DNA of 64,000 bases, from positions 1-64,000 of the forward strand of contig VEQH01000013.1 of assembly GCA_018883325.1 (NCBI GenBank), in the 5' to 3' direction. Origin of the DNA: Flavobacteriales bacterium (lineage in GTDB: Bacteria; Bacteroidota; Bacteroidia; Flavobacteriales_D; Crocinitomicaceae). Within the stretch, counting starts at the first letter, position 1, and each line of letters starts with the position of its first letter. Made by a program: the position numbers and the translations under genes. Positions 1-64,000 of this stretch are shown piece by piece. Below the pieces are notes generated by a model. That model had not been told where the DNA came from and did no database searches. It saw only the letters and a list, made by a program, of their open reading frames with translations.

Positions 1-46
1 TTCAAATTGGAGGAATTGTTTTAGCATTCTCTGTTGACCCGTTCAT

Positions 47-280
47 TTAAAAAGAATGTTTTTCACAACCACCGCCATAACCAACTTTGAGTAATAAGAA
101 ATTACCTTCAATTTTCGCTTCAAGGATTTCTATTGGATCAGAAAATGTTGTCACATCGCCTAATTTCGCTGTTATTTCAGTCATATTATCTGTTTTTTTA
201 TTCTTTTCAGTTGTTGTTTCCTTAGGAGTTTTACAAGCAAAAAGAATGGGAAGTGCTATGAAAAGTAAAATGTTTCTCAT
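47..280 (-). CDS. Short lipoprotein, probably cut by a nonsense codon
   Basis: A 77-residue lipoprotein precursor. The first 16 residues form a hydrophobic signal ending LFAC, so Cys16 would be lipidated; a charged Lys/Thr linker follows. The protein stops right after VGYGGGCEKHSF. In Bacteroidota lipoproteins of this type that I remember, the GGC..H-F motif sits mid-protein and is followed by roughly 40 more residues. Reading through the TAA in frame gives MNGSTENAKTIPPI, which still looks like that family, and then TGA at 4-2. What is seen: signal, motif and two closely spaced in-frame stops. What is inferred: decay of a longer gene. The function of the family is unknown to me. It could also simply be a short protein. 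Confidence 0.55.
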   Translation of the reverse strand: MRNILLFIALPILFACKTPKETTTEKNKKTDNMTEITAKLGDVTTFSDPIEILEAKIEGNFLLLKVGYGGGCEKHSF

Positions 281-360
281 GATTAAAAGTTTGTTTAAAA
301 TTAGAAATTCTGTTCAAATTAGTTCTTTTTTTGATTAATTAGGAAGAATTTTAAGGGTAA

Positions 361-2568
361 TTATTTTTTAAATACCTGAATTCTTTTCTCATTTCCAACG
401 ATCCAAATTTTGTCGTTAAGTTCAAATACGAAGTCAGATTCTGGGTTTAGAATGCGTTTGTTATTACGTTCAATTCCAACGACTAATCCATTTGTAAGTT
501 CTCGAATACTTGATTCACGAATAGATTTACCGATAATTTTAGCGTCTTTACCAACGACCATAAACTGCAATGAAACTTCATTTTTAGGTGAGAGGATAGA
601 CAATTCTTTATCCGTAGATTCAAGGAAACTTTTAAAGTTGGAAAGTTGTTCGTCTGTACCAATAACCGAAATTACATCAAGCGGATAAAGTCGTTCATAT
701 CGGTTTGGAACAATAATAAAATTGTCGCCTCGTTCGATGGAAGCAATGTTTACTCCAAATACTTCTCTCAATCTTGCTTCCTCTAACGTTTTTCCAATAA
801 ATGGAGATTGTGGATTCAATACAAAATTGGATAAATGCGAATCCCAAGGAGTTAATTTTGATTGTTCTTCGTGCATCGAATTTTCACGTTCATTAAAATT
901 TTGCATGAAACGATTTTCAATTCTAGCATAAAAAGCACGGATTTTTTTGTGAAGTAAGAATAAGAAAAACGAGGCGATAAGTACACCGATAAAGGCGATT
1001 TTGTAGGAATAAAACGTATCAAATAAAAATCCAATATAGATTAAAGATAAAACAACTCTGGAAATCATTAAGATTACTAACGGACCTCTGTGTCGTTTGT
1101 TCAACCATAAATTGGCGTATGCTTGAGGTTGTTTTCTACGAAATGCTAAGGCCCATAGGAAAGGAGAAATTAAGGCCAAGGTAATAATCGAAGTTAGCGC
1201 ATTTTTGTAAGTATACGAACTCATTATAGGTGCTAAGTATTTGGTACATAGTAATATAATTGTAATTATTACTACGGAATTAACTAATATGTTCGTTAAG
1301 TTGAATTGAATGATTTTTTTCCAATCACTATCATCTTTAACCTCTTGTGCACCAACACTATAGTTTTCAAGTTTTTGAATCAATTTTGGAGATAATCTTC
1401 CTTCTAAAAAATGATACATTGGATCCGAAAAACGAATCATGAATGGGGTTGTGAATGCAGTTAAAACAGATACAGCAACCGCTATTGGATATAGGAATTC
1501 ACTTGTAACTTTCAGTGATAAACCTAAGCCTGCAATGATGAATGAAAATTCTCCGATTTGAGATAAACTCATTCCAGTTTGAACGGAAACTTTTAATGGT
1601 TGACCTGAAATTAAAGCTCCAACTGCCACGAAAAATGGTTTTCCAATTAATAAGATAAAGGTTGCGATAAGAATTGGAAAAATGTATTTTAGAATCATTT
1701 CTGGAACAATCAGCATTCCCACCGAAACAAAAAAGATGGCTCCAAACAAGTTTTTTAATGGATTTAAAATATGTTCTATTTTTTCTGCTTTCGTTGTTTC
1801 AGCTAAAATTGACCCCATAATAAATGCCCCTAGTGCAGATGAAAAACCAGCTTTTGTTGCAAGGTAAACCATGAAAAAACATAGTGCTAAAGCAACAATT
1901 AGTAAGGATTCTTCATTTAAAAGCTTTTTGATTTTCTTTAAAAGAGTTGGAAGGAAAAATATTCCAGAAACAAACCAAAGTACAAGGAAGAAAACTAGTT
2001 TAACAATTGACATGAGCATTTCTGTTCCTTCAAATGTTTGACTGATTGAAACCGTTGAAAGAATTACCATGAGCACAACAGCAACCAAGTCTTCAATAAC
2101 GAGAACACCCATTACAATTTCAGTAAATTTTTGGGTTTTAACATTGAGTTCATCAAAGGCTCGAATGATGATAGTTGTTGATGCAATCGAGAGAATTCCT
2201 CCCAAAAACAAACCATCCATATTGCTCCAACCGATTATTTTGGCAGCAAGAAATCCAACGAGCATTGTAAACCCAACACCCATAATTCCTGTTACACTAG
2301 CAATTCCGCCAACTTTGAGTAACTTTTTAAAGCTAAATTCCAATCCTAAACTGAAAAGTAAGAAGATTACGCCAATATCAGCCCAAGTTCTAATGCTTTC
2401 TAATTCCACAACAGTTGGGAATAATTTTAAATTTGGACCAACCAATAAACCAGCAATGATATATCCAAGTACAATTGGTTGCTTGAGTTTTTTAAACAGC
2501 AAACTAATGACTGCTGCGGAACAAAGTATTAATGTTAGGTCAGTAATTAAATTTGGAACATGCGACAT
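361..2568 (-). CDS. CPA2-family cation/proton antiporter with two TrkA-C domains
   Basis: A 735-residue membrane antiporter of the KefB/CPA2 type. About residues 1-390 are the Na+/H+-exchanger core with some 12 hydrophobic helices (LILCSAAVISLLFKKLKQPIV near the start, then GLLVGP). Four more hydrophobic helices lie around 420-560. The soluble C-terminus carries two TrkA-C-like domains, about 580-655 (SPFIGKTLEEARLRE) and 660-735 (GKSIRESSIRE), which in this family bind regulatory ligands. There is no intact Rossmann RCK-N domain, so gating differs from KefC. Its role is probably K+ or Na+ exchange for H+ across the inner membrane; the ion cannot be told from sequence. It is transcribed alone. 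Confidence 0.88.
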   Translation of the reverse strand: MSHVPNLITDLTLILCSAAVISLLFKKLKQPIVLGYIIAGLLVGPNLKLFPTVVELESIRTWADIGVIFLLFSLGLEFSFKKLLKVGGIASVTGIMGVGFTMLVGFLAAKIIGWSNMDGLFLGGILSIASTTIIIRAFDELNVKTQKFTEIVMGVLVIEDLVAVVLMVILSTVSISQTFEGTEMLMSIVKLVFFLVLWFVSGIFFLPTLLKKIKKLLNEESLLIVALALCFFMVYLATKAGFSSALGAFIMGSILAETTKAEKIEHILNPLKNLFGAIFFVSVGMLIVPEMILKYIFPILIATFILLIGKPFFVAVGALISGQPLKVSVQTGMSLSQIGEFSFIIAGLGLSLKVTSEFLYPIAVAVSVLTAFTTPFMIRFSDPMYHFLEGRLSPKLIQKLENYSVGAQEVKDDSDWKKIIQFNLTNILVNSVVIITIILLCTKYLAPIMSSYTYKNALTSIITLALISPFLWALAFRRKQPQAYANLWLNKRHRGPLVILMISRVVLSLIYIGFLFDTFYSYKIAFIGVLIASFFLFLLHKKIRAFYARIENRFMQNFNERENSMHEEQSKLTPWDSHLSNFVLNPQSPFIGKTLEEARLREVFGVNIASIERGDNFIIVPNRYERLYPLDVISVIGTDEQLSNFKSFLESTDKELSILSPKNEVSLQFMVVGKDAKIIGKSIRESSIRELTNGLVVGIERNNKRILNPESDFVFELNDKIWIVGNEKRIQVFKK

Positions 2569-3101
2569 TCAATAGTTTTTTTCAAAAAGGTGAGCATTTT
2601 TGACAGAAACTTTCTCAAGATGCAAATCCCGAAAATTTCAATTGTCATTTTCACAAAAATATCATTTTTAAGCTCTTTTTTGCTCGATTTATCCTTTTTT
2701 AACCTTCTTTATAAACGTTTTCAACCGAGAATTTTAATCTTGATTGAGGATTTATTTTTCGAAGAAATTCGAATTTTTAATGCTTAATTTCTCGCACTGA
2801 GCCTTTACACTGAGCTTGTCGAAGTGTGTCGAAGTGTTAATGTTTAATTGAGGCTTTTAAGTCGAAGAGAATCATAGTGAATCTTTACCCGTAGGAATTT
2901 TGAATTTTTAGTGTTGAATTTTTAATTGGGATCTTTATATCGAAGGAAAACTTTTTGAAATATTACCTGATGGATTTTTGGATTTTCAGGAAGAAATAGG
3001 TTACTTGAATTTTCGATATATTTGAAGGAGGATTAAACTGAGATTCATTAAATACTATTTAATGTCAGGGAGAATTCTTTGTGGGTAAGAAAAAGTATAG
3101 A
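2569..3101. other. Gene-free stretch of ~530 bp
   Basis: This spacer between the antiporter and the next plus-strand gene is strongly AT-rich and has no convincing coding frame. A frame from 2560 to 2787 is open, but its translation is low-complexity Phe/Leu/Ile. The one recognisable item is the dispersed short repeat listed separately at 2808-2836. Promoters for the divergent flanking genes should lie here, but I saw no clean TAnnTTTG box at a convincing position. Confidence 0.5.
2808..2836. repeat. Dispersed CTGAGCTTGTCGAAG-type repeat, copy 1
   Basis: The sequence CACTGAGCTTGTCGAAGTG is followed at once by a partial second unit, TGTCGAAGTG. The same core, ACTGAGCTTGTCGAAGT, recurs at 15014-15030 in another intergenic region of this window. 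This short motif is widely scattered between genes in many bacterial genomes; its function is not established. Confidence 0.7.
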
Positions 3102-3584
3102 ATGATGAAAAAGTGTCTAACAGTACTATTTGCGATTTTTATTTTAAATGGATGTTTCATTGAAGATAAAAAAATTGTACCTGTTGATATTTGTTATAAG
3201 GGAATAAAATTAGGTGATAATTTAACCAGTGTAAAATCCAAATTTGATTTTCTTCAAGTAAATTATGAGGGAGGGCAAAATGAATATTTTTCAATTTCCA
3301 ATTCTCAAATTAAGTTAGATGAAGGTTATTTAAACCCATCTGTTTTTTTAAAATTTAATGAAAATGATGAATTGATTCATTTCTATATATCATTTACTTA
3401 TGATGGTTTAAAGAAGAATAATCAATTTGGAAGGAGAATATTTAATGAACTTATGAAACAAAATATTTTATGCCTTGAAGGAAAAAAAGTAAATGGAAAA
3501 TATTATTTGAAACACGCCACAGTAAAAACAAGTTTTGAAAATGAGGGATTTCCAAGTTTTAAATTTGAAATTACATCAAATTAG
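3102..3584 (+). CDS. Hypothetical lipoprotein
   Basis: I do not recognise this family. An ATG at 3102 gives 160 residues starting MMKKCLTVLFAIFILNGCF, a classic lipoprotein signal with the lipobox Cys in NGC. A GTG at 3081 would only add seven charged residues in front of the signal, so 3102 is preferred. The mature domain contains GIKLGDNLTSVKSKFDF, which resembles small secreted domains of the type that begins with a 'G-I-x-L-G' strand and helix. It stands alone with its own spacer, next to another orphan gene. Confidence 0.6.
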   Translation: MMKKCLTVLFAIFILNGCFIEDKKIVPVDICYKGIKLGDNLTSVKSKFDFLQVNYEGGQNEYFSISNSQIKLDEGYLNPSVFLKFNENDELIHFYISFTYDGLKKNNQFGRRIFNELMKQNILCLEGKKVNGKYYLKHATVKTSFENEGFPSFKFEITSN

Positions 3585-3645
3585 AACGAATGAGCAATTG
3601 TTTAAATAGTCACAAAGCAATTAATGAAAACAAATAAAAAAACCT

Positions 3646-4029
3646 ATGAATAAAACCTTAAAACAGTTAGAAAATATTTTTATGCTTCCGGTTTTATTTC
3701 TCTATGTCATAATTTTAATTTTTGGTTTTGGAATTTCTTTATTGTACGCTCCATATGGTTATGAATTCAACTCTACAGATTATATAAAGACTACGTTTCT
3801 TGCTGCACACATTTTTTTTATTATACTGTCAATAATAAAATGGAGATTTCAAAAATTGGTCTTGTCAATTAACTTATTTTTTTATTCTTGTATTATTATA
3901 TATTTGATTTGGTTGTTAAAGGAAAATGATATCAACATATACATCTATTTCTTCATTACCTTATGGCTTATTCTTTTTTTATTTACAATCCAAAAAATAG
4001 GTTTTCTCACTAACAACCGTAAGGACTGA
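3646..4029 (+). CDS. Hypothetical four-helix membrane protein
   Basis: A 127-residue protein with about four hydrophobic segments: residues 12-33 (LPVLFLYVIILIFGFGISLL), 47-62, 69-90 and 97-116. It is dominated by Ile, Phe and Leu, with charged loops. I do not recognise a family. It ends in the convergent gap before the acetyltransferase, three bases from that gene's stop, and starts about 60 bp after the preceding lipoprotein, so the two may be co-transcribed. Confidence 0.55.
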   Translation: MNKTLKQLENIFMLPVLFLYVIILIFGFGISLLYAPYGYEFNSTDYIKTTFLAAHIFFIILSIIKWRFQKLVLSINLFFYSCIIIYLIWLLKENDINIYIYFFITLWLILFLFTIQKIGFLTNNRKD

Positions 4030-4032
4030 AAT

Positions 4033-4533
4033 CTATTCTTCAATCCGAAATTCCATTACAAAATCGTTCATGAAGTAACCGTTACCAATGTCGAAATCTT
4101 TTTCTTCTTTGATTGTGAAGCCAATTTTGGAGTAAAAATCTTTTGCTTTATTGAATCGATTCACTTGTAATTCAATCGTTTTTTGCTTTGATTTAGTTGC
4201 GAAATCAATTGCAAATTGAATTAATTGAAACCCAAAACCTTTGCCGTGATAGGAGGGTAACACATAAATTTTATTGAGCTTCAGTACACCATTTTCAGGA
4301 TAATTGGGTTGAATATCCAAAAATCCAATTGTTTCATTTTTGTCGTAAATTCCAAAATAATGATGTCCTTCTTGCAATTGTTGGGTCAACGATTCAATCG
4401 AGTACATCCAATTTAACATGTAATCCAACTGATCTTGGCTTAAAATTTCTTTGTAAGCAATCGGCCAAATTTTGTAAGCTAACTCTTGAACTAAATGTAT
4501 TTCAGTAGCTGAAAGTGAACGAATTGATTGCAT
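4033..4533 (-). CDS. GNAT N-acetyltransferase
   Basis: A 166-residue single-domain GNAT enzyme that would transfer an acetyl group from acetyl-CoA to an amine. The acetyl-CoA-binding motif A is seen as NKIYVLPSYHGKGFGFQLI (R/Q-x-x-G-x-G variant KGFGFQ), followed by a VNRFNKAKDFYSKIGF motif B typical of the family. Its start codon shares a base with the stop of the upstream subtilase gene on the same strand, so the two are likely translated from one mRNA. The substrate is unknown. Confidence 0.85.
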   Translation of the reverse strand: MQSIRSLSATEIHLVQELAYKIWPIAYKEILSQDQLDYMLNWMYSIESLTQQLQEGHHYFGIYDKNETIGFLDIQPNYPENGVLKLNKIYVLPSYHGKGFGFQLIQFAIDFATKSKQKTIELQVNRFNKAKDFYSKIGFTIKEEKDFDIGNGYFMNDFVMEFRIEE

Positions 4534-6686
4534 TACAATTTGATTATTTTTTCTTGATAAACTTTACCTGCATTTAAAAAACGAACGAAATAAATTCCTG
4601 CTTTTAAATCAGCAATTGAGAGACTCGCGTTTTGAATTTCTTTTTTGAAAGAATTCCCGTTTGCGTCTATCAAATCAACAGTATTCGGAATAAAATCTCC
4701 TTTGAAATAAACCATTGAAGTACTTGGATTGGGATAAATTTCTAGCTTTTTTTCTTGTTTTATCTCGTTTGTTCCAACTGTGACTAAAGCCAATTGTACA
4801 GCAGCATACGCATTGATTTTTCCAGCTCCCCAAATCGGACTTCCTTCTGCGGGAATTACTTGTGTGTAATTATCCTCGCGCGCAGTTTGCATGATTATGT
4901 CTTTTACTTGATTTGGCATCAAATAAGGATTTGCGTCTAAAATTAATGCGACAACGCCAGCAACCATTGGTGAAGCCATTGAAGTTCCTGAAAACTTAGC
5001 AAAATGATATGTTCTATTGTTAAAAGGGACAGAAGCAACTGAAGTGTAGGAACTATTTGTAAATGATGAAATCGATGAAACAATCGAAACGCCTGGTGCA
5101 GCAATATCTGGTTTCATTGCGCCATCATAGCGAGGACCAATGCTTGAAAATGAAGCTATTGCTCCGCCAATTAAACTTCCTCCAGAAGATGAATATTGAG
5201 GTGCGTAGGCTGCAACACTGATTACGTCGTCTGCACAAGATGGCTCGCTGATTCCATTCAAATTATCTCCAGCTGTTGTTCCTGCTCCTGCGCTTGCAAA
5301 TGGCATTCCCCAATTGCCAACATCATTTGAAAGTTCAGTGACATTCCAAAAATGAACTGTTCCAGAATTTGCTTGAGATTTTAATAAAACTTTCAAAGCT
5401 GTGTTTGTGTTTTTTACACGCAAGCGCATTTGCGGACGTTGGTTCAAAGGATGAACAGCATCTGCTGAAATATTGTACCAAATTGTATCATTTCCAGTCA
5501 CTAAGAAAGTGTCAATGTAAGTTGTAGTGGTGTTTGTGTTATAAAATGGACTTTCTACCAAAACAGCATTTGAACTGTTTGTAACAATTATTCCATTCTC
5601 AAAACTTTCACCAACTTCTCCCCAAGCGTGGATGCTTTGTCCCCACATATTTGCATTTGCTGAATACGAATAGAAATCAATTTTAGACTTTAATAAATTA
5701 TTCGAAAAAGTCTTTTTAATATGAAAATTGACATTCCCGTTGTTTCCTCCAGAGTTCACGAATACAACTCCCAAATCTGAAAAAGCACTTATCGCTTGAC
5801 TCAAGGTAGATGTTCCGTCCAATGTGCCAAAATGATACAAACCCCAACTCATATTGATTACCAAACGTTTACCATCAGCTGTTGCTTTGTCATACATCCA
5901 TTGCCAAGCGTCTAAAACAGCAGCTTCGTCAACAAGAAAGGTTACAAAAAGAAACTTCGCTTCAAAAGCAACTCCTCTGTAAATTGTTCCTGCACCACTT
6001 CCTCCACAAATTCCAGCGACGTGCGTTCCATGTGTTCCATAAGAATAAATATTCGCAGTATCTGAGCCCGCAGCAAGTAGGGCAGAAGTAGTTGCATATT
6101 CTGTTCCATAGTTGAAATTTTGGGGATTAGGTCCACTTGTTTTAAACTGATCCCAAGCCGCAACAATGCGTGTTTGTGTTAAGGAAGTATCGTAAAACAT
6201 GGGCGAAGTATAATCAAATCCCCAATCTGTGATTCCGATGTAAACGTCTTTTCCTGTATATCCTTCAGGTAAACCAATTCCCTGCTGAACACTGTCTGCA
6301 CGCATATCTTTCACTCCTCGATCGTTCATTACTTGAAATTTATTGGATAAACTTAAATAATCAAAACCAGCTAAATCCTTCCATTTATTTAGTTGATTCA
6401 AAGGAATTCTAACACTTACAATTTTGTCAATTGGTTTTCCGATTAAGATTCCACTCGCACTTGCTGAACTTGCATTGAAGTTGGAATTGATTTTCCCAAC
6501 AAAAGAGAGGTATTCAACTTTATTAATGGTGTTAATGGCATATTTACTTTTCCAAGTATTTGACTGATTTGACTTTAAATTTGATTGAATCGTTTGAAGT
6601 TCTGCTTTATCAGCGTTACTCATTTTTACTTGAGCAACAGCAATAAAAGTTGATACAAAAAAAAGGGCGCTGAGTAAATTACGCAT
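4533..6686 (-). CDS. Secreted S8 subtilase with T9SS sorting tail
   Basis: A 717-residue secreted serine protease. The signal peptide covers residues 1-19. The catalytic triad of family S8 is visible: Asp154 in GITDWGFDY, His219 in YGTHGTHVAGICGG, and Ser in FSGTSMASPMVAG near 570. A long insertion separates His from Ser, as in many Bacteroidota subtilases. The last ~80 residues begin LEIYPNPS and end EKIIKL, a type A T9SS C-terminal sorting domain, so the enzyme should cross the outer membrane by type IX secretion and be anchored or released. Probably a nutritional protease. The region between residues 25 and 130 is likely the propeptide. Confidence 0.93.
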   Translation of the reverse strand: MRNLLSALFFVSTFIAVAQVKMSNADKAELQTIQSNLKSNQSNTWKSKYAINTINKVEYLSFVGKINSNFNASSASASGILIGKPIDKIVSVRIPLNQLNKWKDLAGFDYLSLSNKFQVMNDRGVKDMRADSVQQGIGLPEGYTGKDVYIGITDWGFDYTSPMFYDTSLTQTRIVAAWDQFKTSGPNPQNFNYGTEYATTSALLAAGSDTANIYSYGTHGTHVAGICGGSGAGTIYRGVAFEAKFLFVTFLVDEAAVLDAWQWMYDKATADGKRLVINMSWGLYHFGTLDGTSTLSQAISAFSDLGVVFVNSGGNNGNVNFHIKKTFSNNLLKSKIDFYSYSANANMWGQSIHAWGEVGESFENGIIVTNSSNAVLVESPFYNTNTTTTYIDTFLVTGNDTIWYNISADAVHPLNQRPQMRLRVKNTNTALKVLLKSQANSGTVHFWNVTELSNDVGNWGMPFASAGAGTTAGDNLNGISEPSCADDVISVAAYAPQYSSSGGSLIGGAIASFSSIGPRYDGAMKPDIAAPGVSIVSSISSFTNSSYTSVASVPFNNRTYHFAKFSGTSMASPMVAGVVALILDANPYLMPNQVKDIIMQTAREDNYTQVIPAEGSPIWGAGKINAYAAVQLALVTVGTNEIKQEKKLEIYPNPSTSMVYFKGDFIPNTVDLIDANGNSFKKEIQNASLSIADLKAGIYFVRFLNAGKVYQEKIIKL

Positions 6687-6764
6687 ATTTAGATTTTTAA
6701 TTGAAGTGAAAAAATGAGCTTTTAAGAACCGAAAGGTAGAAATAAATATGATTTTTTTGAAATA

Positions 6765-7442
6765 TCAATCTTCCAACAAGTCTGGTCTTCTTGCTTTTGT
6801 GCGTTCCAATGCTTTTTCTTCGCGCCATTTTTCAACTGCTTTTGTATTCCCAGAAAGTAAAACATCTGGAACTTTCCAACCATTAAATTCAGGAGGACGC
6901 GTATAAACTGGTGGCGACAATAAATTATCTTGAAAACTATCCGTTAGGGCAGAAGTTTCATCATTTAAAACACCAGGAATCAAACGAACAACAGCATCCA
7001 CAACGACTGCAGCAGCTAATTCTCCGCCTGAAAGAACATAAGAACCGATTGAAATTTCTTTGGTGATGTAGTGTTCTCTAATTCGTTCGTCAACTCCTTT
7101 ATAATGTCCACAAAGAATCATAATATTTTCCTTCAATGACAAATCGTTGCAATGTTTTTGCTCCAAAACTTCACCATCAGGTGTCATATAAATGATTTCG
7201 TCATAGGTTCGTTCGCCTTTTAATTTTTCAATCAACGCAGCGATTGGTTCAATACTCATAACCATTCCAGCACCACCACCGTATTGATAATCGTCCACAT
7301 TTTTATGTTTATTGGTCGAGTAATCGCGAATGTTGTGAACATGAATTGAAACGTGTCCTTTATCTTGAGCACGTTGCATAATCGAAGCCGCAAAAGGACT
7401 TTCTAAAAGTTGGGGTAAAACAGTAAGAATATCAATACGCAT
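6765..7442 (-). CDS. trmD: tRNA (guanine-N1)-methyltransferase TrmD
   Basis: A 225-residue SPOUT methyltransferase that makes m1G37 in tRNAs, preventing +1 frameshifting. The start [17 protein letters not shown] and the SAM-binding trefoil-knot motifs [12 protein letters not shown] and [14 protein letters not shown] are diagnostic. So are the tRNA-recognition segment [14 protein letters not shown] and the C-terminal [18 protein letters not shown]. Length is normal for the family. The gene appears to be transcribed alone from a TAACTTTG box only 4 nt before its ATG. Confidence 0.97.
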
Positions 7443-7446
7443 CCAA

Positions 7447-7454
7447 CAAAGTTA
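7447..7454 (-). promoter_or_regulatory. TAnnTTTG -7 box of trmD
   Basis: On the minus strand this reads TAACTTTG, an exact match to the Bacteroidota -7 consensus TAnnTTTG. Only four bases separate it from the trmD ATG, so the transcript would start at or beside the start codon. I see no clear -33 TTG at the expected distance. Confidence 0.45.
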
Positions 7455-7475
7455 TACCAAAAAGAAAATTAATTC

Positions 7476-8852
7476 CTAGATTATTTTCTTTATCCAATTA
7501 AAGTATTTGAAAGGAACATATTTAAACGGCAAATCGATCAAGGTTGAAGAATTTACAAATGCTTTTTCATTACTGAATGCCAAGAAGCTTTTATGTCCAT
7601 GGTATCCGCCCATTCCGCTATTTCCAACTCCACCAAAAGGTAAGTGATGATTGGCAATGTGCATCAATCCATCGTTTACACAAGCTCCACCCGAACTCGT
7701 TTTAAATAAAACTTCATTTGCAATTTTTGAATTAGAATAAACATAAAGCGCCAAAGGTTTTTCATTTTTATTGACAAAATCAATGCTTTCTTGAATGTTT
7801 TTAAAAGTCAAAACGGGTAGGAGTGGACCAAAAATTTCTTCTTGCATTATTGGATAATCTTCTTTCACATTATCGATGATAGTTGGTGAAATAAATTTGT
7901 CAGCTTCGTCAATTTTCCCACCAAAACGAATTGTTCCATGCTGCATTAATTTCTTAAGTCTTTCTAATGCTTTATCGTTAACGATTCGCGGATAGAATTC
8001 ACTTTTCTGACTATCTGCTCCAAACATTTTAACAAATTCCTCTTCAATTTTTGCGAGTAATTCATCTTTAACAGATTCATGAACCATCAAATAATCTGGT
8101 GCAATACAGGTTTGTCCCGCATTAATTGTTTTGGACCAAGCAATTCTTTTCGCCGCGATAGCAATGTTTGCACTTTCATCCACAATACATGGACTTTTAC
8201 CGCCAAGTTCAAGAATTACCGGAGTCAAATGTTCAGCTGCAGCTCGCATCACGACTTTTCCAAGCATCGGACTTCCTGTGAAAAAGATGATGTCAAAACG
8301 TTTTTTTAAAAGCAATTCATTCTCTTCTTTTCCACCTTGAACAATTGCAACATATTTTTCATCAAATATTTCTTTGATCATTTTATCCATCAAAGCAGCA
8401 ATTGAAGGCGTGTAGGGTGAAGGTTTGAGAACAGTTGTACATCCTGCGGAAATTGCACCAACTAACGGATTGAAAAGTAACTGGAAAGGATAATTCCAAG
8501 GTGCAATAATTAATGCAATTCCAAGTGGTTCGTATTGAATTCTACTTTTTGACGGAAGCAAATGAATGGGTGTTTGCACTTTTTTTAGTTGCGACCATTC
8601 TCTAATATTAGATAAATGATATTCAATCTCTTGATTCACAATACTAATCTCAGTTAAATAAGCTTCTTGCTCCGATTTTCTTAAATCAGCATGGAGCGCT
8701 TTGGTGATTTCTGCCTGATATTTTTGAATTACAGCTTTTAATTTCTTTAGTTGCGAAATTCTAAAGTCAATATTTTTAGTTTCATGGCTTGCAAAATAAC
8801 TTCTTTGCTTTTCCAAAATTGAATTCAAACGGTTTTCAGTAAGATTTTCCAC
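7476..8852 (-). CDS. Aldehyde dehydrogenase (class 3-like)
   Basis: A 458-residue NAD(P)-dependent aldehyde dehydrogenase that oxidises aldehydes to acids. Catalytic residues are visible: Glu in ILELGGKSPCIV and Cys in NAGQTCIAPDY; IIAPWNYPF and FFTGSP are cofactor-binding motifs. The length and the C-terminal hydrophobic tail (LPFKYVPFKYFNWIKKII) match class 3 / fatty aldehyde dehydrogenases, in which the tail can associate with membranes. It is followed after about 30 bp by trmD on the same strand, but trmD has its own promoter box. The physiological substrate is unknown. Confidence 0.93.
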   Translation of the reverse strand: MENLTENRLNSILEKQRSYFASHETKNIDFRISQLKKLKAVIQKYQAEITKALHADLRKSEQEAYLTEISIVNQEIEYHLSNIREWSQLKKVQTPIHLLPSKSRIQYEPLGIALIIAPWNYPFQLLFNPLVGAISAGCTTVLKPSPYTPSIAALMDKMIKEIFDEKYVAIVQGGKEENELLLKKRFDIIFFTGSPMLGKVVMRAAAEHLTPVILELGGKSPCIVDESANIAIAAKRIAWSKTINAGQTCIAPDYLMVHESVKDELLAKIEEEFVKMFGADSQKSEFYPRIVNDKALERLKKLMQHGTIRFGGKIDEADKFISPTIIDNVKEDYPIMQEEIFGPLLPVLTFKNIQESIDFVNKNEKPLALYVYSNSKIANEVLFKTSSGGACVNDGLMHIANHHLPFGGVGNSGMGGYHGHKSFLAFSNEKAFVNSSTLIDLPFKYVPFKYFNWIKKII

Positions 8853-9113
8853 AGTTTTTTATTTTGGCACTAATTTAATTTAAAATCGCTGAAAAAGTTT
8901 AGAAAAATTCAGAGCCTATTTAAAATTCATTGAATCTCGTTATTGTGCTTGTTTTTGGTTGTTATTTGTTGGTTTTTTGGTTAGATGTCTCCTTTCAAAT
9001 AGATCGGCAACGTTCAACTCCATTTTATTTGACAATTAATGTTTATTTTACTTAAAAGGCAAATAAAATACTGAAGAAGTTAGCGGTATTTTTTTTAGAA
9101 AACTGTTCCTAAA
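8853..9113. other. Gene-free spacer of ~260 bp
   Basis: This region lies between the divergently transcribed aldehyde dehydrogenase and the toxin-antitoxin operon. I see a T/G-rich run around 8950-8980 and no coding frame, hairpin or repeat that I would defend. It should contain promoters for both flanking units. Confidence 0.4.
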
Positions 9114-9152
9114 ACAACAAATATGTTTTATATTTACAGCAAATATGTTGTA
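9114..9152. promoter_or_regulatory. Tandem operator-like repeats before the antitoxin
   Basis: Two 17-bp direct repeats start 22 bp apart, about two helical turns: ACAACAAATATGTTTTA at 9114-9130 and ACAGCAAATATGTTGTA at 9136-9152 (15 of 17 positions equal). The second is also an imperfect palindrome, TACA...TGTA. Such paired sites just before an Xre-type antitoxin are what autoregulation by the antitoxin or TA complex would use. The ATG at 9123 lies inside the first repeat and is therefore an unlikely start codon. Confidence 0.55.
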
Positions 9153-9155
9153 ACC

Positions 9156-9656
9156 ATGAAACAGACAGTAAAAAAAACAGTACCATTTGATACTAAAAAA
9201 AGTATTCAAAAAGCTTCTGAAAGAAAATTAACTGACAGAAAATGGACCTTGAGTTCAGATGGCAAAGTATATGTTTGGACTAACAAAATGGAACGGGTAG
9301 AAATCATCAGACAAGGTATCCCATATGGTTCTATAGAAGTGATTAGTAAAAGATTAAATAGACCGGTAAAATCAATGTTGACAATAGTTGGATTACCACA
9401 AACCACTTATAACAAGAAAAAAAGTGACCACTCTTTACTTGACAGTAGAGATAGCGAGTTAGTTTTATTAATCACCGAACTAATTGACTATGGTGTGGAA
9501 GTTTTCAATAATGAAAATGAAAAGTTTCAAAGATGGTTAAAAAAACCCAATCTTTCTCTTGGAGGAAACTCACCTGAAAATTTGCTAGATACAATCACAG
9601 GGATTGATGAAGTGAAATTTTGTCTAAATAGACTTGAATTTGGAAATCTAGCATAA
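9156..9656 (+). CDS. Xre/MbcA/ParS-type antitoxin (DUF2384)
   Basis: Antitoxin of a type II RES-Xre toxin-antitoxin module, 166 residues from ATG 9156. The N-terminal and middle part (about 20-90) contains the helix-turn-helix-like segment GSIEVISKRLNRPVKSMLTIVGLPQTTY. The C-terminal ~60 residues (LSLGGNSPENLLDTITGIDEVKFCLNRLEFG) form the toxin-binding DUF2384 domain, which blocks the RES active site. The start was chosen over an in-frame ATG at 9123 because that one sits in the operator repeats and would add a poor N-terminus. The toxin ATG follows the stop codon with no gap. Confidence 0.9.
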   Translation: MKQTVKKTVPFDTKKSIQKASERKLTDRKWTLSSDGKVYVWTNKMERVEIIRQGIPYGSIEVISKRLNRPVKSMLTIVGLPQTTYNKKKSDHSLLDSRDSELVLLITELIDYGVEVFNNENEKFQRWLKKPNLSLGGNSPENLLDTITGIDEVKFCLNRLEFGNLA

Positions 9657-10124
9657 ATGATAGTATATAGAATTGAAAGAGAAAAACACTTAGAAACCAC
9701 ACTTCTAGGCATTGGTGCATCTTTGTCTAAGGGCTATAGATGGAATAGTTTTAACACGAGACTAGTGTACACAGCTGAAAGTAGAGCTTTAGCAACTCTA
9801 GAAGTGTCTGTACATTTAGATTTAAGCGAAGATTTACCTAATGATAGATATTATGTGGAAATTGATATTCCAGACAACATTACTATTCATGAAGTTAATA
9901 TAGATGATTTGCCTGAAGATTGGGATTCCAAACCACCAACGATAATAACACAAACAATTGGTGATGATTTTATTAATTACAATGAAGCTGCAATTTTAAA
10001 AGTTCCAAGCAGCATTGTTCCACAAGAATTTAATTATTTAATCAATCCAAATCATAATGATTCTAGTAAAATCAAAGTAATTAATACTCATAAGATGAGT
10101 TTTGATCCAAGATTTAAACAATAA
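9657..10124 (+). CDS. RES-domain toxin (NAD+-degrading)
   Basis: Toxin of the RES-Xre module. Characterised RES toxins destroy NAD+ and so arrest growth. The 155 residues span a single RES domain with the three name-giving residues visible: Arg28 in KGYRWNS, Glu49 in SRALATLEVSVH, and Ser118 or 119 in LKVPSSIVP; Tyr38 in LVYTAES is also conserved. YLINPNH near the C-terminus is typical. It starts at the base after the antitoxin stop, so translation is coupled. The stop lies about 15 bp before a ~130-bp repeat that recurs 2.9 kb further on. Confidence 0.92.
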   Translation: MIVYRIEREKHLETTLLGIGASLSKGYRWNSFNTRLVYTAESRALATLEVSVHLDLSEDLPNDRYYVEIDIPDNITIHEVNIDDLPEDWDSKPPTIITQTIGDDFINYNEAAILKVPSSIVPQEFNYLINPNHNDSSKIKVINTHKMSFDPRFKQ

Positions 10125-10139
10125 AATAAAACTACCGCC

Positions 10140-10269
10140 AACATAGTAGAACTAAACCACATTCGAGCATAGCGGACCTTCGGCTTTAGTCTATTGTTAT
10201 TAGATACTTTCCTCAACCTCAATCAACTTTTTATTGGTTTTCAAAAATTAATGTCACTTTCACGACACT
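10140..10269 (+). repeat. 130-bp direct repeat, copy 1 (attC-like fold)
   Basis: This segment matches 13009-13138 in the same orientation at roughly 85-90% by eye, from AACATAG to CACGACACT. Its first ~65 bp can fold on itself: AACATAG and ACTAAA on the left pair with TTTAGT, CTA and TTGTT on the right, with a few unpaired bases on one arm only. That layout (outer box, spacer, inner box, loop) is reminiscent of integron attC sites, although the right box GTTATTA does not fit the classical GTTRRRY core. It begins 15 bp after the RES toxin stop codon. Confidence 0.75.
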
Positions 10270-10298
10270 AAGTCACGCAAGAAAAGTGTGACTTTTTT
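10270..10298. terminator. Intrinsic terminator hairpin
   Basis: AAGTCACGC and GTGTGACTT form an 8-of-9 base-pair stem around AAGAAAA, followed by a run of six T. It lies downstream of the toxin gene and directly after repeat copy 1, so it would end the toxin-antitoxin transcript. Repeat copy 2 at 13009 is not followed by such a hairpin. Confidence 0.7.
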
Positions 10299-10435
10299 GT
10301 TTTTGAATTTGTTTTTGAATTTCAAAATGGATTAATTCAATTATCGTAGTCTCCAAGTTGCTTAAAAACGTTTAATTTTAGCTGAAAATTAGTTTGAATT
10401 GAAGCTTGAAAAGGGTTTAATTGCGTTGCTGCTGC

Positions 10436-10461
10436 GCGGTTTAGACGAACTAATGTTATGG
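10436..10461. other. Possible att-like half site
   Basis: GCGGTTTAGACGAACTAATG plus TTATGG lies 20 bp before the GNAT start codon. Its reverse complement aligns with the left arm of repeat copy 1: CCA, AACA, TAG and CTAAACC occur in the same order with small gaps. It could be the distant partner arm of that repeat or a second att-like site. Chance similarity cannot be excluded. The rest of the spacer 10299-10435 shows nothing I can name. Confidence 0.3.
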
Positions 10462-10480
10462 TCAAGGAAAAACAAACACA

Positions 10481-11623
10481 ATGAAAAATAACAGAAACAT
10501 AGTAATTAGAACTGCACGGACAACTGATATAGAAAATTTAAAAAACTTTTTCATTAAAGCTTATGCAGAACAAACAATTTTTCAAAACGACAAATTCCTT
10601 CTTTATTATTTCGATTCTCGCAATGATAAACTACCACCTCTAAGCTATTCTTTAATTGGAATAAATTCAGATAATGAAATTGTATCGCATTATGGAGGTC
10701 TTCATTATAAGCTAAAATTGAATAAAACAATCATTTCTGTGATTTGGGGTGTCAATGCATATACTTTGCCTGAATGGCGAGGTTGTGGGATAAACAGTAA
10801 AATCGTGAACTATATTCATGAAAATAATGAAGCAAACGCAGTAATTGGGATGCCTTTTGATGCCCCTTTCTTTTATAAAAAACTTGGGTATAACATATTC
10901 AATAAAGAAACTTTAAAAAGATTTGTTTACGGCCTAGATTCAAGGATTTTTGACATTGTCAATTTAATAGGTTCTGACTTGGAAAAAGCAGAGGAATTGC
11001 TTAAGGTCAAAAAAATAAGTAGTTCACATTTAAACTCTGAAAACATTATAGAATTAACGAAATATAATTTTGAAAACTTCAATTTTGATTTAGATGTTGA
11101 TATAGTCGCAACAACCTTTAGAGATGTTAATTTTTTAAGTTGGCGTTTATTCAATAACCCTTACATCAATTACAAGGTTTATGGTTATTTAAAAACTAAT
11201 AAAATTGTAAGCTATATAGCAATTCGAGAAGAAATTCTTGAACCTACAAATTATAAAGTAAGTCGAATTATAGACCTTTTTGGTGATAAAGTTGGAGTCA
11301 TTAATTTACTAAATCACACTATAAACACCTCAAGAGCTAATGGCTCAATATATATCGATTTTTCAGTGTATGGTAATTTATACGAAAAAGAACTTTTATC
11401 AGCTGGGTTTGAAAAATTAGAAAACGAAGAGGTGACTTTACTGCCAATGGTCTCGTCACCAATCGAAAAACGTCCTAATCACGAATTTCTTGTAGTTCAA
11501 AGCAAGTTACATAATGATGAAATTCAAAATCTTTCATCTGAACAAGTATATTTTACAAGGATTGATGGTGATAGAGACAGAATTGCACGTATAACTCAAT
11601 TAAAATTGTATCATGAGAAATAA
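10481..11623 (+). CDS. GNAT-domain protein paired with a deacetylase
   Basis: A 380-residue protein. The N-terminal ~150 residues form a GNAT fold: IRTARTTDIENLKNFFIKAY at the start and the acetyl-CoA loop in LPEWRGCGINSKIVNYI, followed by APFFYKKLGY. The C-terminal ~200 residues resemble a second, degenerate GNAT-like half. Its last 11 bases overlap the next gene, a polysaccharide deacetylase, so the two proteins probably act together on one amino-sugar substrate (N-acetylation versus N-deacetylation). The pair lies between two direct repeats and has no counterpart nearby, suggesting it arrived as a unit. The substrate is unknown. Confidence 0.75.
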   Translation: MKNNRNIVIRTARTTDIENLKNFFIKAYAEQTIFQNDKFLLYYFDSRNDKLPPLSYSLIGINSDNEIVSHYGGLHYKLKLNKTIISVIWGVNAYTLPEWRGCGINSKIVNYIHENNEANAVIGMPFDAPFFYKKLGYNIFNKETLKRFVYGLDSRIFDIVNLIGSDLEKAEELLKVKKISSSHLNSENIIELTKYNFENFNFDLDVDIVATTFRDVNFLSWRLFNNPYINYKVYGYLKTNKIVSYIAIREEILEPTNYKVSRIIDLFGDKVGVINLLNHTINTSRANGSIYIDFSVYGNLYEKELLSAGFEKLENEEVTLLPMVSSPIEKRPNHEFLVVQSKLHNDEIQNLSSEQVYFTRIDGDRDRIARITQLKLYHEK

Positions 11624-12596
11624 CAACACAAAAGTGTCTATAATAATGTACCACTATGTAAGAGACTTAAAACATAGTAGATACCCAGATATTAAAGGAA
11701 TAGACATATCACTTTTTAGGGAGCAAATAATATATTTGAAAAAGCATTATCATTTTATAACAATGGAAATGCTAATTGATGCTATTGATAATAATACCAC
11801 TTTACCAGAAAAATCTGTTTTATTAACTTTTGATGATGCTTATTCAGACCATTTCAATTACGTTTTTCCATTTTTAGACAAGCACAAAATCCAAGGTTCA
11901 TTCTATCCACCAGTAAAAGCAATCACAGAGCACACTGTTTTGGATGTTAATAAAACTCATTTTATTCTTGCCGCTGAAAATGATAAATCAAAAATTATTT
12001 CTGAAATCAAAAATGAATTAAATGAGTTTAGAAAAAACTATAATCTTGAAAGTTTTGAATTTTATTATGAAAAGCTTGCTCAAGCTAATCGATTTGATGC
12101 AGCTGAAGTTATATTTATTAAAAGATTATTACAAGTTGAACTTGAAGAATCATTAAGAAAAGTTATAACAAACAATCTATTTGAAAAAATAGTAGGAATT
12201 GACGAAAATTCATTCAGTAGAGAATTATACATGGATGTTGAGCAAATGAAATGTATGAACAGGAACGGTATGCATATCGGGAGTCATGGTTATGACCATT
12301 ACTGGTTAGGTTCCTTAGAACGAGCAGAACAAAAAATTGAAATTGAAAAGTCGCTTGAATTTTTAAATGAAATTGGTTGTAACAATAAACAGTGGACAAT
12401 GTGCTATCCTTATGGCAATTACAACGATTCAACAATTGAATTGTTAACGGAATATAATTGCAAACTTGCAATGACAACAGAAGTTAATATTGCTGACATT
12501 CAGAAATATAATAAATATACTTTGCCAAGACTTGACACAAATGACATACCGAAAAATAGAGATGCAGCTACAAATGATTGGTACTTAAAATGTTGA
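11613..12596 (+). CDS. Polysaccharide deacetylase (NodB homology, CE4)
   Basis: A 327-residue protein with a NodB/CE4 deacetylase domain. The metal-binding Asp pair is in VLLTFDDAYSDH near residue 70, the His motif in MHIGSHGYDHYWLG near 223, and the C-terminal catalytic strand in WTMCYPYGNYN. About 120 residues rich in helix (residues 100-215) are inserted between the two motifs, as in CE4 relatives found in surface-polysaccharide loci. No signal peptide is seen, so it may act on a cytoplasmic nucleotide-linked sugar or lipid-linked precursor. It overlaps the GNAT gene by 11 bp. It is followed by ~260 bp without genes. Confidence 0.85.
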   Translation: MRNNNTKVSIIMYHYVRDLKHSRYPDIKGIDISLFREQIIYLKKHYHFITMEMLIDAIDNNTTLPEKSVLLTFDDAYSDHFNYVFPFLDKHKIQGSFYPPVKAITEHTVLDVNKTHFILAAENDKSKIISEIKNELNEFRKNYNLESFEFYYEKLAQANRFDAAEVIFIKRLLQVELEESLRKVITNNLFEKIVGIDENSFSRELYMDVEQMKCMNRNGMHIGSHGYDHYWLGSLERAEQKIEIEKSLEFLNEIGCNNKQWTMCYPYGNYNDSTIELLTEYNCKLAMTTEVNIADIQKYNKYTLPRLDTNDIPKNRDAATNDWYLKC

Positions 12597-12857
12597 CAGT
12601 GAAATTAAGTAGAATCCAATAAAACCCAGTCCCTAATATCGCATGTAAAATAATTGACAGTCAGTGAGTTATCGATATTTTTTCGCACATACAAAAAGTA
12701 CTTGTAATTTGACAGTTAAGTGCTTCTAACTGACAAACAAATATCTATTCATTCGTAAAAATGGAAGTTGGTGGCTTAGATAATGGTTAGTGTTTTTTAA
12801 AACTTGACAATAATATTATCATTGACATATACTGACGACAAGTAAAAAGGTTTTATC
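12597..12857. other. Gene-free stretch inside the accessory segment
   Basis: About 260 bp between the deacetylase and a coding remnant. TTGACAG or TGACAA-like words recur several times (around 12653, 12709, 12735 and 12805), but not with even spacing. I see no intact gene, hairpin with a T-run or named site. Confidence 0.35.
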
Positions 12858-13010
12858 TTGCTTGACAACGGCTATATAATTTCGGAAACAAATTTTACAC
12901 CACACGGAACTGGACTTGTAGGACTAAAAATATACGAAAACCTAAATGACTTAATAAACGCAAGTGGTAATGATTATTTTAAACTTACAGACAAGAATGC
13001 CAGTCACTAA
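12858..13010 (+). pseudogene. C-terminal coding remnant ending on the repeat
   Basis: A 50-codon open frame from a TTG encodes a protein-like sequence (LLDNGYIISETNFTPHGTG, then LVGLKIYENLNDLINASG) with balanced composition and no start ATG. An in-frame stop lies at 12843. It reads like the tail of a longer protein of unknown family. Its TAA (13008-13010) overlaps the first bases of repeat copy 2, the arrangement expected for the last gene of a repeat-bounded cassette. The upstream part of the gene is missing. Confidence 0.45.
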
Positions 13011-13138
13011 CATAGAAGAACTAAACCACAGTCGAGCATAGAGGAACTTCGACTTTAGTCTATTGTTATTAGAGACTTTCACCAACCCACATTCAACTTT
13101 TTATTGGTTTCAAAAATTAAAGTCACTTTCACGACACT
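13009..13138 (+). repeat. 130-bp direct repeat, copy 2 (attC-like fold)
   Basis: Second copy of the repeat at 10140-10269, same orientation. The fold is better here: CTAACATAG pairs with CTA..TGTTATTAG, ACTAAA with TTTAGT, and GTCGA with TCGAC around a short loop; the left arm carries extra unpaired bases. The base changes in the loop arms (GTCGA/TCGAC versus TTCGA/TTCGG in copy 1) partly preserve pairing, which hints that structure matters. It immediately follows the stop codon of a gene remnant. Confidence 0.75.
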
Positions 13139-13330
13139 TATCAGCTATTTCATTTCTTAGAGTAAAGAATTAAATTGAATACCCAAGAATATTCGATGAA
13201 ACAGTTCAAATAATCATTTTTAATTGATAAATGAACATTTGCTTACAAGGATATTCCTTTTTTTACGTCATAAGTGTAATCAAATTATTTTACATCGTTT
13301 TATTAGTAAAATACTTAAATTCTGTTTGTT
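13139..13330. other. Upstream region of the primary sigma factor gene
   Basis: An AT-rich 190-bp spacer between repeat copy 2 and the sigma factor start. It should carry the rpoD promoter. AAATTCTG just before the ATG resembles a degenerate -7 box, but I would not rely on it. No repeats or hairpins stand out. Confidence 0.35.
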
Positions 13331-14200
13331 ATGAGACAATTAAAAATTGCAAAACAAGTTACTAATCGTGAAACGGCATCGTTAGATAAATACCTCCAAG
13401 AAATTGGTCGAGTAGATTTGATTAGTGCAGATGAAGAAGTAGAATTAGCACGAAGAATTAAAAATGGTGATCGTGCAGCATTGGAAAGACTGACAAAAGC
13501 GAATTTACGTTTTGTTGTTTCAGTTTCTAAACAATACCAAAATCAGGGCTTGGCTTTGCCAGATTTAATCAATGAAGGAAATTTAGGCTTGATAAAGGCA
13601 GCAGAGCGTTTTGATGAAACAAGAGGTTTTAAGTTTATTTCTTATGCCGTTTGGTGGATTCGTCAATCTATTTTGCAAGCTTTGGCAGAACAAGCAAGAA
13701 TTGTTCGTTTACCCTTGAATAAAATCGGAAATATCAACCGAATCAATAAGGCATTTTCTGAATTAGAACAAAAATTTGAACGTCCACCTTCTGCTGATGA
13801 ATTGGCTGAGTTTTTAGATTGTACAGCCGAAGAGGTGAAACAATCGCTTTCACAAACAGGAAGACACGTTTCAATGGACGCACCACTGATTGACGGAGAC
13901 GAATCTTCTTCAAGTATGTACGATGTTTTGACAACTGATTCTTTACCAAATCCAGATTCAGGTTTAGTTTTAGAATCTTTAAGACGCGATATTCGTACTT
14001 CTCTAAGAACATTGACAAGTAGAGAAAGTGAAGTTGTTTCAATGTTTTATGGACTTGATGGCAAAGTACCGATGTCGCTTGATGAAATAGGCACGAAGTT
14101 CGATTTAACAAGAGAAAGAGTGCGACAAATAAAAGAAAAAGCGATTCGTAGGTTGAAACACACGTCGAAAAATAGAAACTTAAAAACATATTTAGGATAA
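13331..14200 (+). CDS. rpoD: Primary sigma-70 factor RpoD
   Basis: The 289-residue housekeeping sigma factor of the Bacteroidota type, which lacks region 1.1 and has a very short region 1. Visible parts: region 1.2 ([20 protein letters not shown]), regions 2.1-2.4 ([42 protein letters not shown]), region 3 ([16 protein letters not shown]) and the region 4.2 helix-turn-helix ([20 protein letters not shown]). It binds core RNA polymerase and recognises the -33/-7 promoters of this phylum. It is a single-gene unit ending at a strong terminator. Confidence 0.97.
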
Positions 14201-14266
14201 GTCAAAGTTGGTTGGCATTACCACCACCATAACCACCGTGTTGACCGACTTTGAATAGATTGAAAG

Positions 14267-14301
14267 AAAGGCTAGGGAATTAAATTTTCTAGCCTTTTTA
14301 T
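14267..14301 (+). terminator. Intrinsic terminator of rpoD
   Basis: AAAGGCTAG (14267-14275) pairs perfectly with CTAGCCTTT (14289-14297) around a 13-base AT-rich loop and is followed by TTTATTT. It lies 65 bp after the rpoD stop. A preceding weaker inverted repeat, CAAAGT-GGT at 14204 with ACC-ACTTTG at 14242, flanks a run of ACC codon-like triplets with no obvious role. Confidence 0.85.
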
Positions 14302-14306
14302 TTGTA

Positions 14307-14593
14307 ACCTGAGTTCGATTGTAAAATTGAAATTCAGATTAACATAAAAATCTGTTAGACAAGGCGTTTTCTCGAAGATTTAGCGGGCTAAATTGAGAGG
14401 AAACAACGAGGTATAACTGGTTTTTGTGTAAAGTGATAAAGTATTCCGCTGATAAACAACGATTTACTTCACAACACTTTATCGATTTATCCCGATACCA
14501 CGGAGTAGCACCGAAGGTAAACCTTCAAAAGCATTGCTCGTAACTCATTGTTTCTGAGCGGTCTGAATCCAATTTTAATAATCGAACTCAGGT
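14307..14593. mobile_element. MITE-like element with 5-bp target duplication
   Basis: A 287-bp non-coding element whose ends are inverted: ACCTGAGTTCGATT at the left, and the complement AATCGAACTCAGGT at the right. Similarity continues inward for about 33 bp (TAAAATTG and ATTCAGA on both arms). It is flanked by the direct duplication TTGTA at 14302-14306 and 14594-14598, the footprint of transposition. It encodes no transposase and would need one in trans. It contains the 25-bp sequence at 14497-14521 that also occurs in the unrelated element at 37874-38128. Confidence 0.75.
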
Positions 14594-14627
14594 TTGTAAG
14601 TTGAGTGCTAATTTATTGACATAAAAA

Positions 14628-14658
14628 AAGATTTCTTCCAAATGAAATGAGAAATCTT
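14628..14658 (-). terminator. Intrinsic terminator reading leftwards
   Basis: On the minus strand AAGATTTCT pairs with AGAAATCTT over nine bases around a 13-base loop and is followed by TTTTTTT. It would stop minus-strand transcription arriving from the NrtR-type regulator gene, about 480 bp upstream, and shield the MITE and rpoD. Confidence 0.75.
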
Positions 14659-15135
14659 ATTAGATGCAATTTAAACTTTTACTGTTTTTTAAAGTGATAT
14701 TAGAGATCGTACCTGTAAAAGTACTTTACTCTGAAAATCAAGAATTGAATCGAAGTGAGAACTATTTAATAAATATAAGCGAACAATTCTCGGCCTTGAA
14801 TTTCATGGTTTTAGCTACTGAACTAAAACTGTTAATTTTTAAAATTTCTATAAGAACATTTTTAAAAAATTTCAGTTTCAGGAAGGAGTTAAAATTGTTA
14901 GCAACGAGTTGTAAATAGTTATAGAATAATAATTTGCGAACAAAATAGAAATTCATCCGCCGCGGCTTGATTTTTAGCTTCGCTGCTTCTTCGAGGTGAT
15001 TCTTTTTGCTTGTACTGAGCTTGTCGAAGTATCAAGTAAAAGAATGGCAAAAAAACTTTTTAGCTTAAAGTATTATTTACAGCTAATGAATTTATATTAC
15101 TGGTACAAAAGAGTATTCTAAAAAAAATCCCAACT
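14659..15135. other. Gene-free stretch of ~480 bp
   Basis: The region lies between the leftward terminator and the end of the regulator gene. Two overlapping open frames on opposite strands (14664-14918 and 14762-14956) have low-complexity Phe/Leu/Lys/Asn translations and no ribosome site, so I do not call them. A short GC-rich patch at 14958-14967 and the dispersed repeat at 15014-15030 are the only landmarks. Confidence 0.45.
15014..15030. repeat. Dispersed CTGAGCTTGTCGAAG-type repeat, copy 2
   Basis: ACTGAGCTTGTCGAAGT, identical to the core of the repeat at 2808-2836. Here it lies in the loop of a small inverted repeat (CTTG-ACT on the left, AGT-CAAG on the right). Function unknown. Confidence 0.7.
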
Positions 15136-15882
15136 TTAAAACCCAAAATTATCATACCCATTTTGGGTCAATTCTTGGTATTTTTCTTCGTTAAATTTGT
15201 AAAGTTCTGAAGGTTTGTGTGGAACGCCTTCTTGCTTTTCATTCAGATTAGTTAGAATATCGAGTTTCTGAACTTTACGTCTAAAATTTCGTTTGTCTAA
15301 TTCTTTATCTAAAATGCTTTCATACAATTTATGCAATTGACTGAGCGTGAATTTTTCGGGTAAAAGGTTGAATCCAATCGGTTGAATTTTAATTTTTTCC
15401 TTCAATTTATTTCTTGCCGCTTGTAAAATATCGTAATGGTCAAAAGCTAAATCTTTAATTTCATCTGCAGGAATCCAAGCTGCATTTTTCGCAAATGAAG
15501 CAGCGTGTGGCATATAATCTTCCATTTTCACTAAGGAAAAATAGGCTACAGTAATTACTCTTGCCTCAGGCTCAGCACGTATAGATTTTAACCAAGCGCG
15601 GTCGGCTTCTTTGCAAATTCTGTTTGGGTCGCCAAAAGCACCAATTTGCTCAAGGTAAATATCTTTTAAACTCGTCAACTCTTCCAAAACACGATAAGCA
15701 GCTTGTTCGAGGTTTTCGTTATTGTAAATTAAGTTTCCCGGAAGCGCTAAACGAACATTTTCTGCTAGTTCATTTTCACCTCGATCGATAACCAAAACAT
15801 TAAGCTTTTCTAGGTCAAAACCGAATATGACACAGTCAACTGATACATTAGGGTTTAACTCAGAAACATTTTTTTTTTGCAT
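15136..15882 (-). CDS. NrtR-type Nudix-domain transcriptional regulator
   Basis: A 248-residue protein with an N-terminal Nudix fold (about 10-150) and a C-terminal winged helix (about 160-230; FTLSQLHKLYESILDKELDK, then RNFRRKVQKLDIL), the layout of NrtR-family regulators. The Nudix box is degenerate (a G-x(n)-RVLEEL remnant), so it probably senses a metabolite rather than hydrolysing one. In Bacteroides a member of this family regulates arabinose genes, and this gene is divergent from, and 80 bp away from, the sugar-kinase/amylase operon. I infer that it controls the starch/maltose locus. The ligand cannot be deduced. Confidence 0.85.
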   Translation of the reverse strand: MQKKNVSELNPNVSVDCVIFGFDLEKLNVLVIDRGENELAENVRLALPGNLIYNNENLEQAAYRVLEELTSLKDIYLEQIGAFGDPNRICKEADRAWLKSIRAEPEARVITVAYFSLVKMEDYMPHAASFAKNAAWIPADEIKDLAFDHYDILQAARNKLKEKIKIQPIGFNLLPEKFTLSQLHKLYESILDKELDKRNFRRKVQKLDILTNLNEKQEGVPHKPSELYKFNEEKYQELTQNGYDNFGF

Positions 15883-15909
15883 AATTTATACTTCTTTTGC
15901 GATAATACT

Positions 15910-15917
15910 TATATTTG
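15910..15917 (+). promoter_or_regulatory. Putative -7 box and operator of the maltose locus
   Basis: TATATTTG fits TAnnTTTG and lies 45 nt before the kinase ATG. A GTGT/ACAC inverted repeat with a 7-base gap follows at 15921-15935 and could be a binding site for the divergent NrtR-type regulator. No second copy supports it. Confidence 0.35.
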
Positions 15918-15962
15918 AAAGTGTAAAAATGACACACAGACCATTAAATCAATATTAAATTT

Positions 15963-16826
15963 ATGTATTTCATAGCAGAAAGTGGATCAACTAAATGCGA
16001 CTGGATGTTAGTCGATGGCAAAAATAACCAAAGTTTTTGTTCAACGATGGGCTTCAACCCATATTTTCATTCATCCGATTTAATTGAAACTGAATTAGAA
16101 AAAGTTGAAAAGATTGCAGCTATTGCATCTGAAATTAAAGGAGTTTACTTTTATGGCGCAGGTTGTTCAAGTGAAGAACTGAATGCAAAAGTTGAAGAAG
16201 GGTTGAAACGAGTTTTTAAAAACGCCAAAATTATAGTCGATCACGATTTGCTTGCTTGTGCTTACGCAACCTACAGTGGCAAACCTCAGATTTCTTGTAT
16301 TATCGGTACCGGTTCAAATTCTTGCTATTTTGACGGAGAAAAACTTTCAGAAGAAGTTCCTGCTTTGGGCTACATTCTTGGCGATGAAGGAAGTGGAAGT
16401 TATTTTGGTAAACAATTGATTGCTAATTTTTTATATCATCGTTTACCTACTGAAATCGAGCAAGATTTTATTGCAACTTATCATTATACCAAAGATGATT
16501 TAGTTGAAAACGTTTACATGAAACCGAATGCAAATGTGTTCATCGCTTCATTTATGCCATTTATTGGAAAACACAAAGACAATCCTTATTTCAAAGACAT
16601 GGTTCGCGAAGGATTTAAAAAATTCATAGATGTTCATGTTACTTGCTATAAAAATTACAAAGATGTTGAAGTGAATTTTGTTGGTTCAATTTCTCAAATT
16701 TTTGAACAAGAACTTCACGAAGCTGCTGCGGTTTACGGTGTTACGATTGGTTCATTGATTAGAAGACCGGCAGAAGCACTTGTTGCTTACCATCTTAAAT
16801 ATATTTTAAACACAGAAATTGCATAA
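15963..16826 (+). CDS. BadF/BcrA/NagK-type sugar kinase
   Basis: A 287-residue ASKHA-fold ATPase of the BadF/BadG/BcrA family, close to N-acetylglucosamine kinases. Phosphate-binding motifs: MYFIAESGSTKCDWMLVDG at the start and IIGTGSNSCYFDG in the second half, followed by GYILGDEGSGSYFGK, the hallmark of the NagK subgroup. It begins the operon that continues with an amylase one base after its stop codon. In this context a likely job is phosphorylating glucose freed by maltose phosphorolysis, or an amino sugar. Substrate identity is inferred from neighbours only. Confidence 0.83.
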   Translation: MYFIAESGSTKCDWMLVDGKNNQSFCSTMGFNPYFHSSDLIETELEKVEKIAAIASEIKGVYFYGAGCSSEELNAKVEEGLKRVFKNAKIIVDHDLLACAYATYSGKPQISCIIGTGSNSCYFDGEKLSEEVPALGYILGDEGSGSYFGKQLIANFLYHRLPTEIEQDFIATYHYTKDDLVENVYMKPNANVFIASFMPFIGKHKDNPYFKDMVREGFKKFIDVHVTCYKNYKDVEVNFVGSISQIFEQELHEAAAVYGVTIGSLIRRPAEALVAYHLKYILNTEIA

Positions 16827-16827
16827 T

Positions 16828-18156
16828 ATGAAACATAAAAATCTACTTTTATTTGTTTTTCTAATTCTTATGAATTTCAAGGACATTGCTCAAAATGTGA
16901 CTCCAGATTGGGCAAAGAATGCAACAATTTACGAAGTAAACATCCGTCAATTTACACCTGAAGGAACTTTCAAGGCGTTTGAAACACATTTGCCAAGATT
17001 GAAAAAAATGGGAGTTGACATTTTGTGGTTGATGCCAATTCATCCAATTGGGGTTGAAAATCGCAAAGGTGGCTTGGGAAGTTACTATGCAATTAGCGAT
17101 TATAAAGCTGTTAATCCAGAATTTGGAACGCTTGATGATTTCAAAAAACTTGTAAAATCAGCACAGTCGCAAGGAATGAAAGTAATCATTGATTGGGTTG
17201 CAAATCATTCATCGCCAGATAATGTTTGGGTTAAACAAGGACATTTAGACTGGTACACATTGGATTCTTTAGGACGTATTCAACCAACAATTGGAACAGA
17301 TTGGTACGATGTTGCAGATTTGAACTACGACAGTAAAGAAATGCGCAAGGAAATGATTTCTTCTATGAAATATTGGTTGACAGAAGCAAATATCGATGGT
17401 TTCCGTTGTGATGTTGCAAGCTGGGTTCCGATTGATTTTTGGATTGAAGCACGAAAAGAATTAGATGCTACAAAAAAAGTATTCATGCTTGCGGAAGCGG
17501 AAGAAGTGGAAATGCACAAAGCATTCGACATGACCTATGGTTGGAACCTTCACCACATAATGAATGATATTGCAAAAGGGAAAAAAGATGTAACGGCAGT
17601 TTACAATTATGCCAAAGACAACAAACATCCTAAATCGGCATACAGAATGAATTTCACTTCTAACCACGACGAAAATTCGTGGAACGGAACTGAAATGGAG
17701 CGAATGGGTGAAGCACGTTTCGCTTTTGCTGTTTTTGCGGCAACGTTTGAGGGAATGCCTTTAGTTTACAATGGACAAGAAACTTCATTAGACAGAAGAT
17801 TGAAGTTTTTTGACAAAGACTCAATTGATTGGTTAAAAATGGATTTAGTTCCTTTTTACACTAAGTTATTACAGTTAAATCGTTCGAATAAAGCACTTTG
17901 GAATGGAGAAAATGGGGGAGAAGTGAAGTTTATTTCTGCTGCTGACGAAAAAAATGTTTTAGTTTTCTCAAGAGAAAAAGACGGTGACAAAGTTGTTGTG
18001 ATGATAAATATGACTGGAAATGACCAAAAAGTAAAATTAAATAACACCTTACTTGCTGGAAAATACAAAGAATTGTTCTCGGGGAAGAAAGTCAAAATGA
18101 AAGCCGAAGTAGAAACTGAGATTGAAGCTTGGGGATATAGGGCTTATTATAAATGA
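16828..18156 (+). CDS. GH13 alpha-amylase-family glycosidase, secreted
   Basis: A 442-residue GH13 enzyme acting on alpha-1,4-glucans. ATG 16828 gives a clean signal peptide (MKHKNLLLFVFLILMNF, cleavage near residue 23) and starts one base after the kinase stop; the upstream TTG at 16819 is unlikely. Catalytic motifs: nucleophile Asp near 195 in DGFRCDVASWV, acid/base Glu in VFMLAEAEEVEMH, transition-state Asp in FTSNHDENSWNG, and region I in VIIDWVANHSS. No T9SS tail is present, so it is likely periplasmic: it would trim maltodextrins before import. The C-terminal ~80 residues form the usual beta-sandwich domain C. Confidence 0.92.
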   Translation: MKHKNLLLFVFLILMNFKDIAQNVTPDWAKNATIYEVNIRQFTPEGTFKAFETHLPRLKKMGVDILWLMPIHPIGVENRKGGLGSYYAISDYKAVNPEFGTLDDFKKLVKSAQSQGMKVIIDWVANHSSPDNVWVKQGHLDWYTLDSLGRIQPTIGTDWYDVADLNYDSKEMRKEMISSMKYWLTEANIDGFRCDVASWVPIDFWIEARKELDATKKVFMLAEAEEVEMHKAFDMTYGWNLHHIMNDIAKGKKDVTAVYNYAKDNKHPKSAYRMNFTSNHDENSWNGTEMERMGEARFAFAVFAATFEGMPLVYNGQETSLDRRLKFFDKDSIDWLKMDLVPFYTKLLQLNRSNKALWNGENGGEVKFISAADEKNVLVFSREKDGDKVVVMINMTGNDQKVKLNNTLLAGKYKELFSGKKVKMKAEVETEIEAWGYRAYYK

Positions 18157-18159
18157 AGA

Positions 18160-18180
18160 ATTGAAAATTGAAAATTGAAA
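18160..18180. repeat. Three 7-bp tandem units (ATTGAAA)
   Basis: ATTGAAA occurs three times head to tail directly after the amylase stop codon. It is a minor satellite in the same spacer as the larger 8-bp array. Confidence 0.75.
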
Positions 18181-18220
18181 ATTATCTCATTATTAAATTC
18201 ATCTTTCCCTCATTCGCTCC

Positions 18221-18300
18221 TAATGTCCTAACATCCTAAAGTCTTAATGTCCTAAAATCCTAACATCCTAAAGTCCTCATATCTTAATGTCCTAACATCT
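18221..18300. repeat. Ten 8-bp tandem units before the MFS gene
   Basis: Ten consecutive 8-base units with consensus TAANRTCC: TAATGTCC three times, TAACATCC or TAACATCT three times, TAAAGTCC or TAAAGTCT twice, plus TAAAATCC and TCATATCT. Together they occupy exactly 80 bp and end six bases before the MFS transporter ATG, where the ribosome-binding and promoter region should be. A change in copy number would move the upstream promoter relative to the gene by 8 bp steps. Confidence 0.9.
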
Positions 18301-18306
18301 ATAAAC

Positions 18307-19659
18307 ATGCAAAACACTAAACCTAAATTATCCTTTTGGCAAATCTGGAACATGAGTTTTGGATTTTTGGGAATTCAAATGGGATTTGCGCTACAAAACG
18401 GAAACGCAAGTAGAATTCTTACAGATTTCGGTGCAAATGTTGAAAGTCTTTCATGGTTTTGGCTCGTTGCACCATTAACAGGTATGATCGTGCAACCAAT
18501 TATTGGATATTGGAGTGATCGAACTTGGTCCAAAACACTAGGAAGAAGAAGACCTTATTTCTTGGCTGGAGCAATTTTAGCTTGTACAGCTTTGGTTCTA
18601 CTTCCAAATGCAGATAAGTTTACGGGTGTATTTCCTGCGTTGCTTGTTGGTGCTGGTTTCTTGATGATGATGGATACATCTTTCAATATTTCTATGGAGC
18701 CTTTTCGTGCCTTGGTTGCGGATAATTTACCAGAAAGTCAAAGTACAAGAGGATTTTCAATTCAAACTGCTTTAATTGGAGTTGGTGCCGTTGTTGGTTC
18801 TTTTCTTCCATGGATTCTTGCCAATTGGTTCGGCGTTCCAAATAATTTGACAAATGTAAAAGTGCAGCCAAATGTGGTTTATTCTTTTTACATCGGAGCG
18901 GTTGTTTTTATGGCAGCAATTCTTTGGACAATTTTTAAAACAAAAGAATATTCTCCACAAGAACGCATCGAAATGGGGATTGTTGAAGCTGAAAAACCAA
19001 AAGAAAAATTCAAAATTCCAACTACAATGTGGAAACTTGGATTAATTCAATTTTTTTCTTGGTTTGGATTATTTTGTATGTGGGTTTACACAACAACAGC
19101 TTTAAGAGAACATACTTATGACTTGCCTTCTATCGATTCGTTAAAGGAAACATTGTCACAAAATCCGCATGATAAAATTGCTTTAGGACAATTAGCTTTA
19201 AGTGAAAACTTGGGAGATTGGGTTGGAATTTTATTCGGAATTTATAACGGAGTTTCAGCAATTTTTGCCTTGTTAATTCCAATGATTGCGACTAAAATTG
19301 GTAAATCTAGAACACACATGGTCTCTCTCGTTTTGGGTGGATTTGGACTGATTTTAATGTATTTTATGCCTGATAAAAACGCAATGATTTTACCGATGAT
19401 ATTCATTGGTGTTGCTTGGGCAAGTATTCTAGCAATGCCATATTCAATGTTATCAGGGGTGATTCCTGCGGATAAAATGGGTGTTTTTATGGGAATTTTT
19501 AATTTCTTCATCACCTTACCTCAAATTGTGAGCGCATTGTTCTCAGGGCCAATTGTAAAGCATCTTTTTGGAGGAAATGCAGCTTATGCACTTATGCTTG
19601 GTGGTGGCTTAATGATTTTAGCAGGAATATTGAATTTTACTATAAAAAATGAAAATTAA
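18307..19659 (+). CDS. MFS sugar transporter (maltose/SLC45-like)
   Basis: A 450-residue, 12-helix major facilitator of the subgroup found with maltose phosphorylase genes in Bacteroidota. Motifs: LTGMIVQPIIGYWSDRTWS and KTLGRRRPYFLAGAI (the RGRRRP loop of the GPH/SLC45-like families), and SMEPFRALVADNLPESQ. A cytoplasmic insertion lies around residues 260-310. It should bring maltose or short maltodextrins across the inner membrane with protons. Its 3' end overlaps the phosphoglucomutase gene by 11 bp. The 5' spacer is filled by a tandem 8-bp repeat. Confidence 0.88.
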   Translation: MQNTKPKLSFWQIWNMSFGFLGIQMGFALQNGNASRILTDFGANVESLSWFWLVAPLTGMIVQPIIGYWSDRTWSKTLGRRRPYFLAGAILACTALVLLPNADKFTGVFPALLVGAGFLMMMDTSFNISMEPFRALVADNLPESQSTRGFSIQTALIGVGAVVGSFLPWILANWFGVPNNLTNVKVQPNVVYSFYIGAVVFMAAILWTIFKTKEYSPQERIEMGIVEAEKPKEKFKIPTTMWKLGLIQFFSWFGLFCMWVYTTTALREHTYDLPSIDSLKETLSQNPHDKIALGQLALSENLGDWVGILFGIYNGVSAIFALLIPMIATKIGKSRTHMVSLVLGGFGLILMYFMPDKNAMILPMIFIGVAWASILAMPYSMLSGVIPADKMGVFMGIFNFFITLPQIVSALFSGPIVKHLFGGNAAYALMLGGGLMILAGILNFTIKNEN

Positions 19660-20290
19660 AGGATTATTATTTGACTTAGATGGGGTAATCGTAACTACGG
19701 AACACAATCATTTCGTTGCTTGGAAAAGAACAGCTGATGAATTGGGAGTTCCTTTTACGGAGCGCGAAAACGAACAATTAAAAGGAATTAGTCGCATAGA
19801 TTCGTTGAAAATGATTCTTAAAATGGGAAATGTTTTTATTTCAGAATCTGAATTTGATGCGCTATTAAAAAGTAAAAATGATTTTTATCTTGAATCGATT
19901 CAAGAGCTGAATCAGTCGGATTTGCTACCTGGCGTGATGGATTTATTACTTAAAGCAAAAGCACAAGGAATAAAATTAGGTGTTGGATCATCTAGTAAAA
20001 ATGCAAATTTCATACTTGGACTTTTAGGAATTGCCGATTTCTTCGATGTTGTTGTTGATGGAAACGGAGTAAGTGATCCAAAGCCACATCCTGAAGTATT
20101 TTTAAATGGAGCGAAAGCTTTTGGTTTTTTACCAGCAGAATGCATCGTTTTTGAAGATGCAACGAGCGGAATCCAAGCAGCAAAAACAGGAGGATTTTTA
20201 GATATAGGTGTTGGAAATCCCGAAGTAAAAGAAATAGCAACCAACTATTACAATGATTTAACTGAATTCAGATTAGAAGACTATGCGTAA
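19649..20290 (+). CDS. pgmB: Beta-phosphoglucomutase
   Basis: A 213-residue HAD-superfamily phosphatase-fold enzyme of the beta-PGM group, converting beta-glucose-1-phosphate to glucose-6-phosphate. The phosphorylated Asp and acid/base Asp are in LLFDLDGVIVTTEHNH, the substrate-binding loop in KGISRIDSLKMIL, and the HAD motifs II-III in GVGSSSKNANFIL and VFEDATSGIQAAKTGG. Length is typical. It overlaps the transporter upstream by 11 bp and the GH65 gene downstream by 8 bp, so all three are translationally coupled. This is the standard partner of maltose phosphorylase. Confidence 0.95.
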   Translation: MKIKGLLFDLDGVIVTTEHNHFVAWKRTADELGVPFTERENEQLKGISRIDSLKMILKMGNVFISESEFDALLKSKNDFYLESIQELNQSDLLPGVMDLLLKAKAQGIKLGVGSSSKNANFILGLLGIADFFDVVVDGNGVSDPKPHPEVFLNGAKAFGFLPAECIVFEDATSGIQAAKTGGFLDIGVGNPEVKEIATNYYNDLTEFRLEDYA

Positions 20291-22577
20291 TTTATTTGAT
20301 ATAGATAATTGGAAAATAATTGAGAAATCGTTCGATCCAACGAAACAAAAACAGGCTGAAAGTATTTTTAGCATCGGAAATGGTTCGTTTGGTCAACGTG
20401 CAAATTTTGAAGAAAAATATTCTGGCGACACCTTACAGGGAAGTTATGTGGGAGGAGTTTATTACCCAGATAAAACACGTGTAGGTTGGTGGAAAAATGG
20501 TTATCCAGAATATTTTGCAAAAGTGCTTAACGCTTGCAATTGGATTGGAATAAACATCGAGATTGATGGAATTGCTTTAGATTTAAGTACTTGTGAAGTG
20601 AGTTCATTTTACCGTGAATTAGATATGTTCAGAGGTACATTAACAAGAAAATTCAAAGCAAAATTTTCTAATGGAAAAGAAATTGAAGTTTGTTCCCTGC
20701 GTTTTTGTTCGATGCACAGAGAGGAAGTTGCCGCAATTTCTTATTCGGTTACACCTTTGAATTTTAGTGGAAATGTAAAATTCACACCTTATTTAGATGG
20801 AAAAGTTTCCAATCACGATTCAAACTACAACGAGTTTTTCTGGGAAGAAGATAGTCGAAAAGTCGATAATAAAAAAGGTGTTGTTTGTGCAAAAACGAAG
20901 AAAACAAACTTTGCTGTAGCAACGGCAATGCGTTATTCTTTTTGGCGTGAAGGAGAACTCTTAGATATTCATCCAAACATTGCGCAACAAGAGTTTTATG
21001 TTGAGAATAATTTTGAACATTACCTTGAAAAAGGGGTGAAGTTTACGCTTAAAAAGTATGTTTCAATTGTTTCAACTTTAAATCATTCTGAATTTTCGAT
21101 TATCCCAAGAGCAATAAATCAAGTGAGAGATGCGTATATCGCTGGTTTTGATGCACTTTTAGCTGAACACGAAAGTGCTTGGTCAGAAATATGGAAAAAT
21201 GCGGATATACAAATTGAAGGTGACACAGCTGCACAACAAGGAATTCGTTTCAATATTTTCCAGTTGTATCAGACTTACACAGGAAAAAACGCAAAATTAA
21301 ACATTGGTCCAAAAGGATTTACAGGTGAAAAATACGGCGGTGCAACTTATTGGGATACAGAAGCTTATTGCTTGCCATTTTACTTAAAAACAGCGTCACC
21401 TGAAATTTCTAAACAATTATTAATTTATAGGTATAATCACTTAGAAAAAGCAATTGAAAATGCAGCAAAATTAGGTTTTATAGATGGCGCTGCTTTGTAT
21501 CCAATGGTGACCATGAACGGTGAAGAATGTCACAATGAATGGGAAATTACTTTTGAGGAAATTCATCGAAATGGCGCAATCGCTTTTGGTATTTACAACT
21601 ATGTTCGACATACTGGCGATGTTGCGTATTTAGCGCAATACGGACGTCCAGTTTTGGTTGGAATTGCACGTTTTTGGGCACAGCGTTTCAATTGGTCGGA
21701 AAGTAAAAAAGCTTATGTAATGCTTGGCGTAACTGGTCCAAATGAATATGAAAACAATGTTAATAACAACTGGTACACCAACTATTTAGCAAAATGGTGT
21801 ATTCAATATGCTTTAGAAGTTGACACACAAATTCGTCAAGAATCTAAATCAGTTTTAACTGCTGGTGAAGAGGAAAAATGGCAGCATATTATTGACAATG
21901 TTTATTTCCCGAAATTAGAAGGAACAAATATCTATTTACAGCAAGATGGATTTATGGACAAGGAGCAATTATCAGCTTCCGATATTCCAGAAAATCAACG
22001 TCCGATCAATCAGCATTGGTCTTGGGATAGAATTTTACGCTCTATTTTTATCAAACAAGCAGATGTTTTACAAGGACTTTATCTTTTTGAAGATCATTTT
22101 GATAGCGAAACTTTACGCGAAAACTTTGATTTTTACGAACCAAAAACAGTTCATGAATCTTCTTTGTCGCCATGTGTTCACGTGATTTTAGCTGCCAAAA
22201 TTGGCAATATGGACAAAGCGTATGAATTGTATTTACGCACTTCTCGTTTAGATTTAGATGATTACAACCACGAAGCTGATGAAGGTTTACACATCACTTC
22301 GATGGCTGGTACTTGGATGAGTGTTGTGGAAGGAATGGCAGGTGTTAGAATTCATGAAAATGGTTTAAGCATTGATCCTAAAATTCCTGCCGCATGGAAA
22401 TCCTATAAATTTCAAATTCTTTACAAAAACAATCCGATAGCAATAGCTGTTACTCAATCGGAAATAAAAATTAAAAATTTAGGTGAATTTTCGTTGGAAA
22501 TGAGTGTTTTAGGAGCTGAAATCACCTTGAATGCAACAGAAGAAAGAACAATAAATTTGACAACACTAACCGTTTAA
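20283..22577 (+). CDS. GH65 maltose phosphorylase-type enzyme
   Basis: A 764-residue GH65 inverting phosphorylase that splits an alpha-glucobiose with phosphate into glucose and beta-glucose-1-phosphate. Domains: N-terminal beta-sandwich (about 1-270), linker, and (alpha/alpha)6 barrel (about 310-680) with the general acid Glu488 in GVTGPNEYENNV, plus WDTEAYCLPFYL and ESSLSPCVHVILAAKIG, then a small C-terminal sheet domain. No signal peptide, so cytoplasmic. Maltose is the probable substrate, since it sits between beta-PGM and alpha-amylases; kojibiose or trehalose phosphorylases share the fold. Confidence 0.92.
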   Translation: MRNLFDIDNWKIIEKSFDPTKQKQAESIFSIGNGSFGQRANFEEKYSGDTLQGSYVGGVYYPDKTRVGWWKNGYPEYFAKVLNACNWIGINIEIDGIALDLSTCEVSSFYRELDMFRGTLTRKFKAKFSNGKEIEVCSLRFCSMHREEVAAISYSVTPLNFSGNVKFTPYLDGKVSNHDSNYNEFFWEEDSRKVDNKKGVVCAKTKKTNFAVATAMRYSFWREGELLDIHPNIAQQEFYVENNFEHYLEKGVKFTLKKYVSIVSTLNHSEFSIIPRAINQVRDAYIAGFDALLAEHESAWSEIWKNADIQIEGDTAAQQGIRFNIFQLYQTYTGKNAKLNIGPKGFTGEKYGGATYWDTEAYCLPFYLKTASPEISKQLLIYRYNHLEKAIENAAKLGFIDGAALYPMVTMNGEECHNEWEITFEEIHRNGAIAFGIYNYVRHTGDVAYLAQYGRPVLVGIARFWAQRFNWSESKKAYVMLGVTGPNEYENNVNNNWYTNYLAKWCIQYALEVDTQIRQESKSVLTAGEEEKWQHIIDNVYFPKLEGTNIYLQQDGFMDKEQLSASDIPENQRPINQHWSWDRILRSIFIKQADVLQGLYLFEDHFDSETLRENFDFYEPKTVHESSLSPCVHVILAAKIGNMDKAYELYLRTSRLDLDDYNHEADEGLHITSMAGTWMSVVEGMAGVRIHENGLSIDPKIPAAWKSYKFQILYKNNPIAIAVTQSEIKIKNLGEFSLEMSVLGAEITLNATEERTINLTTLTV

Positions 22578-22588
22578 AATTTTAAGAA

Positions 22589-24934
22589 ATGAAAAGAATT
22601 TTGCTATCCGTATTTGTTCTAATTGCTTTTTTACAAACGTCAAATGCTCAAGTAAATCCAACAAATCGTCAGATTGTCCTTCAAGGATTTTGGTGGGATT
22701 ATTGGAATTCTAATTATCCAAATGGATGGGCGAATTATTTGGCAGAGTTAGCACCTCGTTTAAAAGATTTAGGTGTTGATGCTGTTTGGATTCCACCAAC
22801 GATTAAAAATGCTGGGACAAACAGTGTGGGATATTCGCCTTTTGATCATTACGATTTAGGAGATAAATGGCAGAAAAATTCTTTGAAAACGCGTGTTGGT
22901 GACAAAGACGAATTGTTGCGTATGGTTGCTGTTATGAAAGCAAATGGTATTGATGTTATTCAAGATATTGTCTTAAATCACGTTACAAATGCTGGAAGTG
23001 CAACTGGAGCTGGTGGCGCTGATCCTGCTGCTATGGACGATGGTTCAACTGCTAAGTTCAAAAACTTTAGATATGTAGCCTATGGAAGCCCTGCAACCAA
23101 TGAATCATCTACAAATTATTTAACGAGAGAAGGAAGATTTCCAAAAAATTGGCAAAATTTCTACCCAAACAATAACAATGTTTGTTGTACTAATGCTATC
23201 AATTCTCCTTATTGGGGTCCAGATGTTTCCTATGAAAGTAATGCGTTTGGTTTAAGTTCCAATGCGACATTTAACCCCGTTCAATCAAGTGATTACATGC
23301 GTACTAATATGCGCAATTGGATGATTTGGTATAAAAAACAAGTTGGTTGGGATGGAATCAGAATTGACGCTGTAAAACATTTTCCGTCTTATGTGATGGA
23401 AGATATTCTTTGGAACTTACAAAATAACGCTGGATGGGCGAGTGGAGGTAATGAGTTTTTCTCTGTTGGTGAATGGGTCGGAGGTGCATCTGATTTGGAT
23501 AGTTGGGTTGGTGCGGTTCAAGATCGCTCAGGAACCTTTGATTTCGCAATTCGTGGCGCAATTCAAAATATGGTGAATGGAAATGGTAATTTTGATTTAG
23601 CAACAATTCCTTCTGCTCAACAATCAAATAGAAACAGAACAGTACCATTTGTTAACAATCACGATACTTTCAGACCTATTTTAACCTCTTCTGGAAATTA
23701 CAATGGCTGGAATTCAGGCTCTCAATTAGGAACTCAAATCGAACCAAACGATGGTAGAAATAGCGCTGCTCATGCAATTGCACTTTCCGTTGATGGAGCG
23801 CCACAAATTTTCTTTGAAGATTTATTTAATATTGGTTATAACGGTAATCGATTCAACCATCGTCCTAATGTTGACACAACTTTGCCAGTAAGAAGCGATA
23901 TTGAAAATTTAATTTGGTGTCATCAAAATTTACGTTTTAAAGAAGGCGCTTATTTCGTTCGTTGGCAAGCAGCAGACGCATTGGTTATCGAAAGAGGTGG
24001 AAAAGCTTTAATCGGAATAACAGATAATTGGACAACATGGCAAGATTTAAATGGAGTTCAAACTTCATGGCCTGATGGAACTGTTTTAGTTGATTATTCT
24101 GGCGCAAATGGTACTGCAACACGTACTGTTTACGGCGGTGGAAAAGTCAATATTAGCATACCTCCGTGTAATGGAACGGCGGCACAAGGCAGAAGAGGAT
24201 ATTGCGTTTGGGCTCCAGAGGGAATTGTTGAAAATTACGAACGTCCAGCGAAAACAGTTACTCAAGAATGGGAAATGGAGGATGATTTAGGTGATAGCAA
24301 TGTTAAATCACTTGAGCAAGGCGGACGATTACCAAATAATAGTTTAGATTGTAGAACTGTTGGTAGAATTTTTGCAAAATCGGGTTCTCAAATTTCACTA
24401 GAGTTATATCCATCTGCACCAACAAATTCAATTACTTTAATATTAGTTGACAAAGAATGTAATCAAATAGATTCAATTTCAGGAACAGGAAATTTAGTTT
24501 TCAATAAAACAGCAACTTACGATGGTTGGCACACGATTCGAATAAGAAACACAACAGCGACTCAAAATGGTCAAAAATGTTGGGTAAAAGCAACGTATAC
24601 TGCTCCTGCTGTGATTCAAACGAATGTGGTTAAAAACAAATGTGCTTGTGCTGCCCCTTCAACAGTAGGGTTGGAAGAATTAATCGAAGAAAATGGAATT
24701 TCAGTTTATCCGAACCCATCTAAAGAATCAATTACTGTTGAATTTACAGGGAATTACTCAATAGATCCTGAGTGGGCAGTTTTGGATTTAAGCGGAAAAA
24801 AAGTTCTTTCAGGAAACGATGCTAATTTCTTATTCCATATTGACATTTCTCAGTTGATGAATGGCTATTATGTTTTTACTTCTAATGTAAATGGAGTAGA
24901 AGTGCGCAAGAAATTCGTGAAAATGGCTGAATAA
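22589..24934 (+). CDS. GH13 alpha-amylase with T9SS sorting tail
   Basis: A 781-residue extracellular alpha-amylase. The signal peptide covers about residues 1-20 (ending SNAQ). The barrel starts IVLQGFWWDYWNSNYPNGW; catalytic motifs are region I DVIQDIVLNHV, nucleophile Asp in GWDGIRIDAVKHF, Glu in FFSVGEWVGG and Asp in FVNNHDTFRP. After domain C (to about 540) comes a ~120-residue beta-rich domain with Cys pairs that may bind glucan, and a T9SS tail starting SVYPNPSKESITVEF. This is the likely first enzyme to attack starch outside the cell. It follows the GH65 gene after 11 bp, so it belongs to the operon. Confidence 0.93.
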   Translation: MKRILLSVFVLIAFLQTSNAQVNPTNRQIVLQGFWWDYWNSNYPNGWANYLAELAPRLKDLGVDAVWIPPTIKNAGTNSVGYSPFDHYDLGDKWQKNSLKTRVGDKDELLRMVAVMKANGIDVIQDIVLNHVTNAGSATGAGGADPAAMDDGSTAKFKNFRYVAYGSPATNESSTNYLTREGRFPKNWQNFYPNNNNVCCTNAINSPYWGPDVSYESNAFGLSSNATFNPVQSSDYMRTNMRNWMIWYKKQVGWDGIRIDAVKHFPSYVMEDILWNLQNNAGWASGGNEFFSVGEWVGGASDLDSWVGAVQDRSGTFDFAIRGAIQNMVNGNGNFDLATIPSAQQSNRNRTVPFVNNHDTFRPILTSSGNYNGWNSGSQLGTQIEPNDGRNSAAHAIALSVDGAPQIFFEDLFNIGYNGNRFNHRPNVDTTLPVRSDIENLIWCHQNLRFKEGAYFVRWQAADALVIERGGKALIGITDNWTTWQDLNGVQTSWPDGTVLVDYSGANGTATRTVYGGGKVNISIPPCNGTAAQGRRGYCVWAPEGIVENYERPAKTVTQEWEMEDDLGDSNVKSLEQGGRLPNNSLDCRTVGRIFAKSGSQISLELYPSAPTNSITLILVDKECNQIDSISGTGNLVFNKTATYDGWHTIRIRNTTATQNGQKCWVKATYTAPAVIQTNVVKNKCACAAPSTVGLEELIEENGISVYPNPSKESITVEFTGNYSIDPEWAVLDLSGKKVLSGNDANFLFHIDISQLMNGYYVFTSNVNGVEVRKKFVKMAE

Positions 24935-25073
24935 GGAAAGCTCTGTTGTTTTTTTGTTCTTTTTCGCTACCAATGAAGAAAATGTAAGCGTTTTCTGTTT
25001 TTAGCTAGCATCCTACTTTTTTTTGTAATTTTAATAAATGAAATTTTTCATTTTTTGAATTCAAGAAAAAGTT

Positions 25074-27560
25074 TTGAAAAGTAATTTAAAGTTATTTGTT
25101 TGTTTACTGTATTCTACTGTTTTTTCTACTTTTTCACAAGTAGCGACAATACAGCATTATTCAATAAATAGTGAAGGTCAAGTGCAATTAGAGATTAACT
25201 CTAGTTCTGACAAATACTATATCTTACAGGTTAAACATCATGTTGATTCAGCATTTGAAGTTTATTCTTCTTTAACTTTAGGAGTAGATGGAACAACAAT
25301 AATTACGGAACAGCTAAAAGCATACCCACAAAATCACTATCAAGTTTTAGAATTTGCCATCAATACACCACAAGATATTGATTCGGATGGAATTAATGAT
25401 TTGATAGATTTTACTGAAATGCCATTAAATGGTCCTTTTAATTCGGCAGGAACTATCGGTACTGAACAAGGTTTGTTGACTTTGAATAGTTTTGATGCGT
25501 TTGAGATTGTTTCAACAAAAGAAAACGGTACACCTTGGGTTGAATATCTTAATGGAGTTGAATATACAAAGTTTTTAATTGATGATTTCTATTCAAATTC
25601 ACCTAAAATCTATTTTATAAATAGTAACACCTATAACTTACATGTTGATTTTGCTAATAATTTAGGTATTGACCATTTAAGTCCGAATGTGAAAAAAGGA
25701 CAATTAATTTTTCATCCATCAGTGATTTCTCCAAACGGAACCTTGGGAACATTTTCTTTTAATTTTAGCAATAATGAGGCTCAAGCAACTAATATTGTTC
25801 AACGTACACATGAATTACTTGCGTCGAATATGCTCTTCTTGAAAAATAACTTTTCTTATTTTATCACTGAAAATAATGAAGATGATTATTACAACAATCA
25901 GTCTTTTTACGAAAATTCAAGAATTCCAGTTTTGTTTGAGTCAAATGTTTATGAGGGAATTAATTACCTAGGTTTAAATCAAACAGAAGGTTTTGGTTTT
26001 TTTCGATACATGTCACCTGGAGAATTACCAAATTCTAGAGATATTGTTTTATACGACGTTTTACCAAATTCATTACCTAGAGTAGGAGGAATTATTACAT
26101 CGATGATTCAAACACCTCTTTCACATGTTAATTTGCGTGCGATTCACGATAATGTTCCAAATGCTTTTATTAGAAACCCTTTAGAAAATCAACAGATAAG
26201 CAGTTTGCTTAATCATTATATTTATTTTAAAACCAACCAAAATAATTTCGAGATTAGGGAAGCAACTGTAGCTGAAGTAAACGCTTGGTTTGAATCAATT
26301 AGACCACACAAAGAACTTGATCCTCCTTTGAATTTGGACTTGAAAAATATTCTTCCTTTAGCTGAAATTACATTTGAGATGTACGATGCTTATGGTGCTA
26401 AAACCTCAAATTTAGCAACCATGAAAACCTTTGATTTCATAGAAGGAACAGTACCAGATGGATTCGGTATTCCCTTTTATTATTATCAAGAATTTATGAA
26501 ATCGAATCAATTAATGGATGAAATGGTTTTGCTTTTGGAAGATTCCTCTTTTATGAATGATCGTTTGATTCGAGAAATTAAATTGGCTGATTTTAGAGTA
26601 AAAATTAAGAATGCACCAATGCCTGATTGGATGATGAATGAACTTTTTTTGATGCAACAATCCTTTCCACAAGGTACCTCAATTCGTTGTCGTTCAAGTT
26701 CAAATAATGAGGATTTACCAGGGTTTAATGGCGCAGGACTTTATGATTCAAAAACACAACATCCGAATGAAGGACATATTTCTAAATCGATTAAACAAGT
26801 GTATGCGAGTTTATGGAATTTAAGAGCTTTTGAGGAGCGAGAATTTTATAGAGTGAATCATTTTAAATCTGCTATGGGCGTACTATGTCACCCGAATTTT
26901 GAAGATGAGAAAGTAAATGGTGTAGGGATAACCACAGATCCAATTTATTCAACAGAAAACCGGTTTTATATCAATTCTCAATTGGGGGAAGAACTTGTGA
27001 CAAATCCAACAAGTACTTATCCAGAGGAACTTTTATTGAATACAATTACATCTGAAAATAATTTATTTGCGGTCATTCAATATTCGAGCTTAGTCTCAAA
27101 TGATTCACTTCTGATGAATAATGAACAATTGACTTTATTGCGTGATTATATGTTAGAAATTCATACCCGTTTTGAAAAATTGTATCACGCAGAAAACAAT
27201 GAAACCTTTGCAATGGATATAGAATTTAAAATAGACAGTATCGGACAATTAGTTATTAAACAGGCTCGACCTTGGGTTTCTTATTTGCCGTCCAATAATG
27301 TTTCAAATTATAAATCTTGTGATTTTTTAATTTCCCCAAATCCAACAGTTGATTTAATTCATCTAGTTTGTTTGAATTCTGGAATTTCTAAATTGCAAAT
27401 AGTTGATTTGAAAGGCTCTATTTTATTTCAAGAAAATTATGACCCAATAGATAAACTTGATTTTAAAATACCAGTCGATGAACTTTCGAATGGTATTTAT
27501 TTTATTAATGCATTTCGTTTTGACTCTGTCTGTAAGATGTCGAAATTTATTAAGTTTTAA
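25074..27560 (+). CDS. Secreted PEP/pyruvate-binding, glucan dikinase-like protein with T9SS tail
   Basis: An 828-residue secreted protein beginning at a TTG; no in-frame ATG exists upstream and a stop precedes it. The signal peptide is residues 1-21. Domains: an N-terminal beta-rich part (22-300) of unknown fold; a PEP-utiliser-like swivelling domain with candidate phospho-His near 351 in TPLSHVNLRAI; an ATP-grasp PPDK-N domain (about 430-740) with RCRSSSNNEDLPGFNGAGLY near 540 and IKQARPW near 730; and a T9SS tail (ISPNPTVDLIH). His domain before nucleotide domain is the order of alpha-glucan water dikinase, whose motif is SHVSVRAR as I recall. It follows the T9SS amylase, suggesting a starch role. 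How it would obtain ATP outside is unclear. Confidence 0.75.
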   Translation: MKSNLKLFVCLLYSTVFSTFSQVATIQHYSINSEGQVQLEINSSSDKYYILQVKHHVDSAFEVYSSLTLGVDGTTIITEQLKAYPQNHYQVLEFAINTPQDIDSDGINDLIDFTEMPLNGPFNSAGTIGTEQGLLTLNSFDAFEIVSTKENGTPWVEYLNGVEYTKFLIDDFYSNSPKIYFINSNTYNLHVDFANNLGIDHLSPNVKKGQLIFHPSVISPNGTLGTFSFNFSNNEAQATNIVQRTHELLASNMLFLKNNFSYFITENNEDDYYNNQSFYENSRIPVLFESNVYEGINYLGLNQTEGFGFFRYMSPGELPNSRDIVLYDVLPNSLPRVGGIITSMIQTPLSHVNLRAIHDNVPNAFIRNPLENQQISSLLNHYIYFKTNQNNFEIREATVAEVNAWFESIRPHKELDPPLNLDLKNILPLAEITFEMYDAYGAKTSNLATMKTFDFIEGTVPDGFGIPFYYYQEFMKSNQLMDEMVLLLEDSSFMNDRLIREIKLADFRVKIKNAPMPDWMMNELFLMQQSFPQGTSIRCRSSSNNEDLPGFNGAGLYDSKTQHPNEGHISKSIKQVYASLWNLRAFEEREFYRVNHFKSAMGVLCHPNFEDEKVNGVGITTDPIYSTENRFYINSQLGEELVTNPTSTYPEELLLNTITSENNLFAVIQYSSLVSNDSLLMNNEQLTLLRDYMLEIHTRFEKLYHAENNETFAMDIEFKIDSIGQLVIKQARPWVSYLPSNNVSNYKSCDFLISPNPTVDLIHLVCLNSGISKLQIVDLKGSILFQENYDPIDKLDFKIPVDELSNGIYFINAFRFDSVCKMSKFIKF

Positions 27561-27616
27561 AAAATGCGATTAAACTTCAATTACAAGTATTCATTAGTTT
27601 TTGTATTTTTATTTCC

Positions 27617-28147
27617 ATGAGGCAAAAAATATTTCTTTCAAGCGTTCAAAAGGAATTTGAATTAGAGCGAGTAGTCTTGCACCGTCATTTGCATTCAGAT
27701 AAAGCAGGTTTTATAGAGCGTTTCGGAACAGGTACAGGAGAGATTTTACGTTTGTGCTCAGAGGCAGGATTAAAGGAGCCAATTTTCAATTTGGAAGAAG
27801 GTTTTTCAGTCACGATTTTTCGTCCAATGACAGTGCAAGTTACCGAGCAAGTCACCGCGCAAGTCACCGAGCAAGTCACCGAGCAAGTTGTTTCACAAGT
27901 ATTTGTTAATCTGAGTGTTATAGAAAGATTAGTTTGGGTTTTGGAAGGAGAAATGAAACGAGATGAGATTCAATCTGCATTAGATTTGAAGCACCGCGAA
28001 AATTTTAGAGATACTTATTTGAACCCTTCAATTGAAGAAGGTTTCGTGGAAATGACGATTCCTGAAAAGCCAACAAGTTCAAATCAAACATATCGATTAA
28101 CGAAAAAGGGATTGAGAAAATTAAAAGAGTTAAAGAGAAAAAAATGA
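27617..28147 (+). pseudogene. Internally deleted DUF4062 / AAA_4 protein
   Basis: A 176-residue open frame joining two ends of a much longer protein. The first ~20 residues (MRQKIFLSSVQKEFELER) are the start of DUF4062. From residue ~32, FIERFGTGTGEILRLCSEAG and KEPIFNLEEGF are the end of the Schlafen/AlbA_2-like ATP-binding region (HATPase_c_4), followed by the VTEQ repeat linker and a winged-helix tail (IERLVWVLEGEMKRDEIQSA and so on). The ~350-400 residues that normally lie between, including the catalytic parts, are missing with the frame kept. Full-length relatives are putative DNA-binding or defence-associated proteins. Whether the short form is functional is unknown. Confidence 0.7.
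27834..27900. repeat. 12-bp in-frame tandem repeat (VTEQ)
   Basis: About five imperfect copies of a 12-base unit resembling CAAGTCACCGAG encode Q-V-T-E or Q-V-T-A repeats. This degenerate linker is usual between the ATP-binding and winged-helix parts of the family and can expand or contract by whole units without a frameshift. Confidence 0.8.
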
Positions 28148-28191
28148 TGTGATTTAGTTGATTAAGCTAGAATCAAGAAATAGAAAATTAA

Positions 28192-28581
28192 ATGGAAAAT
28201 CGAATAATTTTGTTTTTTGATGGTGAATGTGGGGTTTGTAGTAGAATCATTCGATTTATACTTAAAAATGAACGTTCTAACAACTTGTTTTTTAGTTCTT
28301 TGCAGAGTGATTTTGCTATTCGTTTTTTGGCAGAACGAGGAATTGAAAGTGTAAAATCGAATACCTTGTATCTCTTTGAAAACGGAAAACTTTATAGTAA
28401 ATCGCGGGCTGCAATGCGATTAATTCCTTATTTAAAACGTCCTTATGGCTTACTAAAAATACTTTATATTTTCCCAAGATTTTTGCGCGATTTTGTTTAC
28501 GACCGAATAGCGGCAAATCGTAAAGTTTTTTTCAAAGATGTTTGCGAGTTAATTAGCTTTGATATAAATAGATTTTTGTGA
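28192..28581 (+). CDS. DCC-family thiol-disulfide oxidoreductase-like protein (DUF393)
   Basis: A 129-residue DUF393 protein. The name-giving motif is near the start: ILFFDGECGVCSRIIRFILK, with Asp and a CxxC pair (Cys13/Cys16). The middle segment LYLFENGKLYSKSRAAMRLI and the C-terminal FLRDFVYDRIAANRKVFF are conserved in the family. A thioredoxin-like redox role has been proposed for DCC proteins; the target is unknown. It stands alone between the DUF4062 remnant and the M1 peptidase. Confidence 0.9.
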   Translation: MENRIILFFDGECGVCSRIIRFILKNERSNNLFFSSLQSDFAIRFLAERGIESVKSNTLYLFENGKLYSKSRAAMRLIPYLKRPYGLLKILYIFPRFLRDFVYDRIAANRKVFFKDVCELISFDINRFL

Positions 28582-28591
28582 TTTTGAATTC

Positions 28592-28599
28592 TATTTTTG
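28592..28599 (+). promoter_or_regulatory. TAnnTTTG -7 box before the M1 peptidase
   Basis: TATTTTTG matches the consensus exactly and ends 14 nt before the peptidase ATG. No convincing -33 element is seen at the usual distance. Confidence 0.4.
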
Positions 28600-28613
28600 T
28601 TTAAAATTCACCT

Positions 28614-30230
28614 ATGCGTTTAATTTTCCTCTTTACATTAATAACTCATTTTTCTTTTTCTCAGTTTTCAAGAGCTGATTCCTTACGTGGTGGCTACGGT
28701 GAATCGCGCAACTGGTGGGATTTAACGCATTATGATTTAAGCGTTGATTTTGAACCCGTTACTCAATCAATAAAAGGTTTAAATACAATAACTTATAACA
28801 CTTTAACACATATAAAAGCAGGTAAAAAAGTTATTCAAATTGACTTACAGGAGCCACTCATTCTAGATAGTATTATTTTTGAATCACAACTTCTGCCAAA
28901 AACAGCAATTCGTAAAGAAGGAAACGCTTATTTCTTTGAAACAATAAACCTTCCAACAAATCAAAATGCAAGTGCAAGTTTTACTGTTTATTATCACGGA
29001 AAGCCTCGAAAAGCAGTTAGAGCGCCTTGGGATGGTGGTGTTATATGGAAGAAAGATGCAAATGGATTGCCATGGATTACAGTTGCATGTCAAGGATTGG
29101 GAGCAAGCGTTTGGTTTCCTTGCAAGGATTCGCAATACGACGAACCAGATAGTGTGGATATGCATTACACCTGTCCAAGTAATTTAAAATGTGTAAGCAA
29201 CGGTCGTTTGATGGGAGTTGAAAAACATAGTGATTCAAAGAGTACTTACTCCTGGAAAGTTGTGAATCCAATTAATAATTATTGCATGATCCCATACATC
29301 GGTGATTATGTCACTTTTCATGAAGATTTCTTGGGAGAAAAAGGAAAACTGGATCTTGATTATTGGGTTTTAAAAGGAAATTTAGAAAAAGCAAAAAAAC
29401 AGTTTAAAGATGTTTCGAGAACCATAAAAGCGTTTGAATATTGGTTTGGTCCTTATCCATTTTATGAGGACGGTTATAAATTAGTGGAAGCTCCACATTT
29501 AGGAATGGAGCATCAAAGCGCCGTTGCTTATGGAAATGGATTTAAAAATGGTTATCAAGGAACGGACTTAAGTGGAACAGGTGAGGGCTTGAAATGGGAT
29601 TATATCATTGTTCATGAAACAGGTCATGAGTGGTTTGGAAACAACATTACGACCAAAGATATTGCTGATATGTGGGTTCATGAAGGTTTTACGGATTATT
29701 CAGAATCTTTATTCATTGATTATTGGTACGGCAAGGAGGCAGCAAGTAAATATTGCATTGGTTTGCGACAAAATATTCTCAATGATAAGCCAATGATTGG
29801 TTCCTATCTTGTTCAAAGTGAGGGAAGTGGTGATATGTATTACAAAGGAGCCAATCTAATTCATACGATTCGAACCTTGGTAAACAACGATACTTTATTT
29901 CGACTGACTTTGCGAAAGATGAATCAAGAATTTTATCACCGAACGGTGACTTCTGCTGAAATTGAAAACTTCATGTCACGGGAATTAAAAATGGATTTGA
30001 CAAAGATTTTTGATCAATATTTACGTCAAAAGCGTCCTCCAACTTTAGAAGTGGTTAGAAAGAAAAACAAGATTCTTTATCGATGGGTAAATTGCATCGA
30101 TGGGTTTGATATGGATGTGATTTTTAACAACAAACGATTTGCGTGTTCTACCAATTGGAGCACGATTAAAACAACAAAAAATGTAGTTTTTAATAAAAAT
30201 TTGTATGTTTTAAAGAAGTTTGATTTGTAA
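28614..30230 (+). CDS. M1-family metallopeptidase, exported
   Basis: A 538-residue gluzincin. The signal peptide is residues 1-17 (MRLIFLFTLITHFSFSQ). The N-terminal beta domain (WWDLTHYDLSVDFEPVTQSI) is the M1 leader fold; the active site is HETGHEWFGNN followed 18 residues later by the Glu of WVHEGFTDYSESLF, and the exopeptidase-type substrate motif reads GMEHQSAVAYGN in place of GAMEN. It lacks the long C-terminal helical domain of aminopeptidase N, as is usual for Bacteroidota M1 proteins of about 540 residues. It has no T9SS tail, so it is likely periplasmic and trims peptides there. Confidence 0.92.
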   Translation: MRLIFLFTLITHFSFSQFSRADSLRGGYGESRNWWDLTHYDLSVDFEPVTQSIKGLNTITYNTLTHIKAGKKVIQIDLQEPLILDSIIFESQLLPKTAIRKEGNAYFFETINLPTNQNASASFTVYYHGKPRKAVRAPWDGGVIWKKDANGLPWITVACQGLGASVWFPCKDSQYDEPDSVDMHYTCPSNLKCVSNGRLMGVEKHSDSKSTYSWKVVNPINNYCMIPYIGDYVTFHEDFLGEKGKLDLDYWVLKGNLEKAKKQFKDVSRTIKAFEYWFGPYPFYEDGYKLVEAPHLGMEHQSAVAYGNGFKNGYQGTDLSGTGEGLKWDYIIVHETGHEWFGNNITTKDIADMWVHEGFTDYSESLFIDYWYGKEAASKYCIGLRQNILNDKPMIGSYLVQSEGSGDMYYKGANLIHTIRTLVNNDTLFRLTLRKMNQEFYHRTVTSAEIENFMSRELKMDLTKIFDQYLRQKRPPTLEVVRKKNKILYRWVNCIDGFDMDVIFNNKRFACSTNWSTIKTTKNVVFNKNLYVLKKFDL

Positions 30231-30441
30231 ATTCAGCTAAAAATTTTAATGCGCTGATTTTGAAAGGTAAACTTAAATTGGAGACATTAATTTAGAAAGT
30301 TCCTTTTTCATTCGTAACATTTCCTTTAGTATTCAGAACATTTTTATCAAATGAAATGTTAAGCTTTATATTTTTGAACTTAACAATAGATAACGAAAAA
30401 GAACAAGAGATAACAACTTATAACAATAAAAATCTAAGGAT
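30231..30441. other. Spacer with a promoter-like box
   Basis: This part of the gap after the M1 peptidase has no gene. TATTTTTG at 30369-30376 matches TAnnTTTG and points towards the small frame at 30442. Between them, AGATAAC-containing words recur (30385-30415) as a loose direct repeat. Confidence 0.4.
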
Positions 30442-30522
30442 ATGAAAAACTTAAAAGTACGATTTTCTGAATATTTAGATAAATTCTTAGAAGTATTTCC
30501 TTTGTTTAGAGGAATTCTTTAA
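30442..30522 (+). CDS. Possible 26-residue peptide
   Basis: An ATG frame encodes 26 residues starting MKNLKVRFSEYLDKFLEVF, ending at TAA 30520-30522, 15 bp from the convergent DUF4268 stop. AAGGA precedes the ATG closely, and an exact TAnnTTTG box lies 66 nt upstream. Its alternation of Leu/Phe with charged residues would give an amphipathic helix. Such short frames arise by chance, so this is a candidate only; I know no family for it. Confidence 0.3.
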   Translation: MKNLKVRFSEYLDKFLEVFPLFRGIL

Positions 30523-30537
30523 GAAGTTGTAAAATTC

Positions 30538-31002
30538 TCAATCTACCAAAGCAATTAAAATATCTTTAAATTCTTGGTAGAATTCATCAAATTCTATTAA
30601 ACGAGCTTTGAAGAAGGCATATATTTTTCCCCAATCCTCGTCGTTATAGAAATTAGCTCCTTCGAGTTCCCACGAAATTCTACCGATTGTGAGCCCTTCC
30701 TTGGTTGTTGCGCTTTCTTCCCAGTTTGTTTCTTGATTCATGGAAGATTCCATCACTTTTTTTAGTTCTCCCAATTGTTCCCAAAAGATTGCTTTTATCC
30801 CAGCGTCTTTAAACTGAATGTCGTAGCACACAGCCGTTTGTTTTCCATCGCAAATTAAACGCAAATAAGTATCTTGAACTTCCGTTTTATAGTTCAACCA
30901 GCTGACTCTTTTCCCAGTAGAGGAGAGGGTTCCGCGCATGTATTCTTTGAAACCTGACCAGAACTTTTCGTTGCGTTCTTTTCGCGCTTCTTTCGATAAC
31001 AT
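30538..31002 (-). CDS. DUF4268 family protein
   Basis: A 154-residue cytoplasmic protein of DUF4268, a family often seen alone or fused to restriction-like nucleases. Visible are the conserved start RNEKFWSGFKEYM and the core RVSWLNYKTEVQDTYLRL, then YDIQFKDAGIKAIFWEQLGE, and a C-terminal WGKIYAFFKARLIEFDEFY. Function not established. It follows the transaldolase gene after 2 bp, so it is the last gene of the pyrG-yidC-transaldolase run. Confidence 0.85.
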   Translation of the reverse strand: MLSKEARKERNEKFWSGFKEYMRGTLSSTGKRVSWLNYKTEVQDTYLRLICDGKQTAVCYDIQFKDAGIKAIFWEQLGELKKVMESSMNQETNWEESATTKEGLTIGRISWELEGANFYNDEDWGKIYAFFKARLIEFDEFYQEFKDILIALVD

Positions 31003-31004
31003 GC

Positions 31005-31661
31005 TTATTTGTTTCCTTTCGCGTGATCTGCTAGAAACTGCTGTAAACCTAAATCTGTCAAAGGATGTTTTGCCAAAGCTTTGATAGCACTTAAAGGTCC
31101 AGTCATAACATCTGCACCGATTTCAGCACAATGGATAATGTGCATTGGGTGACGAACAGACGCAGCTAAAATTTGCGTATCGAAGGCATAATTATCATAA
31201 ATCAAACGGATTTGTTCAATCAAGGCTAAACCATCTGTTGACACATCGTCTAATCTTCCTAAAAATGGAGAAATGTAAGTTGCACCAGCTTTTGCAGCTA
31301 AAAGCGCTTGTCCAGCAGAGAAAATCAAAGTACAATTCGTTCTAATTCCTTTTTGGTCAAAGTATTTAATTGCTTTAATTCCTTCTGGAATCATTGGGAT
31401 TTTAACAACAATATTTTTGTGTAACTCAGCTAATTGCTCGCCTTCACGAACCATTCCTTCAAAATCAGTCGCGATTACTTCCGCACTAACTGGACCGTCA
31501 ACAATGTTGCAAATATCAACGTAATGCTTCAAAATATTGTTTGCACCAGTGATTCCTTCTTTTGCCATCAATGATGGATTTGTTGTCACACCGTCTAAAA
31601 TTCCTAAATCGTTTGCTTCGCGAATTTCAGCTAAGTTGGCTGTATCTATAAAAAACTTCAT
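31005..31661 (-). CDS. Transaldolase / fructose-6-phosphate aldolase (TalC/Fsa type)
   Basis: A 218-residue small-type transaldolase of the pentose phosphate pathway. Motifs: [32 protein letters not shown], the Schiff-base Lys in [32 protein letters not shown], and [10 protein letters not shown]. The short length and missing extension place it in the TalC/Fsa subgroup; transaldolase activity is more likely than aldolase activity in this phylum. It lies 6 bp downstream of yidC on the same strand. Confidence 0.94.
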
Positions 31662-31667
31662 AATTAC

Positions 31668-33502
31668 TTATTTTTTGTTTTTCATTTCTAATTGTTTTTT
31701 CTGCATTTCCTCCAATTTTTCTTGGAAACGAGATTTCTTTTTCTCTTTTGGATTTGCTGTCGCTTGTGCTTTGCGTTCTGCCATTTTCGCACGTAATTTG
31801 TCTTCATCAGCAAAGAACTGTTTGATGATAACCATGATTAAAATAGAAATCAAAGTTGAGATGAAGTAATAGTAACTCAAACCTGCCGAGTAATTATTGA
31901 AGAAGAAAATCATCATCACAGGGAAAATGTACATGATAACTTTCATGTTCGGCATTCCAGGTTGCTGTGGCTGCTGCATGTTTCCACTGTTCATCCAAGT
32001 GTACAAAAGAGTTGTCACAGACATCAATAAAGTAAACAAACTCACGTGATCGCCATACGGCCAAATGTTTACACCAAAATCCCAAATTGAGTCGTAAGAA
32101 GATAAATCCTCCGCCCATAAAAACGGTTGTTGACGTAACTCAAAAGCAGCAGGGAAAAAGCGGAAAACAGCTAATAAAATTGGCATTTGAATCAACATTG
32201 GAACGCAACCTGCAAGTGGACTCGCACCCGATTCTCGATACAAGGTCATCATTTCCATTTGTTTTTTCATTGCATCCTCTGGTTTCGGATATTTTGCATT
32301 CAACTCGTCCACTTCTGGTTTCAAAATGCGCATTTTAACGGAAGACAAAAACATTTTCCATTGAACTGGCATCAAGATAAATTTCAAAATAATTGTCAAT
32401 ACCAAAATTGCGATTCCAATTCCCATTCCGCTGCTTACCAATAAGTTAAAGATTGGTTGAACAGCATATAAATTGATCCATCTAAACAATCCCCAACCGA
32501 AGTTTAAAATATCATCATAGTTTGAATCATACGATTTCAATAATTCGTAGTCGTTTGGTCCGAAATACCAATTGAAACTTGCTTTGTCGTTTTTGAAATT
32601 CAAAGAAAGTGTTGAACTAAAATCTTTCAAGTGAGTGCTGTTTTTCGCATCACCTTCTTTGTAAACTTTCACCATCATTTTAGAACCTTCTTTTGAAAAT
32701 CCATCTTTTGGTTTCAAGAAAGAAGAGAAATAACTTTGTTTGTAAGCCACCCAATTCAAATCATCTTCACTTTCAATGAAATCTGAAGAAGCCTCACTTA
32801 AATAAGAAAATCCTTCATTTTTTTGTTCGTAACAAATAGTTGTAACTCTTCTTTGCTCGCTGAATAAACGTTCTGATTTTCTAAATGCAGTTTGCCAATT
32901 GAATTGAATATTGTTTCTTGTAATGTTTTCAAATCCATCAAGTTCAATGTCGTAATCTAAATCAAATTTTCCTTTGTTCAAGTAATAACTTTGAGCAATT
33001 TTCCCATCCGCTAACTCCAATTCAAAAGTGATTGCATTTTTCGATTTTGACTTAACATCAAATAAGTATTTACTCGTGTAAATTTTACCTTTTTTTGAAG
33101 TTAAAACCAATTGATTTACTGCATCGCCATTTTTAAATAAACACAAAGGTTTGTCTTTTTTATTCGCGAAATCGAAGTAAGATTTATAGTTTTTCAAATA
33201 AACAGCAGCAACAAGTCCACCTTTTGTATTCAAATCAATGATTAATTTATCATTTTCAATTGTGATAATTTCACCTTTAACGTCTTCGCTTAAGTGTTTT
33301 TTAACTTGATTACTTGCATTCGCTTCACTTTTTCCGCTGCTAGCTTTAGCAGTTTCTTTTTTAACAGCTTCTTTTTCTTTTGCATTCAGTTGTTCTGTTT
33401 TTGCTTTTTTCTTGATGTCTTCGTCAGAAGGTTGGTTGAAAATAGAAAAAACAGTAAGAATTAAACCGATTAAAACCAAACCGGTGAGGGTGTTACGATC
33501 CA

Positions 33503-33503
<1 letters not shown>
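31668..33503 (-). CDS. yidC: Membrane protein insertase YidC
   Basis: The 611-residue YidC/Oxa1/Alb3 insertase that places proteins into the inner membrane, with or without Sec. An N-terminal anchor (LTGLVLIGLILTVFSIF) is followed by a Lys/Ala-rich linker (residues 25-75), a large periplasmic beta-supersandwich domain (about 75-340) and the conserved five-helix core (about 355-570: ILVLTIILKFILMPVQWK, GCVPMLIQMPILLAVFRFFP). The C-terminus is Lys-rich, as is usual for ribosome contact. Its ATG overlaps the stop of pyrG by one base. Confidence 0.97.
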
Positions 33504-35176
<1,673 letters not shown>

Positions 35177-35402
35177 TTAATTTTTAATTTTTGTAAGAAT
35201 TTGGGAGTTTGCGTCTTAATTTGCTGATTGAAAGTAAGATTTCAGTTGCATTGTTAATTTTTTCAAATGTACTATTGATTGAAATTCGATTCAAATTAAA
35301 CTTCTGAAAATAAAATTTGAAATCTTTAATTAAATCCAAATATTGAACTACATGTTGCTTTATTTGAACGAAAGCACTTCATTAGTCGAGAATTAATTTT
35401 TG

Positions 35403-35410
35403 TATCTTCG
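35403..35410 (+). promoter_or_regulatory. Near-consensus -7 box of the desulfurase gene
   Basis: TATCTTCG differs from TAnnTTTG at one position and is followed by CCAAAA. It ends 15 nt before the ATG at 35426. Confidence 0.4.
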
Positions 35411-35425
35411 CCAAAATTTTTCCCC

Positions 35426-36565
35426 ATGCGCGTTTATCTTGATAATGCTGCCACAACACCAATCGCACCAGAAGTAGTGGAAGCCATGTTACCAGTTTTA
35501 AAAGAAAACTACGGAAATCCTTCTTCCACACATTATTTTGGTAGAAATGCAAAAGCACTTATTGAGACTTCAAGACGTTCAATTGCCGCTCATTTAAAAT
35601 GTAAAGCATCAGAAATTATTTTCACTTCGGGCGGTACGGAAGCAGACAACATGGCGATTCATACTTCGATTTTTGAGTTAGGTGTAAAACGAGTTATTAC
35701 CACAATTATTGAACATCACGCAGTTGGGCATACCGTTGAATCTTTAGCAAATGCAGGTGAAATTGAATTGGTTTACGTAAATATTGACAATAAAGGAAAT
35801 GTAGATTTGAATCATTTGGAAACACTTTTGAAGGAAAACAAACCAACGCTTGTTTCTTTAATGCATGCAAATAATGAAATTTCTACCTTGTTGCCTTTGA
35901 AAAAAGTTACCGAATTATGTCATTCTTACAATGCTTATTTTCATTCTGATACAGTTCAAACGATGGGGCATTACGCATTTGATTTGCAAGATTTAGGAAT
36001 TGATTTTATTACTTGCGCTGCACATAAATTTCACGGGCCAAAAGGAATTGGCTTTTTGTATGTTAACAGTAAAAACAAAGTGGGTGCTTTTATTCATGGT
36101 GGCGCACAAGAAAGAGGTTTGCGAGGTGGAACTGAAAATTTATACGGAATTGTTGGTTTAGCAAAAGCTTTAGATTTAGCTTATTCTGATGTTGAAGGAC
36201 ATCAAAATCACGTTCAATCGCTTAAGAATTACATGATTGAATCTTTACAATCTCACTTTGAAGACATTTATTTCCACGGAGAAACAAATCCTGAAAAGTC
36301 ACTTTATACTGTTTTGAATGTATGTTTCCCACCAACTCCAAAATCAGGAATGTTGTTGTTTACACTTGATTTAAAAGGAGTTGCTGTCAGTGGAGGAAGT
36401 GCTTGTTCTTCAGGCGCAACCAAAGGTTCTCACGTTTTAGAAGGCATTCATGCAGATATGACACGACCTAATGTTCGTTTTTCATTTTCGCGTTATACAA
36501 CGAAAGAAGAAATTGATTTTGCCTTAGAACAAGTGGTAAGTGTTTTTGAGAAAAACTTAGTTTAA
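35426..36565 (+). CDS. Cysteine desulfurase (IscS/NifS-like)
   Basis: A 379-residue class V aminotransferase-fold enzyme that takes sulfur from cysteine for Fe-S cluster or tRNA thiolation. MRVYLDNAATTPIAPEVVEA opens the protein; PLP-binding features are TSGGTEADNMAI, the Lys in CAAHKFHGPKGIGFLY and the persulfide Cys in SGGSACSSGATKGSHVL. These identify the group I (IscS/NifS) branch. It is not beside suf or isc genes, so its exact partner is open; a tRNA-modifying role is possible. The next gene, a glycosyltransferase, starts 2 bp after its stop. Confidence 0.93.
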   Translation: MRVYLDNAATTPIAPEVVEAMLPVLKENYGNPSSTHYFGRNAKALIETSRRSIAAHLKCKASEIIFTSGGTEADNMAIHTSIFELGVKRVITTIIEHHAVGHTVESLANAGEIELVYVNIDNKGNVDLNHLETLLKENKPTLVSLMHANNEISTLLPLKKVTELCHSYNAYFHSDTVQTMGHYAFDLQDLGIDFITCAAHKFHGPKGIGFLYVNSKNKVGAFIHGGAQERGLRGGTENLYGIVGLAKALDLAYSDVEGHQNHVQSLKNYMIESLQSHFEDIYFHGETNPEKSLYTVLNVCFPPTPKSGMLLFTLDLKGVAVSGGSACSSGATKGSHVLEGIHADMTRPNVRFSFSRYTTKEEIDFALEQVVSVFEKNLV

Positions 36566-36567
36566 AA

Positions 36568-37731
36568 ATGGGTTTAAAACGATTTAAAGTACTGACGATT
36601 TGTTCGTGGTATCCAAATGATTTAAAGCCAACCCTAGGGAATTTCGTTCAAAAACATGCAGAATCTGTTGCACTTTACAACGACGTAGTTGCGCTTGCAA
36701 TTTTCCCTTCAACAGAAGAAAAAGCTGTTAGAATGCAAGAAAGTAGCACAAAATCCTTGCATGAAATCGTTTTATATTATCCCAAAAAAGCTAATGGATT
36801 CAAACCATTTCGTTTGATAAAAAATTATTTCTCTCACCGAAAAGCATTCAAACAAGGCTTCAAACGAGCCAAAGAAATCATTGGTCAGCCAGAAATTGTG
36901 CATTTGAATATCATTTATCCACTTGGAATTTGGGCACTTTGGTTGAAATGGCGCCACAAAATCCCATACATTATTACAGAAAATTCAAGCGGTTTCCACG
37001 TCGAAAGCGATCATGCGTATCCACGTCCGATTTTGAGCTTGAGCAAAGTAATCATTCGAAATGCTTCTTATGTTTTACCTGTTAGTCAGAATTTACTGAA
37101 AAGCATGCAGAAATTAAGTCCAAATTCAAAGTTTGGAACTGTTTCAAATGTGGTAGATGAACACCTTTTCAAAGAAACGCCAAAAGCAATTTTCGACGAC
37201 GTAAATTTAATTCACATATCCACAGGAGTTGATTCAATTAAAAATCTTTCTGGAATGATTCGCGTCATACAATCGTTAAAGTCAGATTTCCCACAAGTAA
37301 AATTGGATATTGTTAGCGATGGAGATATTGAATATGCCAAACTGCTTGCTAAAGAATTAGAAGTTACTAAAAATGTCACTTTTCACAGTACAAAAACAAC
37401 GGTAGAAGTGGCTGAAATGATTCAAGCGAGCCATGCTTTACTTCAATTTAGTAATTACGAAAATTTCCCTTGTGTTATTGCAGAAGCAATGATGTGTGGA
37501 AAACCTGTGCTTTCGACCAATGTGAATGGGATCCCTGAGCATGTCAATGAAATCAATGGAATGTTGGTAAATAGGGGAGACGAGTCCGCTTTGAGAAATG
37601 CAATTATTGCTTTTGTTCAACAACCAAATAAGTTCAACTCTGCTAAAATACGAGACTACGCAATGAAGCATTTTAGCTATTCCGAGGTTGGTAAACGGTT
37701 TACAGAAATCTATTCTGAAATACTGAAGTGA
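36568..37731 (+). CDS. Glycosyltransferase family 4
   Basis: A 387-residue GT-B glycosyltransferase. The N-terminal acceptor domain starts LTICSWYPNDLKPTLGNFVQ, typical of family GT4 enzymes in surface-polysaccharide or glycolipid synthesis. The C-terminal donor domain has the EX7E motif in FSNYENFPCVIAEAMMCGKP, preceded by EVAEMIQASHALLQ. The protein is cytoplasmic or peripheral. It is coupled to the desulfurase gene by a 2-bp gap, though no functional link is apparent. Donor and acceptor sugars unknown. Confidence 0.9.
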   Translation: MGLKRFKVLTICSWYPNDLKPTLGNFVQKHAESVALYNDVVALAIFPSTEEKAVRMQESSTKSLHEIVLYYPKKANGFKPFRLIKNYFSHRKAFKQGFKRAKEIIGQPEIVHLNIIYPLGIWALWLKWRHKIPYIITENSSGFHVESDHAYPRPILSLSKVIIRNASYVLPVSQNLLKSMQKLSPNSKFGTVSNVVDEHLFKETPKAIFDDVNLIHISTGVDSIKNLSGMIRVIQSLKSDFPQVKLDIVSDGDIEYAKLLAKELEVTKNVTFHSTKTTVEVAEMIQASHALLQFSNYENFPCVIAEAMMCGKPVLSTNVNGIPEHVNEINGMLVNRGDESALRNAIIAFVQQPNKFNSAKIRDYAMKHFSYSEVGKRFTEIYSEILK

Positions 37732-37873
37732 AAAGTTGATTGATAATTCACTTTCTTAAAAATAGATTTCTCTCCAGAGCTTTTATGTTAATTCGTTTCA
37801 TTTATCAATTTAACGACTACTAACTCTGGAGAAAAATCAAATGGTGCAATGGTACACCAAAGAATAATACTTA

Positions 37874-38128
37874 GGGTCTGCTGAAAAACACAAAACCTTT
37901 ATTTTATCTTGTGTTTATGTGATATATATTCTTTTAGATGCAAGGTCTTTGAGTTGTTTTAAGACATTTCCTTGCATCAAAGTTGATATTACTTTGCTAG
38001 TCAGAAATAAACCATCTTCTTCGTTGCAGTCACCACGGAGTAGCACCGAAGGTAAATCGAAGTATTAATATACATCTTCATTGACTGCGTCTAGAATCTG
38101 GCTCATTTCTGACTTTTTCAGCAGACCC
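37874..38128. mobile_element. MITE-like element with 6-bp target duplication
   Basis: A 255-bp non-coding element with perfect 15-bp inverted ends GGGTCTGCTGAAAAA, flanked by the direct duplication TACTTA (37868-37873 and 38129-38134). Inside are a hairpin (ATGCAAG, then GTCTT with AAGAC and CTTGCAT, about 37937-37979) and a larger inverted repeat whose arms start AGTCAGAAAT near 37999 and end ATTTCTGACT near 38114. The termini look like those of an insertion sequence, so it may be a deletion derivative moved in trans. It also holds the 25-bp sequence (38032-38056) shared with the element at 14307. Confidence 0.8.
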
Positions 38129-38151
38129 TACTTAATGTCTAAATCTGTTAC

Positions 38152-38391
38152 TTATTCCAAATTTATTGAAGCATCAATTTTCACATTCTCTTTTGTCGAA
38201 AGAAAATTCCTTAGTTCAAATAATTCGTTTTGTAAATTCTTGATTTTTGATTCACGGTACTTGATGTCTTCTTCGTTGTTGTTTTTTTCAATCTGACCTT
38301 CTTGATATTTTATTTTAAGATTGATCATATTTGAAATTAATTGAATAGCATCAGGGCTATTGAATTCACCTTGTATTAATTGAACTTTCAT
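38152..38391 (-). CDS. Small Bacteroidota coiled-coil protein
   Basis: A 79-residue, mostly helical protein starting MKVQLIQGEFNSPDAIQLIS, with a heptad-like stretch KIKYQEGQIEKNNNEEDI, then KYRESKIKNLQNELFELRNF. I recall closely similar short proteins across Flavobacteriales, without assigned function. It lies 11 bp downstream of the CutA-like gene on the same strand, so the two are probably co-transcribed with the isocitrate dehydrogenase gene. Its end is about 20 bp from the MITE. Confidence 0.7.
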   Translation of the reverse strand: MKVQLIQGEFNSPDAIQLISNMINLKIKYQEGQIEKNNNEEDIKYRESKIKNLQNELFELRNFLSTKENVKIDASINLE

Positions 38392-38402
38392 TTTCTTTAG
38401 TT

Positions 38403-38714
38403 TTAAATGGATACAATTTTTGATTTTATTGAATCATCGTAAATTCGATTTGTTCCAACTATCGGAATTGAAATAATTGGCACTTCGAGTCCACATTTTT
38501 TCTCAACAAATTTGATAATTTCAGAAAGTAAAAGCGACTTCGATTGAGCTGTGATTACTGTGTTAACTACATCATTTAACTCACCATCTTTTAAAACATA
38601 CGAAGTATTATTTTCATCAATTGTGGCAGAAGCGATTAAATGTTCAGTTAATAATTGCTTCACAAGCTCTTTTGCGTCTTGCTCTTTCTTTAAATAGATT
38701 ATAACATTTACCAT
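38403..38714 (-). CDS. Diverged CutA-like protein
   Basis: A 103-residue protein with the ferredoxin-like layout of CutA1. The N-terminal strand VNVIIYLKKEQDAKELVKQL, the LTEHLIASATI segment (in CutA usually 'glaACvni') and the end CGLEVPIISIPIVG (usually 'Y-x-VPEI-x-x-xPI') align in order. The Trp and Cys residues typical of CutA are missing, so metal-tolerance function is doubtful; it may be a structural relative such as a small trimeric regulator. It sits 11 bp after the isocitrate dehydrogenase gene. Confidence 0.55.
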   Translation of the reverse strand: MVNVIIYLKKEQDAKELVKQLLTEHLIASATIDENNTSYVLKDGELNDVVNTVITAQSKSLLLSEIIKFVEKKCGLEVPIISIPIVGTNRIYDDSIKSKIVSI

Positions 38715-38725
38715 TTTGAAATTGA

Positions 38726-40162
38726 TTATTGACCTTGACCAAGAGAATAGGCAGCAACACCATCGAATTCGTATAGATTTTCGGTTTTGATTGTGTCAAT
38801 ATCTTCTCGAATAGCATTGTTCAATAATTGAATAATTTCTTCTTTTCCAATTGCTTCCCCTTCAATTGGATGGAATCTACAACGCCAATGATCGGTGCAA
38901 AATGTTTCAGAAAATCCTTCCGGCCAAACTTTGATTCCGCGGTTGGTAATCATTTTTAATTTCATATCCGACGGAGCAATACGTTTAACTTTTTCTGCAA
39001 GTTCGTCTGGATTTAAACCGTTCCATTGCACGAAAATATCCACACCAACTAGTTTTTTAGTTTTTGGAGCTTTTCTGACATATTTCGGCATATTGATGGC
39101 AGCTGTATTAGCATAAGAAACAGCCTTTAAAATTTCTGGTTTTTGACCAAGATTAGCAATAACAGCATCTGCGAATTCGGTTGTACTAACTTGTTTTTTA
39201 CTTGTTCCTTCTTTAAAAATATCATAAGTATGAATTCCATCTTCAAGTGTTTTTAACCAAGCGTTTTGAACTTTTTCAGCAACAGTTGATTGTCCGATGT
39301 GATTCAACATCATGATTGCTCCTTGCAACAATCCAGATGGATTAGCAACATTTTGTCCAGCTCGACGTGGAGCAGAGCCATGAATTGCTTCAAACATTGC
39401 ACATTCATCACCAATATTTGCAGAACCAGCAAGTCCAACAGAACCAGTTATTTGTGCTGCAACATCACTTAAAACGTCACCGTATAAATTCGGCATAACA
39501 ATTACATCAAAAGCTTCAGGCGTATCTGCCATTTTTGCTGCACCGATATCAATAATCCAATGTTCGTTTTCGATTTCAGGGTATTCTTTTGCAATTTCAT
39601 CAAAAACTTTGTGGAACAATCCATCCGTTTGTTTCATGATATTATCCTTTGTGAAACAAGTTACTTTTTTGCGATTGTATTGTTTCGCATATTCGAAAGC
39701 ATAACGAACAATTTTTTCACATCCAGGTCGGCTAATCAATTTCAAGCATTGCACAACTTCATCTGTTTGTTGATGCTCAATTCCTGCGTACAAATCTTCC
39801 TCATTTTCACGAACAATCACGATATCCATTACAGGATGTTTTGTCGCAATAAATGGATGCAAACTCAAGCAAGGTCTAACGTTTGAGTACAATCCTAAAA
39901 ATTTACGGGTTGTAACATTCAAACTTTTGTATCCTCCTCCTTGTGGAGTAGTGATTGGTGCTTTAAGAAAAACTTTATTTCTTCGAATGACATCCCAAGA
40001 TTCGGGTGCTATACCTGAAGTATTTCCCGATAAATAAACTTTCTCGCCAACCTGAATTTCTTCAATTTCAATTTCAGCTCCCGCTGCAAGAATAATTTTC
40101 AGTGTTGCATCCATTATTTCTGGACCAATTCCATCACCTTTTGCTACTGTTATTTTTTTCAT
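38726..40162 (-). CDS. icd: NADP-dependent isocitrate dehydrogenase
   Basis: A 478-residue dimeric isocitrate dehydrogenase of the TCA cycle, making 2-oxoglutarate, CO2 and reduced cofactor. MKKITVAKGDGIGPEIMDAT opens the isopropylmalate/isocitrate dehydrogenase fold; substrate and metal residues are in NVRPCLSLHPF and IVMPNLYGDVLSDVAAQITG; HGSAPRRAGQNVANPSGL is the cofactor loop. The extra ~130-residue C-terminal domain (from about 350, KKLVGVDIFVQWNG) matches the Thermus-type subgroup. NADP preference is inferred from that subgroup. First gene of a three-gene minus-strand unit. Confidence 0.93.
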   Translation of the reverse strand: MKKITVAKGDGIGPEIMDATLKIILAAGAEIEIEEIQVGEKVYLSGNTSGIAPESWDVIRRNKVFLKAPITTPQGGGYKSLNVTTRKFLGLYSNVRPCLSLHPFIATKHPVMDIVIVRENEEDLYAGIEHQQTDEVVQCLKLISRPGCEKIVRYAFEYAKQYNRKKVTCFTKDNIMKQTDGLFHKVFDEIAKEYPEIENEHWIIDIGAAKMADTPEAFDVIVMPNLYGDVLSDVAAQITGSVGLAGSANIGDECAMFEAIHGSAPRRAGQNVANPSGLLQGAIMMLNHIGQSTVAEKVQNAWLKTLEDGIHTYDIFKEGTSKKQVSTTEFADAVIANLGQKPEILKAVSYANTAAINMPKYVRKAPKTKKLVGVDIFVQWNGLNPDELAEKVKRIAPSDMKLKMITNRGIKVWPEGFSETFCTDHWRCRFHPIEGEAIGKEEIIQLLNNAIREDIDTIKTENLYEFDGVAAYSLGQGQ

Positions 40163-40267
40163 ATTCTCTAAATTTTAGGCAAATTTGAAAAAAACAAATC
40201 AATAATAAATATTTATATTTTTTAAAAAATGTATAAAATAAAATTATTAAATAAAGGATGTGAATGT

Positions 40268-40420
40268 CCACAATTGTAGAAGTAGATTCCTCCCGATTGG
40301 TCGGAATGACTTTCCAAGGGATAATAATGCGAAATGCAAAGCATTTTCGCTGAAACATCTACACAAATAGTCATTTCGAAAGAAAGTAGACCGCATAGCA
40401 GCTCCAGAGGAAAATCTACT
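40268..40420 (-). repeat. ~150-bp intergenic repeat, copy A
   Basis: The reverse complement of this segment matches 47902-48053 almost throughout: TAGATTTTCCTCTGGAGCTG, CTATGCGGTCT, TTTGTGTAGATG, TTCAGCGAAAATGC, AAGTCATTCCGACC, CGGGAGGAATC and CAATTGTG occur in the same order. The centre holds an imperfect palindrome, GCGAAATGCAAAGCATTTTCGC (at 40329-40350). The spacer is non-coding. The copy lies between the divergent icd and tatA genes. Confidence 0.85.
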
Positions 40421-40580
40421 GTTATGAAAGCGGATACCCAATTAAGAATCAAAGTGTCTTATTAGCTTACAATCAAAAAAAGTTAGTTTTCAACCTTACT
40501 TTTATTCCAAAGCAGTTTGTGTTTTAACAAAAAATAGTTGTAAGCTTTGCGTTCAAAATAGCTATTCAAATAAATTCTTG

Positions 40581-40588
40581 TAATTTTG
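40581..40588 (+). promoter_or_regulatory. TAnnTTTG -7 box of tatA-purE
   Basis: TAATTTTG matches the consensus exactly and ends only 3 nt before the tatA ATG at 40592, so the mRNA would begin at the start codon. Confidence 0.45.
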
Positions 40589-40591
40589 AGC

Positions 40592-41059
40592 ATGTTTAAT
40601 TTACCATTGTTTTTAAACGACGTCGGAGGTTCAGAGATTTTACTGATTATGATGGTTGTTTTGATGTTTTTTGGCTCTAAAAGTATTCCAGGAATTGCTA
40701 AAACGCTAGGGAAAACGTTATACGAATTTCGAAATGCTACTTCCGAATTGCAAAATGAAATCAAAAAGTCTGGTTTTGACATGAAAAACGACTTAAAGAT
40801 TGAAAATATTCTAAAAGAAACGACAGAACCTATTTTACAGCCTATGGACCAAGTGTTTACAGATATTGAAAACACAGTTCATTATGGTGCAACAACTCAA
40901 AATTCGGAAATAAAGCCTCAAGATGCAGCAGCGGAAATTTCCGAAAATAATGTTGAAGAAAATTCAGATTTGACAAATAAATCAAACGAAGATGAGTCTG
41001 CACCAGATTCAGCAGTTATTATCGAAGAGCCAATCACAACAAAAACCAACGAGCAATGA
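40592..41059 (+). CDS. tatA: Sec-independent translocase subunit TatA/TatE
   Basis: A 155-residue Tat pore component. A single N-terminal transmembrane helix ([15 protein letters not shown]) is followed by the hinge and amphipathic helix [20 protein letters not shown], with the FG and P residues typical of TatA. The remaining ~90 residues are an acidic, poorly conserved tail ([20 protein letters not shown]). ATG 40592 is preferred over an upstream TTG at 40586. The stop overlaps purE by 4 bp (ATGA), so translation is coupled although the functions are unrelated. Confidence 0.9.
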
Positions 41060-41538
41060 TTCAAGTAGGAATAATTATGGGGAGTGCATCTGATTTACCA
41101 GTTATGAATGCAGCAAAAGAATTTTTAGATGAAATGGGAATTAGTTCCGAAGTGAAGATTGTTTCTGCGCATCGCACGCCTGAGTTAATGGTTGACTATG
41201 CAAAATCTGCTGCAAGCCGTGGATTGAAAGTGATTATTGCTGGAGCGGGTGGCGCTGCACATTTACCAGGAATGACTGCTTCGATGACTTCATTACCTGT
41301 GATTGGTGTTCCTGTAAAATCCTCAAATTCAATTGATGGATGGGATTCAATTCTTAGTATTTTACAAATGCCGAATGGAATTCCTGTTGCAACAGTAGCA
41401 CTTAATGGAGCAAAAAATGCAGGGATTTTAGCAGCACGAATCATTGGAAGTTTCGATAAGGGTGTTCAACAAAAATTAGATGCCTACGCTATTTCAATGA
41501 AAGAAGCTGTTTTGGAAAGCCAAAGTAAGGTTGGGTAA
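41056..41538 (+). CDS. purE: N5-carboxyaminoimidazole ribonucleotide mutase PurE
   Basis: The 160-residue class I PurE of purine biosynthesis (N5-CAIR to CAIR). Active-site motifs: [50 protein letters not shown] and NAGILAARI. Length is standard. It begins inside the last codons of tatA. The usual partner purK is not in the window. Confidence 0.97.
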
Positions 41539-41662
41539 GCATTTTAGATTAGAATTTCTTTTATTCCTAAATTCAGAAAGCTTTTGGAGTGGATCTTATT
41601 AATTCTTAATTCAGAAAAATTAAAACATTTCTCAACTTGAAAACTTGAAATTGAATTTTCTT

Positions 41663-42040
41663 TCATTTTTCCATTTCCATTCTAAACTTAACAATTCGCT
41701 GAATCAATTCTTTTGGCAATGTAATATCGAGTGGAAATTGAATTGCTCCTTTTGATGTTTTGTAGGGTTTTAGTTCCTCTTCGAATGTTATAATTGGCTG
41801 AGAAGTAGGGTAGAAGCCAATGTGATTTTTGTTAATGGCATAATAAATAAGCACTTTTTTGAATTTGAAGGCAGGCATATTATAGCTAATAGTTTCCGTA
41901 CAATCTTTTGCAACTTCATTGATTATCGCCCGTAATTCGTTTAGTTTTTCTTGAATTTCAGGAGTTTGCAAAGAATGATATTCGTCAATGCTCGTGAATT
42001 TAATTTTCCCATAGGGCGAGTTTGATTTACTTTCTTGCAT
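41663..42040 (-). CDS. DUF1801 / YdhG-like protein
   Basis: A 125-residue single-domain DUF1801 protein (YdhG/frataxin-like fold, sometimes called an iron chaperone). Conserved features: SIDEYHSLQTPEIQEKLNEL at the start, CTETISYNMPAFKFKKVLIYYA in the middle, HIGFYPTS, and KGAIQFPLDITLPKELIQRI at the end. The biological role is not settled. A second DUF1801 domain occurs in the CDGSH fusion at 59539. Transcribed alone. Confidence 0.9.
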   Translation of the reverse strand: MQESKSNSPYGKIKFTSIDEYHSLQTPEIQEKLNELRAIINEVAKDCTETISYNMPAFKFKKVLIYYAINKNHIGFYPTSQPIITFEEELKPYKTSKGAIQFPLDITLPKELIQRIVKFRMEMEK

Positions 42041-42164
42041 ACTGAGGTTAATTTGTAATAAATGTAAGGAATTTTTTAGTGTTTGAATTTTACTAATGAA
42101 CTGTTATCGACTTTTCTTTCTAAATTAGTGAAGTTTAGAATTGCAAAACCATTCAAAATAATTC

Positions 42165-42518
42165 ATGGGTAAATCAGAGGAATACATTAAGGAAATTGCA
42201 CAAACACTACCAGAAGTGACTCAAGCAGCGCATTTTGACAAAATCGCTTACAAGGTAAAAAATAAAATTTTTCTCACTTATAATCTTGCCGAAAATAGAG
42301 TGTGCGTGAAGCTTTCAGAAAGTGATCAAGACCTTTTTTCATTGGGAAATTCTTCAATTATTTATCCTGTACCTAATAAATTTGGAAAACAAGGATGGAC
42401 TTTAATCGAACTTAAAAATGTAAATGAAGCTTTATTAGTTGATGCAATAAAAACCGCCTATTGTCAAGTTGCAACGCAAAAACTTGCACAATTGGTAACG
42501 TTTTCAGATGAAGGTTGA
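42165..42518 (+). CDS. MmcQ/YjbR family DNA-binding-fold protein
   Basis: A 117-residue protein with the CyaY-like, double-wing fold of MmcQ/YjbR. Seen: EEYIKEIAQTLPEVTQAAHF, then AYKVKNKIFLTYN, the loop YPVPNKFGKQGWTLIELKNV, and the terminal helix LLVDAIKTAYCQVATQKL. Family members are small cytoplasmic proteins of unclear function. It is transcribed alone between the DUF1801 gene (divergent) and the WG-repeat gene. Confidence 0.85.
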   Translation: MGKSEEYIKEIAQTLPEVTQAAHFDKIAYKVKNKIFLTYNLAENRVCVKLSESDQDLFSLGNSSIIYPVPNKFGKQGWTLIELKNVNEALLVDAIKTAYCQVATQKLAQLVTFSDEG

Positions 42519-42644
42519 ACGCGCGAATGTGTAGGAATCAAAAACCAAAGCTGGACTTATTTATTAATTTTAAGTTGTTTTGGAAGCTTAAATTCACTAT
42601 TTTCGAATGAGATAATTGATTCTTAATAATTTAATTCTTGATTT

Positions 42645-43514
42645 ATGAGAGAGGTCTTAATTTTCACTTTGCTTTTTGTTGCATTTACAAGTAATGCGCA
42701 GAGAGCTTTTAAGGATAGTAACGGTAAATTTGGTTTAAAAGATGATGCTGGGAACGTGATTTTACCTGCTAGCTATGAGGATATCCCATACATTTCATCT
42801 GATAATTTGAAAGAAGGAGCAATTATGGCAAAACAAGCTGGCAAATGGGGTTTGATAGATTTGCAAGGAAATGTTTTGATACCTTTTAAGTACGACCAAA
42901 TGAAGTTTAATGAATCGATTGCAATGGTCAAACTGAATGATAAATATGGCTTTGTAGATAAAAATGACAAGCTAATTATTCCATTTATTTACGAAAATGC
43001 TTGTTCTTTTGATGAAGGGTTAACGCATGTTAGAAAAGATGGAAAAGTAGGTTTTATCGATACAACAGGAAAAGTTGTCATACCATTTGAATACAAGTCT
43101 GCTCGCTGTTTTAATGGGGAATTTGCAAGTGTCGAAAATTCAGATCTCAAAAATGCGTTTATCAATAGAAAAGGAGAATTGGTTACTCCATTTGCGTTCA
43201 GAGCAATTTACATGCACAACAATGGTTTGGGAGTTGTTATTAATTCAATTAAGGAAATAAGTATTTTAGACATAGCTAAAAATAGAGTAATAATTACTGC
43301 AAAGAAATTCTTTTACTTTGAGCACGGATTTAGCGAAGGTCTTTTGGCTGTAAATTATGATGCTAATAAATGGGGTTATATCAATGAAAATGGTGAAATT
43401 GTGATAAAATATAAATTTGACCACGCTTATCCTTTTGAAAACGGAAAGGCAAAAGTAAAACTAGGCGAAAGAGTTTTCTTTATTGATAAAACTGGTAAAG
43501 AAATAAAGGAATAA
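42645..43514 (+). CDS. WG-repeat protein, exported
   Basis: A 289-residue protein built from WG beta repeats. The signal peptide is residues 1-18 (ending SNAQ). Repeats of about 24-48 residues follow, each with a G-x-W/F-G-x-I/V-D core and a VIPxxYxx end: KFGLKDDAGNVILPASYED, GKWGLIDLQGNVLIPFKYD, KYGFVDKNDKLIIPFIYE, KVGFIDTTGKVVIPFEYK, then KWGYINENGEIVIKYKFD. Function of such proteins is unknown; they may bind peptidoglycan or other surface polymers. It is related to the frameshifted gene at 58443-59469. Confidence 0.9.
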   Translation: MREVLIFTLLFVAFTSNAQRAFKDSNGKFGLKDDAGNVILPASYEDIPYISSDNLKEGAIMAKQAGKWGLIDLQGNVLIPFKYDQMKFNESIAMVKLNDKYGFVDKNDKLIIPFIYENACSFDEGLTHVRKDGKVGFIDTTGKVVIPFEYKSARCFNGEFASVENSDLKNAFINRKGELVTPFAFRAIYMHNNGLGVVINSIKEISILDIAKNRVIITAKKFFYFEHGFSEGLLAVNYDANKWGYINENGEIVIKYKFDHAYPFENGKAKVKLGERVFFIDKTGKEIKE

Positions 43515-43521
43515 TTGAGAT

Positions 43522-44022
43522 TTAGCGATGCTGATCTATCAAAATCACATTTCCATCAGGGTCGCTGAGCATTATATATCCTGGACCAGTTGTTTTTTCA
43601 TCTGCTTCAACTGAAAGTTTGATATTGTTTTCTTTAAGGTGTTTTTGAATTGCACGAACGTCATCATATTTGGAGGTGTTTTTCGCATTTTCATCCCAAC
43701 CAGGATTGAATGTCAATAAATTACCATCAAACATACCTTGAAACAAACCTACCAAAGCATTTCCATTTTTCATAATGACATAATTCTTTTCCATTGCTCC
43801 ACCATGTTGAGTGAAGCCCAATTTTTCGTAAAATTCTTTAGAAGTTTTTAAATCCTTGACATTCAAACTAATTGAAAATGCACCGAGTTTAATTGATTTT
43901 TTGGTAGCATTTGAAATCGCTTGTTCATTTCGCAGCTGATGATTTTGTTTAAATGTATTTGCGTAAAATCCCAAACTGAATGCGAGTAATACTCCTGTAA
44001 TTAAAGTTGTGTTTTTTGACAT
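43522..44022 (-). CDS. VOC (glyoxalase-like) protein with N-terminal anchor
   Basis: A 166-residue protein from ATG 44022. The first ~25 residues (LITGVLLAFSLGFYANTF) are a signal anchor or signal peptide, unusual for this mostly cytoplasmic superfamily. The VOC domain follows: GAFSISLNVKDLKTSKEFYEKL is the first beta-alpha-beta unit and PGYIMLSDPDGNVILIDQH the last. A longer frame to 44082 includes a TATATTG promoter-like word and is not used. Possible ligands include small aldehydes or antibiotics; none can be named. Confidence 0.85.
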   Translation of the reverse strand: MSKNTTLITGVLLAFSLGFYANTFKQNHQLRNEQAISNATKKSIKLGAFSISLNVKDLKTSKEFYEKLGFTQHGGAMEKNYVIMKNGNALVGLFQGMFDGNLLTFNPGWDENAKNTSKYDDVRAIQKHLKENNIKLSVEADEKTTGPGYIMLSDPDGNVILIDQHR

Positions 44023-44186
44023 AGATTTCTTTTGAACTAGCAATATACAAGAAAAAAATAAGGTAGTTTTCCTAAAATTCAAATAGAATATAGAAAATCA
44101 ACAAAACATACTTTTTAATTATTTAGACGCAAAATTTTTAAGCGACAAAAAAAACTATTTTATGGTTCCTACTGTTACACATTGAC

Positions 44187-44194
44187 TAATTTTG
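44187..44194 (+). promoter_or_regulatory. TAnnTTTG -7 box of ctaA
   Basis: TAATTTTG, an exact consensus match, ends 4 nt before the heme A synthase ATG, predicting a leaderless transcript. No clear -33 TTG is seen. Confidence 0.45.
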
Positions 44195-44198
44195 TCAC

Positions 44199-45206
44199 AT
44201 GGAATTTTCTAAACTTTTTGTCCGTTTTAATTGGGTAACTTTAGTCCTAATTTATCTTGTAGTTGTTGCCGGAAGCTTTGTTCGAATTTCAGGAAGCGGA
44301 ATGGGATGTCCGGATTGGCCGAAATGTTTTGGACAATGGGTTCCACCGACTGAAGTTTCAGAATTACCTCCTGATTATCGAGAAGCTTATTTATTGAAAC
44401 GTCAGAAAAAAGTTGAAAAATTCTGTAAGTTTTTAAATGCAATTGGCTTAAAATCAACTGCTGAACGCATTAAAAATGACCCTACAGTTTATGTCGAAGA
44501 AGCGTTTAATACTCGAAAAACTTGGACGGAATACGTCAATCGCTTGGTAGGATTTTTAGCTGGAAACTTTATGCTTTTTGGTTTTTTATGGATTATTTTA
44601 AAATACCGAAAACATAAAATATTTTGGTTAACAGCATTGAATTTGGTGCTACTTTTAATCGAAGCATGGTTCGGGTCTATTGTTGTTGCGACGAATCTTG
44701 TTCCGTGGACAATTACGGTTCATTTGTTTTTAGCATTGGTTATCATTGCTTTACAATTATACATCATTCGAATTATTAGTCCCGTTCAACAAAGAAATCT
44801 TCCAATTGAAAAATCGATTCGAATTTTGGTTTTTGTGGTATTTGCAATTACATTTTATCAAATGTTTTTAGGAACGCAAGTGCGCGAATACATCGATGAA
44901 CTTACCAAACAAGGATTTGGTCGCGAAACATGGACTGACAAATTGGGTTTACCATTCTACATTCACCGAAGTTTTTCGTGGTTAGTTTTAATTCTTTTGG
45001 CTTTTATCGCTTGGAAAAACGAAAAAACGCAGCATTATTTAATTCTTCGTTCCTCTTTTGTGATTTTGGTTTTAGAACTTGTTTCAGGTGTACTTTTGGC
45101 CTATGCTGATATGCCTGGATTGGTGCAAACTGCTCATTTGGTTTTTGCAACAATTCTTTTTGGAAATTTATGGATGGCAACTTTACGAATGAAAAGATTG
45201 AGTTAA
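44199..45206 (+). CDS. ctaA: Heme A synthase (COX15/CtaA)
   Basis: A 335-residue, eight-helix membrane enzyme that oxidises heme O to heme A for cytochrome oxidase. The start VVVAGSFVRISGSGMGCPDWPKCFG is the conserved first helix and Cys loop. A Bacteroidota/mitochondrial-type loop around residues 60-105 precedes TWTEYVNRLVGFLAG; haem-ligand His residues lie in VPWTITVHLFLALVI, LPFYIHRSFSWLVLIL and PGLVQTAHLVFATILFG. Its last base starts the ATG of the next gene, a CoA transferase. Confidence 0.95.
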   Translation: MEFSKLFVRFNWVTLVLIYLVVVAGSFVRISGSGMGCPDWPKCFGQWVPPTEVSELPPDYREAYLLKRQKKVEKFCKFLNAIGLKSTAERIKNDPTVYVEEAFNTRKTWTEYVNRLVGFLAGNFMLFGFLWIILKYRKHKIFWLTALNLVLLLIEAWFGSIVVATNLVPWTITVHLFLALVIIALQLYIIRIISPVQQRNLPIEKSIRILVFVVFAITFYQMFLGTQVREYIDELTKQGFGRETWTDKLGLPFYIHRSFSWLVLILLAFIAWKNEKTQHYLILRSSFVILVLELVSGVLLAYADMPGLVQTAHLVFATILFGNLWMATLRMKRLS

Positions 45207-46276
45207 TGGAATTGTCATTTATTTCTAAACTTAAAATTATCGACCTTTCCACTGTCTTGGCAGGTCCATCGGTTGGCACTTTTTTCGCTGAATTAGGAGC
45301 GCAGGTTTTAAAAATTGAAAATGCTGCAATTCCTGATGTTACGCGTTCTTGGAAGTTACCGAGTGAAGACCAAAATTCTAACGTTTCGGCATATTTTTCT
45401 TCCGTAAATTACCGTAAAGAATTTTTGCAACTTAACTTAAAATCAGAAGTTGATTATTTACAATTCATTGATTTAGTGAAAGATGCAGATATTTTGATTT
45501 CAAATTTTAAGTTTGGTGATGAAGCAAAATTGAAATTGACAGATGAAGATTTACGATCGGTGAACAAGAATTTGATTATTGGAAAAATCAATGGGTTTGG
45601 AGCTGAAAGTGATCGTGTTGCTTACGATTTAATCTTACAAGCCGAATCTGGATTTATGTCTATGAATGGCACTCCAGAAAGTGGACCTGTGAAAATGCCT
45701 GTTGCTTTTATCGATGTTTTAGCTGCACATCAATTGAAGGAAGGTTTGCTTTTAGCTTTATTGGAAAGACAAATTAATTGCAAGGCTAAAACAATCGAAG
45801 TTTCGTTGTACGATGCAGCGATTTGTAGTTTAGTGAACCAAGCTTCCAACTATTTAATGGCGAAAAAAATTCCACAAAGAATCGGAAGTTTACATCCAAA
45901 TATTGCACCTTATGGTGAGATTTTTGAAACCAAAGATCAACAATTAATCACGTTTGCAATTGGGTCAGCGATTCATTTTGAAAAACTGTGTACTTTTTTA
46001 GAATTAGAGAATTTAGTTAGCGATGAACGTTTTTCAACCAATCAAAATCGCGTTATAAATCGCCAAGTTTTGTTTGAATTATTGCAAGCTAGAATAGTCG
46101 AATTTAATGCCGATGAAATTCTGAATAATATGTTGCAGCAACATGTTCCAGCTGGAAAAATCAAAAACTTAGAAGCTGTTTTTTCTGAAAATACTGCATT
46201 AGATTTAGTTCGTTCGGAATTAATCGAAGGCACAGCAACGCAACGTTTAACCTCAATAGCTTTCAAATGGAAATAG
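45206..46276 (+). CDS. CaiB/BaiF family CoA-transferase / acyl-CoA racemase-like
   Basis: A 356-residue family III CoA-transferase fold protein. ATG 45206 overlaps the ctaA stop by one base (TAATG); an upstream in-frame ATG at 45170 lies within ctaA and is unlikely. Motifs: IIDLSTVLAGPSVGTFFAEL and GAQVLKIE at the start, NLIIGKINGFG, the candidate catalytic Asp in DRVAYDLILQAESGFMSMNG, and PHNIAP-like PNIAPYGEIFETKD. It resembles alpha-methylacyl-CoA racemases but is shorter. Substrate unknown. Its end overlaps the following GNAT gene by 10 bp. Confidence 0.88.
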   Translation: MELSFISKLKIIDLSTVLAGPSVGTFFAELGAQVLKIENAAIPDVTRSWKLPSEDQNSNVSAYFSSVNYRKEFLQLNLKSEVDYLQFIDLVKDADILISNFKFGDEAKLKLTDEDLRSVNKNLIIGKINGFGAESDRVAYDLILQAESGFMSMNGTPESGPVKMPVAFIDVLAAHQLKEGLLLALLERQINCKAKTIEVSLYDAAICSLVNQASNYLMAKKIPQRIGSLHPNIAPYGEIFETKDQQLITFAIGSAIHFEKLCTFLELENLVSDERFSTNQNRVINRQVLFELLQARIVEFNADEILNNMLQQHVPAGKIKNLEAVFSENTALDLVRSELIEGTATQRLTSIAFKWK

Positions 46277-46701
46277 AAATTCGAGCACCAAAAAATGAGT
46301 TAGAGTGGGAGCAATACTACGATTTGCGCTATCGGATTTTACGCCAACCTTGGAATCAACCAAGAGGAAGTGAACGAAATGAAGGTGATGCCACAGGAAT
46401 TCATTTCGCTTTGTATGAAAATGGAAACCTAAAAGCAATTGCACGATTAGATTTCAATGAAGACAAAAGTGCCCAAGTTCGATTCATGGCTGTCGAGTCT
46501 GAAATTCAACGAAAAGGTTACGGAAAGCAAGTAATGTTAGCCATTGAAAGGTATTGTAAAGCAAATTCTGTTACTGAAATCGTTTTACACGCAAGAGAAA
46601 TTGCACTACCTTTCTATGAAAGTTTAGGTTATCAATTAGTTGAAAAATCACATTTGCTTTTCAATGAAATTCAACATTCTTTAATGAAAAAGTCAGTTTA
46701 A
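46267..46701 (+). CDS. GNAT N-acetyltransferase
   Basis: A 144-residue GNAT. It starts EIRAPKNELEWEQYYDLRY, and the acetyl-CoA loop is VRFMAVESEIQRKGYGKQVM (Q/R-x-x-G-x-G/A as RKGYGK); ALPFYESLGYQLVEKSHLL is motif B. The closest general type is YjdJ/ElaA-like small GNATs. It overlaps the CoA-transferase gene, so it shares the ctaA transcript. Substrate unknown. Confidence 0.88.
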   Translation: MEIEIRAPKNELEWEQYYDLRYRILRQPWNQPRGSERNEGDATGIHFALYENGNLKAIARLDFNEDKSAQVRFMAVESEIQRKGYGKQVMLAIERYCKANSVTEIVLHAREIALPFYESLGYQLVEKSHLLFNEIQHSLMKKSV

Positions 46702-46755
46702 AAAGACAAATTCATTTCAGCTTTTAGTTTTTAGATGAATACGCGAGGTCAAACC

Positions 46756-47373
46756 TTATTTAATCATTGAAAATACAAATAGACATTCAATTCCGATTTG
46801 ATTGGAGCGTTCCAAGTATTTTTCAGATTGTTGTGGTGTTCCATCAAAAGCTTTTGGGTCAGAATAGCTTGTACCAATTCGCAATTCTACTCCTGGAATA
46901 AACGGACAATTTTTTTCGGCATCAGAGCAAGTCATTATTGCTGCGAAATTGCTCGAAGGATTAAATTGATTGTTATAAACTTTTGAAAAACAGTTTATTA
47001 ATTGGTTTTCTTCTGGTCCAAAAGCGACTTTGTAAGTTGGATTTTCAGTGATTTCTTCGCAACTAATTTTAAAACTCGTTGCATTTAATGCTTCAATTGC
47101 ATTGGGATTGAAAGCAGTTGCTTCTGTTCCACCTGAAAAAGTTTCAACGTTTTTGATTCCAAAATAATCAGCTGCAACAGCCGCCCAAATTTGTCCAAAA
47201 TGACTTCGCCTTGAATTATGCGTGCAAACATACATCAACTTAATTGGTAGATTCGCCACTTTTTTAGACTGGATATAGTCAGCAATTTTGGCGAGAAGTT
47301 CCTTCCGTTCATCAGAGATTGAATCAAATTGATTAACAAGATGATCACAATGATTTTTTAAAATTTCAAACAT
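46756..47373 (-). CDS. Arsenate reductase-like low-molecular-weight phosphatase
   Basis: A 205-residue protein. After an N-terminal ~40-residue helical part comes an LMW-PTP/ArsC-thioredoxin-type domain: the phosphate/arsenate loop is VCTHNSRRSHFGQIWAA (CX5R), and the acid loop is YSDPKAFDGTPQQSE. ETFSGGTEATAFNPNAIEAL is typical of ArsC. It would reduce arsenate to arsenite using Cys residues (MTCSDAEKNCPFIPG carries two). It ends an arsR-DUF6428-arsC operon, 12 bp from DUF6428. Confidence 0.87.
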   Translation of the reverse strand: MFEILKNHCDHLVNQFDSISDERKELLAKIADYIQSKKVANLPIKLMYVCTHNSRRSHFGQIWAAVAADYFGIKNVETFSGGTEATAFNPNAIEALNATSFKISCEEITENPTYKVAFGPEENQLINCFSKVYNNQFNPSSNFAAIMTCSDAEKNCPFIPGVELRIGTSYSDPKAFDGTPQQSEKYLERSNQIGIECLFVFSMIK

Positions 47374-47385
47374 TAAATCGTCGTT

Positions 47386-47859
47386 TTAGCAACAACCTCC
47401 ACCTGAAGTACAAGTTGCATTCGAAGTTCCCAATTCAACTAAATTTTTCTTTAATTTTTCAGCTGGAATTCCACATGAATCTGTTGCCAAGCAAGCTGTC
47501 ATTTTTGAAGTTAACTGAAAAATAGAATTGTTAAATTCTAAACCATATTTTCCAATTGTATCACTTTGATATTCCACTTCTATTTCAAGTTCAGGATTGA
47601 TATTCAACACTTTTTCAGAAAGTTCAATGATATTTATCAATTTGCTTGGCGCTAATCGGTGATCGTAATCGCCCGCTTCCCACAATTGGAAATTAATTAC
47701 TTTTTCCTCGCGTACTTTTCCACCACAATCGATAAAGTTTTTGGTGATTATTCCAACTTCTGTTACATGAAAATGTTCTGGAACGAACGATTTATTTGGC
47801 AATTGAAAAACCACTGTCTCTTGAGTGGCTAAAATTTCTTTGATTTGATTTAAATTCAT
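47386..47859 (-). CDS. DUF6428 protein of the ars operon
   Basis: A 157-residue protein with a Cys-rich end (ACLATDSCGIP and CTSGGGCC). The body matches DUF6428, a family that in Bacteroidota sits next to arsR and arsC: NKSFVPEHFHVTEVGII, FIDCGGKVREEKVINFQLWE and DYDHRLAPSKLINII. The C-terminal GGGCC could bind arsenite. It is separated from arsR by a ~150-bp repeat element. Function unproven. Confidence 0.82.
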   Translation of the reverse strand: MNLNQIKEILATQETVVFQLPNKSFVPEHFHVTEVGIITKNFIDCGGKVREEKVINFQLWEAGDYDHRLAPSKLINIIELSEKVLNINPELEIEVEYQSDTIGKYGLEFNNSIFQLTSKMTACLATDSCGIPAEKLKKNLVELGTSNATCTSGGGCC

Positions 47860-47901
47860 TACTTATTATTTTTTTGTTTATTGAGTATTCGCTTTTATAT
47901 C

Positions 47902-48053
47902 TGTAGATTTTCCTCTGGAGCTGCTATGCGGTCTCCTTTCAGTCGAAAAGACCATTTGTGTAGATGCTTCAGCGAAAATGCAAAGCATTTTCGCATTTTT
48001 ATCCATTGAAAAGTCATTCCGACCTTCGGGAGGAATCAATTGATACAATTGTG
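47902..48053 (+). repeat. ~150-bp intergenic repeat, copy B, inside the ars operon
   Basis: Inverted relative to copy A (40268-40420) and similar over nearly the full length, including the central hairpin GCGAAAATGCAAAGCATT plus TTCGC at 47972-47994. It lies between arsR and DUF6428, which otherwise read as one unit, so the hairpin could reduce or end transcription into the distal genes. Neither copy codes for protein. Confidence 0.85.
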
Positions 48054-48076
48054 TACATACACTTTTTGTTTTAAAA

Positions 48077-48412
48077 TTAGCAACATTTAGTGCTGTTTTT
48101 GATTATTAATTGATTGGTAATTAGCTGTATTTTATCATTTAAGGCAGAAAAAACTTCTTGATTCAAACAGTAACAAATGGCAGTTCCTTCAATAGTGCCT
48201 TTGATTAGGTTTGCATTTTTTAATTCTTTCAAATGTTGGGAAATAGTTGCTTGAGCAAGTGGTAATTCATCTACGATATCACCACAAATACATTTATCTT
48301 TCTTCAACAAAAATTCAATTATTGCAATTCGAGCTGGGTGAGCCATTGCTTTTAAAAGCGTTGCAAGTTCATTTTGTTGCTCGGTAAACGAATCTGTTTT
48401 AGTTATCCCCAT
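48077..48412 (-). CDS. arsR: ArsR-family metalloregulator
   Basis: A 111-residue winged-helix repressor from ATG 48412; a longer frame to 48457 adds an unlikely N-terminus. The DNA-binding helix is [20 protein letters not shown] and the metal-sensing pair is in [14 protein letters not shown] (CxC before the recognition helix, as in arsenite-sensing ArsR). The C-terminal KCC may add ligands. It should repress the arsR-DUF6428-arsC operon until arsenite binds. The spacer upstream (48413-48642) is shared with the divergent T9SS gene. Confidence 0.92.
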
Positions 48413-48609
48413 AATTAATTTATATATTGCAATATTACGATTAATAACCAAAAACAATTACAACTTATCTTGTTTTTTTACATTATTAATGGAGCAATTA
48501 TGAATTTTTGGCAATACTGCTTATTTAAATACAACAACTTTATCAGCAGAAACTAAACAGTTTCGATACTAATTAATCCAGAATCATCAAAAGAATCTGA
48601 TAAATACGA

Positions 48610-48637
48610 TTGCATTCATAGATTAAGCTTAAATTTG
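48610..48637 (+). promoter_or_regulatory. -33/-7 promoter of the T9SS adhesin-like gene
   Basis: TTG at 48610-48612 and TAAATTTG at 48630-48637 are separated by 17 bases, close to the Bacteroidota -33/-7 layout. The box ends 5 nt before the ATG at 48643, so the mRNA would carry almost no leader. Confidence 0.5.
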
Positions 48638-48642
48638 CCCTA

Positions 48643-49443
48643 ATGAAAAAAATAGTGCTTGCCTTACTTTTAATTCCTTTTACAAGTGAATTAACTGCTC
48701 AAATTCAACTAATTAACATCGATTTTCAAAGTGGAATTCCTTCAAATTTTACTTTACTTGATGCCGACCAAAATACTCCAAACGTTGCCGTTTCAGAATT
48801 TACAAGTCCTTGGATTTCTTATGATGATCCTGATTCTTTAACGAATAAAGTTGCAGCTTCAACTTCTTATTTCACAGTTGAGGACACTGCTAGTCGTTGG
48901 TTAATCACTCCAGCTCTGCAATTAGGCGCTTTTGGAAATTATATTTCTTGGAACGCAAAATCTCACGACCCTTCATTTCCAGATGATTATTATGTTTTTG
49001 TGTCAACAACTGGAACTCAAATCAGTGATTTTACTGACACAATTGGTTTTATTGAACAAGAGAATTTTGAATGGACGAATCGCGAAGTAAATCTTTCGCT
49101 AAATGGCTTCAATTCACAGCAAATTTATGTGGCATTTGTCAACAGAACTTATGATGGATTTAAACTTTACATAGATGACATTATTGTTCGAAAAGAAGAT
49201 CCTGTAAGCGTTTCAGAGTTGTCAAGTTTTACATTTAATGTTTATCCAAATCCTTTTCAAGATCAATTGACAATTCAAACGGATGAACCAATTGAGTTTA
49301 TTCGAGTATTTTCAGTGAATGGGACGTTACTTATGGAAACGAAAGAGAAAAGTTTGAATTTAGCTCATTTTGAAAAAGGAAATTACTTTGTTCAAATTTC
49401 AAATGGAGAAAAAATAGCTACTAAAAAAATCTTGAAATTTTAA
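48643..49443 (+). CDS. Secreted choice-of-anchor J-type protein with T9SS tail
   Basis: A 266-residue secreted protein. The signal peptide is residues 1-19 (MKKIVLALLLIPFTSELTA). Residues 20-185 form a choice-of-anchor J/MAM-like jelly-roll: NIDFQSGIPSNFTLLDAD, ASRWLITPALQLGAFGNYIS, and GFKLYIDDIIVRKED are characteristic. The T9SS sorting tail starts FNVYPNPFQDQLTIQ and ends KKILKF. It is probably a surface carbohydrate-binding or adhesin-like protein. The HD-domain gene follows after 3 bp. Confidence 0.9.
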   Translation: MKKIVLALLLIPFTSELTAQIQLINIDFQSGIPSNFTLLDADQNTPNVAVSEFTSPWISYDDPDSLTNKVAASTSYFTVEDTASRWLITPALQLGAFGNYISWNAKSHDPSFPDDYYVFVSTTGTQISDFTDTIGFIEQENFEWTNREVNLSLNGFNSQQIYVAFVNRTYDGFKLYIDDIIVRKEDPVSVSELSSFTFNVYPNPFQDQLTIQTDEPIEFIRVFSVNGTLLMETKEKSLNLAHFEKGNYFVQISNGEKIATKKILKF

Positions 49444-49446
49444 CTG

Positions 49447-50091
49447 ATGAGTTCTTTAGTACAAACGATTCAACAATTTGTAAAAGAGCGTTTTGAGTCT
49501 TTTGAAGGTAGTCACGATTGGTTCCATATCGAGCGAGTTTGGAATACAGCCAAATACATTCAATCAAAAGAAGGTGGGGATTTAGAAGTTATTGAATTGG
49601 CAGCACTTCTACATGACATCGCAGATCACAAATACAACGACGGAGATTTTCAAAAAGGAGAGCAAGTAGCTTACAATTTGTTAATCAATTCAAGAGCTTC
49701 TGAAGAATTGGCATCTGCAGTTTCTAAAGTGATTGCAATTGTTTCCTTCAAGGGTGCAAATGTTGCCGACGAAAAAGCTTCTTTGGAAGGACAAATTGTG
49801 CGTGACGCAGATCGTTTAGATGCAATTGGAGCTATTGGAATTGCTAGAGCTTTTGCTTACGGAGGAAGTAGAAATAGACCTTTGTACAATCCTGAAATTG
49901 AACCAAAACTTCACAATTCAAAGGAGGATTATTATACTTCTAAAAGTCACACAATAAATCACTTTTACGAAAAATTATTACTCCTAAAAGATCGGATGGA
50001 AACCGAAACAGCGAAAAAGTTAGCAGAAGAACGACACAAAGTTATGCTTGATTTTTTAGAAAATTTCAAAAAAGAAATAACAATTATCTAG
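49447..50091 (+). CDS. HD-domain phosphohydrolase
   Basis: A 214-residue HD-superfamily hydrolase of the YedJ-like group. Metal-binding motifs: GSHDWFHIERVWNTAKYI (first His), AALLHDIADHKYND (HD pair) and IVRDADRLDAIGAIGIARAF (distal Asp). YGGSRNRPLYNP and HTINHFYEKLLLLKDRM are typical of this subgroup. Probably a cytoplasmic nucleotide or sugar-phosphate phosphohydrolase. It lies 3 bp after the T9SS gene and so is likely co-transcribed, with no evident functional link. Confidence 0.9.
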   Translation: MSSLVQTIQQFVKERFESFEGSHDWFHIERVWNTAKYIQSKEGGDLEVIELAALLHDIADHKYNDGDFQKGEQVAYNLLINSRASEELASAVSKVIAIVSFKGANVADEKASLEGQIVRDADRLDAIGAIGIARAFAYGGSRNRPLYNPEIEPKLHNSKEDYYTSKSHTINHFYEKLLLLKDRMETETAKKLAEERHKVMLDFLENFKKEITII

Positions 50092-50135
50092 CGATAAGTA
50101 GTTTTCAAAACTCAAGTGTAAAAACTCAATATTTC

Positions 50136-50576
50136 TTACCGAACTCCTTCTGGCTTCAAAATATTAATAAAATGAAAACCTCTTGGCGCAAAGCCTTCGT
50201 TGTAGAAAAATTTGTGAGCCTTGAAATTTGAAGTATAAGAATCCAAAGCCATCATCGTACAATTGTTTTCATCTGCTTTTTTGGCTAAAAAATCAAAAAT
50301 CATTTTTCCAACGCCTTTGCTACGATGTGCGGCGGAAACTACGATGTTATCTAGTTCTAAATAACGACCACACCATAATTTATTTCCGATCCAAAAACCA
50401 CTGATTCCCAAACATTCGTCGTTTTCAAAAACACCAACTTGCCCATAATTGTGCGGTAACATCAAGTCTAATTCTTTTGAATACTGTTCTAAAGTTAAGG
50501 AAGGATATAAATCATTTAATACATTAATGTATTTAAGCATTTCCTCTTTGTCAACTAATTCTCTAACTGTAAGCAT
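50136..50576 (-). CDS. GNAT N-acetyltransferase
   Basis: A 146-residue GNAT. Motif A is IVVSAAHRSKGVGKMIFDFL with the R-x-x-G-x-G loop, followed by MALDSYTSNFKAHKFFYNEGF, typical of aminoglycoside- or small-amine-type acetyltransferases. The start LTVRELVDKEEMLKYINVLN is usual for the family. It is transcribed alone from a TATCTTTG box 4 nt before its ATG. Substrate unknown. Confidence 0.88.
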   Translation of the reverse strand: MLTVRELVDKEEMLKYINVLNDLYPSLTLEQYSKELDLMLPHNYGQVGVFENDECLGISGFWIGNKLWCGRYLELDNIVVSAAHRSKGVGKMIFDFLAKKADENNCTMMALDSYTSNFKAHKFFYNEGFAPRGFHFINILKPEGVR

Positions 50577-50580
50577 GCGT

Positions 50581-50588
50581 CAAAGATA
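50581..50588 (-). promoter_or_regulatory. TAnnTTTG -7 box of the GNAT gene
   Basis: The minus strand reads TATCTTTG, an exact consensus match, ending 4 nt before the ATG at 50576. The rest of the spacer to 50852 contains GTCAATA twice (50724 and 50755) and nothing else of note. Confidence 0.45.
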
Positions 50589-50852
50589 ATTGATAAATTT
50601 TTTGTTGATTATTCCAATATTTAAAAGTTGTAGTAAAATTTGAATTTTAGTTGTTTTATCGCATCTAGTAAAAATCAAAAATTAAGAAAAACATTAATTG
50701 CATTTTAGAAAAGGCTTCAATTTTGTCAATAAAGCTTTGATTTAGTCAATAGATTTTTATTGAAAAATGATTTTTCCCTGATTTAACGATTTGATTTTCA
50801 AATAAATTTCTTTTTATCAAAACAAATAATTACTTGTGCTTGTTATTGTGTC

Positions 50853-51446
50853 ATGGAAGAATGGAAAAGTGTACCCGGTTTCTCAGATTATGAAATTTCT
50901 GATTCGGGAAAAATTCGATCAAAAGACAGAGTAAAAATATATAAGAATGGCCGCTCAATTCATTATGTAGCTAAAGAAAAGCTGTTGCGCGTGCATCCAG
51001 ATAATGGTTTTTTAATGACCGATTTAATCGACGATAAAGGTGTACGTAAAACTGTTTATCCTCACAAAGCAGTGGCTCAAGCGTTCATTGAAAACAAATC
51101 GCCGCGCAAAAATAAAGTGGTGATTCACATTGATGGTGATTACAAAAATAATTCAGTTTCAAATCTTAAGTGGTCAACTTACAGTGAATCGATTCTAATT
51201 GGTTTTCGACAAGGTAAGAGAAACAACAGTGATTTATGGCTTAAGCGCAGATTGAAATATGGACCAAAAGGCGGAAACACTTCCATTGGTCGTCCTGATC
51301 CTTTGAATTACTCGCAAAAGAAACGAATAGTTTATTTAAGAAATGAAAAAGGAATGACGTTGAGTCAACTTGCTGAAAAGTATAATTGTAGCGTTTCACA
51401 CATTCACAAAACGATCAAAAATTGGGTTTCGCCCGTTGAAGCTTAA
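50853..51446 (+). CDS. NUMOD4/HNH endonuclease-like protein with C-terminal HTH
   Basis: A 197-residue free-standing homing-endonuclease-like protein. Residues 3-50 are a NUMOD4 motif (EEWKSVPGFSDYEISDSGKI with RSKDR). The HNH domain is about 70-110 (YPHKAVAQAFIENKSP, VIHIDGDYKNNSVSNLKW); Ile replaces the usual Asn in the 'V-N-HIDG' start but His and Asn remain. The end (RIVYLRNEKGMTLSQLAEKY, then NCSVSHIHKTI) is a helix-turn-helix that could add DNA specificity. Such genes occur in phages and scattered in bacterial chromosomes. It overlaps the convergent gene by 4 bp. Confidence 0.87.
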   Translation: MEEWKSVPGFSDYEISDSGKIRSKDRVKIYKNGRSIHYVAKEKLLRVHPDNGFLMTDLIDDKGVRKTVYPHKAVAQAFIENKSPRKNKVVIHIDGDYKNNSVSNLKWSTYSESILIGFRQGKRNNSDLWLKRRLKYGPKGGNTSIGRPDPLNYSQKKRIVYLRNEKGMTLSQLAEKYNCSVSHIHKTIKNWVSPVEA

Positions 51447-52771
51447 ATCAATTTATTTCTTCTAAATATTCTTCTTACTGGAATTTGTAAACTTCCGAAT
51501 GCTTCGTAGGTATTCAAAGAGTCGATATTGAAAATATAGCGCGTTCCTTCTTTCGTCCAAATGACTTGATTTCGAGTGCTTTGTATTGTTTTTGGAGCTT
51601 GCTGTCCGGAGTAAAATTGGTAGCTAGTTCTGTTGTTAGTTGTGTGTAATAAAGGCGAAAATAGGAACCTGTAATTTTGTTCTTCTTGCGTTAAAATTCC
51701 TTTTTTAAGTAATTTATTGATAAAAATTGGTGTGTGATAAGTTGATGTGAAGTAAACGGAATATCCAGGGACCACGACTTCTCTTGTTTTTTCTACTTCT
51801 GCCGTGTTAAAGTCTTCATCTAATTCAGTTTCGATATAGGTTTCCTGAATAGTTTGTAATCCACCTTCCATAAAAGATAAATCGCCATTCCATGATTTTA
51901 AGAAATCGACAAATGGAAAACCAAAACGTTTACCAATTTTAGCTAATTCTTTGTACAATTTATCCTCAGGGTGTTTTCTTAACTCTGAAATATCTAAATG
52001 TAATTCAATTGATTTTGTGGCGTTTTCAATATTTTTAAAGCCTTTTCCGCTTTCTTTTTTGGTGATGTAAAAAGGTGATTCTTTTCGTAAATAGCTTTTT
52101 AAATTGAAACTTAAGGAATCGCTGTCGTGCGCAAACATAGCAGTTTTTATTCCCATATTTTGAAGTCGCTCCCAATTGGAATAAATCACCAAATGCTCGT
52201 CTCTAAATTGTTTTTTACTTAAAAACGTTTTCCATGCTTTGTCAATTCCCAAATATTTAGCTTTCGTAACTTGGTTGAAATAGCTATTGAAATCTGCACC
52301 TTTGTAAAAGAAAAGATAATTTCTTCCATAATGTAAGAACATTTTTTCTTTTTTGTAGTTGAAAATTTTATGGTCATTTATTGTTGTATCTTCAATTGTA
52401 ATGAACTTTCGCAAGCGTTCAATTCCCTGCCCAATTTTAGATGAATCGCTCACTTCAACCATACAGCCCCAATCACCACCTTCGTTTCCAAAAAGGTAAA
52501 CTTGTTTTTGAAGGTTCAAACCGTACATTTTTCCTTGTCCTAAAAGAAATTCATAGGAGGTAAAATCGCGAAAAGGAATTTTATGGTAATACATCATTCC
52601 GCTCGTTTCGCGCGCTAAATCCAAAATATTTGCCTTTCCAATGAAATCTGCACTTGGCAATCGATCGATCAATCGGGGAGGAGTTGGCTTTTGAAACAAG
52701 AAAGGTTTGAAGTACAAAAATGCACCTAAAGCCGCTGCAAGAATAACGATAGTGATTGTTTTGCGAATCAA
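51443..52771 (-). CDS. DUF4836-like exported protein, anchored
   Basis: A 442-residue protein with an N-terminal signal anchor (TITIVILAAALGAFLYF) and a periplasmic domain that begins LPSADFIGKANILDLA. It shares its general plan with the next gene upstream: 'PxxA/D-x-V/I' start, an early helix, and a short strand block (GLNLQKQVYLFGNEG here, GLDFNQKLNVFYGK there). I place both in or near DUF4836, a Bacteroidota family of unknown function. Third and last gene of a minus-strand unit with 7-bp spacing from its neighbour. Confidence 0.6.
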   Translation of the reverse strand: MIRKTITIVILAAALGAFLYFKPFLFQKPTPPRLIDRLPSADFIGKANILDLARETSGMMYYHKIPFRDFTSYEFLLGQGKMYGLNLQKQVYLFGNEGGDWGCMVEVSDSSKIGQGIERLRKFITIEDTTINDHKIFNYKKEKMFLHYGRNYLFFYKGADFNSYFNQVTKAKYLGIDKAWKTFLSKKQFRDEHLVIYSNWERLQNMGIKTAMFAHDSDSLSFNLKSYLRKESPFYITKKESGKGFKNIENATKSIELHLDISELRKHPEDKLYKELAKIGKRFGFPFVDFLKSWNGDLSFMEGGLQTIQETYIETELDEDFNTAEVEKTREVVVPGYSVYFTSTYHTPIFINKLLKKGILTQEEQNYRFLFSPLLHTTNNRTSYQFYSGQQAPKTIQSTRNQVIWTKEGTRYIFNIDSLNTYEAFGSLQIPVRRIFRRNKLI

Positions 52772-52778
52772 AGCTATA

Positions 52779-54641
52779 TTATTTTGTAACGATATAAATA
52801 GAATTAATTAAATCCAAAAGGTGTTTGCCAGAAGTGTCTTCTCCTTGAAAAGTGTATTCAATTTTAAAGTCTGTTTTCTTAACTGATGTTTTACTTGAGA
52901 TCAATTCAAGACTTCCAGATTTTCCTTTTAACGTTTGAATAATTTCATTTTGACGATCGTTTAAAACGTCCATTGGAAAACGATTAATAGTTTGTGCAAC
53001 ATTAATATTGGCATACATAAATCCACTTTTCTTTGCTTTTTTTCCTGCTTTGCGATTGAGTTTTTCTTTTCCGTAGCCATCTGCATGATTGACAGCTAAA
53101 TCTTCGTCATTTGTGAGGATAAACAAACCATTTCTGTTAATCATATAAAGTGGCGCAGCGTCTAAAATTGCGTTCTCAAACACCCAATAATTTCCTTTAT
53201 TTTGAATTTTTGAAGTCAATCTTCCGAAATGTTTCAAGATTTTCTCTGGAATGTCTTTTCTGTCGATTGTAATACCGTAAGTGAAAATTGGCATATCTTC
53301 TTCAGCTTCAGCAACTCTTTCACCGTATTCAAAAGTTTCTTCGTCGTAGAAAAATTCAATTTTCTTTGTTTTGATTTTTTTGAATCCATTAAATGAGCCA
53401 AACATACTTCCTTTGTAAGTTCCGAATAAAGCGTCTTTGTTGATGAATTCATTTAATAATTCAATCGTTAAAACATTCATCGCAATTTGTGCATTTTTCT
53501 CTTCACTTAGAATTGGCATTATGATTTCATAGGCTTTTTCGTAAGCTTGACGCATGTTTACGTTGTAAGAAAAATAACCTGAGCTATTATTTGGAATGTA
53601 TTTTAAAATGTTTTTGTCGAATTTAGAATCGTTCATTTCTTTGTAAATCGCTCCTAAACCTGGACCGTATTCAGCAGTAATGTCAAATTGAACAGCGTGA
53701 TCTTTTAAGTAAATATCTCCTAAAATTAAATTCCCTGCATACAATTCTTGAATGTCTTTGTATAAACTTGGCAACACCGTTTGGAAATACCAAAGTCCGC
53801 TTGCTTTGTCTATATTTCTAGCATTATCCATGTAGAAAACACCTTCTGAATTGTGTGTCAATTGATTAGCAAAACGATTATCGAAAGAAGGAAGATTAAT
53901 GTTTTGAACTAACAATTCATTCAAAATCATCTCTAATTGTTGTTGTTGCAAAACTAATTGAACGCTATCTCTAAGTTCATAGTAGTTTTTGACGTTTGGA
54001 TCTTCAGAGGCATCAGGAAATAATTCAGTTTCCTCCTCAACGATAACTTCATCCTCTTCACCAAATACTTTTTCATCTAAAATTGAAGGTTCTTCCTCAT
54101 CGTAGCCGAAATAGTCGAATGGACTTTCATTTCCTCGTGCATACCAAATTGAATCTGTCATTTCAGATATGTAATCCATTGTTGGTTCAACTCGAATTAG
54201 TAAGGCACTATTGTCACGGATGATTAAATTATTAAAAAAAGAACCATAAACTTTCGTTTTCTCGGTGCTCATTCTGTCGATCAAATCGAAATCATCAAAG
54301 ACAGTGAATAATTTTTGTTGGTCACTTACGCCAAAAGAGAAACCAGAAATTTCAGATTTTTGTGCTTTTCCGTAGAAAACGTTCAATTTTTGATTGAAAT
54401 CTAAACCAGAATCTTTCAATGTGCTTCCACTTGTTGAACCATCGAAAAGTTCTTGGTGCACTTCATACATGAAATCGTAACTAATAAGTTCGTCGAGTGA
54501 TATTTTCTGAAAAAGATTTATGTTGTTAATACTGAATACAGTAACGGCATCTTTTGGGATAAGATTTTCAGAATTTTGAGCTTTTAAGTTTAAAAAACTA
54601 AATAAAAATGCTGAAAATAAAAGTTGTTTTTTGAAGGACAT
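52779..54641 (-). CDS. DUF4836-like exported protein
   Basis: A 620-residue exported protein. The signal peptide is residues 1-21 (SFKKQLLFSAFLFSFLNLKA). The mature protein starts LIPKDAVTVFSINNINLFQK. A strongly acidic insertion lies around residues 175-215 (EEDEVIVEEETELFPDASED), and the C-terminal part repeats an alpha/beta unit (GNYWVFENAILDAAPLYMIN, then GFMYANINVAQTINRF). Most similar to DUF4836 proteins of the phylum; no enzymatic motif is visible. It lies between a lipoprotein gene and a shorter relative. Confidence 0.6.
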   Translation of the reverse strand: MSFKKQLLFSAFLFSFLNLKAQNSENLIPKDAVTVFSINNINLFQKISLDELISYDFMYEVHQELFDGSTSGSTLKDSGLDFNQKLNVFYGKAQKSEISGFSFGVSDQQKLFTVFDDFDLIDRMSTEKTKVYGSFFNNLIIRDNSALLIRVEPTMDYISEMTDSIWYARGNESPFDYFGYDEEEPSILDEKVFGEEDEVIVEEETELFPDASEDPNVKNYYELRDSVQLVLQQQQLEMILNELLVQNINLPSFDNRFANQLTHNSEGVFYMDNARNIDKASGLWYFQTVLPSLYKDIQELYAGNLILGDIYLKDHAVQFDITAEYGPGLGAIYKEMNDSKFDKNILKYIPNNSSGYFSYNVNMRQAYEKAYEIIMPILSEEKNAQIAMNVLTIELLNEFINKDALFGTYKGSMFGSFNGFKKIKTKKIEFFYDEETFEYGERVAEAEEDMPIFTYGITIDRKDIPEKILKHFGRLTSKIQNKGNYWVFENAILDAAPLYMINRNGLFILTNDEDLAVNHADGYGKEKLNRKAGKKAKKSGFMYANINVAQTINRFPMDVLNDRQNEIIQTLKGKSGSLELISSKTSVKKTDFKIEYTFQGEDTSGKHLLDLINSIYIVTK

Positions 54642-54678
54642 CGATGTATGAATATTTTGCGAATTTACGAAAATATTC

Positions 54679-55356
54679 CTAGTTTTTTGAGGAATTCAAA
54701 TAGATTACGTTTTCCAAAATATCAGGATTTTCCTTCAGACTGTAGGTGTCTGTTTTAATCATCACCGCTTGTTTGTTTTTTGACAAAATAGCTGCTGGAT
54801 TTCCAAATTTATCAATCATTTTATCGAAGCGTGAAATAGAGGTATAGGTTCCAAGTTTCAATTGTTCGATATCGCTTTGTTTGAGCTCTTTTACTTTGTT
54901 CAATGTAATTGTTGGAATTGAACGTGTTAATTTGCTTCCGTCCCAAGTTATCCAATTGTGATTGAGTTCAGTTGTATTTTTTTCTTTTGTCATACTACTG
55001 ATTGTAGTTTTAATTCCTTCTTGCAACAAAAGTACATTGGTGAAATCACACGAAAATTTAAAAATGAAATCCGTATAATTCTCTTCGACCTTCACATTTG
55101 AAATGCCATTTTGAGCTTCCAATGTTTTAATGAATTGTTGAACTTTTTCTTTGATGTCTTCAATTTTTGGAACTTTTTGTCCATCTAAACTATCCAATGC
55201 CAAAATTGAGTTGACTTTTATTTTGTTGGAACTCAAGTTAATATTGTAGCGAAAAGAACCTGAACCATCAGCATGAATTGTCAAATCGTCCAAGATTTCG
55301 ATACAAGAACTTAAACTAAAAATAAGTGCGAATATAAAAAGTAAGTTTTTTTTCAC
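54679..55356 (-). CDS. Hypothetical lipoprotein
   Basis: A 225-residue lipoprotein. The signal MKKNLLFIFALIFSLSSC ends in a lipobox with Cys18. The mature part begins EILDDLTIHADGSGSFRYNI, a pattern common to Bacteroidota lipoproteins (strand-GSG-strand, then NLS), followed by KVQQFIKTLEAQNGISNVKV and ENYTDFIFKFSCDF. Function unknown. First gene of the unit with the two DUF4836-like proteins, 37 bp upstream of them, so the three may act together in the envelope. Confidence 0.7.
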   Translation of the reverse strand: MKKNLLFIFALIFSLSSCIEILDDLTIHADGSGSFRYNINLSSNKIKVNSILALDSLDGQKVPKIEDIKEKVQQFIKTLEAQNGISNVKVEENYTDFIFKFSCDFTNVLLLQEGIKTTISSMTKEKNTTELNHNWITWDGSKLTRSIPTITLNKVKELKQSDIEQLKLGTYTSISRFDKMIDKFGNPAAILSKNKQAVMIKTDTYSLKENPDILENVIYLNSSKN

Positions 55357-55414
55357 GGTATTGTTTTAAATCAGGCTTCGTTTACAATTTAAGTGCCAAA
55401 GGTAATAGCTAAAT

Positions 55415-56122
55415 TCAAAATAAAGAACCTTGTATAAAATCTTCTTGATAGAATGCTTGAACTTCTTTTCTGTTCGGTTCTTTTGAATTGATGATTCGCT
55501 TGTCAATTAAATGTGTATCAATTTGATTTTCAGGTAATAAGTTTAATTTATTAACATCAATTTCTCCTGCTGAGAGCCACTGTTCAATCGATGAATCATC
55601 GAGTAAATAAGGCATTCTTTTTTTGGAATTATGGATTTCAGCTAAAAATGGATTTGCTTCACAAGTCAGAATGGTAAATGTTTTCATTTTTTGCTTCGTT
55701 TCAGGTTGAATCCATTCACTAAATAATCCTGCCATTGAGAAAAGTTCTTGCGATTTTGGAAAAACAAAAAATGGAAGTTTATCTTTTCCTTTGTGTTGCC
55801 ATTCAAAGTAGCCTGTCGATGGAATTATACATCGTTGGTGATTTATCAAACCTTTGAAAGAGGGAGTTGAATCAATTGTTTCTAATCGCGCATTTGGGGT
55901 TTTTGCGGCGATTTCTGCAAAATATCCTCCTTTAAACCAATTTGGTATCAATCCCCAATTCATTAATTCTAAGTTTGATTCTTTTGTTACAATTCGCCAT
56001 TCTGGAAAGCTAAAGGCTGAAGCATAGAATAGGGGAGTGTCTGGAAATTGAAATGGGATTTCTTTCTTGTATTTTTTCGCTAAATCAATGTTTTTCGATG
56101 TGGATGAATTGCTGTAACACAT
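55415..56122 (-). CDS. SRAP/YedK-type abasic-site-binding protein
   Basis: A 235-residue SOS-response-associated peptidase (YedK/HMCES) that forms a covalent crosslink with abasic sites in single-stranded DNA. The nucleophile Cys2 is present (MCYSNSS), and the other active-site residues are in NARLETI, the Glu of STGYFEWQH and the His of EIHNSKKRMPYLL. WGLIPNWFKG and FTILTCEANPF are conserved. Length is standard. It precedes the cation-efflux gene's end by 15 bp on the same strand. Confidence 0.94.
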   Translation of the reverse strand: MCYSNSSTSKNIDLAKKYKKEIPFQFPDTPLFYASAFSFPEWRIVTKESNLELMNWGLIPNWFKGGYFAEIAAKTPNARLETIDSTPSFKGLINHQRCIIPSTGYFEWQHKGKDKLPFFVFPKSQELFSMAGLFSEWIQPETKQKMKTFTILTCEANPFLAEIHNSKKRMPYLLDDSSIEQWLSAGEIDVNKLNLLPENQIDTHLIDKRIINSKEPNRKEVQAFYQEDFIQGSLF

Positions 56123-56137
56123 TTATTTGCAGTTAAT

Positions 56138-57016
56138 TTAAACGATTCTTTTGGGTTCAATGTGTATTAAAACATCAGCGATTTCTGGAAGTTGAAGCAT
56201 TAAAAAATCTTTCAAACGGTGGGAAATTTCATGTCCTTCAAAAACACTTAGTTTACCATCAACTTCTACGTGTAAATCAACGATGTAAACCATTCCCGTT
56301 TTGCGAACCAAACATTTTTCGGTATCCAAAACACCTTCGACTTTTGTTGCTTCTTGACGAATTTGAACGATTAAATCATCGTGTAAATGTTCGTCCATGA
56401 TTTCTCCAAGTGCTGGTCTGAAAATTAAAAAAGCATTGTAAACAATGAAAACGGAAGCCAATAAGGCAGCCCAATCATCTGCTTTTTCGTAACCTTTTCC
56501 AAAAAATAAAGCAATGCTAATTCCAATAAAAGCCATCACAGATGAAATTGCGTCACTTCGGTGGTGCCAAGCATCAGCATGTAAAGAACTTGATTTGGTT
56601 TCTATACTTTTTCGTTTCACATAGCGGTAGGATAATTCTTTAATTAGAATAATTACGCCAAGTACATACAAGGTGAAAACTTCTGGTTTTTCTTGTGCTT
56701 GCTGTAAATTACGTATGCTTTCAATGGCAATAATTGTAGCAGAAATCAACAGGAATCCAACAACAGCAAAAGTCACCAATGCTTCCGCTTTTCCATGGCC
56801 GTAGGGATGGTTTTCGTCAGCAGGTTTTGAAGAATACCTTATACCAAAAATCACAAGTAAACTGGCAAAAACATCAGTTGTCGATTCAATGGCATCAGCA
56901 ATCATTGCATCTGAGTGTCCTAAAACACCCGTAACTCCTTTTGCAACCGCCAGTCCAGCATTGGAAATAAGGCTAATGAAGGCAGTCTTTTGTGCTGATT
57001 TTTTATTTGAATTCAT
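56138..57016 (-). CDS. Cation diffusion facilitator (FieF/CzcD type)
   Basis: A 292-residue CDF transporter exporting Zn2+, Fe2+ or Mn2+ in exchange for H+. Six membrane helices occupy about residues 10-205; the site A motifs are SDAMIADAIESTTDVFASLL (an SxxxxAD-type helix II) and LHADAWHHRSDAISSV in helix V; HPYGHGKAEAL is the loop site. The cytoplasmic ferredoxin-like domain (210-292) contains DLHVEVDGKLSVFEGHEIS. Metal preference is not certain; the HD..D-type sites suggest Fe/Zn. Confidence 0.93.
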   Translation of the reverse strand: MNSNKKSAQKTAFISLISNAGLAVAKGVTGVLGHSDAMIADAIESTTDVFASLLVIFGIRYSSKPADENHPYGHGKAEALVTFAVVGFLLISATIIAIESIRNLQQAQEKPEVFTLYVLGVIILIKELSYRYVKRKSIETKSSSLHADAWHHRSDAISSVMAFIGISIALFFGKGYEKADDWAALLASVFIVYNAFLIFRPALGEIMDEHLHDDLIVQIRQEATKVEGVLDTEKCLVRKTGMVYIVDLHVEVDGKLSVFEGHEISHRLKDFLMLQLPEIADVLIHIEPKRIV

Positions 57017-57084
57017 CTTGTTGACAACGAAAAATCGTTCTTCGTTGGAGATTAATTTGTGTAATGGATAAGTTTAAATATTAA

Positions 57085-58350
57085 TTAAAGATTCACATCA
57101 ATTTCTTCAAAAATCAAGTATGGAATTTCTAAATAACTCAAGTCCTTTTTCCATTCTTGCGCATTCGGATTTTCTGTGTTGAATAAATTGATTCCGATTA
57201 ATTTGATTTGTTTTTCTTTGAAAAGTTGTTCGCGTTCAGCTCTTTTGGAAGAAATGTCACTTTTGATTTTTGCGATTTTTTCACTTGAACTTAAACTTTT
57301 GAATTGATCCAATTCAAGGAAATAGTTCCAAGCTTTTTCGCTTATAATTTGTGTTAAGTTTTCGATGATTCTACTTCCTTTAAGTGGGTCTTGAACCTTG
57401 TCAAAATAACTTTCCTCTTTTAATAAATTTGAAATATTGGCTGCCATTCGATAAGCAAAAGCTGAACTTCCAACTGTTGCCTTTTGGTCATAAGGATGCA
57501 CAACAATGCTATCAGAACCTCCAGCTGCAGCAGACATTGTTTCCGTAGTTTGGCGCAATAAATTAGTGTGTTGATCTTTTAACGATTTATTCGTCCAACC
57601 GCTATGAGCAACGATTTCAACTGAATTTTCTGAATTGTAAGCTGTTGTAATTTGGTTCCATAAATAACGCAATGCGCGCACTTTAGCGATTTCTAGGAAA
57701 TAGTTATTTCCGATTCCAATTGATAAAGAAAGCTGATTTGGAATAAAACCGCGGTTGAGTAATTCATGTGCTGTTGATAATACAACGCCAATTTCCTGCC
57801 AAGTACTCGCACCAATTTGTTGGCATTCAAATCCATTGATACTTACAACTCGATTAGTAGTTAAGGGTTTTAAAGCAGTTTCCAATTCTTCAAAGTTAGA
57901 AACCAAAGGATCAACTTCAAATGAAAAATATTGAATTTTTGATGCGAAACTAGAATTCAAAAATGAATTTAATTGGTCAATATTCTTAATATGCAAACGT
58001 GTATGAATAAACTCAACTAAAACATCTTTTAGTAAAATCTCCCAATCAATTTTTGACAACTTAAAACTGAAAATCAATTCATTGTATCCTTGGTTTAAGC
58101 AATTCAGCGCAAGTTCGTTTGCTGTTTTTTCATTGTTTACATCAATGAAAGCGCTTGCTTTCCAATCGTTAGTCGGATTATTGTTGCTTGCATCAAAATC
58201 TGCGTTTGCAGGAAGTGTTATGTCCAATGAAATTTCTTCGATTTTATCTGAAAATTCGATTTTCGAGGCATTGTCTTTTAATTCCTTTATAATTTGGTTT
58301 CTCCAAGCTTCTGTACTTGTTTCAGGAAAATCGAGTTGAAAATCTTTCAT
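57085..58350 (-). CDS. mutA: Methylmalonyl-CoA mutase small subunit MutA
   Basis: A 421-residue MutA-type subunit (beta-barrel without cobalamin domain). ATG 58350 is used; a longer frame to 58380 lacks support and a TATCTTTG promoter box lies just upstream. Seen: FPETSTEAWRNQIIKELKDN at the start, RYLWNQITTAYNSENSVEIV, then LLRQTTETMSAAAGGSDSIV, and VQDPLKGSRIIENLTQIISE, all of the mutase barrel. The large catalytic subunit MutB is usually adjacent in this phylum but is not found here, so the partner must be elsewhere. Confidence 0.9.
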   Translation of the reverse strand: MKDFQLDFPETSTEAWRNQIIKELKDNASKIEFSDKIEEISLDITLPANADFDASNNNPTNDWKASAFIDVNNEKTANELALNCLNQGYNELIFSFKLSKIDWEILLKDVLVEFIHTRLHIKNIDQLNSFLNSSFASKIQYFSFEVDPLVSNFEELETALKPLTTNRVVSINGFECQQIGASTWQEIGVVLSTAHELLNRGFIPNQLSLSIGIGNNYFLEIAKVRALRYLWNQITTAYNSENSVEIVAHSGWTNKSLKDQHTNLLRQTTETMSAAAGGSDSIVVHPYDQKATVGSSAFAYRMAANISNLLKEESYFDKVQDPLKGSRIIENLTQIISEKAWNYFLELDQFKSLSSSEKIAKIKSDISSKRAEREQLFKEKQIKLIGINLFNTENPNAQEWKKDLSYLEIPYLIFEEIDVNL

Positions 58351-58369
58351 TGCTTTAAATTTGATTTTC

Positions 58370-58377
58370 CAAAGATA
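58370..58377 (-). promoter_or_regulatory. TAnnTTTG -7 box of mutA
   Basis: The minus strand reads TATCTTTG, an exact match, 19 nt before the chosen mutA start. It lies in the frame extension, supporting ATG 58350. Confidence 0.45.
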
Positions 58378-58442
58378 CAATAGTTGTTTTTAACGAATTG
58401 ATTTTTTGTTTGAACATTCTTTAAACACAACGAAATTGAAAT

Positions 58443-59469
58443 TTATTCTTCCTCCTTTTCACCTTTTGTGTTGATGAAATAATATTCGCCATCTTTTTCA
58501 ACTCCAGCTCTACCAAAGAAAAAACTATCAGCACTATCGTAAATAAAAGGAATTATTGTTTCACCTTTTGAGTTAATATATCCAAATTTCTTTCCATTGC
58601 TTACAGGTGCTAAATCATCCCAAAAATCACCAGCTTTTGTGTAAGTTGCTGGAATCACAATTTTCCCTTGAGAATTAATATATCCCCATTTTCCGTTTGA
58701 TTTAATGGCAATTCTATCCTCACTTAGTGTTTTCATATCGTCATAAATCAACGGAACGAATATTTTACCAGTTGAATCAATCAAACCACACTTTCCTTTT
58801 TTATTCTCATATCCGTCAAAGAAATCATAAACAGCTCCTTTACAAACTTTGCATAAGCCATTCGAGATTCTATAAATGTAATCGTAAGGTTCATCGTTTA
58901 ATTTTTTACCAGTGCTGTCGTGCATATACCATTTACCACCACTGTAATTATTTCTGATATCTCTAGTTCCACCAAAACTTCCGATGATTAGGTTTTGATT
59001 TGTAAAATCGATAAAATCATATTTTGGAAAATTGACTTTTTGACCTTTGAAATCGTAAATCCCCCCAATTATTTTCATAGCTATCCGTGATTACAAGCAT
59101 AGAGTTTATACCAATAATTATGTCTTCGTAAATTACATCAAATATTTTTTTCCCTTTGATATCATAAACTCCTTTTTTAAAATCATTGCTTACAACAACA
59201 AGATTATTTTCAATTCCATAAACAATTTCAAATTCAATAGGAATAATTATTTCACCTTTCGAATTAATTAAACCTTTTCTATTGTCTTTTTCAACAATAG
59301 CTAAATTGTTTTCAAAACTTTCATAATTATCAAACTGCGCGGGAATTACAATCGTTCCTTCTGAATTTTTAAATCCAATTTTATCTTGCTCATTTTTAAA
59401 TTCAACTAAATCTTGAGCGAATGTGAAAAAGGATAAAATTGAAAATAGTAATGTAAATAGATTTTTCAT
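58443..59469 (-). pseudogene. WG-repeat protein split by a frameshift at a G6 tract
   Basis: Two overlapping reading frames are parts of one gene. The 5' part (59469 to about 59060) has a signal peptide (MKNLFTLLFSILSFFTFAQ) and WG repeats such as RKGLINSKGEIIIPIEFE, up to ITDSYENNW. The 3' part (about 59066 to 58443) continues with GIYDFKGQKVNFPKYDF, GKCGLIDSTGKIFVPLIYD, GKWGYINSQGKIVIPATYT and KFGYINSKGETIIPFIYD. The frames meet at six Gs (C6 at 59061-59066 on the plus strand). One G fewer would give a single 341-residue protein reading ...ENNWGIYDF... . Either a real or phase-variable frameshift or a sequencing error. Confidence 0.8.
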
Positions 59470-59538
59470 AGTAGATTGTTTTTAGGTTCATTCAAAAATA
59501 AGAATTAAAGTTTTAGTTACTTTAATAAAATTAAGTAG

Positions 59539-60186
59539 TTACGACGACAAATCCAATTGTTTGTGTGAACCATCACAATTTGGCATACGTTTAGAAAGGC
59601 CACACACGCAATCGTTCATTCCTTTTTTGTTTAAAATTCGATTGGTGTAATTATCAATTCTACTGAATCGAGTTGCGGATTGTTTAGCTGAAGCAAAAAA
59701 CATATTGTAGGCACGTTGACGTCCTGGTGTTAAAGATTCAAAGGCTAACTTCAAATTTGGATTTTCTTCAAAACGCTTTATCAATTCAGGAATTAGTGGC
59801 TCAGAATCAGGATTTCTGGGTGCAATTTTTAGCCCTGCTTTTTCAACTTCAATTGCTTCGAAAACATAAGCTTTAATTATTGCTTCTTTTTCAATTATCT
59901 CCTCAATAGATTTAAAGCGAAGGAAACGACCACTTTGCGAATTATCACCCGGTTTTACAAGTAAATTTTCAGTGTCAGTTAACAAAGCACCTTTTAAAAA
60001 ACTTACGGCACAACTTTCTTTGAAATTAGCTAAAATAACCACATTTGTTTTGTTGAACATGTAGCAAGGTTGACCCCATTTTAAGGTTTCGATCAATTGA
60101 CAATCAAGCATAATGTTGCGTAAAAGCTTTAACTCTTCATACCATTTGTCGATTTTCTCCAGAAAAATGTCAACGTTTGGGTTCAT
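59539..60186 (-). CDS. DUF1801/YdeI-like protein fused to a CDGSH iron-sulfur motif
   Basis: A 215-residue three-part protein. Residues 1-120 are a DUF1801-like domain (LRNIMLDCQLIETLKWGQPC then YMFNKTNVVILANFK). Residues 125-185 match the YdeI/OmpD-associated C-terminal helix bundle (PELIKRFEENPNLKLAFESL and TPGRQRAYNMFFASAKQSAT). The last 25 residues carry an exact 3Cys-1His CDGSH signature, CVCGLSKRMPNCDGSH, which in other proteins binds a 2Fe-2S cluster. The first two domains are common together; the CDGSH tail suggests redox sensing or metal handling. No signal peptide. Confidence 0.82.
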   Translation of the reverse strand: MNPNVDIFLEKIDKWYEELKLLRNIMLDCQLIETLKWGQPCYMFNKTNVVILANFKESCAVSFLKGALLTDTENLLVKPGDNSQSGRFLRFKSIEEIIEKEAIIKAYVFEAIEVEKAGLKIAPRNPDSEPLIPELIKRFEENPNLKLAFESLTPGRQRAYNMFFASAKQSATRFSRIDNYTNRILNKKGMNDCVCGLSKRMPNCDGSHKQLDLSS

Positions 60187-60209
60187 GTAGAAAGTTGTTT
60201 ATTTTTGAA

Positions 60210-61169
60210 TTAGGAAAGTTTCATCAAATAATTCCCAACATAGTCTGCAATTCCTTCTTCAAGTGAGTGAAAATGTTTGTCATAGCCAGCAGCTTTTAGT
60301 TTGCTCATGTCTGCCTCAGTGAAATATTGGTATTTATCGCGAATATCTAAAGGCGTATCAACAAAACTAATTTTTGGTTCTAAACCTAATGCTTTAAAAG
60401 TCAAGCTTGCTAAATCCAAGAAAGTTCTTGCTTTTCCTGAACCTAAATTGTAAATTCCAGATGCAGGTTGATTTTGCATTAAAAATTCACAAACACTTGC
60501 AACGTCTTTTACATATACAAAATCACGCAATTGACCGCCATCTGTGTAATTTGGATTGTGCGAACGAAAAAGTTTCATTTCTCCGTTCAATTTAATTTGG
60601 TTGAAGGTGTGGAAAATAACACTTGCCATTCGTCCTTTGTGGTATTCATTTGGACCATAAACGTTAAAGAACTTTAAACCCGCCCAAAAAGGAGGAGTAG
60701 TGCTTTGCTGTAAAACCCATTTGTCAAAATCGTTTTTAGATTCTCCGTATGGATTTAAAGGTTTAAGACTGTTAACTATTTCGTGGTCATCTTTATAGCC
60801 ATATTCACCTAAACCATAAGTTGCAGCCGAACTTGCGTAAACTAAAGGAATATTTTTCTTGGTGCAAACGTTCCAAATCGCTTGAGAATAATGTAAATTC
60901 AAAGTGTTGAACAGTTCAACATTCATTTCTGTTGTATCCGTTCTCGCTCCTAAATGAAAAATAAAATCAATTTTTTCATCAGTTTTTTCAAGCCATTCTA
61001 TAAAAATAGAACGTTCGATTTTATGAGCAAACTTTAAATCAACACTTGTGTATGCTTTTTGAGGATGAGAGAAGTCATCAACAAGAATTAAGTCATTGAA
61101 TCCTAAATCATTGAATCTTTTTGCAACTACACTTGCTATAAATCCAGCTGCACCAGTTATCGCAATCAT
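60210..61169 (-). CDS. hldD: ADP-L-glycero-D-manno-heptose 6-epimerase
   Basis: A 319-residue short-chain-dehydrogenase-type epimerase of LPS inner-core heptose synthesis. The NADP-binding start is MIAITGAAGFIASVVAKRF and the catalytic YxxxK is in NPYGESKNDFDKWVLQQ. HLGARTDTTEMNVELFNTLN, and FFNVYGPNEYHKGRMASV with FHTFNQIKLNGEMKLFRSH, are diagnostic of HldD/RfaD. It implies heptose-containing LPS. It follows the deoxynucleoside kinase gene with a 1-bp gap; the other hld genes are not in the window. Confidence 0.93.
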   Translation of the reverse strand: MIAITGAAGFIASVVAKRFNDLGFNDLILVDDFSHPQKAYTSVDLKFAHKIERSIFIEWLEKTDEKIDFIFHLGARTDTTEMNVELFNTLNLHYSQAIWNVCTKKNIPLVYASSAATYGLGEYGYKDDHEIVNSLKPLNPYGESKNDFDKWVLQQSTTPPFWAGLKFFNVYGPNEYHKGRMASVIFHTFNQIKLNGEMKLFRSHNPNYTDGGQLRDFVYVKDVASVCEFLMQNQPASGIYNLGSGKARTFLDLASLTFKALGLEPKISFVDTPLDIRDKYQYFTEADMSKLKAAGYDKHFHSLEEGIADYVGNYLMKLS

Positions 61170-61170
61170 T

Positions 61171-61785
61171 TTAGAATAAACCGTTAATTTCTGCGTCGAT
61201 AGAGTTGATGATTTTTCCTAAATCTTCTTGATTTTCAGGAAAACGATTGTTGTCGATGTCGATAATAAGAAGTTTACCTTTATCGTAAGTTGAAATCCAA
61301 GCTTCGTAACGTTCGTTCAAACGTTTTAAGTAATCTAAACGAATACTTTCTTCGTAATCGCGACCTCTTTGTTGAATTTGATTTACTAAAGTTGGTACAC
61401 TCGCTCTCAAATAAATCAACAAATCTGGGGCTGAAACAAATGAATCCATCAAGTTGAAAAGCGAGAAATAGTTTTCAAAATCTCTCGTTGTCATCAAGCC
61501 CATTGAATGTAAATTTGGAGCAAAAATAAAAGCGTCTTCATAAATCGTACGATCCTGAATAACAGTATGTTTAGTTTCTTTTATTTCTTGTATTTGTGTA
61601 AATCGACTATTCAAATAATAAATCTGTAAATTAAAGGACCAACGTTGCATATCGTGGTAGAAATCGTTCAAATAAGGATTGTGATCAACGTCCTCAAAAT
61701 GTGTTTCCCAACCATAATGTTTAGAGAGTAGATTGGTCAATGTTGTTTTTCCTGACCCAATATTTCCGGCAACGGCAATGTGCAT
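61171..61785 (-). CDS. Deoxynucleoside kinase
   Basis: A 204-residue deoxynucleoside (dA/dG-type) kinase that salvages deoxynucleosides. The P-loop is in IAVAGNIGSGKTTLTNLLSK, the substrate motif in EDVDHNPYLNDFYHDMQRWS, the DRS-like motif in IQDRTIYEDAFIFAPNL, and the lid in QIQQRGRDYEESIRLDYLKR. The last part (RYEAWISTYDKGKLLIIDID) fits the family. Length is standard. Co-transcribed with hldD. The preferred base cannot be read from sequence. Confidence 0.92.
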   Translation of the reverse strand: MHIAVAGNIGSGKTTLTNLLSKHYGWETHFEDVDHNPYLNDFYHDMQRWSFNLQIYYLNSRFTQIQEIKETKHTVIQDRTIYEDAFIFAPNLHSMGLMTTRDFENYFSLFNLMDSFVSAPDLLIYLRASVPTLVNQIQQRGRDYEESIRLDYLKRLNERYEAWISTYDKGKLLIIDIDNNRFPENQEDLGKIINSIDAEINGLF

Positions 61786-61837
61786 AGTCTATTTTTTTTA
61801 AGACTGCTAAAATACGATAAAAGTCTGAAAGGAGGGA

Positions 61838-62656
61838 TTAATTTTTGATGCTAATCAGCTTAAATTTTGAGATTTTTTTTCCTCCACTGAAATAAAAATC
61901 GGAACCAACAATTTGAAAATCTTGAAATTCAGCCAAGGATTTATTGCTTAATTTATTGTTTTCATTGGAACTAATACTTGTGAATGTCATTGTTTGATTA
62001 TTTAATCCAATGATATTATCTTTTGAAAAAGCAAAACTTTTAGCTGTTTTAGTAAAGGTATTGCTCCAATTTAGCATTTGGTCAAATTCATAGATTTGTT
62101 CTGAATCGTATAAATATAGTTTGTTTTGATGCTCTTCCATTCCAACTAATTCTGATTTGATGGAAGCGATACCTGCAAAATTCTCAACTTTTTGAATGAT
62201 TTTGTCTTGAATTAAATCAATTAACAAAATACTCGAGTTGAATTGATCGTAAATCCAAACTAAATTCGGTCGATTTGAAACTGCTATGAATTTGGCAAAA
62301 CTTATTCCATATTGATCTAAAAATTTACATTTTCCATTGATTGTCAATGTATTGTCCATTATGCAAATACTCTGTTGTTCTGCTGAAAAAAGTGCAATTT
62401 TCATTGAATTAATTGCTGAAATCTGAGAGATTTCGCCTAACGATTTTATACTTTGAGTGAAAATTTGCTTTCCTGTTGAATCAATTTTTGTAATAGTGTT
62501 TCCTTGTTGAACGATAAGATTTCCGATGTTGTCGATCGTCCAGTTATTGATTTCTTCTTTATAATAAAATTCTTTAATTAATTTGATATCAGCTGTTTGT
62601 GACCAATAGAAATTAGTAAATAAAGTAATAAAAAGAATGAATTTTATTTTTCGCAT
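61838..62656 (-). CDS. Hypothetical exported beta-propeller-like protein
   Basis: A 272-residue exported protein. The signal peptide is residues 1-19 (RKIKFILFITLFTNFYWSQ). The mature part is a chain of short strands with NGKCKF-, NLVWIYDQFNSSILLIDLI- and NKLYLYDSEQIYEFDQML-like units, suggesting a small beta-propeller in which each blade tracks a value. I do not recognise a named family. It lies 52 bp upstream of the kinase gene and 17 bp downstream of the GH3-family gene on the same strand. Confidence 0.6.
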   Translation of the reverse strand: MRKIKFILFITLFTNFYWSQTADIKLIKEFYYKEEINNWTIDNIGNLIVQQGNTITKIDSTGKQIFTQSIKSLGEISQISAINSMKIALFSAEQQSICIMDNTLTINGKCKFLDQYGISFAKFIAVSNRPNLVWIYDQFNSSILLIDLIQDKIIQKVENFAGIASIKSELVGMEEHQNKLYLYDSEQIYEFDQMLNWSNTFTKTAKSFAFSKDNIIGLNNQTMTFTSISSNENNKLSNKSLAEFQDFQIVGSDFYFSGGKKISKFKLISIKN

Positions 62657-62673
62657 AACTTGATTTGATGAAG

Positions 62674-64000
62674 TTACGAAATCAATTGCAGAATTTGTTC
62701 CAAAATCGTTCGATTGTTCATTAAGCGTGGAACTTTGTGCTGACCTCCAAGCTTTCCCATGTTTTTAAGCCACAATTGAAATGTTCCAGCAGGTGCAAAA
62801 TGAAAGCATGGAAAATCAATATTTAAACTTTCAAATCGCTTCGCATCATAATCCGCATTGGCTTTTTTCAATTCAAGATCCAAGGTTTTTTTAAATTGCT
62901 CAATATCTTTTGGTTCTTCTTCAAATTCAATAATCCATTCGTGGCAACCTGTTGAATTTTCGTTGGTGAATTTAGGTGCAACGGTAAAATCTCTTATCGA
63001 ACATTGAAGTGTGCGACACGTTGCTGTAATGGCTGTTTCGGCATGTTCAACAATCAATTTTTCGCCAAAAGCATTGATAAAATGTGAAATGCGACCTGTT
63101 ACGATGAAACGATAGGGTTTGATACTAGTAAAACGTATCGTGTCGCCAATGATATAGCGCCACAAACCTGAAGAAGTAGAAATAACGAGTGCGTATTCTA
63201 CATTCGTTTTGACATCTGCCAATGTGAAAACATTTTCTGATTCCAAGCCTTTAAATTCATTCATTGGAATAAATTCATAAAACACTTGAGAATCTGTCAA
63301 TAGCAATAAATCTTTGGTTTCAAGTTGGTCCTGTAAGCCGAAATATCCTTCCGATGAATTGTAGGATTCAACATAATTTATCGGTGAACCAATCAATTTA
63401 CTGAAAGTCAAAGCGTAAGGTGCAAAATTCATACCGCCGTGAATGTACAATTCGAGGTTCGGCCAAACTTCAATTATCGTTTTTTTACCAGAAATTTCTA
63501 ATACTTTTTTAAGTAGGAGCGAGGTCCAGCTTGGAACACCAGCAATGATGCAAATATTTTCCTCAATCACGGCATGCGCCATTTTGTCGAGTTTTTCTTC
63601 CCAATTGCTTAAAAGTGCAATTTCTTTCTTCGGAGAGCGACGTAATTCTGTCCACCAAGGTAGGTGATTTATAATGATTGCAGATAAATCTCCAATAAAT
63701 ATTCCTTCGCTGTTGGTGATTACTTCGCCACTCCCCCCAATTATTAAATGCTTGGAATTGTATAGTTTGCGATTCGGAAGATTCGTGTAATATTGTGCCA
63801 AAAGATCTTTACCTCCTGCGTAATGATTTTCAAAAAGTGATTCTTTGGAAATTGGTAAAATTTTAATTCTATCAGCGGTTGTTCCAGAAGATTTAGCAAA
63901 CCAAGTTGTTTTACCTGGCCAAAGTAAATTGTCTTCCCCCTTGATAGTTCGATCAATCCAAGGTTTTAAGGTTCCATAATCTTGCAATGGAACTTTTTGT
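62674..64000 (-). CDS. GH3 auxin-responsive-promoter family protein (5' end outside window)
   Basis: The C-terminal ~440 residues of a GH3/JAR-type acyl-adenylate-forming protein; the reading frame stays open to base 64000, so roughly the first 60 residues are cut off. The ATP-binding motif is KTTWFAKSSGTTADRIKILP, and the second nucleotide motif is ESYNSSEGYFGLQDQ, followed by YALVISTSSGLWRYIIGDTI and FRFIVTGRISHFINAFGEKL. Plant GH3 enzymes conjugate amino acids to hormones; bacterial members are uncharacterised and probably ligate an amine to an acyl group. Common in Bacteroidota next to housekeeping genes. Confidence 0.9.
   Translation of the reverse strand, partial: QKVPLQDYGTLKPWIDRTIKGEDNLLWPGKTTWFAKSSGTTADRIKILPISKESLFENHYAGGKDLLAQYYTNLPNRKLYNSKHLIIGGSGEVITNSEGIFIGDLSAIIINHLPWWTELRRSPKKEIALLSNWEEKLDKMAHAVIEENICIIAGVPSWTSLLLKKVLEISGKKTIIEVWPNLELYIHGGMNFAPYALTFSKLIGSPINYVESYNSSEGYFGLQDQLETKDLLLLTDSQVFYEFIPMNEFKGLESENVFTLADVKTNVEYALVISTSSGLWRYIIGDTIRFTSIKPYRFIVTGRISHFINAFGEKLIVEHAETAITATCRTLQCSIRDFTVAPKFTNENSTGCHEWIIEFEEEPKDIEQFKKTLDLELKKANADYDAKRFESLNIDFPCFHFAPAGTFQLWLKNMGKLGGQHKVPRLMNNRTILEQILQLIS

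What the first reader, a model, noticed from the sequence alone, without database searches (positions are those of the whole stretch)
25074..27560. T9SS-secreted protein with alpha-glucan-water-dikinase domain order in a starch locus
Seen: signal peptide, SHVNLRA (candidate phospho-His) near residue 351, then an ATP-grasp domain with RSSSNNEDLPG and QARPW, then a T9SS tail; it lies 139 bp after a T9SS amylase and the maltose operon. Known: PPDK and PEP synthase have ATP-grasp first and the His domain later, while plant glucan water dikinase has the His domain (SHVSVRAR, from memory) before the nucleotide domain. Inference: an extracellular enzyme or glucan-binding relative acting on starch granules. 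An ATP-dependent dikinase outside the cell would be unexpected, so it may be a repurposed fold or use another donor.
Basis: partly seen in the sequence, partly recalled or inferred. Interest (0 to 1): 0.72.

Follow-up and report, generated by a model that had tools for sequence, protein, structure and literature searches.

The report
Secreted dikinase-like protein, not starch-linked
This gene makes a cell-surface protein built like the ATP-powered, phospho-histidine enzymes related to plant starch kinase, with every key catalytic residue kept, but its place next to starch genes is peculiar to this one genome, so it is an exported phosphate-transfer enzyme with an unknown target.

Summary
Window 25074-27560 encodes 828 aa: signal peptide, β domain, an N-domain (138-302) without a recognised fold, a phospho-His swivel domain with invariant QTPLSH351, a PPDK_N ATP-grasp (440-734, E 3e-27) and a T9SS tail. 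Its relatives form a large family in Bacteroidota. The ATP-binding residues and the His are invariant in 22 aligned homologues, including signal-peptide-less relatives from other phyla. Structure models place the two domains nearest rifampin phosphotransferase and PEP synthase. Seven of 22 homologues match Pfam's GWD phospho-His domain and none match the ordinary PEP-utilizer domain.

The starch link fails. None of about 45 homologue loci carries a starch gene. Eight genus-mates have the same maltose operon without this gene, and gene presence does not follow the GH65 gene. No CBM45 is found.

Other partners appear in related forms. A long T9SS form always has an exported histidine phosphatase next door (13 of 13 loci). 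A distant periplasmic form tracks an NTT-HEAT nucleotide transporter (10 of 10 strong matches in 395 genomes). The window's genome lacks both.

Best reading: an exported phospho-His dikinase with permuted order and an unknown, probably non-starch, acceptor.

The parts
25074..27560 (+). T9SS-exported dikinase-like protein, 828 aa, TTG start
   Evidence: homologues at 51-64% identity over the full length
25074..25139 (+). signal peptide, residues 1-22
   Evidence: hydrophobic N-terminus ending FSQ; signal-peptide-like N-termini in the Bacteroidota homologues that are complete at the N-terminus
25149..25388 (+). N-terminal beta-rich (Ig-like) domain, residues 26-105, found in the T9SS forms only
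   Evidence: AlphaFold secondary structure; absent from 640-aa and non-Bacteroidota forms
25485..25979 (+). N-domain, residues 138-302, conserved in A, B and D forms (K166, N183, H190, F193); proposed acceptor-binding domain
   Evidence: no confident PDB match for this part
25980..26303 (+). phospho-His swivel domain, residues 303-410
   Evidence: Foldseek to RPH swivel domain, AF_0055, Enzyme I N-domain; GWD1_pHisD in homologues
26109..26126 (+). QTPLSH motif with the candidate phospho-histidine H351 (codon 26124-26126)
   Evidence: invariant in 22 sequences
26349..27284 (+). PPDK_N ATP-grasp domain, residues 426-737; K443, R538, R540, E546, D547, S559, D715, E717, Q730, R732 invariant
   Evidence: Pfam; Foldseek to RPH E 2e-16, PEPS, HpeI, PPDK; alignment
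27330..27557 (+). T9SS type A C-terminal sorting domain, residues 753-828
   Evidence: PF18962 and TIGR04183 above cut-off
15963..24934 (+). neighbouring maltose/starch operon (BadF kinase-like, GH13, MFS, beta-PGM, GH65, T9SS GH13); judged NOT functionally linked

Best explanation
It is an exported, surface-displayed phospho-histidine dikinase-type phosphotransferase of an uncharacterised Bacteroidota family with permuted order (N-domain, His swivel, ATP-grasp). Shown here: the domains, export and sorting signals, strict conservation of the catalytic residues, purifying selection in the family, and absence of a conserved starch link. Inferred: ATP bound in the ATP-grasp domain phosphorylates H351, releasing AMP and Pi; the swivel domain carries the phosphate to the N-domain (138-302), which presents an acceptor at the cell surface. 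The acceptor is unknown; a surface or environmental polymer or small molecule other than starch is most likely. The ATP would have to come from outside the cell or by leakage or transport; for the window's own form this is unexplained.
For: PPDK_N 96 bits and T9SS tail. H351 and the ATP-grasp residues are invariant in 22 homologues. Residues equivalent to RPH Lys22 and Arg117 (loss of activity or resistance when mutated, PMC4844700) are K443 and R540; Thr136 aligns with invariant S559, read from the alignment. Foldseek finds RPH/PEPS/PPDK for the ATP-grasp and the RPH swivel domain for 303-410. Related forms without a signal peptide in Pseudomonadota and Actinomycetota keep the same residues. 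dN/dS of homologue pairs is about 0.05-0.08. Export signals are seen across the A, B and C forms. Exported partners occur in sister forms: a His_Phos_1 gene adjacent in 13 of 13 A_long loci and present in 12 of 12 A_long genomes against 0 of 39 A_short, B-form or gene-lacking genomes, and an NTT-HEAT transporter with the C-form.
Against: No activity is known for any member. ATP is scarce outside cells, and the window's genome has neither the NTT-HEAT transporter nor an exported histidine phosphatase (its only His_Phos_1 lacks a signal peptide). The N-domain has no recognised fold, so the acceptor role is inferred only from position and conservation. RPH tolerated loss of Glu297 (PMC4844700), so not every conserved residue proves catalysis.
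Confidence: 0.55

Rival explanations
1. Extracellular glucan, water dikinase: it phosphorylates starch or maltodextrin granules outside the cell to help the neighbouring T9SS amylase.
For: GWD-like domain order, GWD1_pHisD matches in homologues, 139 bp from a T9SS amylase on the same strand, no terminator-like site between them.
Against: No starch gene within the searched flanks (up to 9 kb each side) of about 45 homologue loci. GH65 is in 15 of 17 genus-mates without the gene and in only 7 of 21 genomes with it. The operon is conserved in 8 genus-mates with no such gene behind it. In G039, G044 and G057, which have both genes, they are on different contigs. No CBM45 or other CBM hit.
Confidence: 0.07
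2. Surface ATP consumer: the phospho-enzyme is hydrolysed by water, giving AMP and phosphate, for nucleotide or phosphate scavenging or as an extracellular ATP sensor.
For: Needs no unknown acceptor. A_long forms have an exported SixA-like histidine phosphatase next door, which could discharge phospho-His.
Against: The A_short genomes searched, including the window's, lack the phosphatase. No ecto-nucleotidase or phosphate-uptake genes were recognised among the A_short neighbours by their sequence (not domain-searched). The conserved N-domain suggests a bound acceptor.
Confidence: 0.17
3. Repurposed, non-catalytic fold: a surface binding or structural protein that keeps the dikinase scaffold.
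For: ATP is not expected outside the cell; A_long forms add CARDB and SprB repeats typical of adhesin-like surface proteins.
Against: Invariance of the catalytic residues across A, B and D forms, shared with relatives lacking a signal peptide. A repurposed fold would be expected to lose His or Mg/ATP residues in at least some lineages.
Confidence: 0.15
4. A phosphotransferase driven by a donor other than ATP (polyphosphate, PPi, another nucleotide, PEP-like compound).
For: Extracellular setting; PPDK-type enzymes can use PPi in reverse (general knowledge).
Against: Adenine-nucleotide domain conserved as in RPH/PEPS; no donor-specific change recognised.
Confidence: 0.06

Closest known systems
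Plant alpha-glucan, water dikinase (GWD1/PWD)
   Same: Phospho-His domain before a C-terminal PPDK_N ATP-grasp; homologues match PF22973 GWD1_pHisD
   Different: No CBM45, exported by T9SS rather than plastidial, no conserved starch context, PF22973 matches below the family cut-off
Rifampin phosphotransferase (RPH, PDB 5hv1/5hv2)
   Same: Best fold match for the ATP-grasp and for the His swivel domain; equivalents of Lys22, Arg117, Thr136 (Ser) and His825
   Different: RPH is ATP-grasp, RIF-binding, His; here N-domain, His, ATP-grasp. No rifampin-binding domain was recognised
PEP synthase / pyruvate phosphate dikinase
   Same: PPDK_N domain, phospho-His mechanism expected
   Different: No PEP/pyruvate TIM-barrel domain, permuted order, exported
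Proteins annotated 'PEP/pyruvate-binding domain-containing protein' (e.g. Streptomyces plasmid hits)
   Same: N-domain, His and ATP-grasp alignable at 25% identity
   Different: Uncharacterised; not T9SS-sorted

Membership tests
Alpha-glucan water dikinase (GWD/PWD) | C-terminal PPDK_N ATP-grasp | tested here: met
Alpha-glucan water dikinase (GWD/PWD) | GWD-type phospho-His domain (PF22973) before it | tested here: inconclusive
   7 of 22 homologues match (best 4.8e-6), none over cut-off among those shown in detail; window protein no match at E<1
Alpha-glucan water dikinase (GWD/PWD) | CBM45 starch-binding modules | tested here: not met
   no Pfam CBM match at E<=1
Alpha-glucan water dikinase (GWD/PWD) | association with alpha-glucan metabolism | tested here: not met
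Alpha-glucan water dikinase (GWD/PWD) | phosphorylation of glucan with ATP and water | not testable with these tools
   needs enzyme assay
PPDK / PEP synthase | C-terminal PEP/pyruvate TIM barrel and ATP-grasp first | tested here: not met
   only PPDK_N and the T9SS tail match; order
Rifampin phosphotransferase | ATP-grasp, RIF-binding, C-terminal His order | tested here: not met
Dikinase superfamily (PPDK_N ATP-grasp plus His swivel domain) | both domains with catalytic residues intact | tested here: met
T9SS-secreted proteins | N-terminal signal peptide and type A sorting domain | tested here: met
   T9SS machinery genes not searched

The most novel reading that the evidence does not exclude
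Bacteroidota run an ATP-powered phosphorylation system outside the cytoplasm. Exported phospho-His dikinases (this T9SS surface form, a lipoprotein/periplasmic 640-aa form and a 970-aa periplasmic form) phosphorylate extracytoplasmic acceptors, exported SixA-like phosphatases reverse or reset it, and in the 970-aa form an NTT-HEAT nucleotide transporter, a family of unknown function (PMC5381601), supplies ATP across the inner membrane.
Probability: 0.22. Interest if true: 0.87.

Novelty: new variant of a known kind. Interest (0 to 1): 0.55.

Why it matters
ATP-dependent enzymes are not expected outside bacterial cells. A family that keeps all dikinase catalytic residues while being exported, and whose sister forms travel with an exported histidine phosphatase or with an NTT-HEAT nucleotide transporter, makes extracytoplasmic phosphorylation in Bacteroidota directly testable, and offers a first functional context for NTT-HEAT proteins. 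It also shows that adjacency to a starch operon in a single genome can mislead.

Tried and rejected
Starch link: tested by neighbourhoods, gene co-occurrence and genus-mate synteny, and rejected. GWD membership by profile: PF22973 over 198 Bacteroidota genomes gave only 4 weak matches, three of them at genes of this family. A solved GWD structure to compare with: none exists (PMC12892837). A conserved partner for the window-type 830-aa form: none seen in 11 loci. Exported His phosphatase or NTT transporter in the window's genome: absent. DUF4956 next to 640-aa forms is convergent rather than operonic, so it was not used. Foldseek against viral models gave only ATP-grasp or tail-level matches. 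Literature searches for a T9SS dikinase found no relevant description.

Full report
What is there. The ORF 25074-27560 (+, TTG start, 828 aa) is intact. It has a signal peptide (1-22), a β-rich domain (26-105), an N-domain (138-302), a phospho-His swivel domain (303-410, H351), an ATP-grasp domain (426-737) and a T9SS sorting tail (753-828). Pfam gives PPDK_N at 3.1e-27 and Por_Secre_tail above cut-off; NCBIfam agrees on the tail. It is the only PPDK_N gene found in this genome, which is rated 100% complete.

Family. Relatives occur in Crocinitomicaceae, Cryomorphaceae, Saprospiraceae and other Bacteroidota (55 of 249 genomes of the order), with rarer relatives in Yoonia, Thiodiazotropha, a Solirubrobacteraceae MAG, a verrucomicrobial and a cyanobacterial MAG. 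I name the forms A_short (the window's 830-aa type), A_long (1230-1400 aa with CARDB/SprB and a T9SS tail), B (about 640 aa, no tail, some lipoprotein-like), D (outside Bacteroidota; four of them without a signal peptide) and C (about 970 aa, distant, a different N-terminal half). In the tree A_short and A_long are sisters, D lies next to A, B is further out and C is far (quick method, long branches warned of). The A, B and C sequences with a complete N-terminus carry signal-peptide-like N-termini; the Yoonia, Rhodobacteraceae, Thiodiazotropha and Solirubrobacteraceae forms do not (judged by hydrophobicity and eye, not by a dedicated predictor).

Catalytic residues. In 22 sequences of A, B and D forms K443, R538, R540, E546, D547, D715, E717, Q730, R732 and QTPLSH351 are invariant. 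Through the alignment to RPH K443 and R540 correspond to Lys22 and Arg117 and S559 to Thr136, mutation of which abolishes or cripples RPH (PMC4844700). That numbering rests on my reading of the alignment with a 12-residue tag offset. Pairwise dN/dS among homologues is about 0.05-0.08, so the family is under strong purifying selection.

Structure. The AlphaFold model (mean pLDDT 83) matches RPH (E 2e-16), PEP synthase, HpeI and PPDK at the ATP-grasp. A second model of residues 136-424 (pLDDT 85) matches the RPH swivel domain, the AF_0055 swivel fold and, weakly, Enzyme I. The N-domain has no confident match. I read it as the acceptor domain because the PEP/pyruvate or rifampin domain of the relatives is missing and it is conserved in A, B and D forms; that is inference.

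How near is GWD? Seven of 22 homologues match GWD1_pHisD (best 4.8e-6) and none match PEP-utilizers, while the C forms match PEP-utilizers in 7 of 9. The window protein itself does not reach E<1, and none of the matches shown in detail reaches the curated cut-off. The His-first order also occurs in the C form, so order alone does not make a GWD. No GWD structure exists (PMC12892837) and no GWD sequence was available here, so the relationship is suggestive only.

Starch link. Neighbourhoods of about 45 homologues (up to 9 kb on each side) hold no relative of any of the operon's genes at E<=1e-10. The 11 A_short loci share no evident neighbour. In 45 genomes GH65 is present in 7 of 21 that carry an A form and in 16 of 24 that do not; three close A_short relatives that have both carry them on different contigs. 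Eight genus-mates keep the same operon (regulator, BadF-like, GH13, MFS, β-PGM, GH65, mostly GH13-T9SS) with no such gene after it. The gene is therefore most simply read as a recent neighbour of an older operon. Its GC3 (0.215 against 0.23-0.31 for neighbours) is slightly low, which is weak evidence either way.

Partners in sister forms. A_long genes have a small exported histidine phosphatase next door in 13 of 13 loci with Crocinitomicaceae-type architecture, with catalytic RH, R and GH residues invariant. A relative of it was found in 12 of 12 A_long genomes and in none of 39 genomes with A_short, B-form or no gene of this family, but also in 4 of 5 C-form genomes. The shorter Saprospiraceae A_long loci lack it nearby. 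A_long is a clade, so these are not 12 independent events. The C form sits beside an NTT-HEAT protein (TLC ATP/ADP transporter domain, 4e-13, plus HEAT repeats) and two Beta-lactamase2 proteins in most loci. In 76 genomes the transporter occurs in all 10 with the C form and in none of the 66 others. In 395 genomes the C form occurs in 12; all 10 genomes with a transporter match stronger than 1e-200 are among them, while weaker NTT-HEAT relatives also occur without it. NTT-HEAT proteins have no known function (PMC5381601). The window's genome has neither partner; its only His_Phos_1 protein lacks a signal peptide.

Conclusion. I commit to an exported phospho-His dikinase-type phosphotransferase with an unknown, probably non-starch, acceptor (0.55). 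Shown: anatomy, export signals, conservation, fold, absence of a conserved starch link. Inferred: ATP to H351 to acceptor on the N-domain. Open: the source of ATP for the T9SS form and the acceptor.

Noticed in passing
L125-L130, L132, L134 (e.g. L125:3957-12042): Conserved locus of an exported 970-aa PPDK_N protein, two Beta-lactamase2 proteins and an NTT-HEAT (TLC ATP/ADP transporter plus HEAT) protein; transporter and dikinase co-occur across Bacteroidota.
   Followed up: partly
L098-L103, L105-L109, L025, L028: Exported SixA-like histidine phosphatase (RHAEK, GHSNTT) adjacent to the long T9SS dikinase-like gene in 13 of 13 loci.
   Followed up: partly
L110-L114, L124: A DUF4956 membrane protein (PF16316 matched on the L110 copy) lies convergent to the 640-aa form in Flavobacterium-type genomes and one other family.
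   Followed up: no
L029:8977-15263: A long and an 824-aa member of the family lie side by side on opposite strands in a Saprospiraceae MAG.
   Followed up: no
window 27617-28147: Short gene just after the dikinase-like gene looks like a remnant: a start resembling DUF4062 (from memory) joined to HATPase_c_4 and Fic-like_C pieces, suggesting a rearranged insertion site.
   Followed up: no
window 15136-24934: Compact maltose operon with a NUDIX/AraR-type divergent regulator, conserved in gene order in the genus.
   Followed up: yes
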